64,000 bases of DNA, from the NCBI GenBank assembly GCA_012960315.1, contig DUBN01000078.1, forward strand, positions 1 to 64,000. Direction: 5' to 3'. The notes under the pieces were generated by a model. That model searched no databases and had not been told where the DNA came from. It was given only the letters and a program-made list of their open reading frames with translations. The stretch is from Acidimicrobiia bacterium (lineage in GTDB: Bacteria; Actinomycetota; Acidimicrobiia; Acidimicrobiales; Poriferisodalaceae). Below, in pieces: positions 1 through 64,000 of this stretch; position 1 is the stretch's first letter; the number at the start of each line of letters is the position of its first letter. Both the position numbers and the translations under genes were made by a program.

Positions 1-153
1 GACCACCAACAAATCTGTCAGTCCTGAATTCACCATTGATCGAGCAGCGCGTTTTACTACCGCTTCGCCATCTAACTGGGCGAGAAGCTTGTGGCTAGAA
101 CCGCTGTACCGCGAACCGACCCCAGCTGCGAGTAGAGCACCTGCAACTTTCAC
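1..153 (-). CDS. MobA-like molybdenum cofactor nucleotidyltransferase (partial, N-terminus only)
   Basis: Only the first 51 codons lie in the window; the gene runs off the left edge. Translation from the GTG at 153 gives VKVAGALLAAGVGSRY followed by SGSSHKLLAQLDGEAVVKR. This is the start of the MobA/MocA NTP-transferase fold: the LLAAGxGSRYxG nucleotide loop and then the HKLLAxLxG segment. Proteins of this type attach CMP or GMP to molybdopterin during maturation of molybdenum hydroxylases. It starts 4 nt after the acyl-CoA dehydrogenase stop, on the same strand, in a locus with CoxS, CoxM, CoxD, CoxE and XdhC-like genes. That suggests it matures the cofactor for this cox-type enzyme. Whether it is cytidylyl- or guanylyl-specific cannot be seen. 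Confidence 0.8.
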   Translation of the reverse strand, partial: MKVAGALLAAGVGSRYSGSSHKLLAQLDGEAVVKRAARSMVNSGLTDLLVV

Positions 154-157
154 AATT

Positions 158-1324
158 TCAGTATGACCTCGGCAGACCAAGCACTTTGTTTGACACGTAG
201 TTCATAACCATCTCCTGGCTGACTGGCGCGATCTTCATTAGACGGCTTTCTCGCCAATAGCGTTCGACGTCGTACTCTTTGGCGTATCCAAAACCACCGT
301 GAGTTTGCATAGCTCTGTCGGCGCATTCAAATGCTGCTTCGGACGCCAGATACTTGGCCAGGTTTGCCTGTGCTGCACAGTCGAGTCCCTTGTCGTAACG
401 CCATGAGGCATCTCGAATAACTAGTTCCGCCGCGTGGAGTCGAGCATGACTATCAGCCAAAGGGAACGCCAAACCCTGATTTTGGCCAATAGGGCGACCG
501 AAGATGATTCGACTATTTGCGTACGCGACGGCTTTCTTGAGAGCTACTCGTCCAATTCCAAGCGCTTCAGCTGAAATAAGAATCCGCTCAGGGTTTAGTC
601 CATCCAAGATGTATCTAAAACCCTGGCCTTCCTCCCCCACCCGACGGCTCACTGGAACCCGGAGGCCGTCGTAACGAACTTCACATGAGACGACTGCGTT
701 GCGTCCGACCTTAGGAATGGGAGTGATGTCGACTGCAGGGTCCTGTAGATCCACTAACAGCAGGGTCATGCCTTGGGTCGGTCCGTCGCATAGTTCTTTA
801 GGCGTGGTTCTGACAAGCAAAAGGCAAACATCGCAGTAAGGGGCTTTGGTGGTCCACACCTTGGCGCCAGTAACTACATACTCGTCGCCGTCGCGCTCAG
901 CTCGGGTGCGGATAGAGGTGGTATCGGTGCCTGCGTCAGGTTCCGTGACACCAAAAGCGGCATGGAGTGAACCGTCTGCGACCTTGGGCAAAATCTCGTT
1001 GACTAGCTCAGGGGAACCATATTTACGTACGGGTTCCATTCCGAAAATCGAGAGGTGAATCGCCGAACAACCGTTCATCGCGGCACCACTTGCGGCGACT
1101 TCTTCTAAAACAATCGACGCTTCGGTAATTCCTTGGCCTCCACCTCCGTATTCCTCGGGGATGGCTATACCCACCCATCCTCCATCGGCCATGGCCTGAT
1201 AGAAGTCCCAAGGGAATTCGTGTTGTTCGTCTTTTTCCCGCCAATACTTGTCGGGAAATTGAACGCAAACCCGACGCACGCCGTCGCGGATGGCTTCGTG
1301 GTCTTCAGAAGGAGAAAAGTCCAT
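158..1324 (-). CDS. Acyl-CoA dehydrogenase family protein
   Basis: This 388-residue flavoprotein has the acyl-CoA dehydrogenase layout. An all-alpha N-terminal domain is followed by the beta-domain motif FGVTEPDAGTD (residues 124-134) and GAKVWTT (153-159), which line the FAD and substrate site. The C-terminal helical domain carries GGFGYAKEYDVERYWRESR and ends with SQEM, where the family's catalytic Glu is expected. It should introduce an alpha-beta double bond into an acyl-CoA and pass electrons to ETF. The reading frame extends 48 codons upstream into xdhC. The Met at 1324 is preferred because it begins at the usual family N-terminus (MDFSPSEDH) and leaves a 34-nt gap after xdhC. Its place inside a cox-type maturation cluster is unusual; the substrate is unknown. 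Confidence 0.9.
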   Translation of the reverse strand: MDFSPSEDHEAIRDGVRRVCVQFPDKYWREKDEQHEFPWDFYQAMADGGWVGIAIPEEYGGGGQGITEASIVLEEVAASGAAMNGCSAIHLSIFGMEPVRKYGSPELVNEILPKVADGSLHAAFGVTEPDAGTDTTSIRTRAERDGDEYVVTGAKVWTTKAPYCDVCLLLVRTTPKELCDGPTQGMTLLLVDLQDPAVDITPIPKVGRNAVVSCEVRYDGLRVPVSRRVGEEGQGFRYILDGLNPERILISAEALGIGRVALKKAVAYANSRIIFGRPIGQNQGLAFPLADSHARLHAAELVIRDASWRYDKGLDCAAQANLAKYLASEAAFECADRAMQTHGGFGYAKEYDVERYWRESRLMKIAPVSQEMVMNYVSNKVLGLPRSY

Positions 1325-1358
1325 GAAGGGAAAGGTAGTGGGCGGTTCGCCACTTGGC

Positions 1359-2141
1359 TCAGTGAATCGAACCTTGCCCTTGGCTAAGGCTTGGCACATT
1401 TCGGCCTGTTCGCATGGCAATGATCTCAGCAACGATCGAAACAGCTGTCTCTTCGGGGGTTCGACCACCGATGTCGAGACCGATGGGTGATCTAACGCGT
1501 TCTAGCTCTTCGATGGTCACCCCTTCCTCAATCAGTCGCTTGATCCGTTTCTCATGAGTTTGGCGGGAACCCATTGCCCCCAGGTATCCGACACGAGTCG
1601 GTAATGCTCCAATGATCGCCGGCACGTCAAACTTGGCGTCATGAGTGAGAACGCATACCGCGTCTCGAGGACCGAGATCACTTCCAATGCGTTTAAGTAA
1701 TCGGTCAGGCCAGTCGACCACAACTTCATCTGCCATCGGAAAACGCCGCCGAGTGGCGAACACTTCTCGCGCGTCGCACACCGTCACCCTGAAACCTAAA
1801 AGTTTGCCTTGGCTCGCGAGTGATCGTGTGAAGTCGACAGCACCAAAAATCACCATGTGAGGCCGTCGGGCGTGACACTCGATGAAAACACTTACGTCGT
1901 GTTGTCGAGCCTCGCCCTTTGGGCCATAGTGCCGAACTTCGCTCGTGCCTGCATCGAGCATCGCTATCGCGTCCCGCCGAACTACCCGATCTAATTGTTC
2001 GCTTCCCAGGCCGCCTAACGTCGACCCAGATTCCTCAACTAAAAGTTTGGCTCCGATGTCCGGTCCTTCAATCAGCGTCGCGAGGGCAACGGGTACCTCT
2101 GACCGAAGCAGATCTCGAAAGCGTTCGTAGATCGATGTCAC
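1359..2141 (-). CDS. XdhC/CoxI family maturation factor, C-terminal Rossmann half
   Basis: A 260-residue protein. The Rossmann-type XdhC_C domain begins near HMVIFGAVDFTRSLA and includes DAREVFATRRRFPMADEVVV, VLTHDAKFDVP and GYLGAMGSRQTHEKR. XdhC/CoxI proteins bind molybdenum cofactor and help sulfurate and insert it into xanthine-dehydrogenase-family enzymes. The start is taken as the GTG at 2141, which overlaps the TGA of the upstream XdhC N-terminal gene (GTGA), so translation is probably coupled. The two genes together equal one full-length XdhC plus an extra N-terminal part. Such split pairs are, to my knowledge, common in actinobacterial cox loci, so this is not read as a frameshift. 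Confidence 0.88.
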   Translation of the reverse strand: MTSIYERFRDLLRSEVPVALATLIEGPDIGAKLLVEESGSTLGGLGSEQLDRVVRRDAIAMLDAGTSEVRHYGPKGEARQHDVSVFIECHARRPHMVIFGAVDFTRSLASQGKLLGFRVTVCDAREVFATRRRFPMADEVVVDWPDRLLKRIGSDLGPRDAVCVLTHDAKFDVPAIIGALPTRVGYLGAMGSRQTHEKRIKRLIEEGVTIEELERVRSPIGLDIGGRTPEETAVSIVAEIIAMRTGRNVPSLSQGQGSIH

Positions 2142-2455
2142 CAATCCAGTTCCTCGATAAAAAGATGGATCGTACCGCCACAAGTCAGCCCGACTGCGAA
2201 TGCGTCATCGTCGCTATAACCGAACGAAGTAATGCCAGCTTCACGACGTCCTTCTAATAGCTCAAGAGCTTCGCCGACGACCGCGCCCTCTACACATCCA
2301 CCCGATACCGAACCCGCAACTTCGCCGAGGCTGTTGACGGCCATCGCTGCCCCGGGATCGCGAGGACCACTGCCTTCAATGTCGACAACGCGGGCAATTG
2401 CAACTTTTTGATCAGCTGCACGCCACCTTTCTATGTCGTCGAAGATCTCATGCAT
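2138..2455 (-). CDS. XdhC/CoxI family maturation factor, N-terminal domain only
   Basis: A 105-residue protein that is essentially one XdhC_CoxI domain. It contains VVDIEGSGPRDPGAAMAV, GSVSGGCVEGAVVGEALELL and FAVGLTCGGTIHLFIE, the conserved glycine and cysteine motifs of the XdhC N-terminal domain. The family takes part in molybdenum cofactor sulfuration and insertion. It ends with a TGA that overlaps the GTG of the Rossmann-type XdhC gene, so the two should be made together and may form a complex. The ATG at 2455 is the only sensible start; the upstream GGGAGC is a weak ribosome site. It follows the CoxE-like gene by 18 nt in the same direction. Confidence 0.88.
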   Translation of the reverse strand: MHEIFDDIERWRAADQKVAIARVVDIEGSGPRDPGAAMAVNSLGEVAGSVSGGCVEGAVVGEALELLEGRREAGITSFGYSDDDAFAVGLTCGGTIHLFIEELDW

Positions 2456-2473
2456 AGCTGAATGCTCCCATGT

Positions 2474-3610
2474 TTAGGCTGAAACCGCCGCAGCCAGTCG
2501 TTCAAGCGACTCAAAAGAGTGGCCTTCAATAAATTCGTCTGTGTGAGGAAGGGCGGCAGCCATGCCGCGGGCCAGTGGCGCATACCCCGGGGTGTGTTTC
2601 AGGGGGTTAACCCACACTTGTCGGTAAGTCACTCTGTGTAAACGTTCCATCTGCTCAGCTAAGACCTCGGGCTCTCCGCGGTCCCATCCATCAGAAAGAA
2701 GCACAACTATCGCTCCGCGCGCCATGCCTCTAAGGCCCCAGGAGTCATTGAATTCTCGTAAAGTCGCGCCCAGGCGGGTACCTCCGGACCAGTCAGCCAC
2801 AGCCGTAGAGGCAGCTCTCAGGGCAGCATCTGGATCTCGAGAAGATAACTCGCGCGTGATTCGCGTCAATCGAGTGCCAATAGCGAAGGCTTCTACGCGC
2901 GTTCTTCCCACAACTGTCGCATGAGCGAAACGAACTAAGGCTCGCGCATAGGGCTCCATTGATCCCGAAACATCTAGTAGCAGAACCAGGCGACGGGGTC
3001 GACGATCCATTTCGAGAAACTGCCGATGGATAGGTTCTCCTCCCGTTACGAGAGCACGGCGAACCGTTCGACGTAAGTCAGGCAGGCGGGTTCGGTGTTT
3101 AGAAGAAACCTTTCTGCGAGAAGGCCGAGTCGTCGACGTAAACCGAAGGCCCGCCATTAGCCGTTGAAGTTCGTTTAGTTCATTGTCGCTGCACTCGGCG
3201 AAGTCCTTTTGTCGCAGAGTCTCTAAAGCGCTGTACCTGACTCTCAGAGTTGGGCCCGTCTCGCGTGCATTGAGATCAGACTGATCCGCTTCATCATCAC
3301 CAGTGTCTGTGGCAAGCGTTACCGATATCGGTGGTAATTCAACCGCGATGCCGGACGCGCTCTTACCCTCCCAAAACACAGCGAACGCTCGGTCAAACGC
3401 AACTAAATCTTGTGGATCAGAAACGAGGGTCGCCCTGCCCGCCCAATACACGTCTTCTCGAGATCGGAGGCCCAGCAATCCCAGAGCTTCAACAAATGAC
3501 ATCACCCTGCTGACCGGAACCTCGAACCCGACTCCTCGAAGAAGCCGGCCAAAGGCCGTCGCAATTTGCGCTGCATCATTGATCCGGTCGGCTGTCAAAA
3601 CTTCAGTCAT
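2474..3610 (-). CDS. coxE: CoxE-like VWA domain protein
   Basis: A 378-residue protein. The N-terminal half is alpha-helical with an acidic stretch near residues 100-120 and a basic region near 160-190. The C-terminal half is a von Willebrand A domain with the MIDAS start DVSGS at 213-217, then the GTRL and SDGWD regions. CoxE works with the AAA+ ATPase CoxD to mature the active site of CO dehydrogenase and related molybdenum hydroxylases. Its ATG at 3610 overlaps the coxD stop (ATGACTGA, 8 nt), which supports coupled synthesis of the MoxR-VWA pair. The subfamily call rests on the neighbouring coxS, coxM, coxD and xdhC genes as well as the VWA domain. Confidence 0.88.
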   Translation of the reverse strand: MTEVLTADRINDAAQIATAFGRLLRGVGFEVPVSRVMSFVEALGLLGLRSREDVYWAGRATLVSDPQDLVAFDRAFAVFWEGKSASGIAVELPPISVTLATDTGDDEADQSDLNARETGPTLRVRYSALETLRQKDFAECSDNELNELQRLMAGLRFTSTTRPSRRKVSSKHRTRLPDLRRTVRRALVTGGEPIHRQFLEMDRRPRRLVLLLDVSGSMEPYARALVRFAHATVVGRTRVEAFAIGTRLTRITRELSSRDPDAALRAASTAVADWSGGTRLGATLREFNDSWGLRGMARGAIVVLLSDGWDRGEPEVLAEQMERLHRVTYRQVWVNPLKHTPGYAPLARGMAAALPHTDEFIEGHSFESLERLAAAVSA

Positions 3611-4508
3611 TGGTGACGGCAGCCATAATCATTTCAAGCCCTTGGGAAGTGACGCGTTCCTGGTCCTCCCGGTATTTGAGTACAGCGCCAAGCGTCGCGG
3701 CAATCGTTTGCTCGTCAAGGCGAGTTTCTCCTAATTTTCCTAGCGCAATTGCCCAATCAATTGTTTCAGCCACGCCCGGTGGTTTGTATAGACCCATACC
3801 CCGCATTGCTTCGACAGCTCCCGCAACTTCGCGAGCCAACCTGAGGTCCACATCAGGGGCCTTGAGTCGAATTATCTCGACTTCCCGTTCAAGGCTTGGG
3901 TGATTCACCCAATGATATAAACACCGTCGTTTCAAAGCGTCGTGTACGTCTCTGGTTCGATTTGAAGTAACCACGACGAGCGGAGGCTTTTCAGCACCGA
4001 AAGTTCCCAATTCGGGGATCGTGACGGTGTTGTCCGATAGAACTTCCAGAAGAAAAGCTTCGAATTCATCGTCGGCTCTATCGACTTCATCGATTAACAA
4101 AACCGGGCTTTGGGAATCAGAATGGTCGATGGCTCGAAGTAATGGCCGGCGGATTAAAAAGCGTTCCGAATAGAGTTCGTCTTCGACGACTCCACTGTCG
4201 TTGTCGGTTCGGCCTGCAGCTTCGGCGGTCCGAAGATGCAACAGTTGACGGGTGTAATCCCACTCGTAAAGCGCCTGTGCCGAATCGATGCCCTCGTAGC
4301 ACTGGAGCCGAATGAGTTCACCACCAGTCCAAGCTGCTAGTACCTTGGCGAGTTCGGTTTTTCCAACCCCAGCGTCGCCTTCAAGAAAAAGAGGACGCTG
4401 CATACTCATTGACAGATAGACGACCGTGGCGAGGCCTTCATCAATCAAGTAGCCATGATTACTCAAGGCAGCACTAACTTCGGCGGGGGAATTGGGGACA
4501 TTGAACAT
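3603..4508 (-). CDS. coxD: CoxD-like MoxR family AAA+ ATPase
   Basis: A 301-residue AAA+ ATPase. It shows Walker A GDAGVGKT (44-51), Walker B LLIDEVDRAD with the acidic pair (about 137-146), sensor 1 TSNRTRDVHDALKRRC and an arginine-rich sensor 2 region. MoxR-type CoxD is a chaperone-like ATPase that, with CoxE, is implicated in assembly of the CuMo site of CO dehydrogenase. It begins the minus-strand set coxD-coxE-xdhC-xdhC and overlaps coxE by 8 nt. Divergent transcription from the SDR at 4620 leaves about 110 nt for both promoters. Confidence 0.9.
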   Translation of the reverse strand: MFNVPNSPAEVSAALSNHGYLIDEGLATVVYLSMSMQRPLFLEGDAGVGKTELAKVLAAWTGGELIRLQCYEGIDSAQALYEWDYTRQLLHLRTAEAAGRTDNDSGVVEDELYSERFLIRRPLLRAIDHSDSQSPVLLIDEVDRADDEFEAFLLEVLSDNTVTIPELGTFGAEKPPLVVVTSNRTRDVHDALKRRCLYHWVNHPSLEREVEIIRLKAPDVDLRLAREVAGAVEAMRGMGLYKPPGVAETIDWAIALGKLGETRLDEQTIAATLGAVLKYREDQERVTSQGLEMIMAAVTND

Positions 4509-4619
4509 GCCTCATAAAGAATACGACCTCGGACCTATTTAGCCCTCACTGGATGTCGATTCGACACGACACCCCCGGTAGCGGATATCTTGCCGCGAGG
4601 CATTAGAAGGGATTTAGAG

Positions 4620-5366
4620 ATGGATCTGGGTATCAGTGGACGGACGGCCGCGATTGCTGCGGGTTCTGCGGGATTGGGGCTTGGCGCGGCTAAGGCTCTT
4701 GCCGCCGATGGAGTTCGGGTAGCTATCTGTGGACGCGATGCTGCGAAGCTGGCCGCGGCTGCGGCTGTTATTGATGGTGACGTGATCACCCTGGAGGCAG
4801 ATTTGTCGATGCCGAACTCAGGTCGCGAGTTCGTTGAAAACGCCACTGACGCATTAGGTCACTTAGACATCCTCGTTACCAATGCAGGCGGTCCTCCTCC
4901 AGGCACATTCGTGGACACCGATCTAGATGCCTATCAAGCTGCTTTCGACATGAATTGCAGATCAATGATCGAAATGTGTCGCACTGCCATACCCGCTATG
5001 CGAGAGCGTGGCTGGGGACGCGTATGTGCCATCACTAGTGTCGGCGTCAAACAACCAATCGGGTACCTGATGGCCAGCTCGGTAGCCCGAGCGGCGTTGA
5101 CTAGCTTTCTCAAAATTACCGCCAGAGAAATCGCAGCCGATGGCGTGACAGTTAATTCCGTTCAGCCAGGTACTCACTGGACGGACAGGGTCGCAAAGAT
5201 TGTGCCGGATAGAGAAACCGCGGCCGCTTCAGTGCCTGCACGAATTACCGGTGATCCCGATGACTTCGGTGCAGCAGTGGCGTTTCTGTGTTCTGAGCAG
5301 GCGAAATTTATTACTGGCACAGGGCTGCTCATTGATGGAGGCCAAGCCGCTGGGCTCCTGGACTGA
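4620..5366 (+). CDS. SDR family oxidoreductase with atypical active site
   Basis: A 248-residue classical-length short-chain dehydrogenase. It has a Gly-rich loop GSAGLGLG (15-22), NAGG (88-91), a catalytic-type Ser in ITSVG (Ser140), and the C-terminal PGTHWTDRV and TGTGLLIDGG. The YxxxK motif is altered: Tyr149 is present but the residue four positions on is Ser153, not Lys. This resembles an SDR subgroup with SNxxRAA at this place, so the chemistry is uncertain. The start is the ATG at 4620 with GAAGGGAT upstream; an earlier in-frame Met lacks a ribosome site. The gene is the only plus-strand gene inside the cox block, facing coxM and divergent from coxD. Confidence 0.87.
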   Translation: MDLGISGRTAAIAAGSAGLGLGAAKALAADGVRVAICGRDAAKLAAAAAVIDGDVITLEADLSMPNSGREFVENATDALGHLDILVTNAGGPPPGTFVDTDLDAYQAAFDMNCRSMIEMCRTAIPAMRERGWGRVCAITSVGVKQPIGYLMASSVARAALTSFLKITAREIAADGVTVNSVQPGTHWTDRVAKIVPDRETAAASVPARITGDPDDFGAAVAFLCSEQAKFITGTGLLIDGGQAAGLLD

Positions 5367-5439
5367 CCTGTTCTTCGTCGTAGGAGGGCCGGTCCTTTAT
5401 AGCAATTGGAAATTCGTCTGTTGCGCTAGCGCGCTTTCG

Positions 5440-6267
5440 TCAAGAAATTCCTGCAGCTTCCAACGCCCTCCGAGTGAGGACTCGTGCGAGATGCGCTCGG
5501 TACTCCGGTGACGCGTTGAGGTCTGTGGGGGCATCAGTTCCTTCTGCGGCCTGCTCTGCAGCTTCCACAGCGGAAGCTCCTCCAGCTAACGCAGCCTCCA
5601 CCGCAGCGGCGCGCAGTGGAGTCGAACCCATGTTGACCAAAGAAACCTGAGTTGTGCCCTGCACCTGGACCGCAGCGACCCCTACGATCGCCCAATCCTG
5701 TGCGCGGCGATTGAACTTTTGATAATTCCAAGAATCTCCGGGAGCCTTCGGCATTCTGATTTCAGTGAGCATCTCATCGTCTGAAAGAGCGGATTCGAAG
5801 TACCCAGTAAAGAAATCCGAGACTTGAACCTCGCGCTCTCCATTCGGTCCCTGAGCCATCAAAGAACCACCTAGAGCCAATACGGCTGCGGGAAGATCAG
5901 ATGCCGGGTCTGAATGCGCCAACGAACCCCCTATGGTGCCCCGATGCCTGACCTGCGGATCGCCGACCTTGCTCGCTACATGGGCAAGGATTGGACACTC
6001 TGTTATCAGAAGTTCACTTGTCTCAAGGCTTCGGTGCGTTGCCAGCGCTCCGATCGCAATATGGTCGTCCCGGTCGTCGATGTAGCTGAGGTCTCCTACG
6101 CGCCCTATATCTACGAGCACCGTCGGAACAGCAAGTCGAAGCTTCATCATTGGAAGAAGAGAGTGGCCTCCTGCAAGAAACTTCGCTTCGTCGCCGTATT
6201 CAGCAATCAGAGCGACAGCCTCCTCGGATGAGCCGGCTCTCTTGTAGTCAAAGGCAGCTGGAATCAT
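5440..6267 (-). CDS. coxM: CO dehydrogenase-type FAD subunit (CoxM-like)
   Basis: A 275-residue FAD-binding subunit of the molybdenum hydroxylase family. It shows the two flavin motifs AGGHSLLPMMKLRL (about 32-45) and TIGGSLAHSDPASD, then a C-terminal CO_deh_flav_C-like domain. The subunit passes electrons from the 2Fe-2S protein to FAD and on to the quinone pool. It starts 12 nt after coxS on the same strand. The third subunit, the Mo-binding CoxL, does not follow it; the next gene is an opposing SDR. The length matches CoxM (about 290 residues). Confidence 0.9.
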   Translation of the reverse strand: MIPAAFDYKRAGSSEEAVALIAEYGDEAKFLAGGHSLLPMMKLRLAVPTVLVDIGRVGDLSYIDDRDDHIAIGALATHRSLETSELLITECPILAHVASKVGDPQVRHRGTIGGSLAHSDPASDLPAAVLALGGSLMAQGPNGEREVQVSDFFTGYFESALSDDEMLTEIRMPKAPGDSWNYQKFNRRAQDWAIVGVAAVQVQGTTQVSLVNMGSTPLRAAAVEAALAGGASAVEAAEQAAEGTDAPTDLNASPEYRAHLARVLTRRALEAAGIS

Positions 6268-6279
6268 TCGCTGAGCCTT

Positions 6280-6747
6280 TCAACTTACGTCTTGGCCGCT
6301 ACAGGCCAAGACTGCTTTAACAATATTGTGGTACCCGGTGCATCGACACAGGTTGCCTTCTAGCCCCTCACGGACCTCGGCTTCGGTTGGTGCCGAGTTT
6401 TCTTCAAGAAGCGAACAAGCCGCCATGACCATGCCGGGCGTGCAGTATCCACACTGCAAACCGTGATGCTCACGAAAGCTCTCCTGCATGGGGTGAAGCT
6501 GATCAGCAGAGGGAGCGAGACCTTCAATGGTCGTCACTTCCTGGCCATCAGCCTGCACCGCTAGCATCGTGCAAGCCTTCACTGATTCACCGTTGACGTG
6601 AACGGTGCAAGCTCCACAAGAAGAGGTGTCACAACCCACGTTCGTGCCGGTAAGCCCAAGCTCCTCGCGCAGGTAATAGACGAGCAATGAGCGCGGTTCC
6701 ACGTCGGTCACGCGTGTGGCGTTGTTAACCGTGACGCTGATCTCCAC
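6280..6747 (-). CDS. coxS: CO dehydrogenase-type 2Fe-2S subunit (CoxS-like)
   Basis: A 155-residue small subunit with both iron-sulfur sites intact. The plant-ferredoxin cluster uses Cys39, Cys44, Cys47 and Cys59 ([14 protein letters not shown]). The helical cluster uses Cys99, Cys102, Cys134 and Cys136 (QCGYCTPG and NLCRCTGY). It relays electrons from the molybdenum site to CoxM. The GTG at 6747 is chosen because GAAGGGGAT lies directly upstream at good spacing and the protein then has normal length; the frame is open 16 codons further up. It is transcribed away from a TetR gene across about 250 nt, the likely regulatory region. Confidence 0.92.
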
Positions 6748-6964
6748 GACGATCCCCTTCCTCCAACAGTCGGGTAGCCTTTCGGCCGGGCTCAATCATG
6801 CCCCATCAGAGGCACTAGTGCTGCACCGAAGGGGTTACTTATTTCTTAAACCGGAAATCAGTTCAAAATTTAACTCAGCGCGCGACCACGTCCACGTCCC
6901 CAGCTGTCCCCCAGTTCCGCTGACGCAAAATCAAATTCTTGTTGATTTGCGGAGCTATAAGCAC

Positions 6965-6984
6965 CTAATTCAAATAGAAATTAG
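6965..6984. promoter_or_regulatory. Candidate operator between coxS and the TetR gene
   Basis: The arms CTAATT and AATTAG form a perfect 6-bp inverted repeat around an 8-nt spacer, ending 14 nt before the TetR start and within the shared intergenic region with coxS. TetR proteins commonly bind such sites to control themselves and the divergent operon. The link is positional only; the arms are AT-rich and short, so chance is possible. Confidence 0.35.
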
Positions 6985-6998
6985 ATAAGTTGCTGAGG

Positions 6999-7556
6999 AT
7001 GCCAACGGTGAGTGAAGAAAACCAACACATAACAAGTACAAAGAACCAAATATTAGAAAACGCGCGTGAGTTGTTCGCCATACATGGCTATGACGGGACT
7101 TCCATTCGTCAATTGACCTCCAGCCTGGACATCACGCCAGCCGCTCTCTACTACCACTTCGCTTCTAAGAATGATGTGCTTGAGGGCCTAGCTGCGACGT
7201 TACATGACGGTAGCGACGCTCTTCTTGACCGAATCAGTCATTTCGATCAAAGCCACCAAGCCATGCGTGAAGCACTCAATCAGTATTACGACTTACTTGC
7301 CGACGATATCCACGTGTTCCGTTTGGTGTACAACGACGCGGCAATTCAACACAGCCCTATCGGACATAGATTGCGGGCACAGGCTCGGGAGTTCTACACC
7401 TATCTGGTTGGACCAGATCCTTCGGTCGAAGATCGTATGCGAGCGGCGGGAGCTGTCGGCATCATCCGGCTCTCATTAGAACAACGAGGCATGGAGCCAG
7501 TAAAACATAGAAACGTCATCGTTGACCGAGCTTTTCGCGTGATGACCGACACGTAG
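6999..7556 (+). CDS. TetR/AcrR family transcriptional regulator
   Basis: A protein of about 185 residues with an N-terminal TetR DNA-binding domain: ILENARELFAIHGYDGTSIRQL, then the helix-turn-helix SSLDITPAALYYHFASKNDVL. The C-terminal ligand-binding domain is all-helical and not assignable to a ligand. The ATG at 6999 is used. A GTG at 7008 has a better-spaced GAGG (6995-6998) and a TTG at 6990 is also in frame, so the exact start is open. It is divergent from coxS-coxM and probably regulates that unit. It faces ftsB, with a short hairpin-like repeat between them. Confidence 0.9.
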   Translation: MPTVSEENQHITSTKNQILENARELFAIHGYDGTSIRQLTSSLDITPAALYYHFASKNDVLEGLAATLHDGSDALLDRISHFDQSHQAMREALNQYYDLLADDIHVFRLVYNDAAIQHSPIGHRLRAQAREFYTYLVGPDPSVEDRMRAAGAVGIIRLSLEQRGMEPVKHRNVIVDRAFRVMTDT

Positions 7557-7572
7557 GGACGTAACGAACCGC

Positions 7573-7582
7573 GATTCGATCA

Positions 7583-7591
<9 letters not shown>
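7573..7591. terminator. Hairpin between convergent TetR gene and ftsB
   Basis: GATTCG and CGAATC form a 6-bp inverted repeat with a 7-nt loop, overlapping the ftsB stop codon. Its place between two converging genes suggests a bidirectional terminator, but there is no T-run on either side. Confidence 0.3.
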
Positions 7592-9350
<1,759 letters not shown>

Positions 9351-9363
9351 TCAGAACCGATGG

Positions 9364-9382
9364 TAGCTCCGGCTAGGAGCTA
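9364..9382. other. Inverted repeat upstream of eno
   Basis: TAGCTCC and GGAGCTA form a perfect 7-bp stem around a 5-nt loop in the 92-nt gap between mazG and eno. It could be a weak terminator after mazG or part of an eno leader. No T-run follows on the minus strand, so the role is unresolved. Confidence 0.35.
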
Positions 9383-9397
9383 TATCGCAGGGGTAAT

Positions 9398-10456
9398 TCA
9401 ACCTTTATTTTGTTCCGTAGCTTTGATTGCCGCCCATTGGGCGATTAGTTGTTCTCTATTTGGCATCGAAGTGCGGGGGTCTCGGTCGAAGACGTGAGGA
9501 TGTCGTCTAATCATTTTGTCTCGGATGCCGTTAGCCACATCAGTGAGGTCAAATAGTCCATCCTCTTCTGCGATAGCGCTGTGAATCATCACTTGGAAAA
9601 GCAGATCACCAAGTTCTTCGATCAACCCGTCGATCGACCGGTCACCATCGTTCATCTGTTCGATCGCTTCGACAACTTCAGTCGTTTCTTCAATTAGATA
9701 AGGGATCAAACTTGAGTGGGTTTGTTCTCGGTCCCATGGGCATTCGGCTCTCAATCGGCGAACTAATTGATGTAGTTCTGTCATCGCGTCGCTGGGTCGG
9801 AACTTGGGTATTTGTGGAATCCACAGCGACGTCAAGTGATCTGGGTCAAATCCACGGTCGAGTTCTGCCCATTCAATTTCGAAAACAGCTTCCGACGTGG
9901 ACCCCAGTCGTTGCAGGACGGTCACCATCGGGGCGTCATCGGCGTCTAAAGAAAGTTTGATGTCGGATAGCACAAACTGATCGTCGCACTGAGCAACTAA
10001 CACGGCACCTGTCAAGTGAGCAATTTCCGATTCAAACTGCTGGCCGTCGACAATAGTCACTCTGCTTTCGACGGGATCCACGTTCAATCTGTCCCAAGCT
10101 AAATCGAGAAAAGATATCCCCGGCAGAATTTTAAGTTTGATCTCTGTTCTTCGTCGAAGTAACTCGACCGTGTGTTCTGCAACCAGCGGTGATCCCGGCA
10201 CAAGGTAAGCGATCGTGCCATGTTCAGCTGCCTCAGATACGAGTCGGTCAACGATCGCGGAATAAACCTCGGTGATCGAGTCAGAAGATTTGTAAAGATC
10301 ATCAAAAGATTCGAGATGGTTGAACACTTCAGCGGATGGATGCTGTCGCGTCCGTAGATACGTCGGGTAGGTCTCTACTAAATCGTGGATGGCGGTCGAG
10401 ACAAAATCGCTGCTCCCGGGCCCGAGTCCTCCGACAACGACTTGAGCCAAAGTCAC
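9398..10456 (-). CDS. mazG: MazG family NTP pyrophosphohydrolase with N-terminal tetrapyrrole-methylase-like domain
   Basis: A 352-residue two-domain protein. Residues 1 to about 190 resemble the tetrapyrrole methylase fold: GGLGPGSSDFVSTA, YLVPGSPLVAEHTVELL and KILPGISFLDLAWDRLNV. Residues from about 215 form a MazG domain with CPWDREQTHSSLIPYLIEE, the metal-binding EELGDLLFQVMIH and RDKMIRRHPHVF. MazG hydrolyses non-canonical or regulatory nucleoside triphosphates to monophosphates. The layout is that of YabN-type proteins. It starts with GTG at 10456, one base after the lipoprotein stop, so the two are co-translated. Confidence 0.9.
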   Translation of the reverse strand: MTLAQVVVGGLGPGSSDFVSTAIHDLVETYPTYLRTRQHPSAEVFNHLESFDDLYKSSDSITEVYSAIVDRLVSEAAEHGTIAYLVPGSPLVAEHTVELLRRRTEIKLKILPGISFLDLAWDRLNVDPVESRVTIVDGQQFESEIAHLTGAVLVAQCDDQFVLSDIKLSLDADDAPMVTVLQRLGSTSEAVFEIEWAELDRGFDPDHLTSLWIPQIPKFRPSDAMTELHQLVRRLRAECPWDREQTHSSLIPYLIEETTEVVEAIEQMNDGDRSIDGLIEELGDLLFQVMIHSAIAEEDGLFDLTDVANGIRDKMIRRHPHVFDRDPRTSMPNREQLIAQWAAIKATEQNKG

Positions 10457-10457
10457 A

Positions 10458-11420
10458 CTATTGAGCGGGCGTTACCGACAACGCCGTCGAATCCCAAGTT
10501 CCGACGCTCGGATCGACAGTGACTGGGTACTCGGTGACGAGGTCTGCGAGCACTTGTTGAGCGAATGGGCCCAGTGCTGTGGGATCTTTCTGATCCTCTT
10601 GTAGTTCTCGTAGGAAAAAGACCAACCATAGGCGGCCAGTTGGACTGTATTCCGAAGCCATCGAAACTACTTCTGACGTTTCACCGACAGACATTTCGCC
10701 GAGAGGCGCCGCGTTTTCGCCGAATGTGTTGGCCCATGTAAGTAAGTTGGCGCATCCAACATCTCCATTCACCGCTGTCGTGATTCCTGGCGCGTTCAAT
10801 TGCGAAGCGACCACCGAGGCTGGTTCCCCAGCGATCAACCTTTCTCGGGCGCTGTTCGCTACGGCTTCAGTAGCGACAGCAATCAGGGTTACGCAATGGG
10901 GCGTGGAGAATTTTTCAAGTCGCGGATCTGTTTGGAAGGCCTCTTTTCTGGCCCAATCTTCAAAATCACCAGTGAGATGGGCCTGAACTTGTGAATTCAG
11001 CTGTTCCTCCTCAACTTCGAATTCGATTCCGAATCCTGCTCCCTGAATAGCTACAGCAGCCAACCTGAGTCTCAGCATGGAGGTGAGTCGAGCGGCAAAT
11101 AATCTGGTGCTTGGATTTGCAGGATCGGTGAGTCCGCTGGGTGGCGATGCCTTCAAGCTGTCAAGAACCGCTTTGACAGTGACATCGCCTTGAGGGTGAG
11201 AAGCAACAACCTTGGTGAGGTCCATCAAGGTGACGGTCATCAGGTAGTCGCTGCGCAGCGCTACCCCATCATTATCTTGATCGATTTGGTCAAAAATTTC
11301 GTCACGCGAAAGGCCGTCTTCGGGGTTGGGTGAGTCACTGCACGCGGCGACACTCAACACTAATAAGCAAAGAGAAGCTATTGCCAACAGATGCCGGGGT
11401 TTAAGAAAGTAGTGAGCCAC
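10458..11420 (-). CDS. SurA N-terminal-like lipoprotein
   Basis: A 320-residue predicted lipoprotein: basic start, hydrophobic stretch LLAIASLCLLVLS and lipobox VAAC with the modified Cys at residue 27. The rest is mainly helical, with ATSMLRLRLAAVAIQGAGFGIEF-type and EEEQLNSQVQAHL segments like the SurA N-terminal chaperone region. A PPIase-like region may occupy the C-terminal part but is not clear. Actinobacteria commonly carry a SurA-like lipoprotein between mfd and mazG, which fits here. It probably helps exported proteins fold outside the membrane. The function is inferred from position and weak similarity. Confidence 0.7.
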   Translation of the reverse strand: MAHYFLKPRHLLAIASLCLLVLSVAACSDSPNPEDGLSRDEIFDQIDQDNDGVALRSDYLMTVTLMDLTKVVASHPQGDVTVKAVLDSLKASPPSGLTDPANPSTRLFAARLTSMLRLRLAAVAIQGAGFGIEFEVEEEQLNSQVQAHLTGDFEDWARKEAFQTDPRLEKFSTPHCVTLIAVATEAVANSARERLIAGEPASVVASQLNAPGITTAVNGDVGCANLLTWANTFGENAAPLGEMSVGETSEVVSMASEYSPTGRLWLVFFLRELQEDQKDPTALGPFAQQVLADLVTEYPVTVDPSVGTWDSTALSVTPAQ

Positions 11421-11446
11421 TGCCGGAATGGTAGGCCTTGGAGGCG

Positions 11447-14400
11447 TTAATCGGGGGGTCGGAGTTCGCGAAGAAAGCTGAAAAGCACGCCTGGCAGATC
11501 TGGGCCCGCGCTCTTTGTGTACAACGTCAACTCCTTAAGGTCTTCCTTGTAGATACCCCCCTTGTAGGGTCCCTCGTTCAGTAGCCGCTTGAAACGTACC
11601 TGTTCGCTCTGCTTAAGTTCGATGGGAGACACACGCACCCGATCACGGTTTGTGACGCTGATATCGCTTACCTCTAGACGAACGCATTCGGCTCTCAGTA
11701 ACGCCGTGTGGAGAAGCGTCTGAGCTGGTGCTGGAACAAACCCATATCTGTCGATCCATTCGGCTTCTATGTCGGCGACTTCAGCTATTGCTGTTACTCC
11801 GGCGAGCCGGCGGTATGCCTCGAGGCGCAGTTCTTCGAGAGGCACATACTCGTCTGGCAGGTATGCCTGAATGGGAAGATCAATATTGATGTCGCGCGAC
11901 GACGCGATCGGCTCACCTTTAAGTTCTGCCACGGCCTCAGTCACCATCTCGCAGTAAAGGTCATAGCCAACGGCGGCGATGTGGCCCGATTGGGCGCCGC
12001 CGAGAAGGTTGCCAGCTCCCCGAATTTCGAGGTCTCTCATCGCGATTCGAAACCCAGAACCCAATTGGGTTGATTCACCAATAGTTTTTAGGCGTTCGAA
12101 GGCTTTTTCGGTCAAGGTTCGATTGGGCGGGTAGAAAAGGTAGGCGTAGGCACGTTGCCCAGAGCGTCCTACGCGTCCACGAATTTGATGTAGTTGTCCG
12201 AGTCCCATCATGTCGGCCCGATCTACAACAAGCGTGTTCACGCTTGGCATGTCGATGCCTGATTCGATGATCGTGGTACAGACCAGCACGTCATAACGCC
12301 GTTCCCAAAAATCGATGACTACCTGCTCCAAGGAGCCTTCGTCCATCTGCCCGTGCGCTATTGCGATGCGCGCCTCTGGAACCATTTCATGCAGCTGGTC
12401 TGCGACTTGGACAATATCTTCCACTCGGTTATGAACGAAGAAGACTTGTCCTTCGCGGAGGACTTCTCGTCGAATCGCCTCGGCTACAGCTCTGTCGTCG
12501 TACTCGCCGACATGGGTAAGGATCGGCAGTCGTTCAGCCGGCGCTGTATGTAGCAGGGAGAGATCTCGAATCCCGGTAAGACTCATTTCAAGCGTTCGGG
12601 GAATCGGAGTAGCGGTCAACGTTAAAACGTCGACGTCAGTTTTGAATTTCTTTATGGCTTCTTTGTGTGAAACTCCAAATCTTTGCTCTTCGTCAACAAT
12701 TAATAATCCTAAATCCTTAAACCGGACGTCTTGAGATAGAAGTCGGTGCGTTCCAATCAAGACGTCTACGCCACCATCAGCAGTTGCTACAAGCACCCGT
12801 CGTTGTTGAGCGGGAGTCAAGAAGCGGCTTAAAGCTTCGACTCTGACTGGATACGTCGCGAACCTTTCCATGAACGTTTGATGATGTTGTTGAGCTAAGA
12901 GCGTCGTCGGCACTAAGACCGCCACTTGTTTACCGCCCGCTACGGCACTGAATGCGGCTCGCATGGCGACTTCGGTTTTGCCAAAGCCGACGTCGCCACA
13001 TACCAACCTGTCCATTGGATGAGGGGATTCCATATCAGAGAGCACATCTTGAATAGCGGTCAACTGGTCGGGTGTTTCTTGAAAGACAAATGAATCCGAG
13101 AGTTCGCGCATCCAAGGCGTATCGGCGGGAAACGAGTAGCCGCGCGTATTGAGGCGAGATTGATAAAGCACTACCAGCTCCTGGGCGATCTCAGAAACTG
13201 CGTCTCTTACTCGTGCCTTTTGTTTCGCGAAGTCAGTGCCGCCCATCCGACTGCGCGCCGGTGTTTCTCCTCCTGTGTAGGGTCGGATTAGTTCGATCTG
13301 ATCGCTTGGCAGGTAAAGCTTGTCGGTTCCTTTGAAATCCAGTACCAAATAATCACGTTCGGATCCCATAAGAGTCCGATGTTCCATGCCGCTGTAACGA
13401 GCAACTCCGTGATGGTGATGCACGACATGATCACCCGGCTGTAAATCTTCGAAAGTTCGTTGTGAGCCTGATCGGGGACGAACGGGGCGGTGAGTTTGGC
13501 GACGACCCGTGATGTCTCGTTCTGTAAGGACAGCCAGCGCGAGTGTGGGAGCAATGAAACCACGTTCGAGGGGCGCTGCAACCGCGTGGCCACCAGCCTC
13601 TCCGCCGTAGGTGTCTGTTTCGTGTACCTGCAGATCGATGCTTTCCGAGCGCAACGTCTTGGCCATTCTTTGTGCTGATCCTGGCCCATTGGCCGCAACG
13701 ACTAAACGTTGGTCGGCGGAAATCGACAGTTCCCTTACTTGATCAAGCAGGCGCATGGGGCTTCCGGCGGCGGTCTCCCAAGGAATCGTTTCAAATTTGG
13801 GTTGTGTCGGTCCTGTAGGGATGCTGTCAATTGCCCAAACACTCGCCTCGCATTTTTTGAGCATCCGTTCGAAAGGAACATGGAGTCCTGGGAATGGTCG
13901 CGGGTTTCCATGGTCATCTAACGCTTGCCACGTGCTGGCGAGCGTGCGCGCCAAGTCGGTCTCTTCAGCAATCAGATCTAGGGATCGGTCCTTGAGTCGC
14001 TTTGGGTCGATCAATAGGACTAACGCCTCAGAGCTCAATAAATCTGCAAGCACTAGTTCCTCGCTGGCAAGCCATGGCAACCATGACTCCATGCCGTCAA
14101 ACAGCTGTCCCTCTGCGACTCGCTCCCACTGTTCCCTCCCCCAGGGCTCACTTGTGATGAGTTCCTTTGCGCGCTCGCGGATGGCGAGAGTCGGGCGCAT
14201 CTCTCGGGCCGGAGCAATGGTCACTGAGTTGATCTCTGACGTGGATCTTTGATCCACGACCGAAAACTCGGTTAGTCGTTCAACTTCATCTCCCCATAGG
14301 TCAAGTCTGATTGGCGAATCCGCCGTCGCCGGGAAGATGTCCATAATGCCGCCTCTGACGGCAAACTCGCCTCTGTGCTCAACTTGGGATTCGCGCCGGT

Positions 14401-14887
14401 ATCCAAGAGCAATAAACGACTCCGACAGAGCAGATAAATCGGCGGTCCCTCCGCGATGCACTTCAAGTACTTCGGTTTCCGATGCATCTCCTGTTAGGCG
14501 TTGAAGTAGCGCCCGGATGGGCGCTACAACGACATCTGGGGAACGGCCCCGCGTTAGTCGGTTCAAAAAATCAACTCGCCGTCCCATGGTTTCTATGCCA
14601 GGGCTCACTCTTTCGAATGGAAGCGTCTCCCATGCCGGGAAAGCTCCAACGCGGCCTTTTCCCAACCAAATTTCCAGATCATTTCCTAAAATTTCAGCTT
14701 CGTTGGCACTCGGGGTTACCACCAGTAGTGGCGCCTGGTTGGATACTTCGGCGAGGCCGGCGATAAAGAAGGCGCGAGCGGCTTCCGACACAGCGACTTC
14801 TGCGTTCTTTTTGCCTAATAGCTGGTTGAGGACGCCATCGTTAGAAATTCGACTTGGCAATGACGAAAGGGGTCCACTCAGGTTCAC
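11447..14887 (-). CDS. mfd: Transcription-repair coupling factor
   Basis: A 1146-residue Mfd. It has the UvrB-like N-terminal module (PLLVVTPSANEAEILGND, GRRVDFLNRL), then the RNA-polymerase-interacting CarD-like domain (LQPGDHVVHHHHGVARYSG and YLVLDFKGTDKLYLPSDQI). The RecG-like translocase has Walker A GDVGFGKTEVAMRA, motif II VDEEQRFGV and motif III LTATPIPRTL. A TRCF C-terminal domain follows. It removes stalled RNA polymerase at DNA lesions and recruits UvrA. The GTG start overlaps the pth TGA (GTGA), so the two are translationally coupled. Confidence 0.97.
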   Translation of the reverse strand: MNLSGPLSSLPSRISNDGVLNQLLGKKNAEVAVSEAARAFFIAGLAEVSNQAPLLVVTPSANEAEILGNDLEIWLGKGRVGAFPAWETLPFERVSPGIETMGRRVDFLNRLTRGRSPDVVVAPIRALLQRLTGDASETEVLEVHRGGTADLSALSESFIALGYRRESQVEHRGEFAVRGGIMDIFPATADSPIRLDLWGDEVERLTEFSVVDQRSTSEINSVTIAPAREMRPTLAIRERAKELITSEPWGREQWERVAEGQLFDGMESWLPWLASEELVLADLLSSEALVLLIDPKRLKDRSLDLIAEETDLARTLASTWQALDDHGNPRPFPGLHVPFERMLKKCEASVWAIDSIPTGPTQPKFETIPWETAAGSPMRLLDQVRELSISADQRLVVAANGPGSAQRMAKTLRSESIDLQVHETDTYGGEAGGHAVAAPLERGFIAPTLALAVLTERDITGRRQTHRPVRPRSGSQRTFEDLQPGDHVVHHHHGVARYSGMEHRTLMGSERDYLVLDFKGTDKLYLPSDQIELIRPYTGGETPARSRMGGTDFAKQKARVRDAVSEIAQELVVLYQSRLNTRGYSFPADTPWMRELSDSFVFQETPDQLTAIQDVLSDMESPHPMDRLVCGDVGFGKTEVAMRAAFSAVAGGKQVAVLVPTTLLAQQHHQTFMERFATYPVRVEALSRFLTPAQQRRVLVATADGGVDVLIGTHRLLSQDVRFKDLGLLIVDEEQRFGVSHKEAIKKFKTDVDVLTLTATPIPRTLEMSLTGIRDLSLLHTAPAERLPILTHVGEYDDRAVAEAIRREVLREGQVFFVHNRVEDIVQVADQLHEMVPEARIAIAHGQMDEGSLEQVVIDFWERRYDVLVCTTIIESGIDMPSVNTLVVDRADMMGLGQLHQIRGRVGRSGQRAYAYLFYPPNRTLTEKAFERLKTIGESTQLGSGFRIAMRDLEIRGAGNLLGGAQSGHIAAVGYDLYCEMVTEAVAELKGEPIASSRDINIDLPIQAYLPDEYVPLEELRLEAYRRLAGVTAIAEVADIEAEWIDRYGFVPAPAQTLLHTALLRAECVRLEVSDISVTNRDRVRVSPIELKQSEQVRFKRLLNEGPYKGGIYKEDLKELTLYTKSAGPDLPGVLFSFLRELRPPD

Positions 14888-15504
14888 TGTGTGGAACCGT
14901 TCACATCGTTCATTGCTCGTTCGACACCGTCTCGGATGATTTTTTCGATGGCGTCAACCCCCACGTGAACGGCCGTGTCTAAAAAAGACCGGTCAGCTTT
15001 CGAAGGTTTCTTCAGAACCCAGTCTTTGCCTGCCTGCGGATTCGGTGATTTTCCTATCCCAATCCTCACCCGAATGAAATCTTCTGTTCCCAAATGCTGT
15101 CGGATCGACTTAAGTCCATTGTGGCCCGCTCCTGAACCACCAAGTTTTATTTTGACGCGTCCGGGTTCTAAGTCCAATTCGTCGTGCACCACGATCAGAC
15201 AATCCACTTTTTCAACGCCATTGCGGCGGATCAGTGGGGCGGCTGACTCTCCACTCAAGTTCATGAACGTGGTTGGGCAGGCCAACACCACACGGAGACC
15301 CGAGAAGTTGACGGTGGCTACCCGAGCTCGATCAGATCGAGAGATCCGGAGAGAGGCCCCAATCCCCTCGACAAATTGCTCAACTACCTCGCACCCGAGA
15401 TTGTGTCGCGTTCCTAAGAACCGATCGCCCGGATTACCGAGGCCCAACACCAAGTAATTTGCCGGAGTGCCGCGCCGCTCTGCTGCTCGGCGAAAGACCG
15501 ACAC
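14884..15504 (-). CDS. pth: Peptidyl-tRNA hydrolase
   Basis: A 206-residue Pth that releases peptides from prematurely dropped peptidyl-tRNA. Conserved residues are visible: GLGNPG (Asn), GTRHNLGCEVV (catalytic His), FMNLSGE, VVHDELDL (Asp) and GGSGAGHNGLKSI. The GTG at 15504 gives a short extension before YLVLGLGNPG, normal for actinobacterial Pth. The gene lies 11 nt after rplY and overlaps mfd by 4 nt, in the conserved order rplY-pth-mfd. Confidence 0.96.
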   Translation of the reverse strand: MSVFRRAAERRGTPANYLVLGLGNPGDRFLGTRHNLGCEVVEQFVEGIGASLRISRSDRARVATVNFSGLRVVLACPTTFMNLSGESAAPLIRRNGVEKVDCLIVVHDELDLEPGRVKIKLGGSGAGHNGLKSIRQHLGTEDFIRVRIGIGKSPNPQAGKDWVLKKPSKADRSFLDTAVHVGVDAIEKIIRDGVERAMNDVNGSTQ

Positions 15505-15515
15505 TGCCGGCCAAC

Positions 15516-16193
15516 TTAACTATCGGCGCCAGCGTCGTCGCTGGCTTCTTCGTCGCTATCTGAGGCTTCGGCATCAAGTTCTTCGCCCTCTTGAAGCTCA
15601 TCCTTTTCTGCTTCTGCTTCTTCAGCTGCGATGGCGGCCCTGCTGCGTTGGCCTATCGCTATCAGCGCGTCTTCTTCGGCCTGAGGGACAACACCACTTC
15701 CCATGTCTAAGTCAGATACCCGCACTGGGTTATCGATCGACATTTCTGTGATGTCCGCTTCGAACAACTGGGGAATATTGCCTGCGGGGGCTTCCACGGT
15801 AAGCGTCATCATTTGTTGCTGAACGACGGCTCCTTCTCGACCTACGATCGCTGCTTCGCCAACGAGAGTGATGGGCACGTCGACAATAAGCCGCTGATCC
15901 AGGTCGATGCGCAAGAAATCGACATGGGTAACGCGATTGGCTATCGGGTCGCGTTGCATATTCTTGACGATGGTGAGGTGGTCACTACCATCAACATCAA
16001 GTGTGATCACCGCGTTTGGGCCTGCGGCGTTAAGCGCAGCACGAAACTTCAGCCTGTCGAGGGTCACTGAGAGCGGTTCAGACCCCTGTCCGTAGACGAT
16101 CGCCGGAATCTTGTCACTGCGGCGAAGACGTCGCGACGAACGACTACCAAGTGCGCGGCCGGTCTCAGCCTCGAGTTTCAGATCTGACGACAT
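15516..16193 (-). CDS. rplY: 50S ribosomal protein bL25 (Ctc form)
   Basis: A 225-residue long-form bL25. The N-terminal 5S-rRNA-binding domain (RALGSRSSRRLRRSDKIPAIVYG) is followed by the beta domain (ITLDVDGSDHLTIVKNMQRDP, THVDFLRIDLDQ). The C-terminal TL5 part (VEAPAGNIPQLFEADI) ends in an acidic tail of about 40 residues rich in Glu, Asp, Ala and Ser. AGGAG lies 9 nt before the ATG. A 119-nt gap separates it from prs and may hold its own leader. Confidence 0.95.
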   Translation of the reverse strand: MSSDLKLEAETGRALGSRSSRRLRRSDKIPAIVYGQGSEPLSVTLDRLKFRAALNAAGPNAVITLDVDGSDHLTIVKNMQRDPIANRVTHVDFLRIDLDQRLIVDVPITLVGEAAIVGREGAVVQQQMMTLTVEAPAGNIPQLFEADITEMSIDNPVRVSDLDMGSGVVPQAEEDALIAIGQRSRAAIAAEEAEAEKDELQEGEELDAEASDSDEEASDDAGADS

Positions 16194-16312
16194 GGCTGAC
16201 GACTCCTGCGAATAGCAACATATAGGACGCTTCTTATGAAGCCGCCCTGTGAGAGCTAACCATTGTAGAGCCAGCGACTACGCATCACTCACCCGCTAAG
16301 CGAGTAGACGTT

Positions 16313-17296
16313 CTATGAAAGATTATCTCCGTCGAAGATCTCAGATACGGAGGTGTCTTCGAACACCGATTCGAGAGCGTCTGCCAAAATTCCCGATGCG
16401 CTCAGCACTTCTAACTTGTCGAAACGTTTCGCGTCAGGAAGTGGCACCGTATCCGTCACAATAACTTTGCTTAGCCGAGAAGCTTTGAGGCGCTCAACTG
16501 CAGGTCCAGAGAAAACAGCGTGTGTTGTGGCGCACAACACATCCGAAGCTCCGTGTTCGATGAGTGTGTCAACGGCGGCACAGATCGTTCCAGCGGTATC
16601 GACCATGTCGTCGATAATGACGCAGGTTCGACCACTTACTTCACCCATTACACCTAGCGCTTCTACTACGTTTGCCGCGTTCAGGGAGCGACGCTTGTAG
16701 ATCGTGGCTACTTCGCAATGCAATCGCTTCGCATACCTTTCGGCGACTTTCACCCGACCAGTGTCAGGTGAAACGATGATTGACCCCTCAGGGATCCTCG
16801 ACTGTAAATATTTGATGAGCACCGGCGCCGCGGTGAGATGATCCACCGGTCCTTCAAAAAAACCTTGAATCTGTCCGCTGTGTAAGTCAATGCTTACTAA
16901 ACGGTCGGCGCCGGCTCGGCGCAGGAGATCTGAAATTAGTCGGGCGGTAATCGGCTCTCTGCCCTGCGCTTTTCGATCTTGTCGGGCATAGCCGTAAAAG
17001 GGAGCAACAGCGGTAATTCGTTTCGCTGAAGCCCGTCGCGCCGCATCCACCATAATTAGGTGCTCCATCACAGCGTCATTGACGCTCATGGCTTCGGTTG
17101 CCGCGTGGGTTTGGATGATGAACACGTCGCCACCGCGAACCGATTCTTTGAAGCGGCACTTAATTTCGCCGTTAGCAAAATCGATAAGCCCAGGATCACC
17201 TAGTTCGATACCCAAATGGCCGGCAATTTTGTCCGCGAGCGCGGGGTTCGCTCGGCCCGTGAATAGGTGTAAACGCTTCTTGGTAACGAGCTCCAT
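16313..17296 (-). CDS. prs: Ribose-phosphate pyrophosphokinase
   Basis: A 327-residue PRPP synthase: ribose 5-phosphate plus ATP gives PRPP for purines, pyrimidines, NAD, His and Trp. Visible are LFTGRANPALADKI, FANGEIKCRF, the flexible-loop PFYGYARQDRK, the DLHSGQIQGFF metal site and the PRPP-binding loop VIIDDMVDTAGTI. The frame extends upstream over the end of glmU, but AGGAG 5 nt before the ATG at 17296 fixes the start and gives normal length. It lies 13 nt after glmU and should be co-transcribed with it. Confidence 0.97.
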   Translation of the reverse strand: MELVTKKRLHLFTGRANPALADKIAGHLGIELGDPGLIDFANGEIKCRFKESVRGGDVFIIQTHAATEAMSVNDAVMEHLIMVDAARRASAKRITAVAPFYGYARQDRKAQGREPITARLISDLLRRAGADRLVSIDLHSGQIQGFFEGPVDHLTAAPVLIKYLQSRIPEGSIIVSPDTGRVKVAERYAKRLHCEVATIYKRRSLNAANVVEALGVMGEVSGRTCVIIDDMVDTAGTICAAVDTLIEHGASDVLCATTHAVFSGPAVERLKASRLSKVIVTDTVPLPDAKRFDKLEVLSASGILADALESVFEDTSVSEIFDGDNLS

Positions 17297-17300
17297 CGCA

Positions 17301-17306
17301 ACTCCT
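17301..17306 (-). promoter_or_regulatory. Ribosome binding site deciding the prs start
   Basis: On the minus strand AGGAGT lies 4-5 nt ahead of the ATG at 17296. It rules out the longer reading frame that would overlap glmU. Confidence 0.8.
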
Positions 17307-17309
17307 GCT

Positions 17310-18431
17310 TCAAGGTGATGTATAGAACGGCCCCGTGACAGTACCCGACGCGACCTCAACCCCCGAATTCAAAACCGCGTATGGGCCAATTCGGCAATTA
17401 TCGCCAATCCTGGCTTGCGTGGCAGAGGTCGATTGAACATGGGACCCAGCACCGACGAACGTGTCGGTCAGACGCACGTCGGGACCTACTTCACTCCCTT
17501 CGCCGATCACACAATCACCTTGCAAGAGAGTGTTCGGAAAGAGCGTCACATCGGGTGACAGTACGACCGTCGCATCAATGTAGGTCGCCTTGGGATCCAC
17601 CATTGTAACGCCAGCGGCCATCCATTTTTTGTTTGTCCGCTGCCTTATGACGGCCTCGCACTCCGCTAGTTGTTGGCGGTCGTTCACTCCGCGTACCTCG
17701 TTAGGATCGTCGACCAGAAGAGCGGCTGCGGTATGACCGGCGGCACGTAGAACCTGAATAACATCGGTCAGGTAATACTCGCCCTGATTGTTCCGGTTGT
17801 CGACTTTCCTCAGAGCCGCCGTCAAGACGCTGCGATCGAAACAATAAATCGATGTGTTGACTTCGGAGATCTTGAGTTCTTCCGGTCCCGCATCAGCGTG
17901 CTCAACGATGCGTTCAATCCGACCTTCACCGTCACGCACTATTCGCCCGTAACCAGAAGGATCTTCAAGCTGCGCTGTCAACAACGTAGCTGCGGCTCCC
18001 ACGTTGACATGCACTCGGTGTAGTTCCGTTAGCGTCTCGGATTTAAGAAGTGGCGTGTCGCCTGGGAGAACCATCAAATCGAAGTTGTCGTCGTCAAGTT
18101 CGTGAGGTTCAAAGGCCTGAAGACCTACAGCTACGGCATCTCCGGTACCGCGTTGGACATTCTGTTCTACAAAGTCGACCCGCGTGGGGTCGGCCGATTG
18201 TTCATAGAGAGTCTTCGTTACTGATTCAGCTCCGTATCCGACGACCACTACGGTGCTTTCTAGGTCAAGTGCCTCTACTGCCTCCATCACATAGCGGGTC
18301 ATGGGCCGACCACAGAGCAGATGAAGTGGCTTGGGTCGCTCTGACTTCATACGCGATCCTCGGCCGGCAGCAAGCACCATTGCCCCTAGACGACGCTCGG
18401 ACGAAAATCGGTTCACGTTGAACGGTTCCAT
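17310..18431 (-). CDS. glmU: GlmU-like UDP-GlcNAc pyrophosphorylase, acetyltransferase part truncated
   Basis: A 373-residue protein. The nucleotidyltransferase domain is complete: AMVLAAGRGSRMKSERPKPL (17-36), QNVQRGTGDAV, LPGDTPLL, and YYLTDVIQVL near the end of the domain. It makes UDP-GlcNAc from GlcNAc-1-phosphate and UTP for peptidoglycan. The left-handed beta-helix domain stops early with IGPYAVLNSGVEVASG and a short unrelated tail. GlmU proteins are usually about 450-490 residues. The Arg, Lys, His and Tyr that form the GlcN-1-P acetyltransferase site lie in the missing part. Only 13 nt separate its stop from prs, so no remnant of the rest is present. It is probably uridylyltransferase only. 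Confidence 0.9.
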   Translation of the reverse strand: MEPFNVNRFSSERRLGAMVLAAGRGSRMKSERPKPLHLLCGRPMTRYVMEAVEALDLESTVVVVGYGAESVTKTLYEQSADPTRVDFVEQNVQRGTGDAVAVGLQAFEPHELDDDNFDLMVLPGDTPLLKSETLTELHRVHVNVGAAATLLTAQLEDPSGYGRIVRDGEGRIERIVEHADAGPEELKISEVNTSIYCFDRSVLTAALRKVDNRNNQGEYYLTDVIQVLRAAGHTAAALLVDDPNEVRGVNDRQQLAECEAVIRQRTNKKWMAAGVTMVDPKATYIDATVVLSPDVTLFPNTLLQGDCVIGEGSEVGPDVRLTDTFVGAGSHVQSTSATQARIGDNCRIGPYAVLNSGVEVASGTVTGPFYTSP

Positions 18432-18478
18432 TCTTCGGAGCAGCCGGCAGAAACAAGAATTTAGTCGCAGCTTGTCTG

Positions 18479-18550
18479 CTCGGGGAGGAGGGCTCGAACC
18501 TCCATTGTCGGGATCAAAACCCGATGTCCTGCCAGTTGAACGATCCCCGA
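18479..18550 (-). tRNA. tRNA-Gln (anticodon UUG)
   Basis: A 72-nt cloverleaf on the minus strand. The acceptor TCGGGGA pairs with TCCCCGA and the discriminator is G. The anticodon loop is TTTTGAT with anticodon TTG, reading CAA. The T arm contains GGTTCGAACC. The 3' CCA is not encoded. It lies 47 nt upstream of glmU on the same strand, as in many actinobacteria. Confidence 0.95.
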
Positions 18551-18649
18551 CCGACGATGTGCTGAATACGCACGGTCGACAGACCTAGCCTAACGATGGG
18601 AACTGTCTTATGAGGGTCGGACTAGGGAACAAACGCGCAGAATGTCACG

Positions 18650-18678
18650 TTGGGTCTTGCCCGTGCTCCAGCTACCCT
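18650..18678 (+). promoter_or_regulatory. Candidate promoter of the bS22 gene
   Basis: TTGGGT (18650-18655) and TACCCT (18673-18678) are separated by 17 nt. The predicted start of transcription is only a few bases before the ATG at 18689, giving an almost leaderless mRNA. The -35 box is imperfect; the -10 fits TAnnnT. Confidence 0.4.
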
Positions 18679-18688
18679 GCAGGTCCAC

Positions 18689-18784
18689 ATGGGATCCCTA
18701 GTTAAAAAGCGTCGCAAACGCATGCGAAAGAAGAAGCATAAGAAGATGCTTCGACGCACGCGTTATCAACGTCGCAACAAATAA
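18689..18784 (+). CDS. 30S ribosomal protein bS22 (AURKAIP1/COX24 domain)
   Basis: A 31-residue, extremely basic peptide: MGSLVKKRRKRMRKKKHKK, then MLRRTRYQRRNK. This is the actinobacterial family related to the mitochondrial AURKAIP1/mS38 C-terminus, named bS22 in mycobacterial ribosome structures. It binds the small subunit near the decoding region. It is an isolated plus-strand gene between tRNA-Gln and ispE. AGG sits 5 nt before the ATG, and a promoter-like pair lies just upstream. Its small size makes it easy to miss, but the sequence is diagnostic. Confidence 0.92.
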   Translation: MGSLVKKRRKRMRKKKHKKMLRRTRYQRRNK

Positions 18785-18829
18785 CCATCTTAAACCAACG
18801 TAGTTAGCAGCTTCAGTTGGTTGCACTGG

Positions 18830-19564
18830 TTATGGCATTGCCGGCATCGTACGAACGGTTCGCGAGGAAACGCCTCGATGCGCAACGGGTTCATGGCGGC
18901 CCTCAACAAACCATGTGCTACCACTCCCAGCCAGGCGGGCACGGGTTCCTGTCCCCTCACTCAGGGCATCTCTCCACTCTGCTAATTCGGGTTCAACCTC
19001 AATGGCTGCTTCTTCGAGGTCGTTGCCGTGCAGTCCTGTCGGCCCATTGAGGTCGTCCCATGCGCGATAAACCTCCGGCGTCGATACCCCAATGGGTGGA
19101 ATCAGAAGGGTGATTTCTCGATCCACATGTGGCAAAGGTTCAAGTATTTCTCCTATGCCTCGGACTCGAGCTCTACCTCCGTGGAGACAGAACGCTACGT
19201 CGGCGCCTAGTGCTACGGCAGCAATCGGGTCGTTTAAACCTGCCCATCGCAAGATCGCGGCAGCATTTGTTGATCCTCCACCTAAACCTGAGCCCGCTGG
19301 GATTCTTTTTTCGATGACCACCCCAGCTTCGCGACCAACCAGCTCTAATGCACGCGAAACAAGATTATCTTCGTTGACAGGCACCTCTAACCCAGACGTG
19401 GTTGGGCGTACCACTAAATCCGAACCCTCTGATAGGGCGAGTTCGTCACAAAGATCGACTGAAACCATCTCTGCGTCGATTAAGTGATAGCCGTCGCTCC
19501 GGCGACCGGTCACACGCAACGAAAGAGTGAGCTTGGCTGGAGCGAGTAAACGGGTGGCAGTCAT
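18830..19564 (-). CDS. ispE: 4-diphosphocytidyl-2-C-methyl-D-erythritol kinase
   Basis: A 244-residue GHMP kinase of the MEP isoprenoid pathway, which phosphorylates CDP-ME. Visible are APAKLTLSLRVTGRRSDGYH (motif 1), the ATP loop IPAGSGLGGGSTNAAA (motif 2) and the C-terminal ARLAGSGSTWFVEG (motif 3). It is shorter than the usual 280-310 residues. The losses are in the middle and C-terminal regions, while all three motifs remain. The ATG overlaps the rsmA stop (ATGA). dxs, the entry enzyme of the same pathway, is at 47913. Confidence 0.93.
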   Translation of the reverse strand: MTATRLLAPAKLTLSLRVTGRRSDGYHLIDAEMVSVDLCDELALSEGSDLVVRPTTSGLEVPVNEDNLVSRALELVGREAGVVIEKRIPAGSGLGGGSTNAAAILRWAGLNDPIAAVALGADVAFCLHGGRARVRGIGEILEPLPHVDREITLLIPPIGVSTPEVYRAWDDLNGPTGLHGNDLEEAAIEVEPELAEWRDALSEGTGTRARLAGSGSTWFVEGRHEPVAHRGVSSRTVRTMPAMP

Positions 19565-20379
19565 CGTTTGGTACCTACGGAGCTTCGGGCGAGCGCTACC
19601 CAGTTGAACAAATCGAGTTCCTCTGGTCTGGAAGTAGGCGCAACGTTTGCTCTTTCCATCACTTCTTCGTCAACGCGACTCCTTAGGCTCTTGCGGAGCA
19701 TTTTGCGACGTTGGTTGAAGGCAATTCGTAGAAGTTCTATTAGCTCGGTTTCTACTTCTGATTCGATACCGTGATCGACCCGCTCGATTGCCACCAGCGC
19801 AGAAGTAACTCGAGGTCGCGGGTAGAAGACCGAGGGGGGTACCTGACCGACTACCGAAGCGTTGGCTCTGAGTGCAACACGAACTGAGACTGCCCCATAC
19901 GCGGAGTGGCCAACTGGTGCGGCCAATCTTTCACCGGCCTCTCGTTGGACCATTACGAGCATGCGATCAATCGATGGAACTTCATCTAGCACCGTAAGCA
20001 CGATCGACGTTGCGATGTTGTATGGAAGGTTCGCGACCAGATCCCATCCGGGGTTCGGAAGGGTTTCATCCCATTTTAGGTTGCGCACGTCTGCCTCAAT
20101 GATTTCGGCATGATCACCCACGAGGTCAGTCAGAATCGGGATCAAAGCCTTGTCCGTCTCGATGGCTGTTACGCGGGCGCCAGTTTCTATCAAAGCAAGC
20201 GTCAAGGATCCCAAGCCCGCGCCGATTTCAACTACCCGACTCTCAGGCCCGACACGAGACAAGCGCGCTATACGACGAACGGTATTGGGGTCGATGACGA
20301 AGTTTTGGCCGAGGCTTTTCTTCGGATCGATACCCGCATCGTTAAGCAGACGTCGAACATCGGCGAGAGACAAAGTCAT
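19561..20379 (-). CDS. rsmA: 16S rRNA (adenine(1518)-N(6)/adenine(1519)-N(6))-dimethyltransferase
   Basis: A 272-residue SAM-dependent enzyme (KsgA) that dimethylates the two adenines of the 16S rRNA 3' hairpin. Motifs are KKSLGQNFVIDPNTV, the SAM loop VVEIGAGLGSLTLAL, VTAIETDKAL and the catalytic NLPYNIATSIV. The C-terminal domain has PRPRVTSALVAI and AFNQRRKMLRKSL. The ATG at 20379 overlaps the rpf stop (ATGA). A GTG at 20403 would add eight residues but overlap rpf by 28 nt. Confidence 0.96.
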   Translation of the reverse strand: MTLSLADVRRLLNDAGIDPKKSLGQNFVIDPNTVRRIARLSRVGPESRVVEIGAGLGSLTLALIETGARVTAIETDKALIPILTDLVGDHAEIIEADVRNLKWDETLPNPGWDLVANLPYNIATSIVLTVLDEVPSIDRMLVMVQREAGERLAAPVGHSAYGAVSVRVALRANASVVGQVPPSVFYPRPRVTSALVAIERVDHGIESEVETELIELLRIAFNQRRKMLRKSLRSRVDEEVMERANVAPTSRPEELDLFNWVALARSSVGTKR

Positions 20380-21176
20380 TGGTTTACTTGCCACTTGGTC
20401 CACCCGAAGTACTTCTTACAACCAGGCCAACCATTCCAACCTTGAGCCTGCCAAAGTAAATTTGCTCGGTAGATCTGCTCCTCTTTACTAGCGTCAGCTG
20501 GATTTCCAGCCCCTCCCACCCATTGCCACGAACCCAGCGAGAATTGAAGGCCACCGAAGTAGCCGTTGCCAGTGTCCACGTCCCAGGTGCGGCGCGACTC
20601 GCACCAGGCGATGCGGTCCCACATATCCAGAGTTGGCCAACTATCGAGATATGTTTGCCCAAATATTGTTGACTCAACGTTCGGTTCAACCGATTCATTT
20701 TCGGGCTGACGACTGATAGGCACAGTCGTCGAAGTACTAGTCGTCGAAGTACTAGTCGTCGAAGTACTAGTCGTCGAAGTACTAGTCGTCGAAGTACTAG
20801 TCGTCGAAGCACTAGTCGTCGAAGCACTAGTCGTAGCGACTGCCGTTGACGCAGCCACCGAACTTTCGCGAACCGCAGTCGTTGACACAACCACCGACGT
20901 CGCCGCAGCCACAGGATCACCAACAGCCATGACCGCTTGTGTTCCTGAGAAAAGGCTCCCTACCAATGACACAGCAAGACCGCCTAAACGGAACCCGGCC
21001 TCTGAGAGATCCGGCAGCGGATCATCTGTGATCGCGCGAACGGCTGGAGGCATCTCTGGTGCATGCGCGTTCTGTCGAGAGTCATGTATTGCCATTCCAA
21101 TGACAGCAATCACCGAGGCTCCCAATAACGAGAGGACGGTGATCCTTCGCCAGCTCTTAGAAAGCACAGGTTGCAC
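20376..21176 (-). CDS. rpf: Resuscitation-promoting factor-like transglycosylase
   Basis: A 266-residue secreted or membrane-anchored protein. There is a signal/anchor segment at about 12-30 (ITVLSLLGASVIAVIGMAI) and a Ser/Thr-rich linker at about 105-150 encoded by a tandem DNA repeat. The C-terminal Rpf domain spans about 183-262, with WDRIAWCESRRTWDV (catalytic Glu193), NGYFGGLQFSLGSW and ANLLWQAQGWNGWPGC. Rpf enzymes cleave peptidoglycan and stimulate growth of dormant actinobacteria. It starts with GTG at 21176 and overlaps rsmA by 4 nt, the standard order in the phylum. Confidence 0.94.
   Translation of the reverse strand: MQPVLSKSWRRITVLSLLGASVIAVIGMAIHDSRQNAHAPEMPPAVRAITDDPLPDLSEAGFRLGGLAVSLVGSLFSGTQAVMAVGDPVAAATSVVVSTTAVRESSVAASTAVATTSASTTSASTTSTSTTSTSTTSTSTTSTSTTSTSTTVPISRQPENESVEPNVESTIFGQTYLDSWPTLDMWDRIAWCESRRTWDVDTGNGYFGGLQFSLGSWQWVGGAGNPADASKEEQIYRANLLWQAQGWNGWPGCKKYFGWTKWQVNQ
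20725..20834. repeat. 15-bp tandem repeat in the rpf linker
   Basis: Seven copies of the unit GTCGTCGAAGTACTA run head to tail, plus a partial eighth. The last two full copies read GAAGCACTA. On the coding strand each unit gives five residues of the Ser/Thr linker. Near-identity at the DNA level suggests recent slippage and copy-number variation. Confidence 0.95.
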
Positions 21177-21240
21177 CGCTACCCACTCCAGATTGCAGCC
21201 AGTTATTCGGGCCTAGCGACATCTCATAAATGCAGATTTA

Positions 21241-21999
21241 TCAGACAAAACCATAAATCTTTGATGCGTTATTCCAAGACTCTATGGCGACAGTTTCTAT
21301 CTCGACGCCTCGCGCAAGTGCTACTCCGGCGCCTACGAGCGTCACCCACCCTGGATGGTTCCGCTTGCCTCGCTGCGGAACGGGAGCTAAGTACGGTGCG
21401 TCTGTCTCCACCATGTATCGATCGGCCGGCGTTAAGGCCGCCGCCTCGCGTAACTCAGGGGCATTAGGAAAGGTCACGATTCCGCTAAACGACAAACTGG
21501 CGCCACGTTCGAGACTAGATTTCGCCTCTTCAGGACCGCCGGTGAAACAGTGGAAAATCGTGTGTTCCGGCGCACCCTCTGCGTCCAGAATGTCGAAGGT
21601 GTCCTTCCAGGCTTCCCTGGTGTGAATGACTAGCGGGAGTTGGTAGTCGTGGGCTAGTTGAATCTGATCGGCAAAGACTTGTCGTTGGGCATCACGGGGT
21701 GAGTTGTCATAGTGGTAATCGAGACCACACTCCCCAACCGCAACGATCTTAGATAGAGAAAAAAGATTTTCGAGACCCTCAATTCCGTCCTTAGCGGCGT
21801 GGGGGTGAACGCCTGCTGTGGCCCACACTCCATCGAATCCAGCGGCCCTACCGCAACACGCCACGCTGTTCTCTACCGAAGTGCCCACATCGATGAGTCG
21901 CTCCACACCAAGCTCCTTTGCTTCCTTCACCACCAAAGCGGCAAGGTCTGCGTCATCTGGCAAGTGGCAATGGTTATCGGTCCAGCGCATTTCGTTCAT
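21241..21999 (-). CDS. tatD: TatD family metal-dependent hydrolase
   Basis: A 252-residue TIM-barrel hydrolase with TatD metal ligands: DNHCHL, VGECGLDYHY, PLVIHTREAW, HCFTGG and ETDAPYLAP. TatD enzymes act as 3'-5' DNases or exonucleases in DNA repair; substrate use in this lineage is not known. It overlaps metG by 4 nt (ATGA) and lies upstream of rpf, the usual metG-tatD-rpf order. Confidence 0.95.
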   Translation of the reverse strand: MNEMRWTDNHCHLPDDADLAALVVKEAKELGVERLIDVGTSVENSVACCGRAAGFDGVWATAGVHPHAAKDGIEGLENLFSLSKIVAVGECGLDYHYDNSPRDAQRQVFADQIQLAHDYQLPLVIHTREAWKDTFDILDAEGAPEHTIFHCFTGGPEEAKSSLERGASLSFSGIVTFPNAPELREAAALTPADRYMVETDAPYLAPVPQRGKRNHPGWVTLVGAGVALARGVEIETVAIESWNNASKIYGFV

Positions 22000-23507
22000 T
22001 TGAGTCGAGGAAATAGTGGTTCTCCTTTAACGACAAGAAGGCCCGCTGGATATCCGCCCCACTCGATACTTTCCGGAAGTCGTTCCTCTTCAGCATCACC
22101 GGTGAGGCCGATCCGACGACGAATTTCTGCACAAGCGTCCGGGACGGCGGGTGAAGCAAGAATCGATACGATGCGCAGGACCTCAAGAGCGTCACCCAGG
22201 ATTGCGTCAGCTAGAGGGCCAGGTTCGGCCTTCCAAGGTTCAGCTTCCTCTAGGAAAGCATTGGTCTCTCGAATAATCCGCCATGTCGCATCGAGTGCTT
22301 CTGAAGGCGATATTCGCTCCCAAGATTCCGCAATTATTCGATATTCTCGAGCCACGATCGGAGCAAGTGGGCTGTCGGGGCGCGGCGCTGTTCCTACACC
22401 GCCGCATTTTGATCCGACCACCGTCGTTACTCGGCTTAGTAAGTTGCCGAGGTTGTTAGCAAGGTCGGCGTTGAAACGGGCAGTCATACCTTCGTGACTG
22501 AAGTCTCCGTCCGGGCCAAAAATTTGATCGTGAAGGAAATGATGGCGCACTCCGTCGACCCCAAAATCTGCAACGAGGTCCGCTGGAGCAATTTGGTTCA
22601 GTCGGGTTTTGGACATCTTTTCGCCGCCGACCAACAAAAAGCCGTGAACGTGAACTCGCTCAGGTGGAGCCAGACCAGCGCTCATCAACATTGCGGGCCA
22701 GTAAACGCAATGAAAGCGAAGGATGTCTTTGCCAATGAGATGAATTGCTGGCCAATAGTGCGAAAAGGACGCCGGATCGTCTACGTATCCCGCCGCGGTG
22801 ATGTAGTTCGTCAGGGCATCAAACCAAACATAGGTGACGTGGCCTGTGTCCCATGGCAGCGGGATTCCCCAGTCAATGGATGTTCGACTGATCGAGAAGT
22901 CGCGAAGCCCTTGGTTGATAAACCCCAACGCTTCATTTCGTTTAGTTGTCGGTAAAACGAAATCAGGATGGGTTTCGTACCAATCCCGAAGAGGTTGCTC
23001 ATAGCGGCTTAATTTGAAGAAGTAGTTCTCTTCGGCTACGTGCTCAACCGGACGGCCATGTATGGGGCAGTTTCCTAGGTCAAGGTCGTCTTCGTTGAAG
23101 TACGCCTCACAACTAACACAATAAAGGCCCTCGTAAGTTTGAAGGTCTATGTCTCCATTGTCGTAGCACGCTTGCAGCAATTTCTGGACCGCCGTGTGGT
23201 GACGCTGTTCGCTAGTCCGAATGAAGTCGTCGTTCGATATTCCGAGTTGAGCCCAAGCGTCCTGGAAACGAACAACTGTTTGATCCGCCCACTCTTTGGG
23301 AGTGCAGCCATTTTCTTCGGCGGCACGCTGAACCTTGAGGCCGTGTTCATCTGTTCCGGTCAGGAAGCGAACGTCACGTCCAAGTAGTCGATGCCATCGC
23401 GCCACGGCGTCTGCTGTGATGGTTGTGTACGCGTGCCCGATATGCGGCGCGTCGTTGACGTAATAGATCGGTGTGGTGACGTAATAAGAGTTGGTCACGC
23501 ATGCCAT
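21996..23507 (-). CDS. metG: Methionine--tRNA ligase
   Basis: A 503-residue class I synthetase. It has the HIGH motif in NDAPHIGHAYTTI, a zinc-binding insert with CVSCEAYF and NCPIHGRPVEH, and KMSKTRLNQI (KMSKS-type). The helical anticodon domain begins at about 350. The length lacks a C-terminal tRNA-binding EMAP domain. The ATG at 23507 is used. A GTG three codons later (23498) lies 7 nt after TACCAT and would make a leaderless start at VTNSYYVTTPIYY. Confidence 0.97.
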   Translation of the reverse strand: MACVTNSYYVTTPIYYVNDAPHIGHAYTTITADAVARWHRLLGRDVRFLTGTDEHGLKVQRAAEENGCTPKEWADQTVVRFQDAWAQLGISNDDFIRTSEQRHHTAVQKLLQACYDNGDIDLQTYEGLYCVSCEAYFNEDDLDLGNCPIHGRPVEHVAEENYFFKLSRYEQPLRDWYETHPDFVLPTTKRNEALGFINQGLRDFSISRTSIDWGIPLPWDTGHVTYVWFDALTNYITAAGYVDDPASFSHYWPAIHLIGKDILRFHCVYWPAMLMSAGLAPPERVHVHGFLLVGGEKMSKTRLNQIAPADLVADFGVDGVRHHFLHDQIFGPDGDFSHEGMTARFNADLANNLGNLLSRVTTVVGSKCGGVGTAPRPDSPLAPIVAREYRIIAESWERISPSEALDATWRIIRETNAFLEEAEPWKAEPGPLADAILGDALEVLRIVSILASPAVPDACAEIRRRIGLTGDAEEERLPESIEWGGYPAGLLVVKGEPLFPRLK

Positions 23508-23554
23508 GGTACCGACCCGCGTTCGCGCAGCCGTGGGCCTTTAATACTTAGGTT

Positions 23555-24406
23555 TCATTCCTCAACTGCGAGGGCAAGGGCGTACACCCGATTGCGAGCA
23601 ACCCCAAGAGTCGTTGCTACGAGATCAATCGCGGCGCGCCTGGTCTCCCCACTCGCCAACTCTTCGCGTAACGCTGCCACAACAGTCTCGTCATCGACTT
23701 CTCTCTGCGGAGCCCCACCAACAACGATGGCGATCTCACCCTTCACGTCACCAGAGAAACGGGCCGCAAGTTCTGTCAGAGTTCCGCGTGCGGTTTCCTC
23801 ATAGAGCTTGGTCAACTCGCGCATTACGGCCGCGGGACGGTCACCACCACAAAAGTTCGCGAGGTCATGGAGCGTTACCCGCAACCGCCGAGGTGATTCA
23901 AACAACACGGTCGTTCGAGTTTCAGCCGCTATTGAGGCCAACCGGGCCTCTCGTTCCTTGCCTTTCCTCGGCAAGAAACCTTCCATCACCCATCGCTTCG
24001 TCGGGAGCCCGGAAAGGACCAAGGCGGCAACAGCCGCAGTAGGACCTGGGGCGACGGAAACTCGATATCCCTCTTCTGAGACGTACTTCACTAAACGCTC
24101 GCCCGGATCAGATATCGCTGGTGTCCCCGCATCACTCACCAACGCCACATCGTGGCCTTGGTCAAGCAAAGCGATCACTGTTGACCCAATTGAGACTTCA
24201 GTGTGTTCGTTGGCAACAAGCAGACGACGGGCACGCAAACCGAGATGCTCAAAAAGTTTTCCCGTTCGTCGGGTGTCTTCACAGGCAACTGCCCCCGCCC
24301 GTTCCAGAATTTCGCGAGCTCGTTGCGATATGTCACCCAAATTACCAATTGGGGTGGCCACTAAGTACAGCGTCCCCCGATTCGTTGTTTCAGAAAATTC
24401 ATTCAT
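23555..24406 (-). CDS. rsmI: 16S rRNA (cytidine(1402)-2'-O)-methyltransferase
   Basis: A 283-residue tetrapyrrole-methylase-fold enzyme. Motifs are LYLVATPIGNLGDISQRA, ACEDTRRTGKLFEHL, DAGTPAISDPGERLV, PGPTAAVAALVLSGLP and FEGFLPRKG-like VMEGFLPRKGKER. It 2'-O-methylates C1402 of 16S rRNA in the decoding centre. The frame is open upstream, but the Met at 24406 begins directly before the conserved core. A shortened C-terminal domain ends with VARNRVYALALAVEE. Confidence 0.95.
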   Translation of the reverse strand: MNEFSETTNRGTLYLVATPIGNLGDISQRAREILERAGAVACEDTRRTGKLFEHLGLRARRLLVANEHTEVSIGSTVIALLDQGHDVALVSDAGTPAISDPGERLVKYVSEEGYRVSVAPGPTAAVAALVLSGLPTKRWVMEGFLPRKGKEREARLASIAAETRTTVLFESPRRLRVTLHDLANFCGGDRPAAVMRELTKLYEETARGTLTELAARFSGDVKGEIAIVVGGAPQREVDDETVVAALREELASGETRRAAIDLVATTLGVARNRVYALALAVEE

Positions 24407-24581
24407 TTGGCGTGACCCCAAACCATTTTGCCATTTGGCAGTTAAGTCGGCGGTAATAGACGCTGATGGCAACATCGGTTGCTGTCGAAAAGGGGCAACA
24501 CTTATTGTCACCCAACGCGGTAACTCGAACTTGGCTCATCGCCAAAGAGATAAGGGTTTCGTTTCACTAACGAGCTTGCCG

Positions 24582-25664
24582 TTATACGTTGAACCGAAAC
24601 TCAACAACGTCTCCGTCTTGCATTCGATAGTCCTTACCCTCCAGACGCAGGCGGCCGACGTCTCGCGCAGCGGACCAAGAACCCAGCTCGAGTAGAAGAT
24701 CGTGCTCGATTATCTCGGCGCGAATGAAACCTCTTTCGAAGTCAGTGTGAATTCTCCCAGCGCACTGTGGTGCTTTCCAACCATCTTTGAAAGTCCACGC
24801 GCGCGATTCTTTGTCGCCGGTAGTAAGAAAGGTGCGCAGGCCTAAGAGCCCATGCGCGGCTCGGACAAACAACGGTAGGGCACCTTCGCCTAAACCAAGA
24901 CCTTCAAGCATCTCAGACCGTTCTTCCGAAGGTAAGAGAGCGGCTTCAGCTTCAAGTTGCACGGAGAGCGGCAATACCTCAGCGCCGGGGAGCTCGTCTC
25001 CTAGTTGCGACGCCAAATCACTAGCTTGCTCGAGCTGGTCTTCCCCAATGTTCAATACAGCCATAACAGGCTTGTTGGTTAGCAAGAAGTGCTCGCGTAA
25101 GGCTGCTCGCCGGCCATCAGAAAGTTCCGATCGAAACAGCGGCGTACCGTCCGACAACAAACTCAGCGCGACTTCAAGAGCATCAACCTCTGCTACCAAG
25201 TCTGGGTCACGGGGATCGGTCCGCAGGGCTTTGCGGCGGCGATCGATTCTCGACTCAACTGACTCAAGGTCCGCGAGAGTGAGCTCAATCTCTACTATGC
25301 GCAGATGCTCCAGAGGATCACTTGGACCAGGCACATCTTCGTCATCAAAGGAGCGAAGAACAAAGACCAGCGCATCTACTTCCCTAATCCCAGCGAGGAA
25401 TTTATTTCCCAATCCCTCGCCCTGACTGGCTCCTTCGACCAGGCCACCGATATCAACAAATTCGGTCGTCGAATTCACAACTTTTTGGCTCGCACTCATT
25501 TCAGCGAGCGCATCCAGCCGGTGATCTGGGACTTTCACCACACCAACATTGGGGTCTGTTGTAGCGAACGCATATGGAGCTGCTAGGGCGCCACCTCCGG
25601 CTAAGGCATTAAAAAGGGAGGACTTACCGGCGTTCGGCAGGCCAACAAATCCAAATCTTTCCAT
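24582..25664 (-). CDS. ychF: Redox-regulated ATPase/GTPase YchF
   Basis: A 360-residue OBG-family P-loop protein: GLPNAGKSSLFNALAGGG, the G2/G3 region ATTDPNVGVVKVPD and VDIGGLVEGASQGEGLGNKFL, then LNIGED in the G4 position. YchF/Ola1 proteins prefer ATP for this reason. A coiled coil lies at about 130-200 and a TGS domain ends the protein (GRIHTDFERGFIRAEII, RLEGKDYRMQDGDVVEFRF). Ribosome-associated stress role in the family. TAGCCT lies 9 nt before the ATG, suggesting a nearly leaderless message. Confidence 0.96.
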   Translation of the reverse strand: MERFGFVGLPNAGKSSLFNALAGGGALAAPYAFATTDPNVGVVKVPDHRLDALAEMSASQKVVNSTTEFVDIGGLVEGASQGEGLGNKFLAGIREVDALVFVLRSFDDEDVPGPSDPLEHLRIVEIELTLADLESVESRIDRRRKALRTDPRDPDLVAEVDALEVALSLLSDGTPLFRSELSDGRRAALREHFLLTNKPVMAVLNIGEDQLEQASDLASQLGDELPGAEVLPLSVQLEAEAALLPSEERSEMLEGLGLGEGALPLFVRAAHGLLGLRTFLTTGDKESRAWTFKDGWKAPQCAGRIHTDFERGFIRAEIIEHDLLLELGSWSAARDVGRLRLEGKDYRMQDGDVVEFRFNV

Positions 25665-25673
25665 TGGCAGGCG

Positions 25674-25679
25674 AGGCTA
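25674..25679 (-). promoter_or_regulatory. Candidate -10 box of ychF
   Basis: On the minus strand TAGCCT is 9 nt upstream of the ychF ATG, preceded by GG as at the bL37 gene. It predicts a leader of only about 2-3 nt. No good -35 was found. Confidence 0.35.
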
Positions 25680-25768
25680 CCTGCGGGTGGGCTTATCCGG
25701 CCCTTTACGCCGTGAATCGGCAGGCAGGCTGTGAAAGAATCTAAAACAATTCGAGCAGGGAGAAGCTT

Positions 25769-26908
25769 GTGGGACCGTTAAGTGGAGTCAAAGTTATTGA
25801 GCTGGCCGGTATCGGGCCTGGCCCGTTCTGCGCCATGCTCTTAGCTGACTTAGGTGCAGATGTCGTGAGAGTTGATCGCATGGAGCAAGTCGACCTCGGG
25901 ATCGACAGAGGTCGAAAATTCAGCGTCTTAAATCGCAGTCGTAGGTCTGTTTCAATCGACCTCAAGAACCCTGACGGCGTCGAAACAGTGCTCAAACTCA
26001 TAGAAGAAGCGGACGCTCTAATTGAAGGGTTCCGACCCGGCGTCACTGAGCGACTCGGACTAGGGCCCGAAGAATGTTTCGAGCGGAACCCAAGCCTGGT
26101 GTACGGCCGAATGACCGGCTGGGGCCAGGACGGCCCGATGGCCCATGCCGCTGGGCATGACATCAACTACATCGCCTTGACCGGCGCGCTCCATGCCATC
26201 GGAGGGGCCGACAAACCATCTCCGCCGCTCAACCTTGTAGGCGACTTCGGTGGCGGCGGAATTTACCTCGCCTTTGGACTATGCGCTGCCTTGCTCGAAG
26301 CCAGAACTTCCGGCAAGGGTCAGGTAGTTGACGCCGCGATGACCGAAGGTGCTGCATCGCTGATGGGTTCTATTTACGGCATGCACGCCTCAGGGCACTG
26401 GTCCGACGAGCGCGAGGACAATGTTCTTGACGGGGGATCCTATTACTACGGGGTATATGAGACCGCTGACGGCAAGTTTGTCTCTATCGGATCAATCGAA
26501 GGCAAGTTTCACGACGAACTTCTAGAACTAACCGGCTTCGAGGACGCGCCAACGACCGCACGAAACGATCAGGAAAGCTGGAACGAGAAGAAGGCTCGAT
26601 TGGCAGAAATAATTCAATCAAAAACTCGCGACGAGTGGGACACCGTAATGCTGGGTAGCGATGTTTGCTACGCGCCGGTGCTTGACCTATCCGAAGCGCC
26701 CCAACATCCACACAACGTCGCGCGAGGATCATTTGTTGAAATCGAAGGCGTAATCCAACCCGGCCCTGCGCCTAAATTCAGTCGTACGCCCGGCAAGGTG
26801 CAGATGCCGCCTCCGGCCCCAGGTCAACACACCGACGAAGTACTCACTAATTGGGGATTCTCAATCGAAGACGTCGAGAAGTTAAGGGAAGTCGGAGCAA
26901 TCAGCTAA
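25769..26908 (+). CDS. CaiB/BaiF family 2-methylacyl-CoA racemase
   Basis: A 379-residue family III CoA-transferase-fold protein most like alpha-methylacyl-CoA racemase (Mcr). The start [19 protein letters not shown] is typical. The catalytic pair of Mcr is present as His130 ([12 protein letters not shown]) and Asp159 ([10 protein letters not shown]). CoA-binding Arg-rich [13 protein letters not shown] is also there. It would interconvert (2R)- and (2S)-2-methylacyl-CoAs so that branched or sterol side chains can be oxidised. GGGAG lies upstream of the GTG. It is divergent from ychF. A CoA-transferase role is less likely because the racemase residues are conserved. Confidence 0.88.
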
Positions 26909-26965
26909 CACCGGTCGGGCATAACGAAGAGAAGCGTGCCTTTAGTGAATCGTTCGACACCCCGG

Positions 26966-26971
26966 TAGCCT
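26966..26971 (+). promoter_or_regulatory. Candidate -10 box giving a leaderless bL37 mRNA
   Basis: TAGCCT ends 6 nt before the ATG at 26978, so transcription would begin at the start codon itself. There is no Shine-Dalgarno sequence in front of this gene, which fits leaderless translation. Confidence 0.4.
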
Positions 26972-26977
26972 GGCGTC

Positions 26978-27064
26978 ATGTCGAAGCGCACAAAGAAGAG
27001 AAAACTCCGCGCTCGTCGCAGCAAGGCCAATCACGGCAAGCGGCCTAACATCGGGAGAGGTTGA
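26978..27064 (+). CDS. 50S ribosomal protein bL37
   Basis: A 28-residue basic peptide, MSKRTKKRKLRARRSK followed by ANHGKRPNIGRG. The C-terminal ANHGKRPN is the signature of the actinobacterial large-subunit protein bL37 first seen in mycobacterial ribosome structures. The gene stands alone between the racemase and the SGNH hydrolase (convergent, 6-nt gap). It has no evident ribosome site; a TAnnnT box 6 nt upstream suggests a leaderless transcript. This match is by memory of the motif. Confidence 0.88.
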   Translation: MSKRTKKRKLRARRSKANHGKRPNIGRG

Positions 27065-27070
27065 TCCTCC

Positions 27071-27940
27071 TCAGCCAGATCTTCCTTCAATTACCGAGAC
27101 TACGGCCGCTGTTATCAGGCGAGCTCCGTTGGATTGGTAGTGAGTACCGTCGTCGGTTCTGACTTCTATCTCTACCCCATCGTCATCTGAGATGTGCTTA
27201 GCCCACACCCCGTCAGGTGACACGATCGAGGCAGCATCTACCCATTCAGATCGGTAACCGTTTTCAAAAACTCGCCGAGAAATTGGGTTTACCGCGTCGG
27301 GTAACGGCACCATGAACGGAATACGGAAGTGCGGCAGCCCAACCCAAACTACAAGTCGGCCAGGGCGATCAAGAACAGTAAGCATTTCGGTGATTCTGGA
27401 TTGGTATTTCTCCACCCATTCTGTGCCGCCCTTTTCCGAGGGACCGCTGCGAAATCCCTGCCAATCGTTTCCGCCAATTGACAAAACAACGACGTCATAT
27501 GGGCCGTCAGCAATCTCGTCTCGAAGGTAATCAACCCAATCGAAATACCAGTCGCTCACGACCCCTGTCGATTTCTTGACATCTTCAGTAAAGATCCAAC
27601 GATCTTCATTTCTCACGAGGATCCGAAATCCGAGGGACGCGCCGCCCGCAAGAGAGTCCCCGCCCACCCACACACTTAGAGGTCTCGCTTCTGTCGGTTC
27701 TGCCAACAATGCCCGCCGATCAACTCGCGTCCAGTGGTAATACGTTTCCTCATTACCTAGATGGGAGGTCAGCGGGTCAGGCCACCGAAGATGCGGGGCA
27801 CCCCAAGGGTCGAACTCTGTGGACGTGGCTTTCGTTGTGTCATTCGCGGCGTCGCGCTCTTCATCCGCCCAACCCGAATTGGCCACGATCACACTCGCGA
27901 TCGCTGCGACTGTGAGAAACACGACAGTACGAAAATTCAT
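27071..27940 (-). CDS. Secreted SGNH/GDSL hydrolase-like protein (DUF459-like)
   Basis: A 289-residue exported protein. The signal sequence is MNFRTVVFLTVAAIASVIVA with a likely cut near SGWA. The SGNH blocks are VGGDSLAGG (block I), SIGGNDWQGF (block III) and DDGTHYQSNGA (block V, Asp and His). The ATG at 27940 overlaps the stop of the upstream SGNH gene (ATGA); the longer frame has no signal peptide at its start. With the upstream SGNH protein and the MBOAT gene it forms an acyl-transfer cassette. Such partners of MBOAT proteins place or remove O-acetyl groups on exported glycans. The substrate is unknown. Confidence 0.82.
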   Translation of the reverse strand: MNFRTVVFLTVAAIASVIVANSGWADEERDAANDTTKATSTEFDPWGAPHLRWPDPLTSHLGNEETYYHWTRVDRRALLAEPTEARPLSVWVGGDSLAGGASLGFRILVRNEDRWIFTEDVKKSTGVVSDWYFDWVDYLRDEIADGPYDVVVLSIGGNDWQGFRSGPSEKGGTEWVEKYQSRITEMLTVLDRPGRLVVWVGLPHFRIPFMVPLPDAVNPISRRVFENGYRSEWVDAASIVSPDGVWAKHISDDDGVEIEVRTDDGTHYQSNGARLITAAVVSVIEGRSG

Positions 27941-29025
27941 CGAATCCAAAGTTCGTCGATATTGGGTGACCTTCGTAGTTCTCGAAGCAGAAGCGCCGAC
28001 AACCATTCTCCACCCCAGTGACTCAAATGCACTCCATCCGTCAATCGGACATCCACAAGTTTCCCTGCATTATCCGGAAGATATCTGGAGTAGTTCCCAG
28101 AGCTATTCGTAAATAGTCCACGAAGATCGACGTATTGAACCCGGTCTCGTTCGGCTGCTTCTGCCTGATACAGATTGTTCAGCAGTTGCATACGCTGATC
28201 GAAACCCTCTTGACGCATTGGGGGCTGTCCTACCCACAACAGGACCCGATCTGCGTCGGATGTGACAAGATCCATAACGGTGCCGATTCGGCGCCGATAT
28301 TCAGCCAACCAGGCCTCGTTGAATCTCTCCAACCACTGCCCGTCCCCGGCTCGTATATTTTGTGCGTCATTGCCACCCAGAATTATGACTACGGCGTCCG
28401 GATCATGTTTCGTCATAATTTCGGCGAGCCGGGCCGGCCAATCAAAAAAATCGGGGCGGCTTAAACCACTTGATAGAACTGGCTCAGAGGTCGCTTGGAC
28501 CATGGTTGACGTCTCCGCTAGGGAGACAAGGGTGTCACCAAAAAACCGAACCATCGAATCCCCTGTAACCCAGAGTTGGAAGGGGTTGTCTGCATCCCAA
28601 TTGGGCTTTAAGGATCGGCGAAGCTCTTCCCCGGTCACTTGTCTAAGCTCTTGCTCTTCTTGGACTGATGACGTAACCGAGTCATCTTTTTCTGACGTAG
28701 CGATGACCTCTATCTTCTCTCGCAACAGCGTGATTGTTTGCTCGACTTCGGAGCGGCCTAGTAAGCGTTCTACTGTCACCCTCGGCCACGTCAGCCCAAG
28801 AGACGAAGCTACCGATTCAATAGGACGCCAAACCGCTAACGCTACCGATCGGCCAGTTCCGTCGGGTTGACGTTTGGCGTCTGCTAATAGAGCTGAAGAG
28901 TTCAAGAAGAGCGCCACCGCCAAGCCTGCGAGACCCGCCACTAATACTTTCCCCGCGGGCCAACCTTGTCCGTTTCGTCTCAGATCTCTATGCGATTCCG
29001 ACTCGGCGTTGGTCATTTTTTCCAT
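27937..29025 (-). CDS. Membrane-anchored SGNH hydrolase-like protein (DUF459-like)
   Basis: A 362-residue protein. One N-terminal membrane span (VLVAGLAGLAVALFLNSSALL, about 28-48) is followed by an extracytoplasmic part with a coiled region (TITLLREKIEVIATSEKDD). The SGNH domain has LWVTGDSMVRFFGDTL (block I Ser), VVIILGGNDAQ (block III) and LTDGVHLSHWGG (block V Asp/His). This is the DUF459-like clade. It begins at the MBOAT stop (TGATG) and ends in ATGA with the second SGNH gene, so three products are coupled. A role in surface O-acylation is inferred from the MBOAT. Confidence 0.85.
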   Translation of the reverse strand: MEKMTNAESESHRDLRRNGQGWPAGKVLVAGLAGLAVALFLNSSALLADAKRQPDGTGRSVALAVWRPIESVASSLGLTWPRVTVERLLGRSEVEQTITLLREKIEVIATSEKDDSVTSSVQEEQELRQVTGEELRRSLKPNWDADNPFQLWVTGDSMVRFFGDTLVSLAETSTMVQATSEPVLSSGLSRPDFFDWPARLAEIMTKHDPDAVVIILGGNDAQNIRAGDGQWLERFNEAWLAEYRRRIGTVMDLVTSDADRVLLWVGQPPMRQEGFDQRMQLLNNLYQAEAAERDRVQYVDLRGLFTNSSGNYSRYLPDNAGKLVDVRLTDGVHLSHWGGEWLSALLLRELRRSPNIDELWIR

Positions 29026-30413
29026 CAGAATTGAAAGTAAATGAAGGGCGCTATTCCCTCAGGCCCAAACGTGTCAATGACAACCAACCCGATGCCGAAC
29101 GCTATCCCTTGAATCAAAACAGGTCGTCTGTTCATCCACGAGCCCATGCGAGCAGAGGCTGACTTTGTGACAAATTGGACACCAATTGAGGCCAGCACGA
29201 GGAAAATCAAACCAGCGTTCAAAACTTTTGCGTCGCCCGATGAACCAATAATCGCGCTTAGAACATCCGACGCAGCAGAAACAGAATCGGCTCTGAAAAA
29301 AATCCAGGCAAAACAAACCACATGGAATGTGAGCGCCCACCTAATAACCGGGTGAATTCGCTCTGTCGGTAATGACCGCTCAACAATTAAGGCAACCCCA
29401 TGTATTGCGCCCCAGATGACGAAGTTCCAGGTACTGCCATGCCACAAACCGCCTAAGAGCATGGTGATGAGGAGGTTTCGATACATGTCGCTGCTTTGCC
29501 CACGATTGCCGCCAAGGGGAATGTAGAGATAGTCACGCAACCAGGATGAAAGGGTGATGTGCCAGCGGCGCCAAAAGTCTCTTAATGAGAGAGCGCTGTA
29601 GGGCCTGTCAAAGTTGATCGGAAACCGAAATCCGAGAAGAAGCGCAACGCCAATAGCGATGTCTGTGTATCCAGAAAAGTCCGCGTAAATTTGAATGGCG
29701 TAGCCGTACACACCAAATAAAACATCCAGACTGCTGTGCCCCTGAGGATCCGCGAAAACGCCATCGACCAAGTTGCTCGCGAGCCAACTCGACACAACGA
29801 CTTTTTTAAAGAGCCCCCGAAGTATCAGGTGAAACGCTTCCGCTGACGCCACTCGTCGCGGGTCAGATCGTTTCGCAATTTGAGGAGCCATCTCTGAGGC
29901 ACGAACAATGGGACCTGCTACGAGTTGCGGGAAAAATGATAAGTAGACAGCGAAGTCAAGGAACTTCATCGGTTCAATAACGCCCCGACGCAAATCAATG
30001 ACGTAGCTCATTGCCTGGAAGGTAAAGAAGGAGATCCCTACCGGCAATGTCAGCTCCAAAATCGGAATCGCGTTTCCCATGCCCAATAAGTTCGATAACT
30101 CGACGGCAAAGAAGTCGTAGTACTTAAAAACCCCCAGCAGTGTTAGATCGCTTGCTATGGCGATGCTCGTCCATGCCCGAACTCCGTCTTGGGCGCCCAG
30201 GAGACGGCATCTACTTATCTTGTTTCCGGCAAACCAATTAGACCCAATAGCCCACAACAACAATATGACAAAGCGCCAGTTCCACCATCCGTAAAAGAAG
30301 ACGCTGGATCCAAAAATCACAGCGCGCCACACCGTGGGGTGCGGACGCGTCAACCAATTAAGTACGAAGACGACAACGAAGAACAAGCCAAAGGCAAATG
30401 TGGGGAAAAGCAT
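29025..30413 (-). CDS. MBOAT family O-acyltransferase (AlgI/DltB-like)
   Basis: A 462-residue polytopic membrane protein with about ten hydrophobic spans. MBOAT hallmarks are FFPQLVAGPIVRASEM, the FWRRWHITLSSWLRDYLYIPLGG block and the catalytic His in LLGGLWHGSTWNFVIWGAIHG. MBOAT proteins such as AlgI and PatA move acyl groups across the membrane to an SGNH partner that O-acylates polysaccharide. It is first in a three-gene minus-strand operon with two SGNH proteins. Which glycan or lipid is modified is not evident. The divergent phosphohexomutase begins 66 nt away and could feed sugar nucleotide synthesis. Confidence 0.92.
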   Translation of the reverse strand: MLFPTFAFGLFFVVVFVLNWLTRPHPTVWRAVIFGSSVFFYGWWNWRFVILLLWAIGSNWFAGNKISRCRLLGAQDGVRAWTSIAIASDLTLLGVFKYYDFFAVELSNLLGMGNAIPILELTLPVGISFFTFQAMSYVIDLRRGVIEPMKFLDFAVYLSFFPQLVAGPIVRASEMAPQIAKRSDPRRVASAEAFHLILRGLFKKVVVSSWLASNLVDGVFADPQGHSSLDVLFGVYGYAIQIYADFSGYTDIAIGVALLLGFRFPINFDRPYSALSLRDFWRRWHITLSSWLRDYLYIPLGGNRGQSSDMYRNLLITMLLGGLWHGSTWNFVIWGAIHGVALIVERSLPTERIHPVIRWALTFHVVCFAWIFFRADSVSAASDVLSAIIGSSGDAKVLNAGLIFLVLASIGVQFVTKSASARMGSWMNRRPVLIQGIAFGIGLVVIDTFGPEGIAPFIYFQF

Positions 30414-30479
30414 CGTTTTACTGGTAGCGGACAGGCAACGGTACCTTTCGACCGTGCCCGAATGAGGCAGGATGGCTTC

Positions 30480-32144
30480 GTGAGAGACCCCACCCCAGTG
30501 TTTGCAGCCGAACCTTTAGCTTGGATCGAGGCCGACCCAGACCCAACAACACTCATGGCAATCAAGGAGCTATCTGCCAATCCTGAGGCTTTAGCAGCAA
30601 ACTTCGCCAAGCCAATACGATTTGGGACGGCCGGCCTTAGGGCCGAACGAGGTGTTGGCCCAGCTCGCATGAACCGTATAACCGTACGCGTTGTGGCAGA
30701 CGCTATCGGCCGACATCTTGAGACTCTCGAAGTGGCGCACAGGGGGGTGATCATCGGGTACGACGCGCGACCAGAATCGGACGTCTACGCGTTGGATTCG
30801 GCCCGTCTTTTGACTGCAATGGGAATCACTTGTTGGTTAATCAACGGACCGTGTCCAACACCCGTGGTTGCTTGGCATTTGAGAGACCGGCAAGCTGCCG
30901 CCGCCATTGTGGTGACGGCCAGTCACAACCCAGCGAGAGACAGCGGCTACAAGGTGTTCGGATCGGACGGGACACAAATAAGACCCCCAACAGATACCCA
31001 AATCGAAGAGTTGATGACTTTCTCATACCTTCCAAGTGAGAGCGATCTCGCTCCCGTGCAAGATGTAGGTCACATCGATTTGGCAACTGCTATCTCTTCT
31101 TATGTCGAGGCTGTGATACCAAAACCCAAAGACGTTCAACCTTCGGGTAGACAAGCCACTTGGGTGTACACGCCGCTATGTGGTGTTGGAGGCGAGACGT
31201 TGGAAATGGCTTGCTCTCGAGCAGGCATTAACCCTCCCCTCAGAGTTGAGTCACAATTTGAACCGGATGGGTTATTCCCCGGGATCCCTTTCCCGAATCC
31301 CGAGGAGCCTGGAACCATGGACCAGGCCTACTCCGTAGCCGAGGAAGCCGGAATAGATCTTGTTCTCGCAAACGACCCTGACGCGGATCGCTTGGCTGTA
31401 GCAATCAAGACCACCGATGGCTGGCATCAACTTTCAGGCGACGACGTCGGACTGTTGTTGTGCGATCATCAACTGTCGAACACAACAGGAAATAATCGTC
31501 TGACAGCCAGTTCGGTTGTCTCTTCTCAAGCAGTTGCTGCTCTCTGTGCGCTTCGAGGGGTTGAACATATTCGGACGCTTACCGGATTTAAATGGATTAT
31601 GGAACCGGTGGTAGCCAGGCCTGAAGCACGTTGGATATTCGGTTACGAAGAAGCTCTGGGATATTCAGTAAACGACCACGTATTAGACAAAGACGGCATC
31701 GCTGCAGGCGTCACCTTCATGCAAATGGTGGCCGATTTAAGAAGCAAGAACCTTGACCTCTTGACGCGCCTCGACGAGTTGGCGGCGGAGATTGGCTTGT
31801 ACGTTACGAGCCAAGTGGCCGCTCGTGTTGAATCTCTTGAACTTGAATCCTGCCTCAAAGCTCTTCGCACCACTCCGCCTCGAGAGTTGGCAGGAAGCCC
31901 AATAGTTGAGATTAAGGACTGGCTCAAGCAGCCGTTCCCTCACAATACTAATCTCCTCGAATTCCGCTCGCAGGGGGGTAGTCGGGTGTCAATCCGACCT
32001 AGCGGAACTGAGCCCAAAGTAAAGATTTACCTTGAGCAATTCATCCAAAACCCCGAAGATGATCTCACATCCGCTCGAGCTCAATGCAATGCACAGCTCG
32101 ACTCTCTTGGCCTCGTCGCTTTGTCGTGGTTTAGAACTGCTTAG
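30480..32144 (+). CDS. Phosphoglucomutase/phosphomannomutase family protein
   Basis: A 554-residue alpha-D-phosphohexomutase. Domain 1 has the phosphoserine loop VVTASHNPARDSGYKVFG; domain 2 the metal loop NDPDADRLAVA; domain 3 the sugar-specificity loop FGYEEALGYSV; domain 4 the phosphate loop RPSGTEPKVKIYLE. The length and FGTAGLRAERGVGPARMN fit the PgcA/PGM2-like group that interconverts glucose-1-P and glucose-6-P, with mannose possible. GTG at 30480 is preferred because AGGCAGGA precedes it by 8 nt; an ATG at 30462 is the alternative. It meets the PfkB kinase gene tail to tail with a 3-nt gap. Confidence 0.92.
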   Translation: MRDPTPVFAAEPLAWIEADPDPTTLMAIKELSANPEALAANFAKPIRFGTAGLRAERGVGPARMNRITVRVVADAIGRHLETLEVAHRGVIIGYDARPESDVYALDSARLLTAMGITCWLINGPCPTPVVAWHLRDRQAAAAIVVTASHNPARDSGYKVFGSDGTQIRPPTDTQIEELMTFSYLPSESDLAPVQDVGHIDLATAISSYVEAVIPKPKDVQPSGRQATWVYTPLCGVGGETLEMACSRAGINPPLRVESQFEPDGLFPGIPFPNPEEPGTMDQAYSVAEEAGIDLVLANDPDADRLAVAIKTTDGWHQLSGDDVGLLLCDHQLSNTTGNNRLTASSVVSSQAVAALCALRGVEHIRTLTGFKWIMEPVVARPEARWIFGYEEALGYSVNDHVLDKDGIAAGVTFMQMVADLRSKNLDLLTRLDELAAEIGLYVTSQVAARVESLELESCLKALRTTPPRELAGSPIVEIKDWLKQPFPHNTNLLEFRSQGGSRVSIRPSGTEPKVKIYLEQFIQNPEDDLTSARAQCNAQLDSLGLVALSWFRTA

Positions 32145-32147
32145 TGA

Positions 32148-33146
32148 TCAAGCCAGAGCACCTGCAAGATCACGGAGTGAAGTGTTCGGGCGGGGCCCAA
32201 CATGGCCAATCACTTCCTCAGCTGCTAATGATCCCAATCGACCGCAACGTTGTAGGTCATAACCGCAGGCCAGGCCATAGAGGACACCTGCTGCGTACAG
32301 GTCTCCCGCGCCTGTTTTGTCAACAACACGGGCTACAGGGTCTGCCACGATTCTGGTAAATCCGTCCGGAGTGATAAGTACGGAACCGTCTGCTCCCATC
32401 GTGACGGCTGTTAGATCTACAAGTTCTTGCGCCATCTCAAGTGCTCGGTCTAAATCATTCACCTCAAAAAGAGACATGACCTCATGATGGTTAGCGAACA
32501 ACACATCGACGTGGTCGTTGATCAGACCAAGGAACGATGCACGGTGGCGTTCCACACAGAACTGGTCCGACAGAGTTAATGCCACGCGCCCCTCGGGGCC
32601 AACGGCTGATGCCGCACGGCGCATAGCAGCCTTCGCCTCAGGAAGGTCCCAGAGGTATCCCTCTAGAAACAAAAGCTTCGCCCGCGCAACTAGAGCTAAA
32701 TCAACGTCTGACGAACTAAGACCGTTCGAAGCTCCAAGAAACGTGTTGAGGGTTCGTTCTCCGTCGGGGGTGATGAAGATGATACACCGACCAGTTGGAT
32801 CATCAGATGGGGCTCGAGGGGTCGTGTGAGTAATCCCAAGACGTTGCATATCCGAGCAAAATATGTCTCCTAGCTCGTCGTTCGAAACTCGGCCCACATA
32901 CCCCGAAGTGCCACCAAGTGAGCTGATACCGATAACGGTATTAGCAGCTGACCCTCCGGAAACCGTGACCCGTTCCCCGACGAGTTCGTATAGTTCCCCT
33001 GATCTCGCAGCATCGACCAGGTTCATCGCTCCCTTGGTAGCGCCGATTCGTTCAAGAAATGCGTCTTCTTGATGCGAAAGGACGTCAACAAGAGCGTTGC
33101 CGAATCCAACAACATCAATATCTAGTCTGGACTGGCTGGCAGTCAT
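32148..33146 (-). CDS. PfkB family carbohydrate kinase, adenosine-kinase type
   Basis: A 332-residue ribokinase-fold enzyme. The start VVGFGNALVDVLSH, the substrate loop VSGGSAANTVIGISSLGG, and the C-terminal PfkB signature DKTGAGDLYAAGVLYG with its catalytic Asp are clear. The N-terminal pattern is that of the bacterial adenosine-kinase-like group. It probably phosphorylates a nucleoside or sugar with ATP; the exact substrate is not certain. It is convergent with the phosphohexomutase and divergent from pepN. Confidence 0.88.
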   Translation of the reverse strand: MTASQSRLDIDVVGFGNALVDVLSHQEDAFLERIGATKGAMNLVDAARSGELYELVGERVTVSGGSAANTVIGISSLGGTSGYVGRVSNDELGDIFCSDMQRLGITHTTPRAPSDDPTGRCIIFITPDGERTLNTFLGASNGLSSSDVDLALVARAKLLFLEGYLWDLPEAKAAMRRAASAVGPEGRVALTLSDQFCVERHRASFLGLINDHVDVLFANHHEVMSLFEVNDLDRALEMAQELVDLTAVTMGADGSVLITPDGFTRIVADPVARVVDKTGAGDLYAAGVLYGLACGYDLQRCGRLGSLAAEEVIGHVGPRPNTSLRDLAGALA

Positions 33147-33214
33147 AGCTACTTTCGAACGGGACTGTCGGGCACCCTAGCCACTCAACTTCTATGAAGC
33201 TCCCGAAGGACGGA

Positions 33215-33220
33215 TAGGGT
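33215..33220 (+). promoter_or_regulatory. Candidate -10 box for leaderless pepN
   Basis: TAGGGT followed by 7 nt and then the GTG start. The predicted transcription start falls on or next to the start codon. No convincing -35 box is seen. Confidence 0.35.
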
Positions 33221-33227
33221 TCGGCCT

Positions 33228-35753
33228 GTGACCGACCAGAACCCGTATCGGCTACCGCGACAGGTATTGCCGAAGCACTACATAATCTCCTTGGAACCTG
33301 ACCTCGAAGGCAGTTCATTCGAAGGCACGGTGTCTATCGAGCTTGACGTGGTTAGCGAAACAGACACCATCATAGTTAACGCCGCAGAACTTGAGATTGA
33401 CAACGTCTTCTTTGAGCAGAACGAGACAATCCAAGCAAATTCGGTAGTTCTCAATGAAGAACTAGAGAGGGCAGAGTTTGCTTTTCCCGTCGTTCTTCAA
33501 CCTGGGCCAGCGCGACTTACCTGCTCTTTCAAAGGCACTTTGAACGATAAACTACGAGGCTTTTATCGGTCTACTTGGAAGGACGAAAGCGGACAGGAGC
33601 GGGTAATTGCCACGACCCAATTTGAGTCCACGAACGCTCGACGCGCCTTCCCTTGCTTCGACGAACCCGACCTGAAGGCGTCTTTTGGAGTCACGCTTAG
33701 GGTTGATAGTTCATTGATGGCAGTTAGTTGCGGGGAACTGGTCAGTTCAACGGAACTCGATGACGGACGACGAGAAGACACATTCGCTGACACGATGGTG
33801 ATGTCGACTTACTTGGTCGCATTCATTGTCGGCGAGCTAGAAGCGACCGAGGCGGTCAACATCGACGGGGTTCCCCTTCGCATAGTCCACGTTCCCGGGA
33901 AGGGCGACCTCACCGAGTTTGGTTTAGCGGCTGCCGAATTCAGCTTGAGGTGGTTGGTTGACTACTACGACATTCCTTATCCGGCCGGAAAACTGGATCT
34001 TATCGCCGTACCGGACTTCGCCTTTGGGGCAATGGAAAACCTGGGTTGCATAACCTTTAGAGAGACTCTTCTACTGTCGGATCCAGAGAGGACAACTCAA
34101 GCAGAGTTAACTCGCATTGTTGATGTAATTGCACATGAGATCGCACACATGTGGTTCGGCAACCTGGTGACCATGGATTGGTGGAACGGAATTTGGCTGA
34201 AGGAAGCGTTCGCTACATTTATGCAAGTAGCCGCGACTGACGCCTTTCGTCCCGAATGGCGGCGCTGGGACGGATTTTGCGTGGAGCGCGGTGCCGCATT
34301 TGACACCGATTCTCTCGCATCAACTCGACCCATCGAATTCGACGTCATATCTCCGCAAGACGCCGAGGCAATGTACGACGTTTTGACATACGAGAAGGGC
34401 GCTGCTGTCGTTCGGATGCTTGAACAGTTCCTCGGAATTGAGCAGTTCAGAAGTGGAGTGAACCACTACCTAACTGCCCACAGTTACGGGAACACCACAA
34501 CCACTGATTTATGGGACTCGTTGGAAACCGCCACTGGGATCCCTGTTCGCGCAGCGATGGATACTTGGATATTTCAGGGCGGGCATCCGGTGATCTCCGT
34601 CGAGACGTGCTCGGAGGGCATCAACGTTCGACAGTCAAGATTTGGTTACGGCGAAGTTGGAGACGCAACATGGCATGTTCCGATAATCGTTCGGGCACAA
34701 GTGGGGTCGAAGACAGTAGAAAGTCGCCTCCTCCTTGAAGATTCTGAGGCAACTATTGACCTGGGTGGCACACCTACCTGGGTGATAGTTAATGCGGGCG
34801 GCCACGGTTTTTACCGAGTGAGCTACAGCAAGGTTCTGCGCGACGCGTTGTCGGGGCGCGCTCTTGACGTACTCTCCGAGGCTGAACGCTACGGACTCGT
34901 TGATGACACCTGGTCAGCAGTGCTGGCTGGGGAACTACAAGCTGAAGATCACATCGCTCTTATAACGAGCTTGGCTTCAGAAACTGATCTCGCGGTTTGG
35001 CAACGAATGTTGTCGTCCTTAGAGCACCTATATGCCATCGCGGACCCCTCGGGACAGCAGCGTTTGGAAGTTCTAGTTCGGGACCTCTCGACCACAGGGC
35101 TTGGGGTCTTGGGGCTCGAACCAATGGACAACGAACCCGCCCTGGATCGCGAGCTACGAGCAGCGCTATTTGCAGCCGCTGGAACCACGGGCCAAGACGC
35201 CTCAGTCCGAGAAATGGCTAATGCTCTTTTCGCTGACGCAAGTGCGGGCAATGCGGTTGAGCCGAACTTGGCGGCCGCTGTGGTGCGTGTCGTTGCTGCT
35301 GCAGGAGACGACGCGACTCACGCAACTCTTGTGGATCTATACCGCGAAGCTCCTACTCCGCAGTTAGAGGTTCGTTATCTCATGGCGTTGCTTGAGATCG
35401 AAGATATTCAACTGTTCGAACAGACACTCGAACTCATAACCTCTGAAGTTCGGAGTCAGAACGCTCCATATCTTTTGTCAGCCGCCATGAGTCATCGAAG
35501 TCATGGGCGCTTAGCTTGGGAACTCATTAGGGATCGTTGGGAAGAACTCAACGCGAAGTTCCCTCAGAACTCCATTCCACGAATGGTCTCGGGAATTCGT
35601 TCGTTGTCGACTCCAGATCTCGCAGCCGAGATTCAAACTTTCTTTGAGGGTCACCCGATCCCTCAAGGTCATCTAACAGTGTTGCAACATTTGGAGAAAC
35701 TTGGCGTCAACGTTGAACTTCGGCGCCGCGAAGGTCACCGACTCGGAAGCTGA
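33228..35753 (+). CDS. pepN: M1 family aminopeptidase
   Basis: An 841-residue zinc aminopeptidase. The substrate motif GAMENLG and the zinc site HEIAHMWFGNLVTMDWWNGIW (HExxH, then Glu in LKEAFA) are present, with the catalytic Tyr expected in VLTYEKGAAVVRML. The N-terminal beta domain and the long helical ERAP1-like C-terminal domain follow the usual order. It removes N-terminal residues from peptides in the cytoplasm. The GTG at 33228 gives the standard N-terminus TDQNPYRLPRQVLPKHY. Confidence 0.96.
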   Translation: MTDQNPYRLPRQVLPKHYIISLEPDLEGSSFEGTVSIELDVVSETDTIIVNAAELEIDNVFFEQNETIQANSVVLNEELERAEFAFPVVLQPGPARLTCSFKGTLNDKLRGFYRSTWKDESGQERVIATTQFESTNARRAFPCFDEPDLKASFGVTLRVDSSLMAVSCGELVSSTELDDGRREDTFADTMVMSTYLVAFIVGELEATEAVNIDGVPLRIVHVPGKGDLTEFGLAAAEFSLRWLVDYYDIPYPAGKLDLIAVPDFAFGAMENLGCITFRETLLLSDPERTTQAELTRIVDVIAHEIAHMWFGNLVTMDWWNGIWLKEAFATFMQVAATDAFRPEWRRWDGFCVERGAAFDTDSLASTRPIEFDVISPQDAEAMYDVLTYEKGAAVVRMLEQFLGIEQFRSGVNHYLTAHSYGNTTTTDLWDSLETATGIPVRAAMDTWIFQGGHPVISVETCSEGINVRQSRFGYGEVGDATWHVPIIVRAQVGSKTVESRLLLEDSEATIDLGGTPTWVIVNAGGHGFYRVSYSKVLRDALSGRALDVLSEAERYGLVDDTWSAVLAGELQAEDHIALITSLASETDLAVWQRMLSSLEHLYAIADPSGQQRLEVLVRDLSTTGLGVLGLEPMDNEPALDRELRAALFAAAGTTGQDASVREMANALFADASAGNAVEPNLAAAVVRVVAAAGDDATHATLVDLYREAPTPQLEVRYLMALLEIEDIQLFEQTLELITSEVRSQNAPYLLSAAMSHRSHGRLAWELIRDRWEELNAKFPQNSIPRMVSGIRSLSTPDLAAEIQTFFEGHPIPQGHLTVLQHLEKLGVNVELRRREGHRLGS

Positions 35754-35788
35754 AGCCGCTTGTCGAGTTTGCCTGACAGAATGCAGCC

Positions 35789-35917
35789 ATGTTTGGTCGC
35801 GCGACACGTCGCAAACTTGGTCCTCGTTACAACTTTTGGTCGTCTATAGCTTCGCTGCTAGTGGTGGCCAGTCTGGTGTGGGCCGCTCTTTATTGGTCAG
35901 GGTCAGTGCTGGACTGA
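35789..35917 (+). CDS. Small single-span membrane protein (unknown)
   Basis: A 42-codon frame, MFGRATRRKLGPRYNFWS, then one hydrophobic span (SIASLLVVASLVWAALYW) and a short tail. The basic N-terminus and the single span give a normal N-in topology. It begins 35 nt after pepN and overlaps the 3' end of the opposing ctaG-like gene by 28 nt. I do not recognise the family. Its position beside CtaG and Sco raises the possibility of a small oxidase-associated subunit, which is speculation. No Shine-Dalgarno sequence is visible, so the gene may be spurious. Confidence 0.45.
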   Translation: MFGRATRRKLGPRYNFWSSIASLLVVASLVWAALYWSGSVLD

Positions 35918-36765
35918 TCTTGATTACCTGTTACTGATCCCGCTACCCGCAAGGCTCGCGACGCCTCGTTTTCCGCGCGGCTTATCTCACTCCACCGGTA
36001 CATCAACACGGCGATAGTGCCCCAGACAACTGGTATCCCCCCAAGCTTCATAACCAAACCAGCCAATTGCTGGTCTGTAGTAGCCCCGAGGCCATGCACT
36101 CTGGGCGCCAACTCGTAGGTCGCGTATAAAGGAAAGGTAGCGAAGGTAAGAAACCCGCCCGGTACGGCGGGCACCACTGCCAACGCCAGAAACAGGTAAG
36201 CCATGCGCCCTGGATAGCTCGTCATTTTGTGTTCCCCTATGGGAGAAACAATGGGCATCCAAACAACAAGACCGCCAATTAGCCACAGGGCATCCATTGC
36301 GAAGGACCCAAACTGGGTGACTCGCAAGTTGTCGACCGCCCAGGGCGAGTGTGTCAATATCAGCATCGCGTTAAACAGCAGACCTGCTGTTACCGGTCGC
36401 GAACACCGGCCGACCAGGCGGTGGAGCCGTAACCGGCCAACTAACCGTGTTGCCATCCACTCGGGAGTGCCTAGCAATAGAAGAGGCGCCACCACCATCG
36501 TGTAAATCAGGAACTGCGTCATGTGGGCAGATGCCAGATAGCTCGCTCCGAGCAAACCGAGGGGCCAGTCTGTAGCGAGCCAGAGTAGAAGGACGCCAAC
36601 GATGAAAAGCCATCGTTGCGAACTGCGGATGTTGTGTCCCTTTGGGGGCCGACGTCCGAAAACCAAATAGGGCAAAACCAGACACAGCATCGCCACCCAT
36701 ATGCCGGGATAAGCGCGAAACGTCCATGACCATGGTTCTTCCAGAGTTGAGCACCAGAACCTCAC
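35890..36765 (-). CDS. CtaG-like cytochrome c oxidase assembly protein (caa3_CtaG)
   Basis: A protein of about 291 residues with seven likely membrane spans. Characteristic pieces are SAHMTQFLIYTMVVAPLLLLGTPEW, LTHSPWAVD, DALWLIGGLVVWMPIVSP and QQLAGLVMKLGG. These fit the caa3_CtaG (DUF1404-like) family linked to assembly of haem-copper oxidases. The GTG at 36765 has AAAGGG upstream; a TTG at 36795 would add ten residues. It follows the Sco-like gene on the same strand, which supports a shared role in copper delivery to cytochrome oxidase. Confidence 0.85.
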   Translation of the reverse strand: MRFWCSTLEEPWSWTFRAYPGIWVAMLCLVLPYLVFGRRPPKGHNIRSSQRWLFIVGVLLLWLATDWPLGLLGASYLASAHMTQFLIYTMVVAPLLLLGTPEWMATRLVGRLRLHRLVGRCSRPVTAGLLFNAMLILTHSPWAVDNLRVTQFGSFAMDALWLIGGLVVWMPIVSPIGEHKMTSYPGRMAYLFLALAVVPAVPGGFLTFATFPLYATYELAPRVHGLGATTDQQLAGLVMKLGGIPVVWGTIAVLMYRWSEISRAENEASRALRVAGSVTGNQDQSSTDPDQ

Positions 36766-36813
36766 GCCATCAACCCTTTCCCTTTGGCCGTCCAAGCCCG
36801 CTATTCCTGGACG

Positions 36814-37407
36814 CTATCGGAGGGTCGCAAGAATAGGCAGGTCCCGGGTCCATGCAGTTTGCCTAGTCGGATGCGGGTACTGGGTTCGACCCAAGCCGTC
36901 GGGGGCGAACGCGAAGACCCTGCCATCATGACCAATGAAGGGAGAACCTCGATCCTCCACGGTGCCTGGGAGAGCTACTAACGCCGAGAATTGTCGCTGG
37001 ACTTCGAGAAGTTGGTTGGTTGTGCCGGTCAGACCGACGAATTCGGTGTTAAAGCGGTCAAGAAAAGTCCTCATAACCTTCGGAGTGTCTCGTTCCGGGT
37101 CCACCGTCACGAAGAGAACCTTTACGTTGGGCGGCATTCCCGGCCTGGCTAGAACGGCACTTAGCTGAGCCAGATGCACCGGGCAGATATCGGGACATGA
37201 GGTAAATCCGAAGTACACGAGCCGCACCGATCCTCGGGTATCTGATCGCATCGCGAATGGTCGACCTGCGGTGTCAGTGAGTGTGAGGTCAGGCATCGTG
37301 GCGGGCGCATCGACTTCGAGTCCCGCGAAACGGCCTTCATTGCGACGATCGGTACAACCGGTAATGACGGCAATGACGGCAATGACGGCCAACATTCTCA
37401 AGCTCAC
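36814..37407 (-). CDS. Sco-like copper chaperone lipoprotein
   Basis: A lipoprotein of about 197 residues. The short signal peptide ends in VITGC (lipobox Cys). The thioredoxin-like Sco domain has the copper site GFTSCPDICPVHLA (CxxxC), FVTVDPERDTPKVM, and a C-terminal His in FIGHDGRVFAFAPDG. Sco proteins insert copper into the CuA site of cytochrome oxidase. The open frame runs back through tRNA-Ala, which cannot be coding. GTG at 37407 gives the charged start VSLR; ATG at 37395 has AGGTGA 8 nt upstream and is equally possible. Confidence 0.9.
   Translation of the reverse strand: MSLRMLAVIAVIAVITGCTDRRNEGRFAGLEVDAPATMPDLTLTDTAGRPFAMRSDTRGSVRLVYFGFTSCPDICPVHLAQLSAVLARPGMPPNVKVLFVTVDPERDTPKVMRTFLDRFNTEFVGLTGTTNQLLEVQRQFSALVALPGTVEDRGSPFIGHDGRVFAFAPDGLGRTQYPHPTRQTAWTRDLPILATLR
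37363..37389. repeat. 9-bp tandem repeat in the Sco signal peptide
   Basis: Three perfect copies of AATGACGGC. On the minus strand they encode Ala-Val-Ile three times in the hydrophobic core of the lipoprotein signal. Slippage would lengthen or shorten the core by three residues without a frameshift. Confidence 0.95.
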
Positions 37408-37448
37408 CTTGAGTAACGGTGACAGATGTTGTGTTGTTTTGATTGAAG

Positions 37449-37521
37449 TGGAGGTGAGGGGAATTGAACCCCTGGCCTCTTCGATGCGACCGAAGCGCTC
37501 TACCAACTGAGCTACACCCCC
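37449..37521 (-). tRNA. tRNA-Ala (anticodon CGC)
   Basis: A 73-nt cloverleaf on the minus strand. The acceptor GGGGGTG pairs with CACCTCC, with discriminator A as expected for alanine. The D arm is AGCTCAGTTGGTAGAGC. The anticodon stem CTTCG/CGAAG holds loop GTCGCAT with anticodon CGC (reads GCG). The T arm is GGGGTTCAATTCCCC. CCA is not encoded. It lies 41 nt before the Sco-like gene on the same strand. Confidence 0.96.
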
Positions 37522-37597
37522 GTGGGGACATTTGGACGATACCGGAAAACTGTTCAAGGTAGAAGATTGTGAATCGCACCCATTCGGGCTCAGGGAC

Positions 37598-38119
37598 TTA
37601 TCGGGCAGCGTTACGCCCTATACCTTCTTCGGGGATCTCTATGGCAAGTGCTACACGTGGCCGAAGGTAGTGAACTTGGGCGAGTCGTTCTACCTCTTTT
37701 TTCCGACGTTGATTCAGCAAGGCCAGGTAGGTGATTAGCGCAATGTCGAAAACGACTTGCATGACGCCAACAACGGCGACGCCCCCTACGATCCACCCAA
37801 ACAGGGTCAATGCTGAACCCAATACCAACAAGCGAAGAATGTCCCGGCGACGCACTGCAGCTTCGCGACTGTTGTTTGGCACTGAACTGCGAGGGCGGCG
37901 GTAAACACCACGGCTGTCGACAGTTGACACCCGAGCTCCGAACGGAGCGGGAAGCCCAGCTGCAGGCGTCGCGTGCGAAAGAGTATCGAGTTGATGTTTC
38001 CAGGCCACCATTGGAGTGCGTCGACCCCCGCCCCCGCGGTCGCGGAAGTTGCGTATCAGGCCAGGCACCAGCACGATGGCCCACACAATTGCAAGAACAA
38101 GGAGCACAATTTCAGTCAC
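37598..38119 (-). CDS. SepX/GlpR-like divisome membrane protein
   Basis: A 173-residue membrane protein. An N-terminal span (VLLVLAIVWAIVLVPGLIRNF) with WAxxLVP is followed by a cytoplasmic linker of about 75 residues rich in Arg, Ser and Pro (SRGVYRRPRSS). A hydrophobic hairpin (LRLLVLGSALTLFGWIVGG, VVGVMQVVFDIALITYLALL) and a basic tail NQRRKKEVERLAQVHYLRP end it. This layout resembles SepX of Streptomyces and GlpR, the membrane receptor of the gephyrin-like protein Glp in Corynebacterium. The nearby moeA/glp gene supports this. Identity is inferred from pattern and context. The GTG start is fixed by AAGGAGG 8 nt upstream; the longer frame is not used. Confidence 0.6.
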   Translation of the reverse strand: MTEIVLLVLAIVWAIVLVPGLIRNFRDRGGGGRRTPMVAWKHQLDTLSHATPAAGLPAPFGARVSTVDSRGVYRRPRSSVPNNSREAAVRRRDILRLLVLGSALTLFGWIVGGVAVVGVMQVVFDIALITYLALLNQRRKKEVERLAQVHYLRPRVALAIEIPEEGIGRNAAR

Positions 38120-38127
38120 TAAGTTAT

Positions 38128-38136
38128 CTCCTCCTT
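38128..38136 (-). promoter_or_regulatory. Strong ribosome binding site of the SepX-like gene
   Basis: AAGGAGGAG on the minus strand, 8 nt before the GTG at 38119. It is the best Shine-Dalgarno match I saw in the window and excludes the start 19 codons further upstream. Confidence 0.85.
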
Positions 38137-38304
38137 CTCTGAAATAGAGTTTGCGGCCCTCGAACTCAGTGGCCATGTTTGTTGAAATGCGGAATCGTTA
38201 CCGTCAGCCCGAAGAACTATCGGTCCTAGGTCTGTCACCAAAGTAGTGCGATCTGGTGAATTTGATGCAATGCGAACATTTTAAATGTGCAGCGAGGCAC
38301 GATT

Positions 38305-38796
38305 TCAATCAGAACTTCGACTGTACTCACCTGACTTCCCGCCGCTCTTCTCCCATAGCGCTATGTCGGTAATGGTCATATTTTTATCGACCGATTTACA
38401 CATATCGTAGATGGTCAGAGCGGCAACCGAACAGGCAGTAAGGGCCTCCATCTCTACACCGGTTCGTTCGATTGTCTCGACTTCAGCTGCGATAGTGATG
38501 TGTGTTTCCTCCAACTCGAAATCGATAGTGACAGATCCAATCATGAGCGGGTGACAAAGCGGGATTAGGTCGGACGTACGTTTGGCCGCTTGAATCCCCG
38601 CGACCCGAGCCACGGCTAAAACATCTCCCTTAACGGCATCCCCGGTGGCGACAGTAGAGACGGTTTCGGCAGTCATCTCGACCTGGCATCTCGCCAGTGC
38701 CCGTCGCCTTGTCGGTTCTTTCCCCAACACATCAACCATATGCGCTTGCCCTGATGAGTCCAGATGGGTGAGTTCAACAGCGTCAGCCTTACTCAT
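38305..38796 (-). CDS. moaC: Cyclic pyranopterin monophosphate synthase
   Basis: A 163-residue MoaC. Visible are HMVDVLGKEPTRRRALARC, GDVLAVARVAGIQAAKRTSDLIPLCHPL (conserved His), VETIERTGVEMEALTACSVAALTIYDMCK and DKNMTITDI. It turns the MoaA product into cyclic pyranopterin monophosphate in molybdenum cofactor synthesis. It directly follows moaA with a 3-nt gap. A 185-nt gap to the SepX-like gene contains short inverted repeats of unknown meaning. Confidence 0.97.
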   Translation of the reverse strand: MSKADAVELTHLDSSGQAHMVDVLGKEPTRRRALARCQVEMTAETVSTVATGDAVKGDVLAVARVAGIQAAKRTSDLIPLCHPLMIGSVTIDFELEETHITIAAEVETIERTGVEMEALTACSVAALTIYDMCKSVDKNMTITDIALWEKSGGKSGEYSRSSD

Positions 38797-38799
38797 GAA

Positions 38800-39798
38800 T
38801 CAACCTCCGATTTGGCTCATCGTTCGTTTGGGACGAATGAAGTTCACTTGGCCTATGGAGTGGCCCGCCCATTTGGTACCAACAGCCGTAGAGATCGCGT
38901 CGGCGATTGCTTCATCGCTCGCTTCATTGCGAAGAAGAGACCGCATGTCGAATTCGTCGACTGCAAACAGACAGGTCCGGAACTGTCCTTCTGCGGTAAG
39001 GCGCACGCGATCACAATTTCCACAGAACGGTTTCGTCACCGATGCGATAACACCCACCTCGCCGTTGCCATCGCTGTATCGCCACCTTTCCGCTGGCTCG
39101 TTTCCGCGCACTACAGGTTCGATGGGAAAAGCTTCGCTGATGGTTTCGATGATCTCATCAGCAGGCACAACTAGGTCATCGGTCCACACGTCGCCAGCTT
39201 CGAGGGGCATGAACTCGATAAAGCGAACGGTCACACCTTTGGCGCGTCCATATTCTGCAAAGTCAACAATTTCATCGTCGTTGATCCCACGCATCATCAC
39301 GACGTTGATTTTTACCGGCTGGAGTCCGGCATCGAGTGCCGAGTCAACTCCATCCAAAACACGATCCAACTCGTCGCGTCGCGTCAGTTCTAAGAACCGC
39401 TCTCGCTGAAGCGAATCAAGACTGATGTTGATTCGTGTTAGTCCCGCGGCTACAAGGGCGGCAGCGTGGAGTCGCAAAGTTGCACCGTTAGTAGTCAGAG
39501 CTATATCGACTCCCAGACCAGCTAGGCGTTCCACAAGGTCAGGAAGGTGGGCTCTAACGAGTGGCTCTCCCCCGGTGAGTCGAATTCCGTTGAATCCGAA
39601 ACGATTCACACATATACGTGCGAAACGTTCGATTTCTTCGAACGAGAGGATTTCCGCTCTTGGAAGCCACTGCATACCTTCTGCCGGCATGCAGTACTGA
39701 CAGCGAAAGTTACAGCGATCGGTAACGGAGATACGAAGATCGCGAACAGTACGACCATAAGGATCAATTAAGTCTTGTCCATCGGTGTTCTGGCCCAT
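38800..39798 (-). CDS. moaA: GTP 3',8-cyclase
   Basis: A 332-residue radical SAM enzyme. The N-terminal cluster motif is RCNFRCQYCMP and the C-terminal cluster uses FCGNCDRVRLTAEGQFRTC. LTGGEPLVRAHLPDLV and NGATL are also typical. The essential C-terminal Gly-Gly is kept (MSQIGG). It makes 3',8-cyclo-GTP, the first step of molybdenum cofactor synthesis. GAGGAA lies before the ATG. It is followed by moaC, with moeA 56 nt upstream on the same strand. Confidence 0.97.
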   Translation of the reverse strand: MGQNTDGQDLIDPYGRTVRDLRISVTDRCNFRCQYCMPAEGMQWLPRAEILSFEEIERFARICVNRFGFNGIRLTGGEPLVRAHLPDLVERLAGLGVDIALTTNGATLRLHAAALVAAGLTRINISLDSLQRERFLELTRRDELDRVLDGVDSALDAGLQPVKINVVMMRGINDDEIVDFAEYGRAKGVTVRFIEFMPLEAGDVWTDDLVVPADEIIETISEAFPIEPVVRGNEPAERWRYSDGNGEVGVIASVTKPFCGNCDRVRLTAEGQFRTCLFAVDEFDMRSLLRNEASDEAIADAISTAVGTKWAGHSIGQVNFIRPKRTMSQIGG

Positions 39799-39854
39799 GA
39801 TTCCTCAAGCGTAGCGACGCCCAGCCCGTTGTATGTATAGAAAGTGGTGTTGGG

Positions 39855-41069
39855 TCAGTTCAGAAGCAGAAGGTCAACGACATCACCTTCACGGCATCCG
39901 TCTCCGTTTGGAAGTACTGCCAACGCATTGGATCGCGCCATCGATGTCAGCATGTGTGAACCCTGACCTGCCACTGAGCGAACGCGGATCCTGCCGTCTT
40001 CATAGCGGGCTAACACTCGCGAATAGTGAGTCTTGCCGTCAGGATGTCGCGTCAACGGCTCAGCCGCTATTCCTTGAATTACAGTGCGAATCGGTTCGGG
40101 AAAGCCCATCATTGTTCGCAAACCAGGTCGGGCGAATAGTTCATAGGACACCATCGACGAAACTGGATTACCGGGCAGACCGAAAACTGGAGTATGCCCA
40201 ATAGTGCCAAAGGCGAGGGGTTTAGCCGGTTTGATGGCAATTTGCATCCATCGCATATCGCCAACGCGGTCAAGAACCGCTTTGACATAATCGAAGTCAC
40301 CCATGCTGACGCCTCCCGAGGTCACAATCGCGTCGCAGCGATCTGCACCATGCAGCAGGGCCGATTCGATCGCCGTTTCGTCGTCAGGGATGAGTCCGAG
40401 ATCGACAGCAACAAATCCGTCGCCGTTTAGCAAGGAAACGAGGGTGCACCTATTTGAGTCGCGAATTTGACCGGGAGCGAGAGGTCCGCAGTCGTCCACC
40501 AATTCGTCGCCAGTCGACATAACTCCGACTCGTAGGCGAGGATATGTCGCAATCTCACTCATTCCTAGGCTGCAAAGGACGCCTAAATGTCCTGCTGTTA
40601 GAACGGTGCCTTGGGCAAAGACCAGTTGGCCGCTGGTGACGTCGTCACCAGCGGGACGTATATGGTTCCCCGCCTGTACGGCAGTTTCGATCGTTACCGC
40701 GTCGCCTTTGACAGAAACCTTCTCGACCATAACTACGGCATCGGCGCCTTCGGGTATAGGTGCTCCAGTCATAATTCTGCTGGCTTCACCGGTTCCCACC
40801 ACCAATTTCGGCGCATACCCCGCCGCAATTGTTTCAATAATGCGGAGTTGGACGGGAACGACCGCCACATCGGAGGACCGGACAGCGAACCCGTCCATCG
40901 CTGTGTTGGCGAATGGCGGAATTGATTCCTTCGCGATTACATCAACAGCGGTGACTAACCCAAACGCATCATTTACAGGTGTAAAGATTGGTTCTTTACG
41001 GCTGCAACGATCCAGGACATAAGTTCGAGCCTCTTCAAGCGGGATCATGAGCGGGAATCTAGCGGTCAT
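39855..41069 (-). CDS. moeA: Molybdopterin molybdenumtransferase MoeA / gephyrin-like protein
   Basis: A 404-residue MoeA. Domains I/II contain FANTAMDGFAVRSSDV and GYAPKLVVGTGEASRIMTGAPIPEGADAVVMVE. Domain III has GVMSTGDELVD and the active-site TSGGVSMGDFDYVKAVL. Domain IV is the C-terminal beta region. It inserts molybdate into molybdopterin. In Corynebacterium and Mycobacterium a MoeA paralogue (Glp) instead works in cell division with the membrane receptor GlpR. Both readings are possible because moaA and moaC follow directly and a SepX/GlpR-like gene comes after those. Confidence 0.95.
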   Translation of the reverse strand: MTARFPLMIPLEEARTYVLDRCSRKEPIFTPVNDAFGLVTAVDVIAKESIPPFANTAMDGFAVRSSDVAVVPVQLRIIETIAAGYAPKLVVGTGEASRIMTGAPIPEGADAVVMVEKVSVKGDAVTIETAVQAGNHIRPAGDDVTSGQLVFAQGTVLTAGHLGVLCSLGMSEIATYPRLRVGVMSTGDELVDDCGPLAPGQIRDSNRCTLVSLLNGDGFVAVDLGLIPDDETAIESALLHGADRCDAIVTSGGVSMGDFDYVKAVLDRVGDMRWMQIAIKPAKPLAFGTIGHTPVFGLPGNPVSSMVSYELFARPGLRTMMGFPEPIRTVIQGIAAEPLTRHPDGKTHYSRVLARYEDGRIRVRSVAGQGSHMLTSMARSNALAVLPNGDGCREGDVVDLLLLN

Positions 41070-41121
41070 CGGACGTCAACGCCTTTATCGCGTCCCATGT
41101 GTCTGCTTTGTGACTCGTCGC

Positions 41122-41147
41122 TACAATTTCGATCGACCTTGAAGGTC
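41122..41147 (+). promoter_or_regulatory. -10 box and palindrome ahead of the FmdB-type gene
   Basis: TACAAT (41122-41127) is a good -10 hexamer. It is followed by GACCTT-G-AAGGTC (41135-41147), a perfect 6-bp inverted repeat just before AGGAG. It could be an operator or an RNA hairpin next to the ribosome site. No clear -35 was found. Confidence 0.3.
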
Positions 41148-41168
41148 AACTAGGAGTTACCCGACGAG

Positions 41169-41516
41169 ATGCCTACCTACCAATATCGGTGCAGCAACTG
41201 CGACGACCAGTTTGAGCTGCGTCAATCGTTCACCGACGACCCTGTAACTGTGTGCCCTGATCCGAGCTGCGGCGGCCCCGTGAAGAAGGTGTTTGGCAGC
41301 GTAGGGATAGCTTTCAAAGGCAGCGGGTTCTACAAGAACGACAGTCGATCGAGCGAAACAGACAAGTCTTCAGATTCTTCGGCCTCAAAAGACTCCGACA
41401 AAACGCCGAGCACTAGCCCAGCAGACAAACCCGCTTCATCCGACAAACCCGCTTCATCCGAAAAATCAGTGGAGAAACCGTCTAAGCCTGAAAGTTCAAC
41501 CCCAGCCAAGGATTAG
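41169..41516 (+). CDS. FmdB family zinc-ribbon protein
   Basis: A 115-residue protein. The first 45 residues are an FmdB-type zinc ribbon: MPTYQYRCSNCDDQFELRQ, then VCPDPSCGGPVKKVFG (two Cys pairs) and GIAFKGSGFYKND. The remaining 65 residues are a low-complexity tail rich in Ser, Lys, Asp and Pro, including two identical DKPASS units. The family was named for a possible regulator of formamidase genes; its true role is unknown. AGGAG is upstream of the ATG. It is divergent from moeA, as in many actinobacterial genomes. Confidence 0.92.
   Translation: MPTYQYRCSNCDDQFELRQSFTDDPVTVCPDPSCGGPVKKVFGSVGIAFKGSGFYKNDSRSSETDKSSDSSASKDSDKTPSTSPADKPASSDKPASSEKSVEKPSKPESSTPAKD
41424..41459. repeat. 18-bp direct repeat in the FmdB tail
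   Basis: Two identical adjacent copies of GACAAACCCGCTTCATCC, each coding for DKPASS. Confidence 0.95.
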
Positions 41517-41542
41517 GCCCGTGTCACTGATACTTCGATCGC

Positions 41543-41564
41543 GGGAACGCATCACGAAGTTCCC
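41543..41564. terminator. Hairpin between convergent fmdB-type gene and uppP
   Basis: GGGAAC and GTTCCC form a 6-bp inverted repeat with a 10-nt loop in the 81-nt gap between two converging genes. No T-run on either side. Confidence 0.35.
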
Positions 41565-41597
41565 AACTTGCAGCATCTGGGGCATCAGCCATAAGAG

Positions 41598-42425
41598 CTA
41601 TCGCGTATAGAGCACAAGCATCGCTCCTGCCGCAAGAATGACCCGGTATATAGCGAAGCCGGCGTAACTGTGAGATAGCACCCAGCGAAGGGTGAACTTG
41701 AGGGCTACCCAGCCCGTAATAGCTGCGGTGAGTGTTCCCGCAATCAAGGCGGGCCACATCCCCGCGGGAAGCCCATCGGTGAGCACGCCGTAAGAGCGAT
41801 GTAAGCCGGCACCCGCAATTATGGGTATGCCCATTAGGAATGCGAGACGTGCCGCGTGGGGCCGGTCGTATCCGGTCATCCGAGCAACCGTGATCGTAAT
41901 GCCCGAACGACTTACGCCAGGTAGTAATGCCAAGGATTGGGCGGTGCCTATTTTGAGCGCGTCTCGACCAGAAAAACCGCGGAAAGATCGCTTGCCTCGC
42001 GCTTGGCTATCGACGAGCCAAAGCAAAAGTCCAAAGAGACCCAACCCAATCAAGATGATTCCTATGCGGTCGCTCAGTTTGAGTAAAAACGACTCAAACA
42101 AGGTGGCCGCAATCGCTGCTGGGGCCGCCGATAAAAGCAGCAACCACCCAATCTTGGCGTCGGTGTTCCAGGGTTGGCGGCCAACCAATGCGCCAAGGCC
42201 CGCTCGGGCATGGCGCTGTACGTCCCCCCAAAGACACACGATCAGGCCACTCAATGTGCCCAGGTGGAGGGCAACATCGAAGGTGTTTTCCATTCTGCCG
42301 TCACCCTCGAAGTGGTTCCATTGAAAAAACCAAGGAACTAACTCAAGATGGCCACTTGAGGACACTGGGAAGAACTCAGTAAGTCCCTGAGTGATACCTA
42401 AAACAATTGCATGGAAGATCGGCAT
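41598..42425 (-). CDS. uppP: Undecaprenyl-diphosphate phosphatase
   Basis: A 275-residue membrane enzyme (BacA/UppP) with eight or so spans. The two catalytic regions are GITQGLTEFFPVSSSGHLELV (Glu-rich motif plus SGH) near the N-terminus and LLPGVSRSGITITVARMTGY. It recycles undecaprenyl pyrophosphate to the lipid carrier used in peptidoglycan and polysaccharide export. It is followed by no same-strand partner; the PHP gene lies 30 nt upstream on the same strand. Confidence 0.96.
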   Translation of the reverse strand: MPIFHAIVLGITQGLTEFFPVSSSGHLELVPWFFQWNHFEGDGRMENTFDVALHLGTLSGLIVCLWGDVQRHARAGLGALVGRQPWNTDAKIGWLLLLSAAPAAIAATLFESFLLKLSDRIGIILIGLGLFGLLLWLVDSQARGKRSFRGFSGRDALKIGTAQSLALLPGVSRSGITITVARMTGYDRPHAARLAFLMGIPIIAGAGLHRSYGVLTDGLPAGMWPALIAGTLTAAITGWVALKFTLRWVLSHSYAGFAIYRVILAAGAMLVLYTR

Positions 42426-42455
42426 AATCGTGGCCGTGGGTAGCGAGAAAAGCGG

Positions 42456-43208
42456 TCAGTCCGCTGTCGAAGGAACGATACGCGGTCGCCAGCGTCTCGG
42501 GGGGTCGTAGTGGTGTCCTACTGCCTGGCCCAGTCGCATCGACGATAGAAACTCCTCCGGGCTATCAAAGTCCGGCATTTCTAAATAAGCGGCACCTATG
42601 GCTTCTGCTACGTGTGCGTCACTTCCCGCACCCGTCGCTAGATCGTGTTTGGCTGCGTAAGCGGAGGCTTTGTCATTCAGGCTTCGAAGGCTGGTCTTAC
42701 CGTTGAGAATTTCGATGCCATCCACGAGGTCGTGACTCACTAATTCATCGAGTACTTCCTGTCGCAAGTTATTGCGCAACGGGTCAAAGGGGTGCGGAAT
42801 GTAGACAAGTCCGCCCTGTTCTCGAATATTTTTTGCAGCGTCTTCTGGCCGTATGCCCTGTGGGATTCGTTCCTTGAGAAACAAGCCGATGATTTCGCCT
42901 GCATGTGTTCTCATCTCTTCTCCGACGACTACGCGACAAGGAAGACTTTCCTTAAGTTCAATAGCACCTTTGATGGAATTGTGATCGGTTATACAAAGCA
43001 CATCAATCCCGGTCGCGGCCACACTTTCTATAATTTCGTCGGGCGTGGTCGTGGAATCGCCAGACCACATGGTGTGGGAATGAAAGTCCACTCGAACCCA
43101 ACCTTGAGGACATGGGTCGCCAAGATGGGGGTGACGACTTAACGCGTCAGTGGTGGGGGTGGTGGGCACGGCCAGCAGGGTACCAATGGTGTTGTGGCTT
43201 GCGCCCAC
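42456..43208 (-). CDS. PHP domain phosphoesterase
   Basis: A protein of about 250 residues with the PHP metal motifs: VDFHSHTMWSGDSTTTPDEII (motif I), CITDHNSIKGA (II), VVVGEEMRTHAGEIIGLF (III), YIPHPFDP and GAGSDAHVAEAIG (IV). PHP proteins hydrolyse phosphoesters, for example nucleotides or histidinol phosphate. The small single-domain form here is the stand-alone type with unknown substrate. A GTG at 43208 lies 5 nt from the tldE stop. The first 25 residues are poorly conserved, so the true start may be later. Confidence 0.85.
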   Translation of the reverse strand: MGASHNTIGTLLAVPTTPTTDALSRHPHLGDPCPQGWVRVDFHSHTMWSGDSTTTPDEIIESVAATGIDVLCITDHNSIKGAIELKESLPCRVVVGEEMRTHAGEIIGLFLKERIPQGIRPEDAAKNIREQGGLVYIPHPFDPLRNNLRQEVLDELVSHDLVDGIEILNGKTSLRSLNDKASAYAAKHDLATGAGSDAHVAEAIGAAYLEMPDFDSPEEFLSSMRLGQAVGHHYDPPRRWRPRIVPSTAD

Positions 43209-43213
43209 AAGAA

Positions 43214-44563
43214 CTAGATCCCAGAAAGTGCAACATCAGCAATTGCTATTGAAGTCATTCCCGTTCCGTTGGGAAGAAACTCAAAATCGCCTCCAATTTC
43301 GACGATGTCGAGCAGCATCCTTTGGAGCGTCGACGCTATGGTCGCTTCGCGGAATGGTTCGCCGAGAGCACCGCCTTGAATGCGTTGGCCATATGCACCT
43401 ACGGAAAAGTCGCCGCTGACTGGGTTGACCCCGCTATGAAGACCGTTAACACCTCGAATGAAAACACCTTTTTTAATTTTCGCGAAAAGCTCGTCTCTAT
43501 TGTTAACTCCGGGCGCAATCGTAAGCGCATGGATACCAACACTCGGCGTCGATCGGGGCCCTCGAACCGCAGACCCTGTGGAGCTGGTTCCAGCGCGGCG
43601 ACCGGTGTATGAGTTGTGCAGGAACTGGGACAGTACGCCTGAATCGACAATGACGTTTCGTCGCGCGGCTAGCCCTTCACCATCGTGATTGTCGGCCCCT
43701 AACGATTCCATATTGGTTGGGTCGTCTATCAAGGTGAGTTGTGCGACAGCAATCTGTTCGCCTAGGCGTTCCGCAAATGGCGATCTACCTTTGATCACTC
43801 GCTCTCCTGTCAATGCGCCCACCACAGTTCCAAGAAATGCTGCCGCAACCGATGGTTCCAAAACCACGGTCACTTTTTCACTGGAAGGTTTAGTTGCCCC
43901 GAGCATTCTCGTTGCGTCTTCGACCGCTTCGCTAACAACACGATCGAGATCCAATGCGTCTGGCCGCCGAGCAGCGTCGCCGGCGTGGCCGATCTGGGTT
44001 TCGGTGCCCTGCATTGCAAGTGGTTGAACGCCAACCGAACAACTGCCTCCCTCGCTCTGAACCGCAATCCCTGATGTTGACGCTAGAGCGAACTCTCCCC
44101 AACCATCAGACCAAGCAGAGGAACGAACACCGGTAATTCGCGAATCGGATGAAAGGCACCGTCGTTCTAACTCGATTGCGACGGCCGCTCTGTCTTCTGC
44201 CGTCAGCCGAAGAACTGCCGGATCGGTGAGGTCAAGACCTGGGGGAACTACTCCGTCAGGAATCGCAATTCCTTGATCCGGGTCGCTTTCGGCGAACTGT
44301 AAGTTTTCTCGGGCTTCCTCGACGACCTGCTTAAGGACCTCGGGATCAAGTGAACCCGCTGTGGCAAATCCTTGCCGGCCATCGACCACTATGCGCACCC
44401 CGACGGCCTGTGATGCTCCGGAACGAACGGATTCGATTTGTCCGAGATATGCCTTCACAGTGGTGGAGCGACCTCGAGAGAGACACACCTCGAACTGCTC
44501 GTTCTCGCGCGCTCCGGTTAAAAGTCCTTGTGCGAGATCTGGAAGCTCGGCCGTGTTTTTCAA
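43214..44563 (-). CDS. tldE: TldD/PmbA family metalloprotease-like protein, TldE (PmbA) type
   Basis: A 449-residue PmbA/TldE protein. It shows VKAYLGQIESVRSGASQAVGVRIV near the start, the central beta-rich region and the C-terminal FIRGVNGLHSGVNPVSGDFSVGAYG typical of the family. It lacks the HExxxH zinc motif, as expected for the TldE partner of the heterodimer. TldD/TldE degrade unfolded peptides and process modified peptides such as microcins. The start is a TTG overlapping the tldD stop (TTGA), so the two are coupled. Confidence 0.93.
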   Translation of the reverse strand: MKNTAELPDLAQGLLTGARENEQFEVCLSRGRSTTVKAYLGQIESVRSGASQAVGVRIVVDGRQGFATAGSLDPEVLKQVVEEARENLQFAESDPDQGIAIPDGVVPPGLDLTDPAVLRLTAEDRAAVAIELERRCLSSDSRITGVRSSAWSDGWGEFALASTSGIAVQSEGGSCSVGVQPLAMQGTETQIGHAGDAARRPDALDLDRVVSEAVEDATRMLGATKPSSEKVTVVLEPSVAAAFLGTVVGALTGERVIKGRSPFAERLGEQIAVAQLTLIDDPTNMESLGADNHDGEGLAARRNVIVDSGVLSQFLHNSYTGRRAGTSSTGSAVRGPRSTPSVGIHALTIAPGVNNRDELFAKIKKGVFIRGVNGLHSGVNPVSGDFSVGAYGQRIQGGALGEPFREATIASTLQRMLLDIVEIGGDFEFLPNGTGMTSIAIADVALSGI

Positions 44564-45969
44564 CTTGCTGTGCCCCCGATGGTGAGCGAAGCAACTCTTA
44601 AAGTCGGTTGCCCGTCGCCTACCGGAACGCCCTGACCGTCTTTGCCACAGGTGCCAGGACTACCCATTGCAAAGTCATTGCCTAAGAGCTCAATGTTTTG
44701 CAATACATCGGGGCCGTTGCCAATCAGATTGCTTTCACGGAGAGGTGCCGTTATCCGTCCATCCTCGATGAGATATGCCTCAGTCATGCCGAAGACAAAA
44801 TCACCGGTAGCGGTATTGACCTGCCCGCCTCCTAGCTGCGCAACATACACACCCTTTTCTGTGTCAGAAACGATGTCCTCGGGCTTTATTTCGCCGTTCA
44901 TCACGAAGGTATTGGTCATTCGCACCATTGGTAAGTGCTGATAACTCTGACGCCGGCCATTTCCCGAAAGTTCCCTTCTTGCGGAACGACTCCGCGAGTG
45001 GTCCCACATGTAGTCAGTCAACACACCGTTCTCGATCAGAACGTTGCGTTGGGAGAGACATCCTTCATCGTCAATAGCGATAGTTCCCCATTCAGATCCC
45101 ATGGTTCCATCGTCAACAAGGGTGACTGTGGGCGAGGCAACAAGTTCGCCGATTCGATCACGAAAAACCGAAGCTCCTTTGTCGACTAGATCGGCTTCCA
45201 AACCGTGCCCGCAAGCTTCGTGGAAAAGAACTCCTCCCCCGCCGCGTTGAATGACTACTGGCAGTTGGCCACTTGGAGCTGGGCGGGCCTCTAATTTCGT
45301 TATCGCACGTCTCGCAGCACGGCGAGCCATCGCTTCGACGTCGTATTCATCAAACAATTCGAAACCAACCGTGTATCCGACAGTTTCTCGGCCCGTTTGC
45401 AAGCCTTGATCCCCGCTCGCCACGCAGTTGACGGACAGCAATATGCGAGTTTGGTCATCGCCATTGAAGACACCGTCACTATTGGCAACCAAGATTCGTC
45501 GACGTCCTTCTGAATATCGGACGCTGACCTGCGTAATCGCACCGTCGACCTCGCGGGCTGCGGCATCGGTTTGTCTAGTTAATTCGACCTTGCGGGCCTT
45601 CGACACGGTCGAAGGTAGGATCTCGGCGCGATTCAGCGAGGCTCCTTGTCCACGGAGCGCTACCGGTTCAATCTGGTTGCCACCTTGAGCAGCTGCGGCG
45701 GCGGCAAGAGCCGCTTCTCTTAGTCCTTCCAATGAGAGATCCGCAGTGTGGGCAAAGCCTGTTGCCTCGCCCACAGTTACGCGGATGCCAGCGCCTAGAT
45801 CTCGGCTGGACACCATTGACTCGACTCGCCCTTCGTCAAATTCAGTAGATGCACTTTGGCGATCTTCCACGAATACCTCGGCCCATTGGCCGCCCTTGCT
45901 CATCGCAGTCGAAATGGTCTCTTGGATCAGATCGCGGTCCAGTAGCGGACCAAGCATTTTTTCACTCAT
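44560..45969 (-). CDS. tldD: Metalloprotease TldD
   Basis: A 469-residue TldD, the catalytic half of TldD/TldE. The zinc motif is HEACGHGLEADLV (HExxxH) in GGGGVLFHEACGHG, with the further Cys ligand expected in the C-terminal GTCGKDGQGVPVGDG. FVFGMTEAYLIEDGRI is also typical. It should cleave unfolded or modified peptides in the cytoplasm. No natural-product precursor gene is evident nearby. The ATG at 45969 has a weak AAGAGA upstream. It is divergent from the flippase-like gene at 46079. Confidence 0.94.
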   Translation of the reverse strand: MSEKMLGPLLDRDLIQETISTAMSKGGQWAEVFVEDRQSASTEFDEGRVESMVSSRDLGAGIRVTVGEATGFAHTADLSLEGLREAALAAAAAAQGGNQIEPVALRGQGASLNRAEILPSTVSKARKVELTRQTDAAAREVDGAITQVSVRYSEGRRRILVANSDGVFNGDDQTRILLSVNCVASGDQGLQTGRETVGYTVGFELFDEYDVEAMARRAARRAITKLEARPAPSGQLPVVIQRGGGGVLFHEACGHGLEADLVDKGASVFRDRIGELVASPTVTLVDDGTMGSEWGTIAIDDEGCLSQRNVLIENGVLTDYMWDHSRSRSARRELSGNGRRQSYQHLPMVRMTNTFVMNGEIKPEDIVSDTEKGVYVAQLGGGQVNTATGDFVFGMTEAYLIEDGRITAPLRESNLIGNGPDVLQNIELLGNDFAMGSPGTCGKDGQGVPVGDGQPTLRVASLTIGGTAS

Positions 45970-46078
45970 GATTCATTCTCTTGGGAGGTCATTTGTTTAG
46001 CTCTGGCGACACAGTATCGGCAGCGCGACCGCTTCGGGCTTCTCAGAAGGCTTCGCGCAGCGTAATCTTCGCTCTCTC

Positions 46079-47065
46079 GTGTCGCAGAAGATCTATCGCT
46101 ATGTACGTTTGCCAAAAAGGGCGTCGTTGGTCCTGCGTATTGTCGCGAGTGCTGCGATGCTGGCCATCCTGCTGACACGCTTCCCCGCGACAGACCTCCA
46201 AAGGTGGCCCAACTGGCGGAGTGAAAGCTGGCTGTGGATGGTTGCATCACTGGCAGCCACGCTGACTGCGTTTGGTCTGGCCTCAATTCGTTGGCTAGAG
46301 GTGTGTAGAACCTTGGGCAAGCCACAAAAATTTCTAGATGTGTTGAACTATTTCGTGGCCGGCCAGTTCGTTGGGAACTTTCTCCCCACAACTGTTGGTG
46401 GCGACATTTTGCGGGTAAGTCGAATGGGCACCCAGATCCGTGACCACTCCAGCGCGTTTGCTTCGGTGGTGATCGAACGGTTAACGGGGTGGCTCGTCTT
46501 GCCTCTGATTACGCTGCTTGCGTTCGCTTTCAATCCAGGACTTGTCTCCACAAAAGGGGGGAAAGCCGCTCTGGGGCTCGCCATCGGAACCCTCGTTTTG
46601 CTGTCACTCACTATCTACCTAGCCGAACATCCGCGCTTTGGAGGTCGCCTTAGTGGGGAGAGCAGCGTGACAAGGTCGCTTGCCGCTGTTCATCGAGGTC
46701 TCAAGCTTTATCGGCAGGCACCGGGCACAATGCTTCGGTTACTAGCTGTGGCAGTCGCTTTTCAGATGTGCTTGGTAATTGCGGTGGTCTGCGTCGCCAA
46801 CGCTGTAGATATCCGCCTTGGACCTACCGTCTGGTTTGCTTTCATTCCAATGGTCTTTATTGCACAAGTGCTTCCTGTGGCGATCGGGGGAATAGGAGTG
46901 CGCGAGGCTGCATTAGTTCTCTTTCTCGATAATTTCGGGGTTAGCAGTGGTCAAAGCGTGGTGTTAGGTCTCTTGATGTATGGCGTTACCCTCATTGCCA
47001 GCCTGACGGGAGTACCAGCTTTCATTTTGGGATCACGTCATCTGAAGTCGAAGGCCGGAGTTTGA
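46079..47065 (+). CDS. Lysylphosphatidylglycerol synthase-type transmembrane (UPF0104) flippase-like protein
   Basis: A 328-residue protein with eight or so membrane spans and no catalytic domain. LPG_synthase_TM signatures are ASIRWLEVCRTLG, LNYFVAGQFVGNFLPTTVGGD, RVSRMGTQ, SVVIERLTGWLVLP and LPVAIGGIGVREAALVLF. Free-standing members of this superfamily are thought to move lipids or lipid-linked sugars across the membrane. The GTG start at 46079 gives a basic N-terminus. It overlaps the next gene by 4 nt, and that gene is PAP2-like, which together suggests envelope lipid modification. Confidence 0.85.
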   Translation: MSQKIYRYVRLPKRASLVLRIVASAAMLAILLTRFPATDLQRWPNWRSESWLWMVASLAATLTAFGLASIRWLEVCRTLGKPQKFLDVLNYFVAGQFVGNFLPTTVGGDILRVSRMGTQIRDHSSAFASVVIERLTGWLVLPLITLLAFAFNPGLVSTKGGKAALGLAIGTLVLLSLTIYLAEHPRFGGRLSGESSVTRSLAAVHRGLKLYRQAPGTMLRLLAVAVAFQMCLVIAVVCVANAVDIRLGPTVWFAFIPMVFIAQVLPVAIGGIGVREAALVLFLDNFGVSSGQSVVLGLLMYGVTLIASLTGVPAFILGSRHLKSKAGV

Positions 47066-47862
47066 AAGCGTCCAAGATGATTGTCGCCAAGATGCGTTGG
47101 TGGAAGGAAGCTCTGTTCATATTGGGCTTCTATCTGGCCTATGCGCAGGTGAGAAACCAGTTAGGTTCTGACGGATTGTTTGCCGCGACGACAGACACCG
47201 CGGCCAAAAACGCCGAACGTGTGATTGCATTCGAGAAACGGCTTGGTCTCTTCTTTGAGCAGGACCTTCAACAGTGGTTTCTGGACTGGGGTTGGTTCTT
47301 CTGGTTCTGGAACGTGTTCTACGGCAGTCTCCACTTTGTTGTGACCATCGTTGTTGGCCTATTTCTTTATCACCTGTTTCCCCTTCGCTTTATTCGTTAC
47401 CGCACTGGGCTTGCGATTACTACTGCCCTAGGTCTGATCGGGTTCGCCACATTTCCTTTAATGCCGCCACGGCTTCTTTCGTCGCCTCCCCCTTACGGCG
47501 GAGCGATGGACAAGTTTTCTTTCGTTGACACTCTGTCGGTCCACGGCGGGTTGTGGTCTTTTGACTCAGGGACGTTGCAAGCAATTTCAAATCAATGGGC
47601 GGCGATGCCAAGTCTGCATTTGGCTTGGGCCGCGTGGTGCACCATCGCTATAGCGCCGGTCTTGAAATCTTTCTCGGCTCGAGCAGCCATGTGGCTGTAC
47701 CCGGTGGCCACTCTTTTTGGGATCATTGTTACCGCAAACCATTACTGGATCGATGGCCTTGGGGGTTTAGTTGCATTAGCCCTAGGCATGTGGTTCGCTC
47801 ATCGGATCGCAGATCGACAAATGCTCGACATGAATAACACGACAACTGACGGGGGCATCTGA
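47062..47862 (+). CDS. PAP2 superfamily membrane protein, Aur1/inositolphosphotransferase-like
   Basis: A protein of up to 266 residues with six membrane spans. The catalytic motifs fit the PAP2_3 (Aur1-like) group: FPLMPPRLL, AAMPSLHLAWAAW (His) and TANHYWIDGLGGL (His and Asp). The bacterial members transfer or hydrolyse phospho-head-groups of lipids. A TTG at 47062 overlaps the previous stop (TTGA); ATG at 47077 is an alternative start. dxs begins 50 nt downstream in the same direction. Confidence 0.85.
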   Translation: MKASKMIVAKMRWWKEALFILGFYLAYAQVRNQLGSDGLFAATTDTAAKNAERVIAFEKRLGLFFEQDLQQWFLDWGWFFWFWNVFYGSLHFVVTIVVGLFLYHLFPLRFIRYRTGLAITTALGLIGFATFPLMPPRLLSSPPPYGGAMDKFSFVDTLSVHGGLWSFDSGTLQAISNQWAAMPSLHLAWAAWCTIAIAPVLKSFSARAAMWLYPVATLFGIIVTANHYWIDGLGGLVALALGMWFAHRIADRQMLDMNNTTTDGGI

Positions 47863-47912
47863 CGGTCAGCCGATAATGTGACCGGTACCACGGAACGCCA
47901 GTAACGAACCTT

Positions 47913-49772
47913 ATGCACATTGAGAAGATCCAGAGTCCGGCAGATCTGCGTGCACTTGACGACGATCAGCTTTTAGAACTTTGCGAAGAGATCCGAGAAT
48001 TTTTGGTTGATGCGGTGTCTCGCACCGGGGGTCATCTGGGATCCAACTTGGGAGCGGTCGAGTTAACCATCGCCGTGCACCGAATTTTCGAATCTCCTCG
48101 CGATGCGATTGTGTGGGACACCGGCCATCAGGCCTACGTGCATAAAATCCTCACAGGTCGGGCGGCTGGATTTGACACGCTGCGGCAAAGGCACGGCTTA
48201 TCTGGCTATCCCAATCCCGCAGAATCCGAACATGACTTAGTTGAGAACAGTCACGCTTCCGCTTCTTTAAGTTGGGCGTCGGGTCTCGCTACTGGCTTTG
48301 AACTGACGGACCACCAGCATCGTCGAGTCGTCGCGATTATTGGCGACGGCTCGATGACTGGAGGCATGGCCTTCGAAGCTCTGAACAACCTTGGTCACTA
48401 TGGCCAGCGCGCAGTCATAATTCTGAATGACAACGGAAGGTCGTACGCTCCCACCGTAAGCAGGCTGGCAACGGTGATGTCACGGCTGCGTCAGTCCCCG
48501 AATTACCTCAAGGGGCGGCAAGCGGTGACCAACATTTTGGACCGTTTACCTCTAGGCGTCGAGGTTAAGCGTGGTTTGTCAGGAGCAGCGGCTGCAATGC
48601 GGGAGATGTGGGAGCCGCCCGCTTTTTTCGAAACGCTAGGGGTGCGTTACCTGGGTCCAATTGATGGACACGATATCGCCGCGCTGGAGTCCGCTCTCCG
48701 CGATGCCTCGTCCTACGAAGATGGCCCCATCGTTGTCCATGTCCTCACCGATAAAGGACGCGGTTACGCCCCCGCCGAAGCCGACGAGGAAAAACACCTC
48801 CACGACATCGGTCTCTTCGATCCCGCTACCGGTAACTCACCCTCTGCTGGAGGCGCGAACTTCACTACTGAATTCAGTAGTGCTTTGTTAGACATAGCGG
48901 ACCGCCGCGCTGATGTTGTGGCCATTACCGCTGCAATGCCTGGATCGACAGGGCTAATCCCATTTCAGGATCGTTACCCGGACCGCTTCTTTGATGTTGG
49001 TATCGCCGAACAGCATGCGCTGACGTCGGCTGCCGGTATGGCCCGGGCAGGATTGCGCCCGTTCGTAGCGATTTATTCAACTTTCTTGACACGCGGCTTC
49101 GATCAGGTGATGTACGACATCGGATTGCATCAGCTGCCCGTCATCATCTGTATCGATAGGGCGGGGGTAACCGGTCCCGATGGAGCGTCACATCACGGGA
49201 TTCATGACATCGCTATGTACGCCCGTGTACCAGGGATGACTATTTTGGCTCCCTCATCAATTCAAGAACTTTCTGCAATGTTGGAGCAGGCACTAGAAAT
49301 AGACGACGGGCCCGTTGCAATCCGTTGGCCCAAAGGTAATGCTCGAGAGTCGCACGTCGTTGGGAACGGATTAAGCGCCCGACAAGTTCGAGAAGGACGT
49401 GACGTTGCGGTCCTGGCGGCTGGACCAATGTTGCAAGCGGCAGAAGCCGCGGCGGATCTCCTCACACAAGAGGGCGTTGACGCAGCTATTTGGGATCCGA
49501 GGGTTCTCAAACCAGTTGACCGCGACATGATTCGTTCAGTGATCGATTTACCTCTCGTTGTCACCGTTGAGGACGGCAGCAGAGTTGGAGGTTTCGGCAG
49601 TCTCGTAGCAGATGCCTTGCAACGCCGGCAGGGTCAAATTCCTCGGTTGTTGCAGCTAGGCACTCCAGATGAATATTTGCCTCACGGGACCGCCGCCGAG
49701 TTACACGCCGAGTTGGGTCTTGATGCTTCTGGCATAGCCGCTGAAGTCATTAAGGCTCTTGAATCCTGCTGA
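47913..49772 (+). CDS. dxs: 1-deoxy-D-xylulose-5-phosphate synthase
   Basis: A 619-residue thiamine-diphosphate enzyme, the first step of the MEP isoprenoid pathway. Visible are TGGHLGSNLGAVELTIAVH, WDTGHQAYVHKILTGR, the ThDP motif GDGSMTGGMAFEALNNLG with ILNDN, the transketolase glutamate in DVGIAEQHALTSAAGMA, and IDRAGVTGPDGASHHG. The length is normal. It follows the flippase-like and PAP2 genes and ends facing the thiolase, with an 11-bp inverted repeat between. Confidence 0.97.
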   Translation: MHIEKIQSPADLRALDDDQLLELCEEIREFLVDAVSRTGGHLGSNLGAVELTIAVHRIFESPRDAIVWDTGHQAYVHKILTGRAAGFDTLRQRHGLSGYPNPAESEHDLVENSHASASLSWASGLATGFELTDHQHRRVVAIIGDGSMTGGMAFEALNNLGHYGQRAVIILNDNGRSYAPTVSRLATVMSRLRQSPNYLKGRQAVTNILDRLPLGVEVKRGLSGAAAAMREMWEPPAFFETLGVRYLGPIDGHDIAALESALRDASSYEDGPIVVHVLTDKGRGYAPAEADEEKHLHDIGLFDPATGNSPSAGGANFTTEFSSALLDIADRRADVVAITAAMPGSTGLIPFQDRYPDRFFDVGIAEQHALTSAAGMARAGLRPFVAIYSTFLTRGFDQVMYDIGLHQLPVIICIDRAGVTGPDGASHHGIHDIAMYARVPGMTILAPSSIQELSAMLEQALEIDDGPVAIRWPKGNARESHVVGNGLSARQVREGRDVAVLAAGPMLQAAEAAADLLTQEGVDAAIWDPRVLKPVDRDMIRSVIDLPLVVTVEDGSRVGGFGSLVADALQRRQGQIPRLLQLGTPDEYLPHGTAAELHAELGLDASGIAAEVIKALESC

Positions 49773-49830
49773 AGTTGAAGCGGAGTTCAAATGGGCGTCC
49801 CTGCGAGCGTCAGGTAGCCGTTCGAACGCG

Positions 49831-49871
49831 CAACGACCGCTCATCCCCATGGCCGGGACAAGCGGTCGTTG
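49831..49871. terminator. 11-bp inverted repeat between convergent dxs and thiolase genes
   Basis: CAACGACCGCT and AGCGGTCGTTG are perfect complements separated by 19 nt, in the 120-nt gap between two converging genes. The strength and position fit a bidirectional terminator, although no T-run follows on either strand. Confidence 0.5.
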
Positions 49872-49892
49872 AATAGTTAGCGTTCGTTGGAA

Positions 49893-51083
49893 CTAGCCCA
49901 CTTCGGAACCGACGACCGCGACGAACGACACGCAAGCCCCGGGTTGGCCACCAAGGTTATGAGTTAAACCAAGTGTCCGATCGGAGTCAATCTGGCGCTC
50001 TGGAGGTGCTTCACCCCGTAGCTGCAGCCAACACTCAAATAGCATTCGCAAGCCAGAGGCGCCGATTGGGTGGCCGAAGCTCTTGAGTCCGCCGTCTGGG
50101 TTTACCGGCAGATCGCCGTCAAGGTCAAATGTTCCGTTGAGGGCCTCTTTCCAGGCTGTTCCCTCTTCTGCGAAGCCCAAATCTTCCATAAGGACCAACT
50201 CGGTTGGAGTAAAGCAGTCATGGACCTCAGCCATCGCTATTTGACTACGTGGATCGCTAATACCGGCCTGTTTATAGGCCTCCTCCGCTGAGGTGCGTAC
50301 TTCGCGGAACGTTGTGTAGTCATAGCTGGGGTCTAGGGCCCCGGTTGCTGGTCCAGAAGAGAAGCTCAACGCCTTCACATAGAGCGGCTTATCGGTATAG
50401 CGATGGGCATCTTCTGCTCGCACAATTACGGCTGCTGCCGAGCCGTCGCTTACCCCGGAGCAATCAAAAATTCCCAGAGGGCCCGCTACGAGCGGAGAGG
50501 CAGCGATGGTCTCTTTAGCCACTTCTTTGCGGAATTGTGCCCGCGGGTTCAGAGCACCGTTTTTGTGGTTCTTCCAAGCGATGCGAGTAAGTACTTCTTT
50601 CATCGTCTCTTCGTCGAGACCATGCTTGTGGGCGTAGGCCGGCGCGAGAAGACTGAAGGTTGCTGGCGCCGTAAGCGATGAATCAGTTCCGTCGCTTGGG
50701 GGCCGACTTCCGGTAAGTCCGGAGTAACCGCTGTCCTTGAGCTTTTCCACTCCGATAGCCATGACGACGTCATATGCGCCAGACGCCACTGCATAGCAAG
50801 CATTTCTGAATGCCTCTGATCCCGTTGCGCACATGTTCTCTACGCGGGTAACCGGTTTGTAGTCGATTTGTAGTGGCTTTGAGAGAGTGAGTCCCGATAC
50901 ACCCGATCCCATAGTCCCTAGCCAGAAGGCGTCGATGTCGTCCTGGATTACCCCAGCTGAGGCATACGCCTCGTGTGCCGCGTCGATGAGCAGGTCATCG
51001 GCGCCCTTATCCCAGCGCTCGCCGAAGGGCGTGCAGCCCATACCGACGATGGCGACTTGGTCCTTTATGCCATGAGAGGCCAT
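49893..51083 (-). CDS. Thiolase family protein (SCP-x/acetyl-CoA acetyltransferase type)
   Basis: A 396-residue thiolase. The nucleophile Cys85 lies in VENMCATGSEAFRNACY; the other catalytic regions are AEVHDCFTPTELVL and KSFGHPIGASGLRML. The final Cys motif is replaced by GGQPGACVSFV, which keeps a Cys. These are features of the SCP-x-like thiolases that work with DUF35 partners. It should cleave or form 3-oxoacyl-CoAs, substrate unknown. The start at 51083 is preceded by AAAAGGGAC. The HMG-CoA-synthase/OB-fold gene lies 76 nt upstream, with two palindromes in between. Confidence 0.9.
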   Translation of the reverse strand: MASHGIKDQVAIVGMGCTPFGERWDKGADDLLIDAAHEAYASAGVIQDDIDAFWLGTMGSGVSGLTLSKPLQIDYKPVTRVENMCATGSEAFRNACYAVASGAYDVVMAIGVEKLKDSGYSGLTGSRPPSDGTDSSLTAPATFSLLAPAYAHKHGLDEETMKEVLTRIAWKNHKNGALNPRAQFRKEVAKETIAASPLVAGPLGIFDCSGVSDGSAAAVIVRAEDAHRYTDKPLYVKALSFSSGPATGALDPSYDYTTFREVRTSAEEAYKQAGISDPRSQIAMAEVHDCFTPTELVLMEDLGFAEEGTAWKEALNGTFDLDGDLPVNPDGGLKSFGHPIGASGLRMLFECWLQLRGEAPPERQIDSDRTLGLTHNLGGQPGACVSFVAVVGSEVG

Positions 51084-51104
51084 GTCCCTTTTCCTTTGTC
51101 GTGT

Positions 51105-51121
51105 TCTACCAGTTTGGTAGA
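51105..51121. promoter_or_regulatory. Palindrome upstream of the thiolase gene (site 1)
   Basis: TCTACCA-GTT-TGGTAGA, a perfect 7-bp inverted repeat with a 3-nt centre, 22-38 nt before the thiolase ATG. Size and position fit an operator for a TetR- or FadR-type regulator. Confidence 0.5.
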
Positions 51122-51128
51122 TAAAGAT

Positions 51129-51146
51129 GTATCCGTGCACGGATAC
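51129..51146. promoter_or_regulatory. Palindrome upstream of the thiolase gene (site 2)
   Basis: GTATCCGTGCACGGATAC is a perfect 18-bp palindrome, 46-63 nt before the thiolase ATG. Its centre is about 24-25 bp from that of site 1. It lies in the gap after the OB-fold gene and is a strong candidate binding site for a dimeric regulator. Confidence 0.55.
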
Positions 51147-51159
51147 TAGTTGTGTCCGC

Positions 51160-52557
51160 TCAATCTGCGAGTGGGCGAGCCTTCCAAAAGTAGTTGTGAA
51201 TGCCTTGTGCGGTGAACAAGCGGCGGAATGTCATTTCCACGCGGTCTCCGATTTTGACTTCGTTCGGGTCGACGTCAGTCATCTCTGCCTGAAATCTTCC
51301 CCCTCCATCAAAGTCGATAACCACAGCAACGGTTGGGGGAGACAACGAAAACGCCAGGTAGTCAACGGTGAATGTTGTAATAGTGGCGGGTACATCCGCC
51401 ATCCTGATTCGTTCCATATCGTCGACCGCTCCACCATCCATCGAAACCCTCATTGGTGGCAGGTGGATCGCTCCAGAAGATCGGTCGCGTGAGCCAACGA
51501 ACGCGTACTTCCAATCCTCAGATCGAGATGTTGGAGGTGCGCCAGGACGATCGGGGTCTGGACGCCGTGGCGGTTCGCGATCAAGGAAACCGCGCCATGT
51601 GAGATAAAGGTTGTATTCGAGGTTGTCGCTTCCGGCTGCGATTTGAGATTCGACGGTCGCGAATGGTGTGTAGTCGGCTATGGCATCGGTTGTACGCATG
51701 ACGTTGGCGTAGGCGCCATCAGCAAGGTGCACACACAGAATGGTTTCGCCTGGTTCGGCTTGATCAAGAACTGATGCAACGAGAACCGGAAGTTGAGCCG
51801 CCCCTGGATTGCCGATGCGCCCGGTGAGATCGTCAACCAATTTGTCACCGGCGATCTTCGACAAACTTCGTACTGCTCGCGCATGCAAGCCAGCGATGAC
51901 CACCTTGTCAATATCTTCCATCCCGATGTTGGCAGATTTGGTTGCTCGCTCTATCGCGTCTTCCGCTAGCGCCAAATATGCCTGTTCCCCGAACCGTTCC
52001 TCCCATATACGGCTTGAGGTATCACCGGGAAGCCGGTAGCGATCAAGGAATTCACCCGTGGAAGCTGCGAACCCCAGCGTATGAGCGAGAACGGGAGCGT
52101 CTTGGTCATCACCGAAGATGACCGCTGCAGCTCCGTCACCACCGTTGCTCTCATCGTTGCTAGTGGGATTACCGGTACGTAGATCGGATACGACAGCCAT
52201 TGATATACCTGGGGTGCCCTTGGCGCCGAGAAGTGCAGCTTCAGCCGATCGAGCTGATCCACCGGCATCGACCGCCCATGTGTCTTGTGGAAGATCAAGC
52301 GCAGCCTGAATAGCTGTCGCATTGGTTTTGTCCAGATAGGCGGGGTTTGCAGTGGCGAACCAAATCGAAGATGGCGTTACCGTGCTTCCGCGCAGGGCAT
52401 TACGGGCAGCTTCGACGCCCATGGTGGTGGTGTCTTCGTCGTAGCCAGCTACGGCACGATGACCGCGCCCTCCTCCTGCCCCCATTGCCGCGGTGATCTT
52501 CGAACGATCTAACCGGTAGTAGGGCACGTAGGTGCCATAGCCAATAATGCCTCTCAC
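51160..52557 (-). CDS. HMG-CoA synthase-like protein fused to a DUF35 OB-fold, catalytic and zinc cysteines lost
   Basis: A 465-residue two-part protein. Residues 1 to about 330 follow the thiolase-fold HMG-CoA synthase pattern (GIIGYGTYVPYYRL, DEDTTTMGVEAARNAL, NGGDGAAAVIFGD). The nucleophile region reads AVDAGGSARSAEAALL (95-110) with no Cys. Residues from about 335 are DUF35-like: a degenerate ribbon GSRDRSSGAIHLPPMRV then SMDGG, where family members have four Cys, followed by an OB-fold ending GIHNYFWKARP. In archaea, thiolase, DUF35 and HMG-CoA synthase form one complex that channels acetoacetyl-CoA. Here the fused protein is probably a non-catalytic scaffold for the neighbouring thiolase. 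The ATG at 52557 follows GGGGG. Confidence 0.82.
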   Translation of the reverse strand: MRGIIGYGTYVPYYRLDRSKITAAMGAGGGRGHRAVAGYDEDTTTMGVEAARNALRGSTVTPSSIWFATANPAYLDKTNATAIQAALDLPQDTWAVDAGGSARSAEAALLGAKGTPGISMAVVSDLRTGNPTSNDESNGGDGAAAVIFGDDQDAPVLAHTLGFAASTGEFLDRYRLPGDTSSRIWEERFGEQAYLALAEDAIERATKSANIGMEDIDKVVIAGLHARAVRSLSKIAGDKLVDDLTGRIGNPGAAQLPVLVASVLDQAEPGETILCVHLADGAYANVMRTTDAIADYTPFATVESQIAAGSDNLEYNLYLTWRGFLDREPPRRPDPDRPGAPPTSRSEDWKYAFVGSRDRSSGAIHLPPMRVSMDGGAVDDMERIRMADVPATITTFTVDYLAFSLSPPTVAVVIDFDGGGRFQAEMTDVDPNEVKIGDRVEMTFRRLFTAQGIHNYFWKARPLAD

Positions 52558-52638
52558 ATCGCCCCCATGGAGTTCAGTCGTACCCTGAGTCTAGGCAGCG
52601 GCTATGAGGCGACGCCATGTCGTGTGAAACTCATTCGC

Positions 52639-53256
52639 CTAGGTGGTAGCGAAATAGGGATTTTCGCCGGATGTGTGGTCTGTTATATCGACGACGTTTT
52701 CGACTCCATCAAGAAGCTCGATCAAAGTTTTTTCGATACCAGCCGTGACGGTCGCGTTAGCCATGCCACAACCTTGGCAACCTCCACCCAACTTGACCAG
52801 AACTGTGGAGCCTTCCACGCGGACCAGTTCCGCGTATCCGCCGTGCGCCGCTATCGATGGGTTGATTCGCTTGACCAGCACCTCTTGGACTTGTTCTTCA
52901 AGTGTTCCTGACAAATCCAAGGTTGCGTTTGGTCCAAGCTCGGGTCGATTCGGGTTGCGCAGCACCAGACCGGCCTGGTTGGAGTTGCTCGGGAGGTCTA
53001 GCGTCGCGCCCTCTAGTTTGGCGACGTCTTTTCCTGGAGTTAAAACTGTTAAGCCCCCACCGACGTGCGTCGGTAAGTCATCGGCATCCGCTTCACTGAG
53101 CACTTCAAAGGCTAGGTCGTACGAGAAATCGACTCCTTGGACTCCGGTGACTTCGATCCTCAGGGCTAGTTGTTCCGCCTCATCTTCACCGGCACGTAGT
53201 TCAAGAACTTTTTCAAGCGCCGCTTCTGTAACGGTAACGATTTCTCGTTCAGACAT
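52639..53256 (-). CDS. nfuA: NfuA-like iron-sulfur carrier protein
   Basis: A 205-residue protein. The N-terminal A-type-like domain (VTEAALEKVLELRAGEDEA, LALRIEVTGVQGVDFSYDL) has no cluster-binding Cys, as in E. coli NfuA. The C-terminal NifU domain has INPSIAAHGGYAELVRVEG and the CxxC site at Cys160 and Cys163 (KLGGGCQGCGMA). It should carry Fe-S clusters to client proteins such as aconitase or the cox-type enzyme. TAAGCT 6 nt before the ATG suggests a leaderless message. Confidence 0.93.
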   Translation of the reverse strand: MSEREIVTVTEAALEKVLELRAGEDEAEQLALRIEVTGVQGVDFSYDLAFEVLSEADADDLPTHVGGGLTVLTPGKDVAKLEGATLDLPSNSNQAGLVLRNPNRPELGPNATLDLSGTLEEQVQEVLVKRINPSIAAHGGYAELVRVEGSTVLVKLGGGCQGCGMANATVTAGIEKTLIELLDGVENVVDITDHTSGENPYFATT

Positions 53257-53262
53257 ACGATC

Positions 53263-53268
53263 AGCTTA
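53263..53268 (-). promoter_or_regulatory. Candidate -10 box for leaderless nfuA
   Basis: On the minus strand TAAGCT is followed by 6 nt and the ATG at 53256. There is no Shine-Dalgarno sequence in front of this gene. Confidence 0.35.
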
Positions 53269-53370
53269 CAGATTTGACTCTGGTGAGACATGGGACACGC
53301 AGCCATGACCCGAGTAATGTCCTTGGCTTATACCGATCCGACCATCGGGACGATGAACGAGTGAGGATTT

Positions 53371-54354
53371 ATGACATTTCGCGCAGTGCTCTTGACACAG
53401 GAAGAACGAAAAGTGACAGCAGAGGTCACGCAATTAGAGGATGCGCAACTTCCTGATGGCGAAGTGACAGTCGACATCTCCTACAGCACGCTCAACTACA
53501 AGGATGGAATGATCCTCAACGGCATCGGTCGCCTAGTGCGTGATTATCCACATGTACCTGGGATCGATTTTTCAGGTGTTGTTAGTAAGTCCGCTGACGC
53601 GCGTTTTGTCGAAGGAGACAGAGTTGTCCTGACAGGTTGGAAGGTCGGCGAAGTTCACTGGGGCGGCTATGCCGAACGGGCTCGGGTCAGTGGTGACTGG
53701 TTAGTCAAACTCCCAGCAGGCCTTTCTGAACTCGACGCGATGAGTGTGGGTACCGCTGGGCTCACTTCAATGCTCGCTATGCAGACTCTCGAAGATCACG
53801 GCATCGGTTCCGGACCGGTGCTCGTGACGGGCGCCGCTGGCGGAGTCGGAAGCGTCGCTGTACACCTACTTTCCCAAGCGGGCTACGAAGTCGCGGCGTC
53901 GACAGGGCGTCCTGAGACAAGCGACTATTTAGCCAGCTTGGGAGCGAGTCAAATCGTGTCACGCGACGAGCTCGCAGAACCCGCGGCAGGGCCACTTTCG
54001 TCTGAACGTTGGGGTGGATGCATAGATGCGGTCGGCGACACGACCCTCGCCCACGTTCTTACCGAAATGCAGTATGGGGCGAGCGTCGCTGCCTGCGGAC
54101 TTGCGGGGGGCCACGACCTCAGCACGACAGTGATTCCTTTCCTTCTCCGGGGAGTCAATCTGTTGGGAATCGACTCGGTTATATGCCCCTTTGAAACCCG
54201 GAACAGAGCCTGGTCGAGGCTCGACGAGCTCCTTGACCGAGACATACTTTCCCAGATGACGACCATGGTTGGCTTGGCTGATGTTCCACAGTTGGGCTCA
54301 GACATCCTTGCCGGTCAGGTACGCGGGCGCACCGTCGTTGATGTCCGTGCTTAG
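53371..54354 (+). CDS. Acrylyl-CoA reductase (AcuI/YhdH-like) family protein
   Basis: A 327-residue zinc-free MDR oxidoreductase. The start RAVLLTQEERKVTAEV, the YSTLNYKDGMILNGIGRLVRDYPHVPGID block, VLTGWKVGEVHWGGYAERARV and the NADPH loop VTGAAGGVGSVAVHLLSQAG are all typical of YhdH/AcuI. AcuI reduces toxic acryloyl-CoA to propionyl-CoA with NADPH, for example in DMSP breakdown. GAGGA lies just before the ATG. No other DMSP gene is in the window, so the physiological substrate stays open. It converges on elaA with an 18-nt gap. Confidence 0.9.
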   Translation: MTFRAVLLTQEERKVTAEVTQLEDAQLPDGEVTVDISYSTLNYKDGMILNGIGRLVRDYPHVPGIDFSGVVSKSADARFVEGDRVVLTGWKVGEVHWGGYAERARVSGDWLVKLPAGLSELDAMSVGTAGLTSMLAMQTLEDHGIGSGPVLVTGAAGGVGSVAVHLLSQAGYEVAASTGRPETSDYLASLGASQIVSRDELAEPAAGPLSSERWGGCIDAVGDTTLAHVLTEMQYGASVAACGLAGGHDLSTTVIPFLLRGVNLLGIDSVICPFETRNRAWSRLDELLDRDILSQMTTMVGLADVPQLGSDILAGQVRGRTVVDVRA

Positions 54355-54372
54355 TTTCGACATCGCGTCCAG

Positions 54373-54798
54373 CTATGTGGCTGCTCTTCTCATTGGGATG
54401 TGAGGGATCCCATCTTCATCGAACTCCGGACCACTTGGAACAAAACCCAGCTGGGTGTACCAGTCACTCAAATACGCCTGTGCCGAGAGCACCCAGGGTC
54501 CATTCGTCGTTGACAGCACGTGGTTAATGAGTCGCCGACTCAATCCGTTGGAGCGAGCATCGCGTCGAGTGACGACCCGACCGATTCGCAAACAGTCGAG
54601 TTCCTCAATGATTCGTACGTATGAAGCAAGTCCATCGTGATCATCAATCCAAAGATGTAGCGCTTCGCTATCCAATGCATCAATTTCTGAATAAGCACAT
54701 TGTTGTTCAACTACAAAGACCTCAACTCGAAGCCGAAGGATCTCATAGAGACGTTCCAAGGAAAGTTCTTCAAAATTTGAAGAGTGGACATCATTCAC
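54373..54798 (-). CDS. ElaA-like GNAT family N-acetyltransferase
   Basis: A 141-residue GNAT protein of the ElaA subfamily. It has FEELSLERLYEILRLRVEVFVVEQQCAYSEID, the family's N-terminal signature, then the acetyl-CoA loop RIGRVVTRRDARSNGLSRRLI (Arg-x-x-Gly-x-Ser variant) and AQAYLSDWYTQLGFVP. The substrate is not known. Its ATG overlaps the stop of a small membrane protein gene (ATGA). Confidence 0.92.
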   Translation of the reverse strand: MNDVHSSNFEELSLERLYEILRLRVEVFVVEQQCAYSEIDALDSEALHLWIDDHDGLASYVRIIEELDCLRIGRVVTRRDARSNGLSRRLINHVLSTTNGPWVLSAQAYLSDWYTQLGFVPSGPEFDEDGIPHIPMRRAAT

Positions 54799-54932
54799 AA
54801 TGCGGCCATCAGGGCCGAGAAGCCAGCAAGAACCATCGCTGCTGCCACCAACACTGCTGTCCAGTGAATCAGCGGCCGTCGGTGACGCAAAGACCGCAAG
54901 TCACCACTGGAGTCATGTGTCCGTCGGTTCAT
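54795..54932 (-). CDS. Small single-span membrane protein (unknown)
   Basis: A 45-residue frame, MNRRTHDSSGDLRSLRHRRP followed by LIHWTAVLVAAAMVLAGFSALMAAL. A basic, Ser/Arg-rich N-terminus leads into one membrane span at the very C-terminus. It is not assignable to a family. Support for a real gene: its TGA overlaps the elaA ATG, the 4-nt overlap common in this genome, and it fills the gap between elaA and the ABC-F gene without overlapping the latter. No ribosome site is visible. Confidence 0.5.
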   Translation of the reverse strand: MNRRTHDSSGDLRSLRHRRPLIHWTAVLVAAAMVLAGFSALMAAL

Positions 54933-54954
54933 ATATCGCAGGGTAGCGGAGCGT

Positions 54955-56688
54955 TTAAGTTCGCCCTTCAATCTCTTCCGATATCGCAAGCCACCGATCT
55001 TCAGTGTTTCCTAGGCTTTCCAAGGTCGAAGCCAAAGAGCGGTACATCTCTTGTTGCGCACTATGCGTAATCGAATCATCTGTCAGTAAAGCGCGGCATT
55101 GATCTCGCTCGAAGGCGAGTTTCTCCATCTCTACTTCGGCTTCTTTCAACTCGTAACGGAGCGTCGATAGAGAGCGGCCGGATCGTTGCCTCTCCTTTGT
55201 TTTGGCTTTTGGTCGAGGATTGTTTGGCTGGGATTTCGATCGGACTTGTTCCCATACGGCCTCACCCGCGCCCAGGTGACGGAACCCCCCTTCGCTTAAG
55301 GCGACGACATGTTCGACCGTTCGCTCGAGAAGGGCGCGGTCGTGAGTCACGACTACTAGCGCTCCACGAAATGTGTCCAACCATTCTTCGAGGGCTCGGA
55401 GAGTGTCTAGGTCAAGGTCATTTGTCGGCTCATCAAGGAGAAGGACGTTCGGTTCGGAAGCGAGGACAGACATGAGTTGCAACCTTCGCTGCTCGCCGCC
55501 TGAAAGGGTCCTGACCTGAGCTCGGTGTGTCGCTGGTTCAAACCAAAAACGCGCAAGGAGGTTCGTTTGACGGTGGTCGAGTCGTGAACCCGGACCTGCG
55601 ACGATCTCTTCCACACTGGCATCTTGGTCAAGGGTTTGGCCCGTTTGGTCGAAGTAGCCAATTCGAATAGTTGAGCCGTAGTTCACCGTTCCCGTAGTTG
55701 GAATCCGTCGGCCAGCAATCACGTCCAGCAGAGTCGATTTTCCGACTCCGTTTGGTCCTACAACTCCCAAGCGTTCCATTGACGACATCAAGAGATTGAC
55801 ATTGTCGAAAAGTTTCTTTCCACCGACTTCTGCACCTACGTTCTCAAGGTCTATAACCTGCCGGCCGAGCCGTTGTTGGCCAAAATCATTTAGAGCCAGC
55901 GGACCGATTCGTAGTTCTTCTCGCGCCGGCGCTGTGAGAGTTCGTTGTGCGATCGCTAGACGAGACTTAGATTTTCTTCGCCGAGCCCGAGCACCTCGCT
56001 GCAGCCACGCAAGTTCCTTTCGCTCCAGAACTCGCCGTGTTGCTTCGTCGCGGTCGGACTTAGCTTGCCTTTCAGCCTTGGCGAGTAAATGAGATTGATA
56101 GCCTCCCTCGACTACGAAAGCCCCATGCGATGACAGTTCAATTGTTTTGGTCGCAACGCGATCAATCAGATACCTGTCATGAGATACGAATACGACTCCC
56201 CCGGCGAAGTCCTTAATGACGCGTTCCAGGTATTCAATTCCCTCAATATCCAAATGGTTGGTTGGTTCGTCAAGGATCAGAAGACCCGCTTCACTATTTT
56301 CAAGAACCATTGCTAGCGCAGCCCGTTTTTGTTGACCCCCGGAAAGAGATGTGATGTTTCTGTTCGCGATCTCTGTCAATCCCAGCCGGTCGATAGCGGC
56401 TTTAGCTTGCCAATCTGATCCGACGGCGTCGCTAACGGTTCCTTCACCCAATTCAGGCCGTTGACTTAGAAATGAAATCGCAAGGTCCGCCTGACGTCGT
56501 ATCACACCTTGATCAGCAGTTTCAGTACCGGCAAGCACGTTGAGCAATGTTGATTTGCCGGATCCGTTAATGCCCAAGATTCCAACTCGATCTTTTGTAT
56601 CGACAGTAAAAGAAAGATCAATAAATAAAGTCTTTGTTGGCCAGACGAGCGAGATGCTACTGACGTCCACCAGGGTCATTGTTTGCAT
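54955..56688 (-). CDS. ABC-F family ATP-binding protein (Uup-like)
   Basis: A 577-residue protein with two ABC domains and no membrane part. Domain 1 has Walker A GINGSGKST and the LSGGQQKRAALA signature with LLILDEPTNHLDIEG. Domain 2 has GPNGVGKSTLLDVI, LSGGEQRRLQLM and LLLDEPTNDLDLDTL. The interdomain linker is strongly basic (RGARARRRKSKSRLAIAQRT), and a C-terminal coiled coil follows (TLRYELKEAEVEMEKLAFERD). This is the Uup type, which acts on ribosomes or branched DNA. Antibiotic-resistance ABC-F types are less likely given the C-terminal coil. ATG at 56679, three codons on, is an alternative start. Confidence 0.92.
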   Translation of the reverse strand: MQTMTLVDVSSISLVWPTKTLFIDLSFTVDTKDRVGILGINGSGKSTLLNVLAGTETADQGVIRRQADLAISFLSQRPELGEGTVSDAVGSDWQAKAAIDRLGLTEIANRNITSLSGGQQKRAALAMVLENSEAGLLILDEPTNHLDIEGIEYLERVIKDFAGGVVFVSHDRYLIDRVATKTIELSSHGAFVVEGGYQSHLLAKAERQAKSDRDEATRRVLERKELAWLQRGARARRRKSKSRLAIAQRTLTAPAREELRIGPLALNDFGQQRLGRQVIDLENVGAEVGGKKLFDNVNLLMSSMERLGVVGPNGVGKSTLLDVIAGRRIPTTGTVNYGSTIRIGYFDQTGQTLDQDASVEEIVAGPGSRLDHRQTNLLARFWFEPATHRAQVRTLSGGEQRRLQLMSVLASEPNVLLLDEPTNDLDLDTLRALEEWLDTFRGALVVVTHDRALLERTVEHVVALSEGGFRHLGAGEAVWEQVRSKSQPNNPRPKAKTKERQRSGRSLSTLRYELKEAEVEMEKLAFERDQCRALLTDDSITHSAQQEMYRSLASTLESLGNTEDRWLAISEEIEGRT

Positions 56689-56710
56689 CCGCTCGCGATG
56701 CGGGGACCGA

Positions 56711-57229
56711 TCAGGGCCGCCGAAGAACCCAACTCAACCGACCCGCCTCGTCGAGGAGCCGAACTTCAATATTCGCTTGGGCTCCGCCTTCGACACGGGT
56801 TGCGACGCAGTTGAATGTGCTGCCGATCGGCGCCACCAGGTATTCACCATCACCGCAGTCAATCATCAGGTCAAATCCAACTTCGTATGCAACTTCGGTG
56901 GCCAAAAGTGCTTCGGTGTTTACTAGCTGAAGAGGATGGTGCTTATGCACGTATCCATATTGGCCTTGTGCATCGATTATCCGAACTTGAAGTTCGTAAT
57001 ACTGGCCCGCTACTTCGCTGGCGCAGATAAACACTGACTCTGGGGTCATCACTACGTCTTCAGGACAATCAACCACGCCCAGTTCTACTGGGAGAATGTC
57101 ACTGCCAGCCCTATCCTCTAGCTCGCGCTCAAGTTGAGTTTGATCGGGTCCTCCACCGCAAGCAGAAATAAGCGCAGCGATGGTTATTAAGGGCACGGCG
57201 ATCAGCTTTTGAGGGTTCAGTTGCAGCAT
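56711..57229 (-). CDS. Lipoprotein with two DUF4333-like repeats
   Basis: A 172-residue lipoprotein with signal LIAVPLITIAALISAC and lipobox Cys at about residue 24. The mature part has two related segments of about 50 residues. The first is VDCPEDVVMTPESVFICAS with YYELQVRIIDAQGQYGYV; the second IDCGDGEYLVAPIGSTFNC with ANIEVRLLDEAGRLSWV. Each has a Cys pair, likely disulfide. This pattern is the DUF4333 type found in actinobacterial surface lipoproteins of unknown function. The ATG at 57229 has GAGGA at good spacing; the longer frame does not start a signal peptide. Confidence 0.78.
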   Translation of the reverse strand: MLQLNPQKLIAVPLITIAALISACGGGPDQTQLERELEDRAGSDILPVELGVVDCPEDVVMTPESVFICASEVAGQYYELQVRIIDAQGQYGYVHKHHPLQLVNTEALLATEVAYEVGFDLMIDCGDGEYLVAPIGSTFNCVATRVEGGAQANIEVRLLDEAGRLSWVLRRP

Positions 57230-57304
57230 CAGTTCCTCGTCAACCAAATTCGCTCTGGTCGACAATAGCCCGCTTGACGGCCCAGATAGACCGCTCTGTG
57301 TCGA

Positions 57305-58987
57305 TCAAATAAATGGTTTTTCTTGGTATCGCCCAAAGACGTCAGCGAGAGTCGTCATGATTTCGCCAACTGTGGCATGCGTTCTGACCGTTTCGATCAG
57401 CGACGGCATCAGATTCGCATCAGTCTCTGCAACGCGACTCAACGCAATGAGAGCTTCATCTACCGCCGGCTGACTCCGGTCACTCTTGATTTGCTGAAGG
57501 CGCTTTATCTGACGTTTTTCATCGTCAGGAGTGATTTTTAGAAGATCAATTTGGTCGTCTTTATTTCCCTCCGTGAAGTCGTTCACCCCCACGACAACAC
57601 GCCTGCCGGAGTTGATCTTTTTCTCAAAGTCGTAGGCGGCATCGGCAATGTTTCCCTGGTACCAACCTTCATCAATCAGATGAAAGGCACCTTCGAGCAT
57701 CGACCCGCCTCCCGCCTCAGCGATGTGGCTAAACATGGCCTCGGCTTCAACCTCGAGTTGATCGGTGAGTTCCTCCACGAACCAACTCCCACCGAGGGGG
57801 TCAACGACATCCGTTACCCCGGTCTCGTGGGCGATGATCTGTTGGGTGCGCAGAGCGATGCGAGCTGCCTTTTCCGTCGGCAAAGCAAGTGCCTCATCCA
57901 TTGAATTCGTATGCAGACTTTGCGTTCCGCCGAGAACACCTGCAAGAGCCTCAATCGCTGTTCGAGCGATGTTGATTTCGGGTTGCTGAGCGGTTAGTGA
58001 GACGCCAGCAGTCTGCGTATGAAAGCGCAGCATCATCGACTTCGGATCTTGAGCGCCGTAGTGCTCTTTCATCCAGCGAGCCCAAATTCGGCGCGCTGCT
58101 CGATACTTCGCGATCTCTTCGAAGAAGTCAATATGAGCATTAAAGAAGAAGCTAAGCCGCGGAGCAAAATCGTCTACCTGAAGACCCCGCTGCAATGCTG
58201 CTTCAACGTATGCAAAGCCGTTACCAAGAGTGAAAGCGAGTTCTTGAGCCGCCGTCGATCCCGCTTCTCGTATGTGATAGCCACTGATTGATACAGAGTT
58301 CCATCTAGGCATTTCGTTTTTCGAGAATTCGATGGTGTCAGCTACGAGTCGCATTGAAGGTCGTGGCGGGAAGACCCATTCTTTCTGAGCTTGGTATTCC
58401 TTGAGGATGTCGTTTTGGAGTGTTCCTCCTAAGCGAGTTCTATCTGCTCCTTGGTCTTCTGCATTTGCTACGAACATCGCCCAGATGGGCGCAGCGGGAG
58501 CGTTAATCGTCATCGACGTCGTTGTGTCCTCAAGATCAATACCGTCGTAGAGAACTCTCATATCTTCGATGGTGTCAACCGCTACGCCGCAACGACCAAC
58601 TTCTCCCACGGAGAGCACATCGTCACTATCGAGACCCATCAACGTTGGCATGTCGAAAGCGGTTGACAGTCCGCCTCCTCCTGCAGAAAGAATTTCTTTG
58701 AACCGCGCATTCGTGTCCTCGGGGGTTCCGAAGCCAGCAAACATGCGCATGGTCCACAGGCGGCCCCGGTAACCACTCGAATGAACTCCGCGGGTATAGG
58801 GGTATTGGCCAGGCCACCCGATGCGTTCGTCGGGTTCAGCATCCTCTGGGCTGTACAGCGGTTCCACTGGAATGCCGCTCATAGTTTCGTAGTCCACGTC
58901 GCGGGTCCGATCAGCCTGGTGCTCTAATTCCCACTGCTCTCGCGTCACACGTTTCTCCCAGCTACCCAATCGAGGGTTAAGCGTCAT
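57305..58987 (-). CDS. Methylmalonyl-CoA mutase family large subunit, probably isobutyryl-CoA mutase-like
   Basis: A 560-residue TIM-barrel subunit of the adenosylcobalamin mutases. It lacks the C-terminal B12-binding domain, so a separate small subunit must exist elsewhere. Core motifs are RGRLWTMRMFAGFGTPEDTN, STAFDMPTLMG, SISGYHIREAGS (the catalytic His) and RFHTQTAGVSLTAQQPEINI. At the position of the Arg that binds the methylmalonyl carboxylate (R207 in Propionibacterium) the protein has Gln (ILKEYQAQKEW). This is the isobutyryl-CoA mutase pattern. The TMY segment before the barrel reads SGY. It is therefore probably not methylmalonyl-specific. The ATG at 58987 avoids overlap with thiD. 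Confidence 0.88.
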   Translation of the reverse strand: MTLNPRLGSWEKRVTREQWELEHQADRTRDVDYETMSGIPVEPLYSPEDAEPDERIGWPGQYPYTRGVHSSGYRGRLWTMRMFAGFGTPEDTNARFKEILSAGGGGLSTAFDMPTLMGLDSDDVLSVGEVGRCGVAVDTIEDMRVLYDGIDLEDTTTSMTINAPAAPIWAMFVANAEDQGADRTRLGGTLQNDILKEYQAQKEWVFPPRPSMRLVADTIEFSKNEMPRWNSVSISGYHIREAGSTAAQELAFTLGNGFAYVEAALQRGLQVDDFAPRLSFFFNAHIDFFEEIAKYRAARRIWARWMKEHYGAQDPKSMMLRFHTQTAGVSLTAQQPEINIARTAIEALAGVLGGTQSLHTNSMDEALALPTEKAARIALRTQQIIAHETGVTDVVDPLGGSWFVEELTDQLEVEAEAMFSHIAEAGGGSMLEGAFHLIDEGWYQGNIADAAYDFEKKINSGRRVVVGVNDFTEGNKDDQIDLLKITPDDEKRQIKRLQQIKSDRSQPAVDEALIALSRVAETDANLMPSLIETVRTHATVGEIMTTLADVFGRYQEKPFI

Positions 58988-59001
58988 CAGTCTAGGTCGG
59001 C

Positions 59002-59805
59002 TTAGCCGAGGTGTCCCAGGTGGTCTATAGGTCCTTGTCCTGCGCCCAGTTTCCAATTGGCGGCGCGTCTTATGGCTTGCATCGTGAAATCTTGGGCGGC
59101 CAATACCGCATCAACGGTAGGAATCCCTTTGGCTAAGCCAGCAGCAATCGCCGCTGAGAGAGAGTCGCCGGTTCCGCGAACGTTGGTAGTTATGCAACGT
59201 TCATTTTCTATGGTGATCGTCTTGCCACCCGAAGCGATGATGTCGACCATCATGTGAGAAGCCCTCCGACCGCCGGTCAAAACCACAACTTCTGGACCCA
59301 TGCTCGCGAGTTCTAGCGCTGCATCACTAAGAGCTTGAGTGTCGTCTTCAACGGTTCTTCCTAGCAGCCGCATTGCTTCCAGATGGTTAGGGGTCACGAC
59401 TTGAGCGTGAGGAATGAGCCGTTCGGAGATCAGACGATCGATCGTTTCGCCATATAGCTCACGACCGTGTCGATCAACCATTACCGGATCGACAACTAAT
59501 GAAGGTAACGCTCCGGCCTCTGCCAACTCTGCAACCAGAAGAGTGTTTTCTTCAGAGAACAGCAATCCTGTCTTCACCGCCGCTACTTCGAAATCATCTA
59601 AAACGGATTCGACTTGAGAGCCAACGACACCAGCGGGTACAGGCATCGCTGACCGGAACTCTTGGGTGTTTTGTGATGACACAACTGTTATGGCGCACAC
59701 ACCGTGCACAGCCTGAACTGCGAACGTGCGTAAATCTGCTTGAAGGCCAGATCCCCCTCCTGAGTCTGAACCTGCGATTGTTAGTACCACTGGTGGTTGA
59801 GTCAC
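59002..59805 (-). CDS. thiD: Hydroxymethylpyrimidine/phosphomethylpyrimidine kinase
   Basis: A 267-residue ribokinase-fold enzyme of thiamine synthesis that phosphorylates HMP and HMP-P. Motifs are VLTIAGSDSGGGSGLQADLRTF, HGVCAITVVSSQNT, AVKTGLLFSE, VVDPVMVDRHGREL, VTPNHLEAMRLLG and the anion hole VRGTGDSLSAAIAAGLA (usually GTGCTLSAA; Ser replaces Cys/Thr). Starts with GTG. There is no room for a TPP riboswitch in the 52-nt gap to the divergent gene. Confidence 0.94.
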   Translation of the reverse strand: MTQPPVVLTIAGSDSGGGSGLQADLRTFAVQAVHGVCAITVVSSQNTQEFRSAMPVPAGVVGSQVESVLDDFEVAAVKTGLLFSEENTLLVAELAEAGALPSLVVDPVMVDRHGRELYGETIDRLISERLIPHAQVVTPNHLEAMRLLGRTVEDDTQALSDAALELASMGPEVVVLTGGRRASHMMVDIIASGGKTITIENERCITTNVRGTGDSLSAAIAAGLAKGIPTVDAVLAAQDFTMQAIRRAANWKLGAGQGPIDHLGHLG

Positions 59806-59845
59806 TCGGCTGTTGTATCAGACTGATGGAACAACTTTCCTTGCC

Positions 59846-59851
59846 TAGGGT
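59846..59851 (+). promoter_or_regulatory. Candidate -10 box for the leaderless NAD-kinase-like gene
   Basis: TAGGGT followed by 6 nt and the GTG at 59858, so transcription would start at the start codon. No convincing -35 was found. Confidence 0.35.
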
Positions 59852-59857
59852 GGCGCT

Positions 59858-60880
59858 GTGACAGATCGCGTTGCGACAATCGGAATTATTGCCAACCCCG
59901 TTTCGGGTCGCGACATTCGTCGCGTAGCCGCTCGCGGAGGTATCTCTAGCACTGAAGATAAGCGGAATCGCATTGCTCGAGCCGTTATTGGTGCTGTTGC
60001 AGCAGGGGCGCGTCACATCGTGGCAATGAAAGAACCCTTCGGGATCGCCAGTGGAGCGTTAGCCGATCTGAGGCTGGAGGCCGAGCTAGAAATTCTTGAC
60101 GTGAACGCCAGGGTTGATCCGAGTGACACGGAACGAGCGGCCTTAGAAATGAAAAAACGTCAAGTGGACGTCGTCATCACACTTGGGGGTGATGGGACAA
60201 ATCGGACCATCGCCAAAGTCTGGCCTGAAGCCACTTTGGTACCGATGTCGACGGGAACAAACAACGTATTTCCGTCGCTGGTCGAACCAACAGTTGCGGG
60301 TGCAGCTGCTGGACTGGTTGCGAATGGGTTCGTCGACATCGACTTAGTAGCGCCACGCTCCAAAATGATTCATTTGGGTCTGGCTGATGGGTCTGAAGAC
60401 GTTGCCCTCGTTGACGCAGTGACGCTCGTCAATGATTTCGTCGGTAACCGCATGCCGGTTGACCCAAGGAATCTTCGACAGTTATTGGTGTCCGTGGCGC
60501 GACCCGACACGATTGGTGTTTCGTCAATTGCGGGTCTCCACACAACTTGCGATGTAAGCGAAGACGCAGCGGTTTTGGTTCGGTGCGGAGACGGAGGTCG
60601 GTGGACAAATTCTCCAATCGCGCCTGGGTTGTACAGGAACGTGCCGGTGCTTGAGGTGACACGGGTTGGTCTTGGTGAAGAAATTGATCTCGTGGGGCCA
60701 ACCACGTTGGCTTTTGATGGGGATAGGGAGCATCAAATTTCTGCAGAAGAACCGGTGGTAGCGGTCGTACGTCGCGACGGACCAAGGGTGGTGAACGTTA
60801 GGGTCGCTCTGTCCGAGGGGGCTTCCCAAGGTATTTTCTTCTCCGATTCGATTGCTGATCCTGTCCTTGGCGATAGCTAA
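59858..60880 (+). CDS. NAD kinase-like protein (AcoX-type)
   Basis: A 340-residue protein of the ATP-NAD kinase superfamily. It has IGIIANPVSGRDIRRV at the start, the GGDGTNRTIAKV ATP motif, and VPMSTGTNNVFP in the diacylglycerol-kinase/NadK loop. The C-terminal half matches the AcoX-like group (GLHTTCDVSEDAAVLVRCGDG). AcoX lies in acetoin catabolic operons elsewhere, with unclear function. Here there are no acetoin genes. It could act as a small-molecule kinase. It is divergent from thiD. Confidence 0.85.
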   Translation: MTDRVATIGIIANPVSGRDIRRVAARGGISSTEDKRNRIARAVIGAVAAGARHIVAMKEPFGIASGALADLRLEAELEILDVNARVDPSDTERAALEMKKRQVDVVITLGGDGTNRTIAKVWPEATLVPMSTGTNNVFPSLVEPTVAGAAAGLVANGFVDIDLVAPRSKMIHLGLADGSEDVALVDAVTLVNDFVGNRMPVDPRNLRQLLVSVARPDTIGVSSIAGLHTTCDVSEDAAVLVRCGDGGRWTNSPIAPGLYRNVPVLEVTRVGLGEEIDLVGPTTLAFDGDREHQISAEEPVVAVVRRDGPRVVNVRVALSEGASQGIFFSDSIADPVLGDS

Positions 60881-60903
60881 GAAGCTGGCGGGGTATAACC
60901 ACT

Positions 60904-60928
60904 TCCAACCGCGTCTAGTTCGGTTGGA
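60904..60928. terminator. Hairpin between convergent NAD-kinase-like gene and pncB
   Basis: TCCAACCG and CGGTTGGA form a perfect 8-bp stem with a 9-nt loop in the 48-nt gap between two converging genes. It is the shortest and most compact terminator candidate seen; no T-run follows. Confidence 0.5.
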
Positions 60929-62233
60929 TCAGATGGTGTGAGCTTCGAACGGTGGTTGTGAGTCCAACGCTCGCATTGAATCAGGCAGTTCTGTTCGAGC
61001 TCGTCGGTGAAATTCCCGGTCGACGTCGAGGGTATGCGGATAAGCCGGTTCGCAGGCTCGGAAGAGAGGCACATGGAGTGCTCTGGCGTCGGGAGGACCG
61101 GGGCGGTCATACTGCACCAACACTTCATCGACCGCTTGTCCGTTGTCGATGACACGATACGGGCGCACGACCCCACCTCGAGTCGCTTTTCCTTCGGACG
61201 ATTTAGCCACAGGCACGACCGGCTCATAGGTTCCCGACCGCCGAGCGATACCGACGAGCTTGTAGACCATTCCTGCGGTGGCATGGCCCGATCCCACGAC
61301 AAGTTGGGTTCCGACTCCGTAACCGTCGATTGGGTGGCCGGCTAGTTCAGCAATTCGGTACTCGTCGAGGTCGCCCGATACAACAATGCGCGTCGACTCT
61401 GCCCCGTTTGCATCAAGTTTTCTTCGGGCGCGAAGCGATTCCACGGCTAAGTCACCTGAGTCAATACGAATCGCTCCGGGGACTCCCCCTAGCCTTTTGG
61501 CTGCCGCGAGAGCCCGATCAATGCCGGTTTCGATTTCATAGGTGTCAACCAGAAGCGTCGTTTCGAGTCCGTGTGCTTTAATTTGTGCTTCAAAAGCAGA
61601 CTCTTCATCATCGTGCGCCAACGTAAACGCATGGGCAGAAGTTCCGGCGGTGGGGAGGTTGAAGCGGATACCCGCTTCCATATTTGAGGTGGCGTCGAAG
61701 CCTACGAGCCAAGCCGCCCTTGCTGCTGCTACTGCTGCCTCTTCGTGGGTTCGTCTGCCGCCCATCTCAATTAGATGGCGTCCTCCGGCGACGTCATGCA
61801 TCCGTGCAGCGGCCGATGCAACGGCGCAGTCGTGGTTGAGCACGGACAACACAAGCGTCTCGAGGAGAAGGCCGGCACCAAAAGAGCAGTCGACTCTGAG
61901 CACAGGGCTTCCCGGCACATAGAAATCACCTTCGCGATAGCTCCATACTTCGCCTTCAAACTGGAAGGCATGCAGATATTCAAGGAGTTCATCAGTGAAG
62001 CGCCCCAACCTTGCTAAGTAATCGATTTGAGTTGTGGAAAATTGGAAACGAGCGAGCAGTTCTGTCAGGCGTCCAGGTCCGGCCACTACTCCGTACCCTC
62101 GCCCCTGAGGCAGTCGCCGCGCGAAGACTTCAAACGTCGCCCTCCGTGAGGCAACCCCCGAGCGGAGCGCGGCGTCAAGCATGGTGACCTCGTAAAGGTC
62201 CGTCATTAAGGCAGTGCCCATACCCGCAAGCAT
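60929..62233 (-). CDS. pncB: Nicotinate phosphoribosyltransferase
   Basis: A 434-residue NAPRTase of the NAD salvage route (nicotinate plus PRPP gives NaMN). Visible are LMTDLYEVTMLDAALRSG, FEVFARRLPQGRGYGVVAG, the conserved EMGGRRTHEEAAVAAARAAW region, SNMEAGIRFNLPTAGTSAHAF and RIDSGDLAVESLRARRKL. PRPP would come from prs at 16313. ATG at 62233 is used; the Met four codons on (62221) is an alternative. Confidence 0.95.
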   Translation of the reverse strand: MLAGMGTALMTDLYEVTMLDAALRSGVASRRATFEVFARRLPQGRGYGVVAGPGRLTELLARFQFSTTQIDYLARLGRFTDELLEYLHAFQFEGEVWSYREGDFYVPGSPVLRVDCSFGAGLLLETLVLSVLNHDCAVASAAARMHDVAGGRHLIEMGGRRTHEEAAVAAARAAWLVGFDATSNMEAGIRFNLPTAGTSAHAFTLAHDDEESAFEAQIKAHGLETTLLVDTYEIETGIDRALAAAKRLGGVPGAIRIDSGDLAVESLRARRKLDANGAESTRIVVSGDLDEYRIAELAGHPIDGYGVGTQLVVGSGHATAGMVYKLVGIARRSGTYEPVVPVAKSSEGKATRGGVVRPYRVIDNGQAVDEVLVQYDRPGPPDARALHVPLFRACEPAYPHTLDVDREFHRRARTELPDSMRALDSQPPFEAHTI

Positions 62234-62365
62234 GGTTCATGAACTGGGTTAAGGGAAAGGCCAATTATCGGTCGCCGTTGTTTCGAGCAACTTGTTCGTT
62301 ACTTGTCGTGGCGCACGATGCAAAAATAAGCGACGGTAGCGGTCTCTAGAGGCCACACTCCTGTT

Positions 62366-63535
62366 ATGGCTCTCAAGACCTCAAGTCGAACTGATATCGC
62401 ACCGTTTTATGTGATGGAGGTGATGCGCGCTGCAGCGGCACGCGAAATGGCCGGCAGCGAGGTACTGCATCTTGAGGTGGGTCAGCCTTCGACCCCGGCG
62501 CCTGAAGGGGCACGCGAGCGCGCGATCGCGGCCATCGAGAATGAAATTCTCGGTTACACCTCAGCGCTTGGCATGGACGCGCTTCGAGAGCGTTTAAGCC
62601 TCCATTATCAAGACTGGTACGGCGTCAAGATAGGAGCCGAGCGGATAGCGATCACCATGGGAGCGAGCGGCGCGTTTACATTGGCGTTTTTGGCATGTTT
62701 CGAGGCTGGTGACCGCGTCGCTGTTCCATCTCCTGGGTATCCGTGTTACCGCAACACCCTTAAAGCGTTAGGCGTTGAAGCCGTTGAAGTGCCGGTCGGG
62801 TACGACACTAGATTTCAACCTTCGCCATCAATACTTGATGATGTTGGACCTATCGACGGGGTGGTTGTCGCGAGTCCATCTAACCCGACCGGGACCATGC
62901 TCCTTCCTAGCGAACTGACGGAACTGATTCGTTGGTGCAAGGAGCGAGACGTCCGTTTCATTTCCGACGAGATTTATCATGGCATCACGTATGGGACTTC
63001 AGCTCCAACTGCCGCTGCGGAGTGGGAAGAAGCTGTCGTTGTGAATAGCTTCTCAAAGTACTTTTCGATGACCGGATGGCGACTTGGGTGGTTGGTTCTT
63101 CCCAGCGATCTGGTTTCTCCCGTCGAACGCCTGGCACAAAATGCGTTCATCGCCGCGGCGTCAGTGTCACAACATGCTGCGCTTGGTGCATTCGAGAGTC
63201 ATAGCGAACTGGAAGGCAACGTCGAGCGCTACGGCGTTAATCGAACCATTCTCCTCGAAGGTCTCCCCAAGGCAGGCATTAGTCAATTAGCACCTGCCGA
63301 TGGAGCGTTTTACATCTGGGCGCAGGTAGATCACTTGTGCGACGACAGCCAGAACTTGGCGCAGGAGTGGCTAGAGGATCTCGGGATTGCAGTCACTCCA
63401 GGCATCGATTTTGATCCCACCGAGGGACACCGATTCATTCGCTTCTCGTTTGCTGGTTCAACCCGTGAGGTTGAGGAAACCGTACACAAGTTGACCAATT
63501 GGGCTTCCGAACCTTCGGCTCGAAGAAAGCGCTGA
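62366..63535 (+). CDS. Class I/II pyridoxal-phosphate aminotransferase
   Basis: A 389-residue fold-type I aminotransferase. LEVGQPSTPAPEGARERA, YTSALGMDALRE, ITMGASGAFTLAF, SPGYPCYRNTLKALG, the PLP-Asp SDEIYHGITYG and the PLP-lysine NSFSKYFSMTGWRLGWLV are typical, as is the C-terminal substrate Arg in RFIRFSFAGS. It transfers an amino group to a 2-oxo acid; the substrate is not deducible. It converges on the zinc-ribbon gene with an 8-nt gap. Confidence 0.93.
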   Translation: MALKTSSRTDIAPFYVMEVMRAAAAREMAGSEVLHLEVGQPSTPAPEGARERAIAAIENEILGYTSALGMDALRERLSLHYQDWYGVKIGAERIAITMGASGAFTLAFLACFEAGDRVAVPSPGYPCYRNTLKALGVEAVEVPVGYDTRFQPSPSILDDVGPIDGVVVASPSNPTGTMLLPSELTELIRWCKERDVRFISDEIYHGITYGTSAPTAAAEWEEAVVVNSFSKYFSMTGWRLGWLVLPSDLVSPVERLAQNAFIAAASVSQHAALGAFESHSELEGNVERYGVNRTILLEGLPKAGISQLAPADGAFYIWAQVDHLCDDSQNLAQEWLEDLGIAVTPGIDFDPTEGHRFIRFSFAGSTREVEETVHKLTNWASEPSARRKR

Positions 63536-63543
63536 GACCAGGG

Positions 63544-63789
63544 TTACTCTTTGGTCGCGACCTGATTTGGTGTGACATTCATTTTTGGTTCGTATTTTGT
63601 TGCCCCGACCTCGCGAGGTTCGCCACCAAGATGCGCTTTGAGTTCTTCACGGCACCGGGCGCAAGGTCCATAGAACCGCTCATTGACCGATTCGGAACAT
63701 CGAGGGCAATTGAATTCGAGTGGATCTCCGGTTGTGGGCACCATCGCATCCTGCCAGCCCAAATGCTCTAATTGGGGAATGAGGCCCAA
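63544..63789 (-). CDS. Small zinc-ribbon protein (unknown)
   Basis: An 81-residue protein with two Cys pairs, FNCPRCSESVNERFYGPCARCREEL (CPRC and CARC), a clear zinc-ribbon arrangement in the middle. The N-terminus LEHLGWQDAMVPTTGDPLE and the polar C-terminus give no further hint. The first possible start is a TTG at 63789, immediately adjacent to the divergent ATG of the next gene; an ATG at 63744 keeps the whole ribbon and is the conservative choice. Function unknown. Confidence 0.7.
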   Translation of the reverse strand: MGLIPQLEHLGWQDAMVPTTGDPLEFNCPRCSESVNERFYGPCARCREELKAHLGGEPREVGATKYEPKMNVTPNQVATKE

Positions 63790-64000
63790 ATGAGGCGAGA
63801 ACTTTTAACGGAAATTTGTTTGGGTCAACCTGACGCGGTTGAGGATTTTCCATTCGGCGATCATGTCTCAGTGTTCAAAGTCGGAGGAAAAATGTTTGCG
63901 TTGATTCCCACGACTTTGGATCAACTTTCCCTCACTCTCAAATGTGACCCTGACAAAGCGGAGTCTTTGCGACAGCAATATTCATCCGTTCGAGCAAGCA
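63790..64000 (+). CDS. MmcQ/YjbR family DNA-binding-like protein (partial)
   Basis: The first 70 codons are in the window; the gene runs off the right edge. Translation gives MRRELLTEICLGQPDAVEDF then PFGDHVSVFKVGGKMFALI, the start of the MmcQ/YjbR (CyaY-like fold) family with its CLxxPxAxExFPFG pattern. Function of the family is poorly known. GAGG lies 5 nt before the ATG, inside the frame of the opposite-strand zinc-ribbon gene. Confidence 0.85.
   Translation, partial: MRRELLTEICLGQPDAVEDFPFGDHVSVFKVGGKMFALIPTTLDQLSLTLKCDPDKAESLRQQYSSVRAS

Follow-up and report, generated by a model that had tools for sequence, protein, structure and literature searches.

Where a perfect 18-bp dyad precedes an acyl-CoA gene, the comparison case is the operator of a TetR- or MarR-type regulator. 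In archaea, an acetoacetyl-CoA thiolase, an HMG-CoA synthase and a DUF35 protein form one enzyme complex (6esq, 6et9). The ANTAR-target RNAs of actinobacteria, as far as the accessible part of PMC8164766 describes them, consist of two stem-loops with hexanucleotide loops, separated by a linker of 2–25 nt, and in most members the first loop base is A and the fourth is G. The stem-loops of selective RNA processing and stabilisation (SRPS), according to the accessible parts of PMC4423207 and PMC10311766, are hairpins that separate genes whose products are subunits of a common complex. Here we analyse a gene junction of an Acidimicrobiia bacterium that invites comparison with each of these systems.

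The locus and its two palindromes

The window, by which we mean the whole 64,000-nt stretch of DNA analysed, belongs to a 2.82-Mb assembly of 91 contigs in which all searches of the own genome were made; the closest relatives that have names are Acidimicrobiales MAGs, of which many are marine. Its minus strand carries a gene for an HMG-CoA-synthase-like (HMGS-like) protein with a fused OB-fold (ChsH2_C/DUF35) domain (51160–52557, by domain match; stop codon at 51160–51162), followed by a gap of 76 nt (51084–51159) and by a thiolase gene (acetyl-CoA acetyltransferase, NF004810, by protein family match; 49893–51083), whose ATG at 51083 is preceded by a Shine-Dalgarno-like AAAGGA (51092–51097) that is kept in the alignments; nfuA (52639–53256) lies on the same strand. 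Where 6esq chain I has a Cys, which we take to be the catalytic residue, the aligned HMGS-like protein has Ala, and its HMGS-like domain may therefore be non-catalytic; the thiolase retains its Cys motif, NMCATGS.

Two palindromes lie in the gap: P1, GTATCCGTGCACGGATAC (51129–51146), a perfect 18-bp palindrome that as RNA makes a 7-bp hairpin with a UGCA loop, and P2, TCTACCA-GTT-TGGTAGA (51105–51121), a 7+3+7 inverted repeat. A previous reading of the sequence only (hereafter the sequence-only reading) had placed both of them correctly in this gap between co-directional genes, and the 24–25 bp that it gave as their spacing agrees with our centre-to-centre distance of 24.5 bp. That reading had also called such a pair unlikely by chance, which our counts contradict. 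The window contains 2 perfect even palindromes of at least 16 bp, namely P1 and one of 20 bp at 48863. Inverted repeats with arms of at least 7 and a loop of 3 number 11 (longer arms included; dinucleotide shuffles average 4.0), and among 60 dinucleotide shuffles of the window a palindrome of at least 18 bp arose in 9 and a close inverted-repeat pair in 21, nested repeats being counted more than once in window and shuffles alike. Symmetry alone is therefore weak evidence, and it is conservation that shows a real feature in the gap.

Compared with the systems introduced above, the junction presents the following likenesses and differences: (i) The best PDB matches of both gene products are to the archaeal complex (6esq, 6et9), in which their homologues are joined in one enzyme complex; here, in contrast, the HMGS-like protein itself carries the DUF35-type domain as a fusion, and the control element that we propose is a matter of the junction between the genes and not of their products. 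(ii) Unlike at TetR/MarR operators, there is a single site, with no adjacent regulator recognised and no second conserved site. (iii) Judged by what the accessible part of PMC8164766 gives for ANTAR-target RNAs, the 7-nt linker would fit, whereas the loop of P1 has 4 nt (6 nt with the inner pair open) and that of P2 has 3 nt, the possible 6-nt loop of P1 reads C/G-U-G-C-A-N, without the A1/G4 pattern, and P2 is not kept as a stem; neither palindrome has the loop size and loop bases of that family. (iv) As with the SRPS stem-loops of the accessible parts of PMC4423207 and PMC10311766, a hairpin lies between genes whose products belong to one complex; unlike there, the constraint enters both reading frames and the sequence of P1 is fixed. 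The covariance models of Rfam release 15 gave no match to 50950–51250 at E up to 5, and no title or opening of an abstract found in literature searches named the element.

Conservation across the junction

Genera are coded here, g1 being that of the window; P1 is carried at the same place in g1, g6, g8 and g9, and g7 and g10 serve for comparison. The thiolase is present in all 6 sampled genomes of g1 and in 36 of the 39 of the family, and in related genomes synteny is kept across all 16 genes followed around the site. A profile of the 99-nt junction gave one strong match per genome, always at the thiolase, in 19 of the 20 genomes of g1, g6, g8 and g9 (the exception, G033, is also without a thiolase match). 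The two g10 genomes were matched weakly (E 0.13), and the remaining 17 of the 39 family genomes gave no match. Seventeen of the 19 element-bearing genomes were aligned, leaving out G018, in which a contig end cuts the thiolase, and G032, in which the thiolase match begins only at codon 29. Both g10 genomes (G037 and G038) have a second thiolase copy (loci L067, L069), with 85% identity to the protein of the window; the other genes of the syntenic block do not adjoin that of G037.

In these 17 species, which span four genera, 15 of the 18 positions of P1 do not vary, and the centre of P1, TGCA, is self-complementary in every species. This is found at a divergence near saturation, the four-fold sites of the thiolase having an identity of only 0.30–0.36 between the window and g6, g8 and g9. 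The gap as a whole has a between-genus identity of 0.76, the highest of 11 gaps in the syntenic block; the runner-up (0.71, in 5 species) contains an unlisted small reading frame, and the remaining nine range from 0.23 to 0.60. The linker between P1 and the hairpin H1 described below has diverged freely (identity 0.51), which rules out a recent exchange between genera as the source of the similarity. P2 is another matter: it is a perfect palindrome only in g1, where its symmetry is retained, including a paired T-to-C/A-to-G change in three species. Beyond g1 the symmetry is lost: of the outer pairs, 59–75 forms in 6/17 species and 60–74 in 9/17, and the conserved remnant is ATC.A.CAAACT. P2 is therefore not a conserved twin site.

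The constraint does not end at the borders of the gap. Against a general level of about 0.40, the fraction of identical codons between genera reaches 0.82 for thiolase codons 1–12, 0.87 for 13–24 and 0.68 for 25–36 (rest of the thiolase, 0.27–0.54), and 0.64 for the 12 codons that close the HMGS-like gene (its other windows, 0.24–0.59). Of 5242 windows of 24 codons from 16 neighbouring genes, none scores higher than the thiolase start (0.865); the next separate ones are in the mutase gene (0.73) and in dxs (0.61). The constraint drops at thiolase codons 34–35. Taken together, these observations argue for a single element of about 220 nt, under constraint at the nucleotide level, to which the palindromes belong: the last 12 HMGS-like codons, the 76-nt gap and thiolase codons 1–34 (50980–51198, minus strand), with P1 as the best-kept part of the gap. 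Comparisons of g1 and of g7 with g10 gave 0.40–0.85 at the thiolase-start codons as against 0.30–0.32 at codons 50–100; a weaker form of the element may therefore be older. Other families, represented by 21 sequences, have no surplus of conserved codons at the thiolase start, and the many DNA matches to it there are due to high GC and a conserved protein.

Two further features of the block were observed. The start of the mutase gene (57305–59056, minus strand) is its second most synonymously constrained stretch, and an unlisted reading frame of 45 aa, perhaps a small membrane protein, lies between the ABC-F gene and the GNAT gene (54795–54932, minus strand; aligned in 7 species).

Predicted RNA structure

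The consensus fold by RNAalifold contains H1, P1, a helix at the AUG, HB, HC and a long-range helix; P2 is absent from it. H1 (51156–51174, minus strand, as are all these helices) is a 6-bp hairpin with a 7-nt loop over the stop codon of the HMGS-like gene. It is paired in 92.2% of cells, with one or two mismatches in 6 of the 17 species, and two of its pairs have changed on both sides, from A-U to G-C and, in G035, from C-G to U-A, the latter entailing a leucine-to-phenylalanine change. In the P1 hairpin, 5 of the 7 arm pairs never vary and variation is confined to the other 2. The predicted helix between the thiolase ATG (GACAUGGC) and codons 11–13 (51045–51086) is paired in 97.8% of cells and has no both-sided change. 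HB (51027–51039), a 4-bp hairpin of the form GGGY-UGYAC-RCCC at thiolase codons 15–19, has one; it is also possible in some other families, and is not formed in g10 and g7. GGCGAGC of thiolase codons 21–23 (51017–51023) has as its predicted partner GCUCGCC at the end of the HMGS-like gene (51174–51180), with 7/7 pairs in 13 of the 17 species and 6/7 in the other four, and this long-range helix probably forms. It and the start-codon helix are nearly invariant, and covariation therefore neither supports nor refutes them.

HC (50980–51004) is a 9-bp hairpin at thiolase codons 27–35, paired in 99.3% of cells, with one both-sided change and wobble changes. In it the third position of codon 29 is paired with the first of codon 33: GAT stands at codon 29 in all five species that have ATC at codon 33, a combination also present in one g10 genome. 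Both g10 genomes, which lack P1 and have a different hairpin in its place, have HC fully paired (10/10 pairs). In the 21 sequences of other families 5–9 of the 10 pairs are present, and part of HC thus follows from the protein sequence.

In the combined structure of 43 pairs, pairing holds in 97.9% of cells. Both-sided changes occur at 5 pairs, a number reached by 1 of 500 shuffles, although the changes reflect few independent events and the test leans in favour of a structure derived from the same alignment; none of six slid versions has a both-sided change. Pairs changed on both sides occur in H1, P1 and HC. Against shuffled columns, the whole region folded with z = -5.0, to which P1 and H1 contributed much, and the coding part with z = -2.3 (11 of 17 species). 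Synonymous folding tests covered 13 of the 17 aligned species and the two g10 genomes: thiolase codons 2–37 were more stable than composition-preserving synonymous permutations in 15/15 (mean z -1.30), as compared with z of -0.33, -0.59 and -0.03 in three control regions. A stronger value from gene-usage resampling was discarded as inflated by high GC3, the fairer control giving only z -1.3.

Alternative explanations

P1 could be read as a DNA operator, bound by a dimeric regulator encoded elsewhere, over an internal promoter of the thiolase. Indeed, its near-fixed arms and palindromic centre suit a hairpin no better than they suit a DNA-binding dimer: it is a perfect dyad in the window, and both its 15 invariant positions and its self-complementary centre persist at near-saturated divergence. 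TAGTAT at its left edge, which could serve as the -10-like element, fits TANNNT in 13 of the 17 species, whereas its first T is A in the other 4 and a scan for consensus promoters found none in the gap. The search for a regulator and for further sites also weighs against an operator. In the own genome, allowing up to 3 mismatches, P1 has a single further match, with 3 mismatches and inside a reading frame, and no regulon of P1 sites was found there. The sampled genomes of the family, searched at up to 1 mismatch, likewise have no P1 copy at any other place, and none was found before a regulator gene. Of 397 sampled genomes of the order, 7 have a match at up to 1 mismatch, six of them from the family of the window and at the thiolase, and the seventh, with 1 mismatch, at another place. 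The exact pattern occurs in 44 stretches among 84,980 genomes, where by our own arithmetic chance would give about 60 (16 fixed bases, even composition). Fifteen of these stretches also contain the thiolase gene, with P1 directly before it in 14 and an unreadable N there in L113; the remaining 29 are scattered across many phyla. P2-like sites at up to 2 mismatches are not enriched genome-wide (71 forward, 209 for the reversed control). No regulator was recognised among the 16 syntenic genes followed, four products of which were compared with Pfam. A TetR-like reading frame, assigned by eye, lies at 6990–7556, 44 kb from the site. An operator also leaves the constraint in about 100 nt of the thiolase and in the HMGS-like codons unexplained, and we regard it as a rather unlikely account of P1.

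The sequence-only reading had gone further, giving the thiolase its own regulated promoter with two regulator dimers or two different regulators. Of this, a conserved regulatory feature in the gap survives. The two sites do not, one dyad being kept and the other broken; two dimers or two regulators also sit badly with a neighbourhood in which no regulator was recognised, with the lack of any further P1 site, and with a constraint that runs into both genes. As a separate observation, TAGACT-like hexamers are kept before the HMGS-like (52558–52638), mutase (59000–59110) and nfuA (53257–53370) genes on the minus strand, and are possibly the -10 element of the lineage.

The hairpins might instead be intercistronic signals of processing or stability of the SRPS kind, setting the subunit ratio after mRNA cleavage, or a weak internal terminator. 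They do lie between genes of one complex, and SRPS work, in the accessible part of PMC4423207, ties intergenic processing sites to protein-complex subunits; moreover, the one terminator-like site of our scan falls at P1 on the minus strand. However, in other species P1 is not followed by a T-rich sequence (GTTCTTATC, CTGTTCATC), so that the terminator is not conserved, and an invariant P1 sequence together with 34 constrained thiolase codons exceeds what a stability hairpin needs. We consider this explanation unlikely. Another long hairpin of the block, in the convergent gap between thiolase and dxs (49831–49871; CAACGACCGCT...AGCGGTCGTTG), is conserved and varies in both arms across the clade; it has no T run and occurs once in the genome.

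Synonymous constraint in a coding region would also result from an antisense RNA or a small overlapping gene at the start of the thiolase, whose control region the palindromes would be, and one antisense frame there is stop-free in 17/17 species. This frame, however, ends at stops that differ between species and covers the gap only partly, and the HMGS-like readthrough frame varies, as judged by eye, at a second codon position in P1 while its third positions are fixed; we think such an overlap very improbable. On the same pattern, readthrough of the HMGS-like TGA was rejected, also by eye. Likewise rejected was an N-terminal extension of the thiolase from a GTG at 51140, which by eye meets an in-frame TAG in G012 and G036 and a one-base deletion in G031/G034. 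Palindromes that arose by chance, in a gap whose similarity would merely reflect closeness of the genomes, although shuffled windows give palindromes of like strength, can hardly be credited in view of four-fold identities of 0.30–0.36 to g6, g8 and g9, of far less conserved other gaps and of an H1–P1 linker at 0.51.

Discussion

The palindrome region looks more like a folded mRNA element than like a pair of repressor sites. We tentatively propose, as an account that is quite possible though short of probable, that a cis-acting element of the mRNA links translation of the thiolase to translation of its partner. In such an arrangement H1, the P1 hairpin, HC and probably the long-range helix would enclose the thiolase start. 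Ribosomes ending the HMGS-like gene would melt H1 together with the long-range helix, the thiolase start would therefore be freed, and thiolase output would thereby be tied to that of the HMGS-like partner; the sequence-specific role would fall to P1, as the binding site of a putative factor. Transcription through the gap, the long-range helix, the coupling and any factor at P1 are what we infer here. The wider claim, that this is a new structured cis-regulatory RNA of a mostly marine clade of Acidimicrobiales, coupling the thiolase to its HMGS-like/OB-fold partner and read at P1 by a putative factor, is a possibility that we put forward with more doubt than the coupling itself.

Constraint on synonymous sites can expose elements of this kind where palindrome statistics alone would not. 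The bacteria that carry this one are known almost only from metagenomes and, if our proposal is true, the balance between the subunits would be set in them at the gene junction, by a compact element that overlaps both reading frames.
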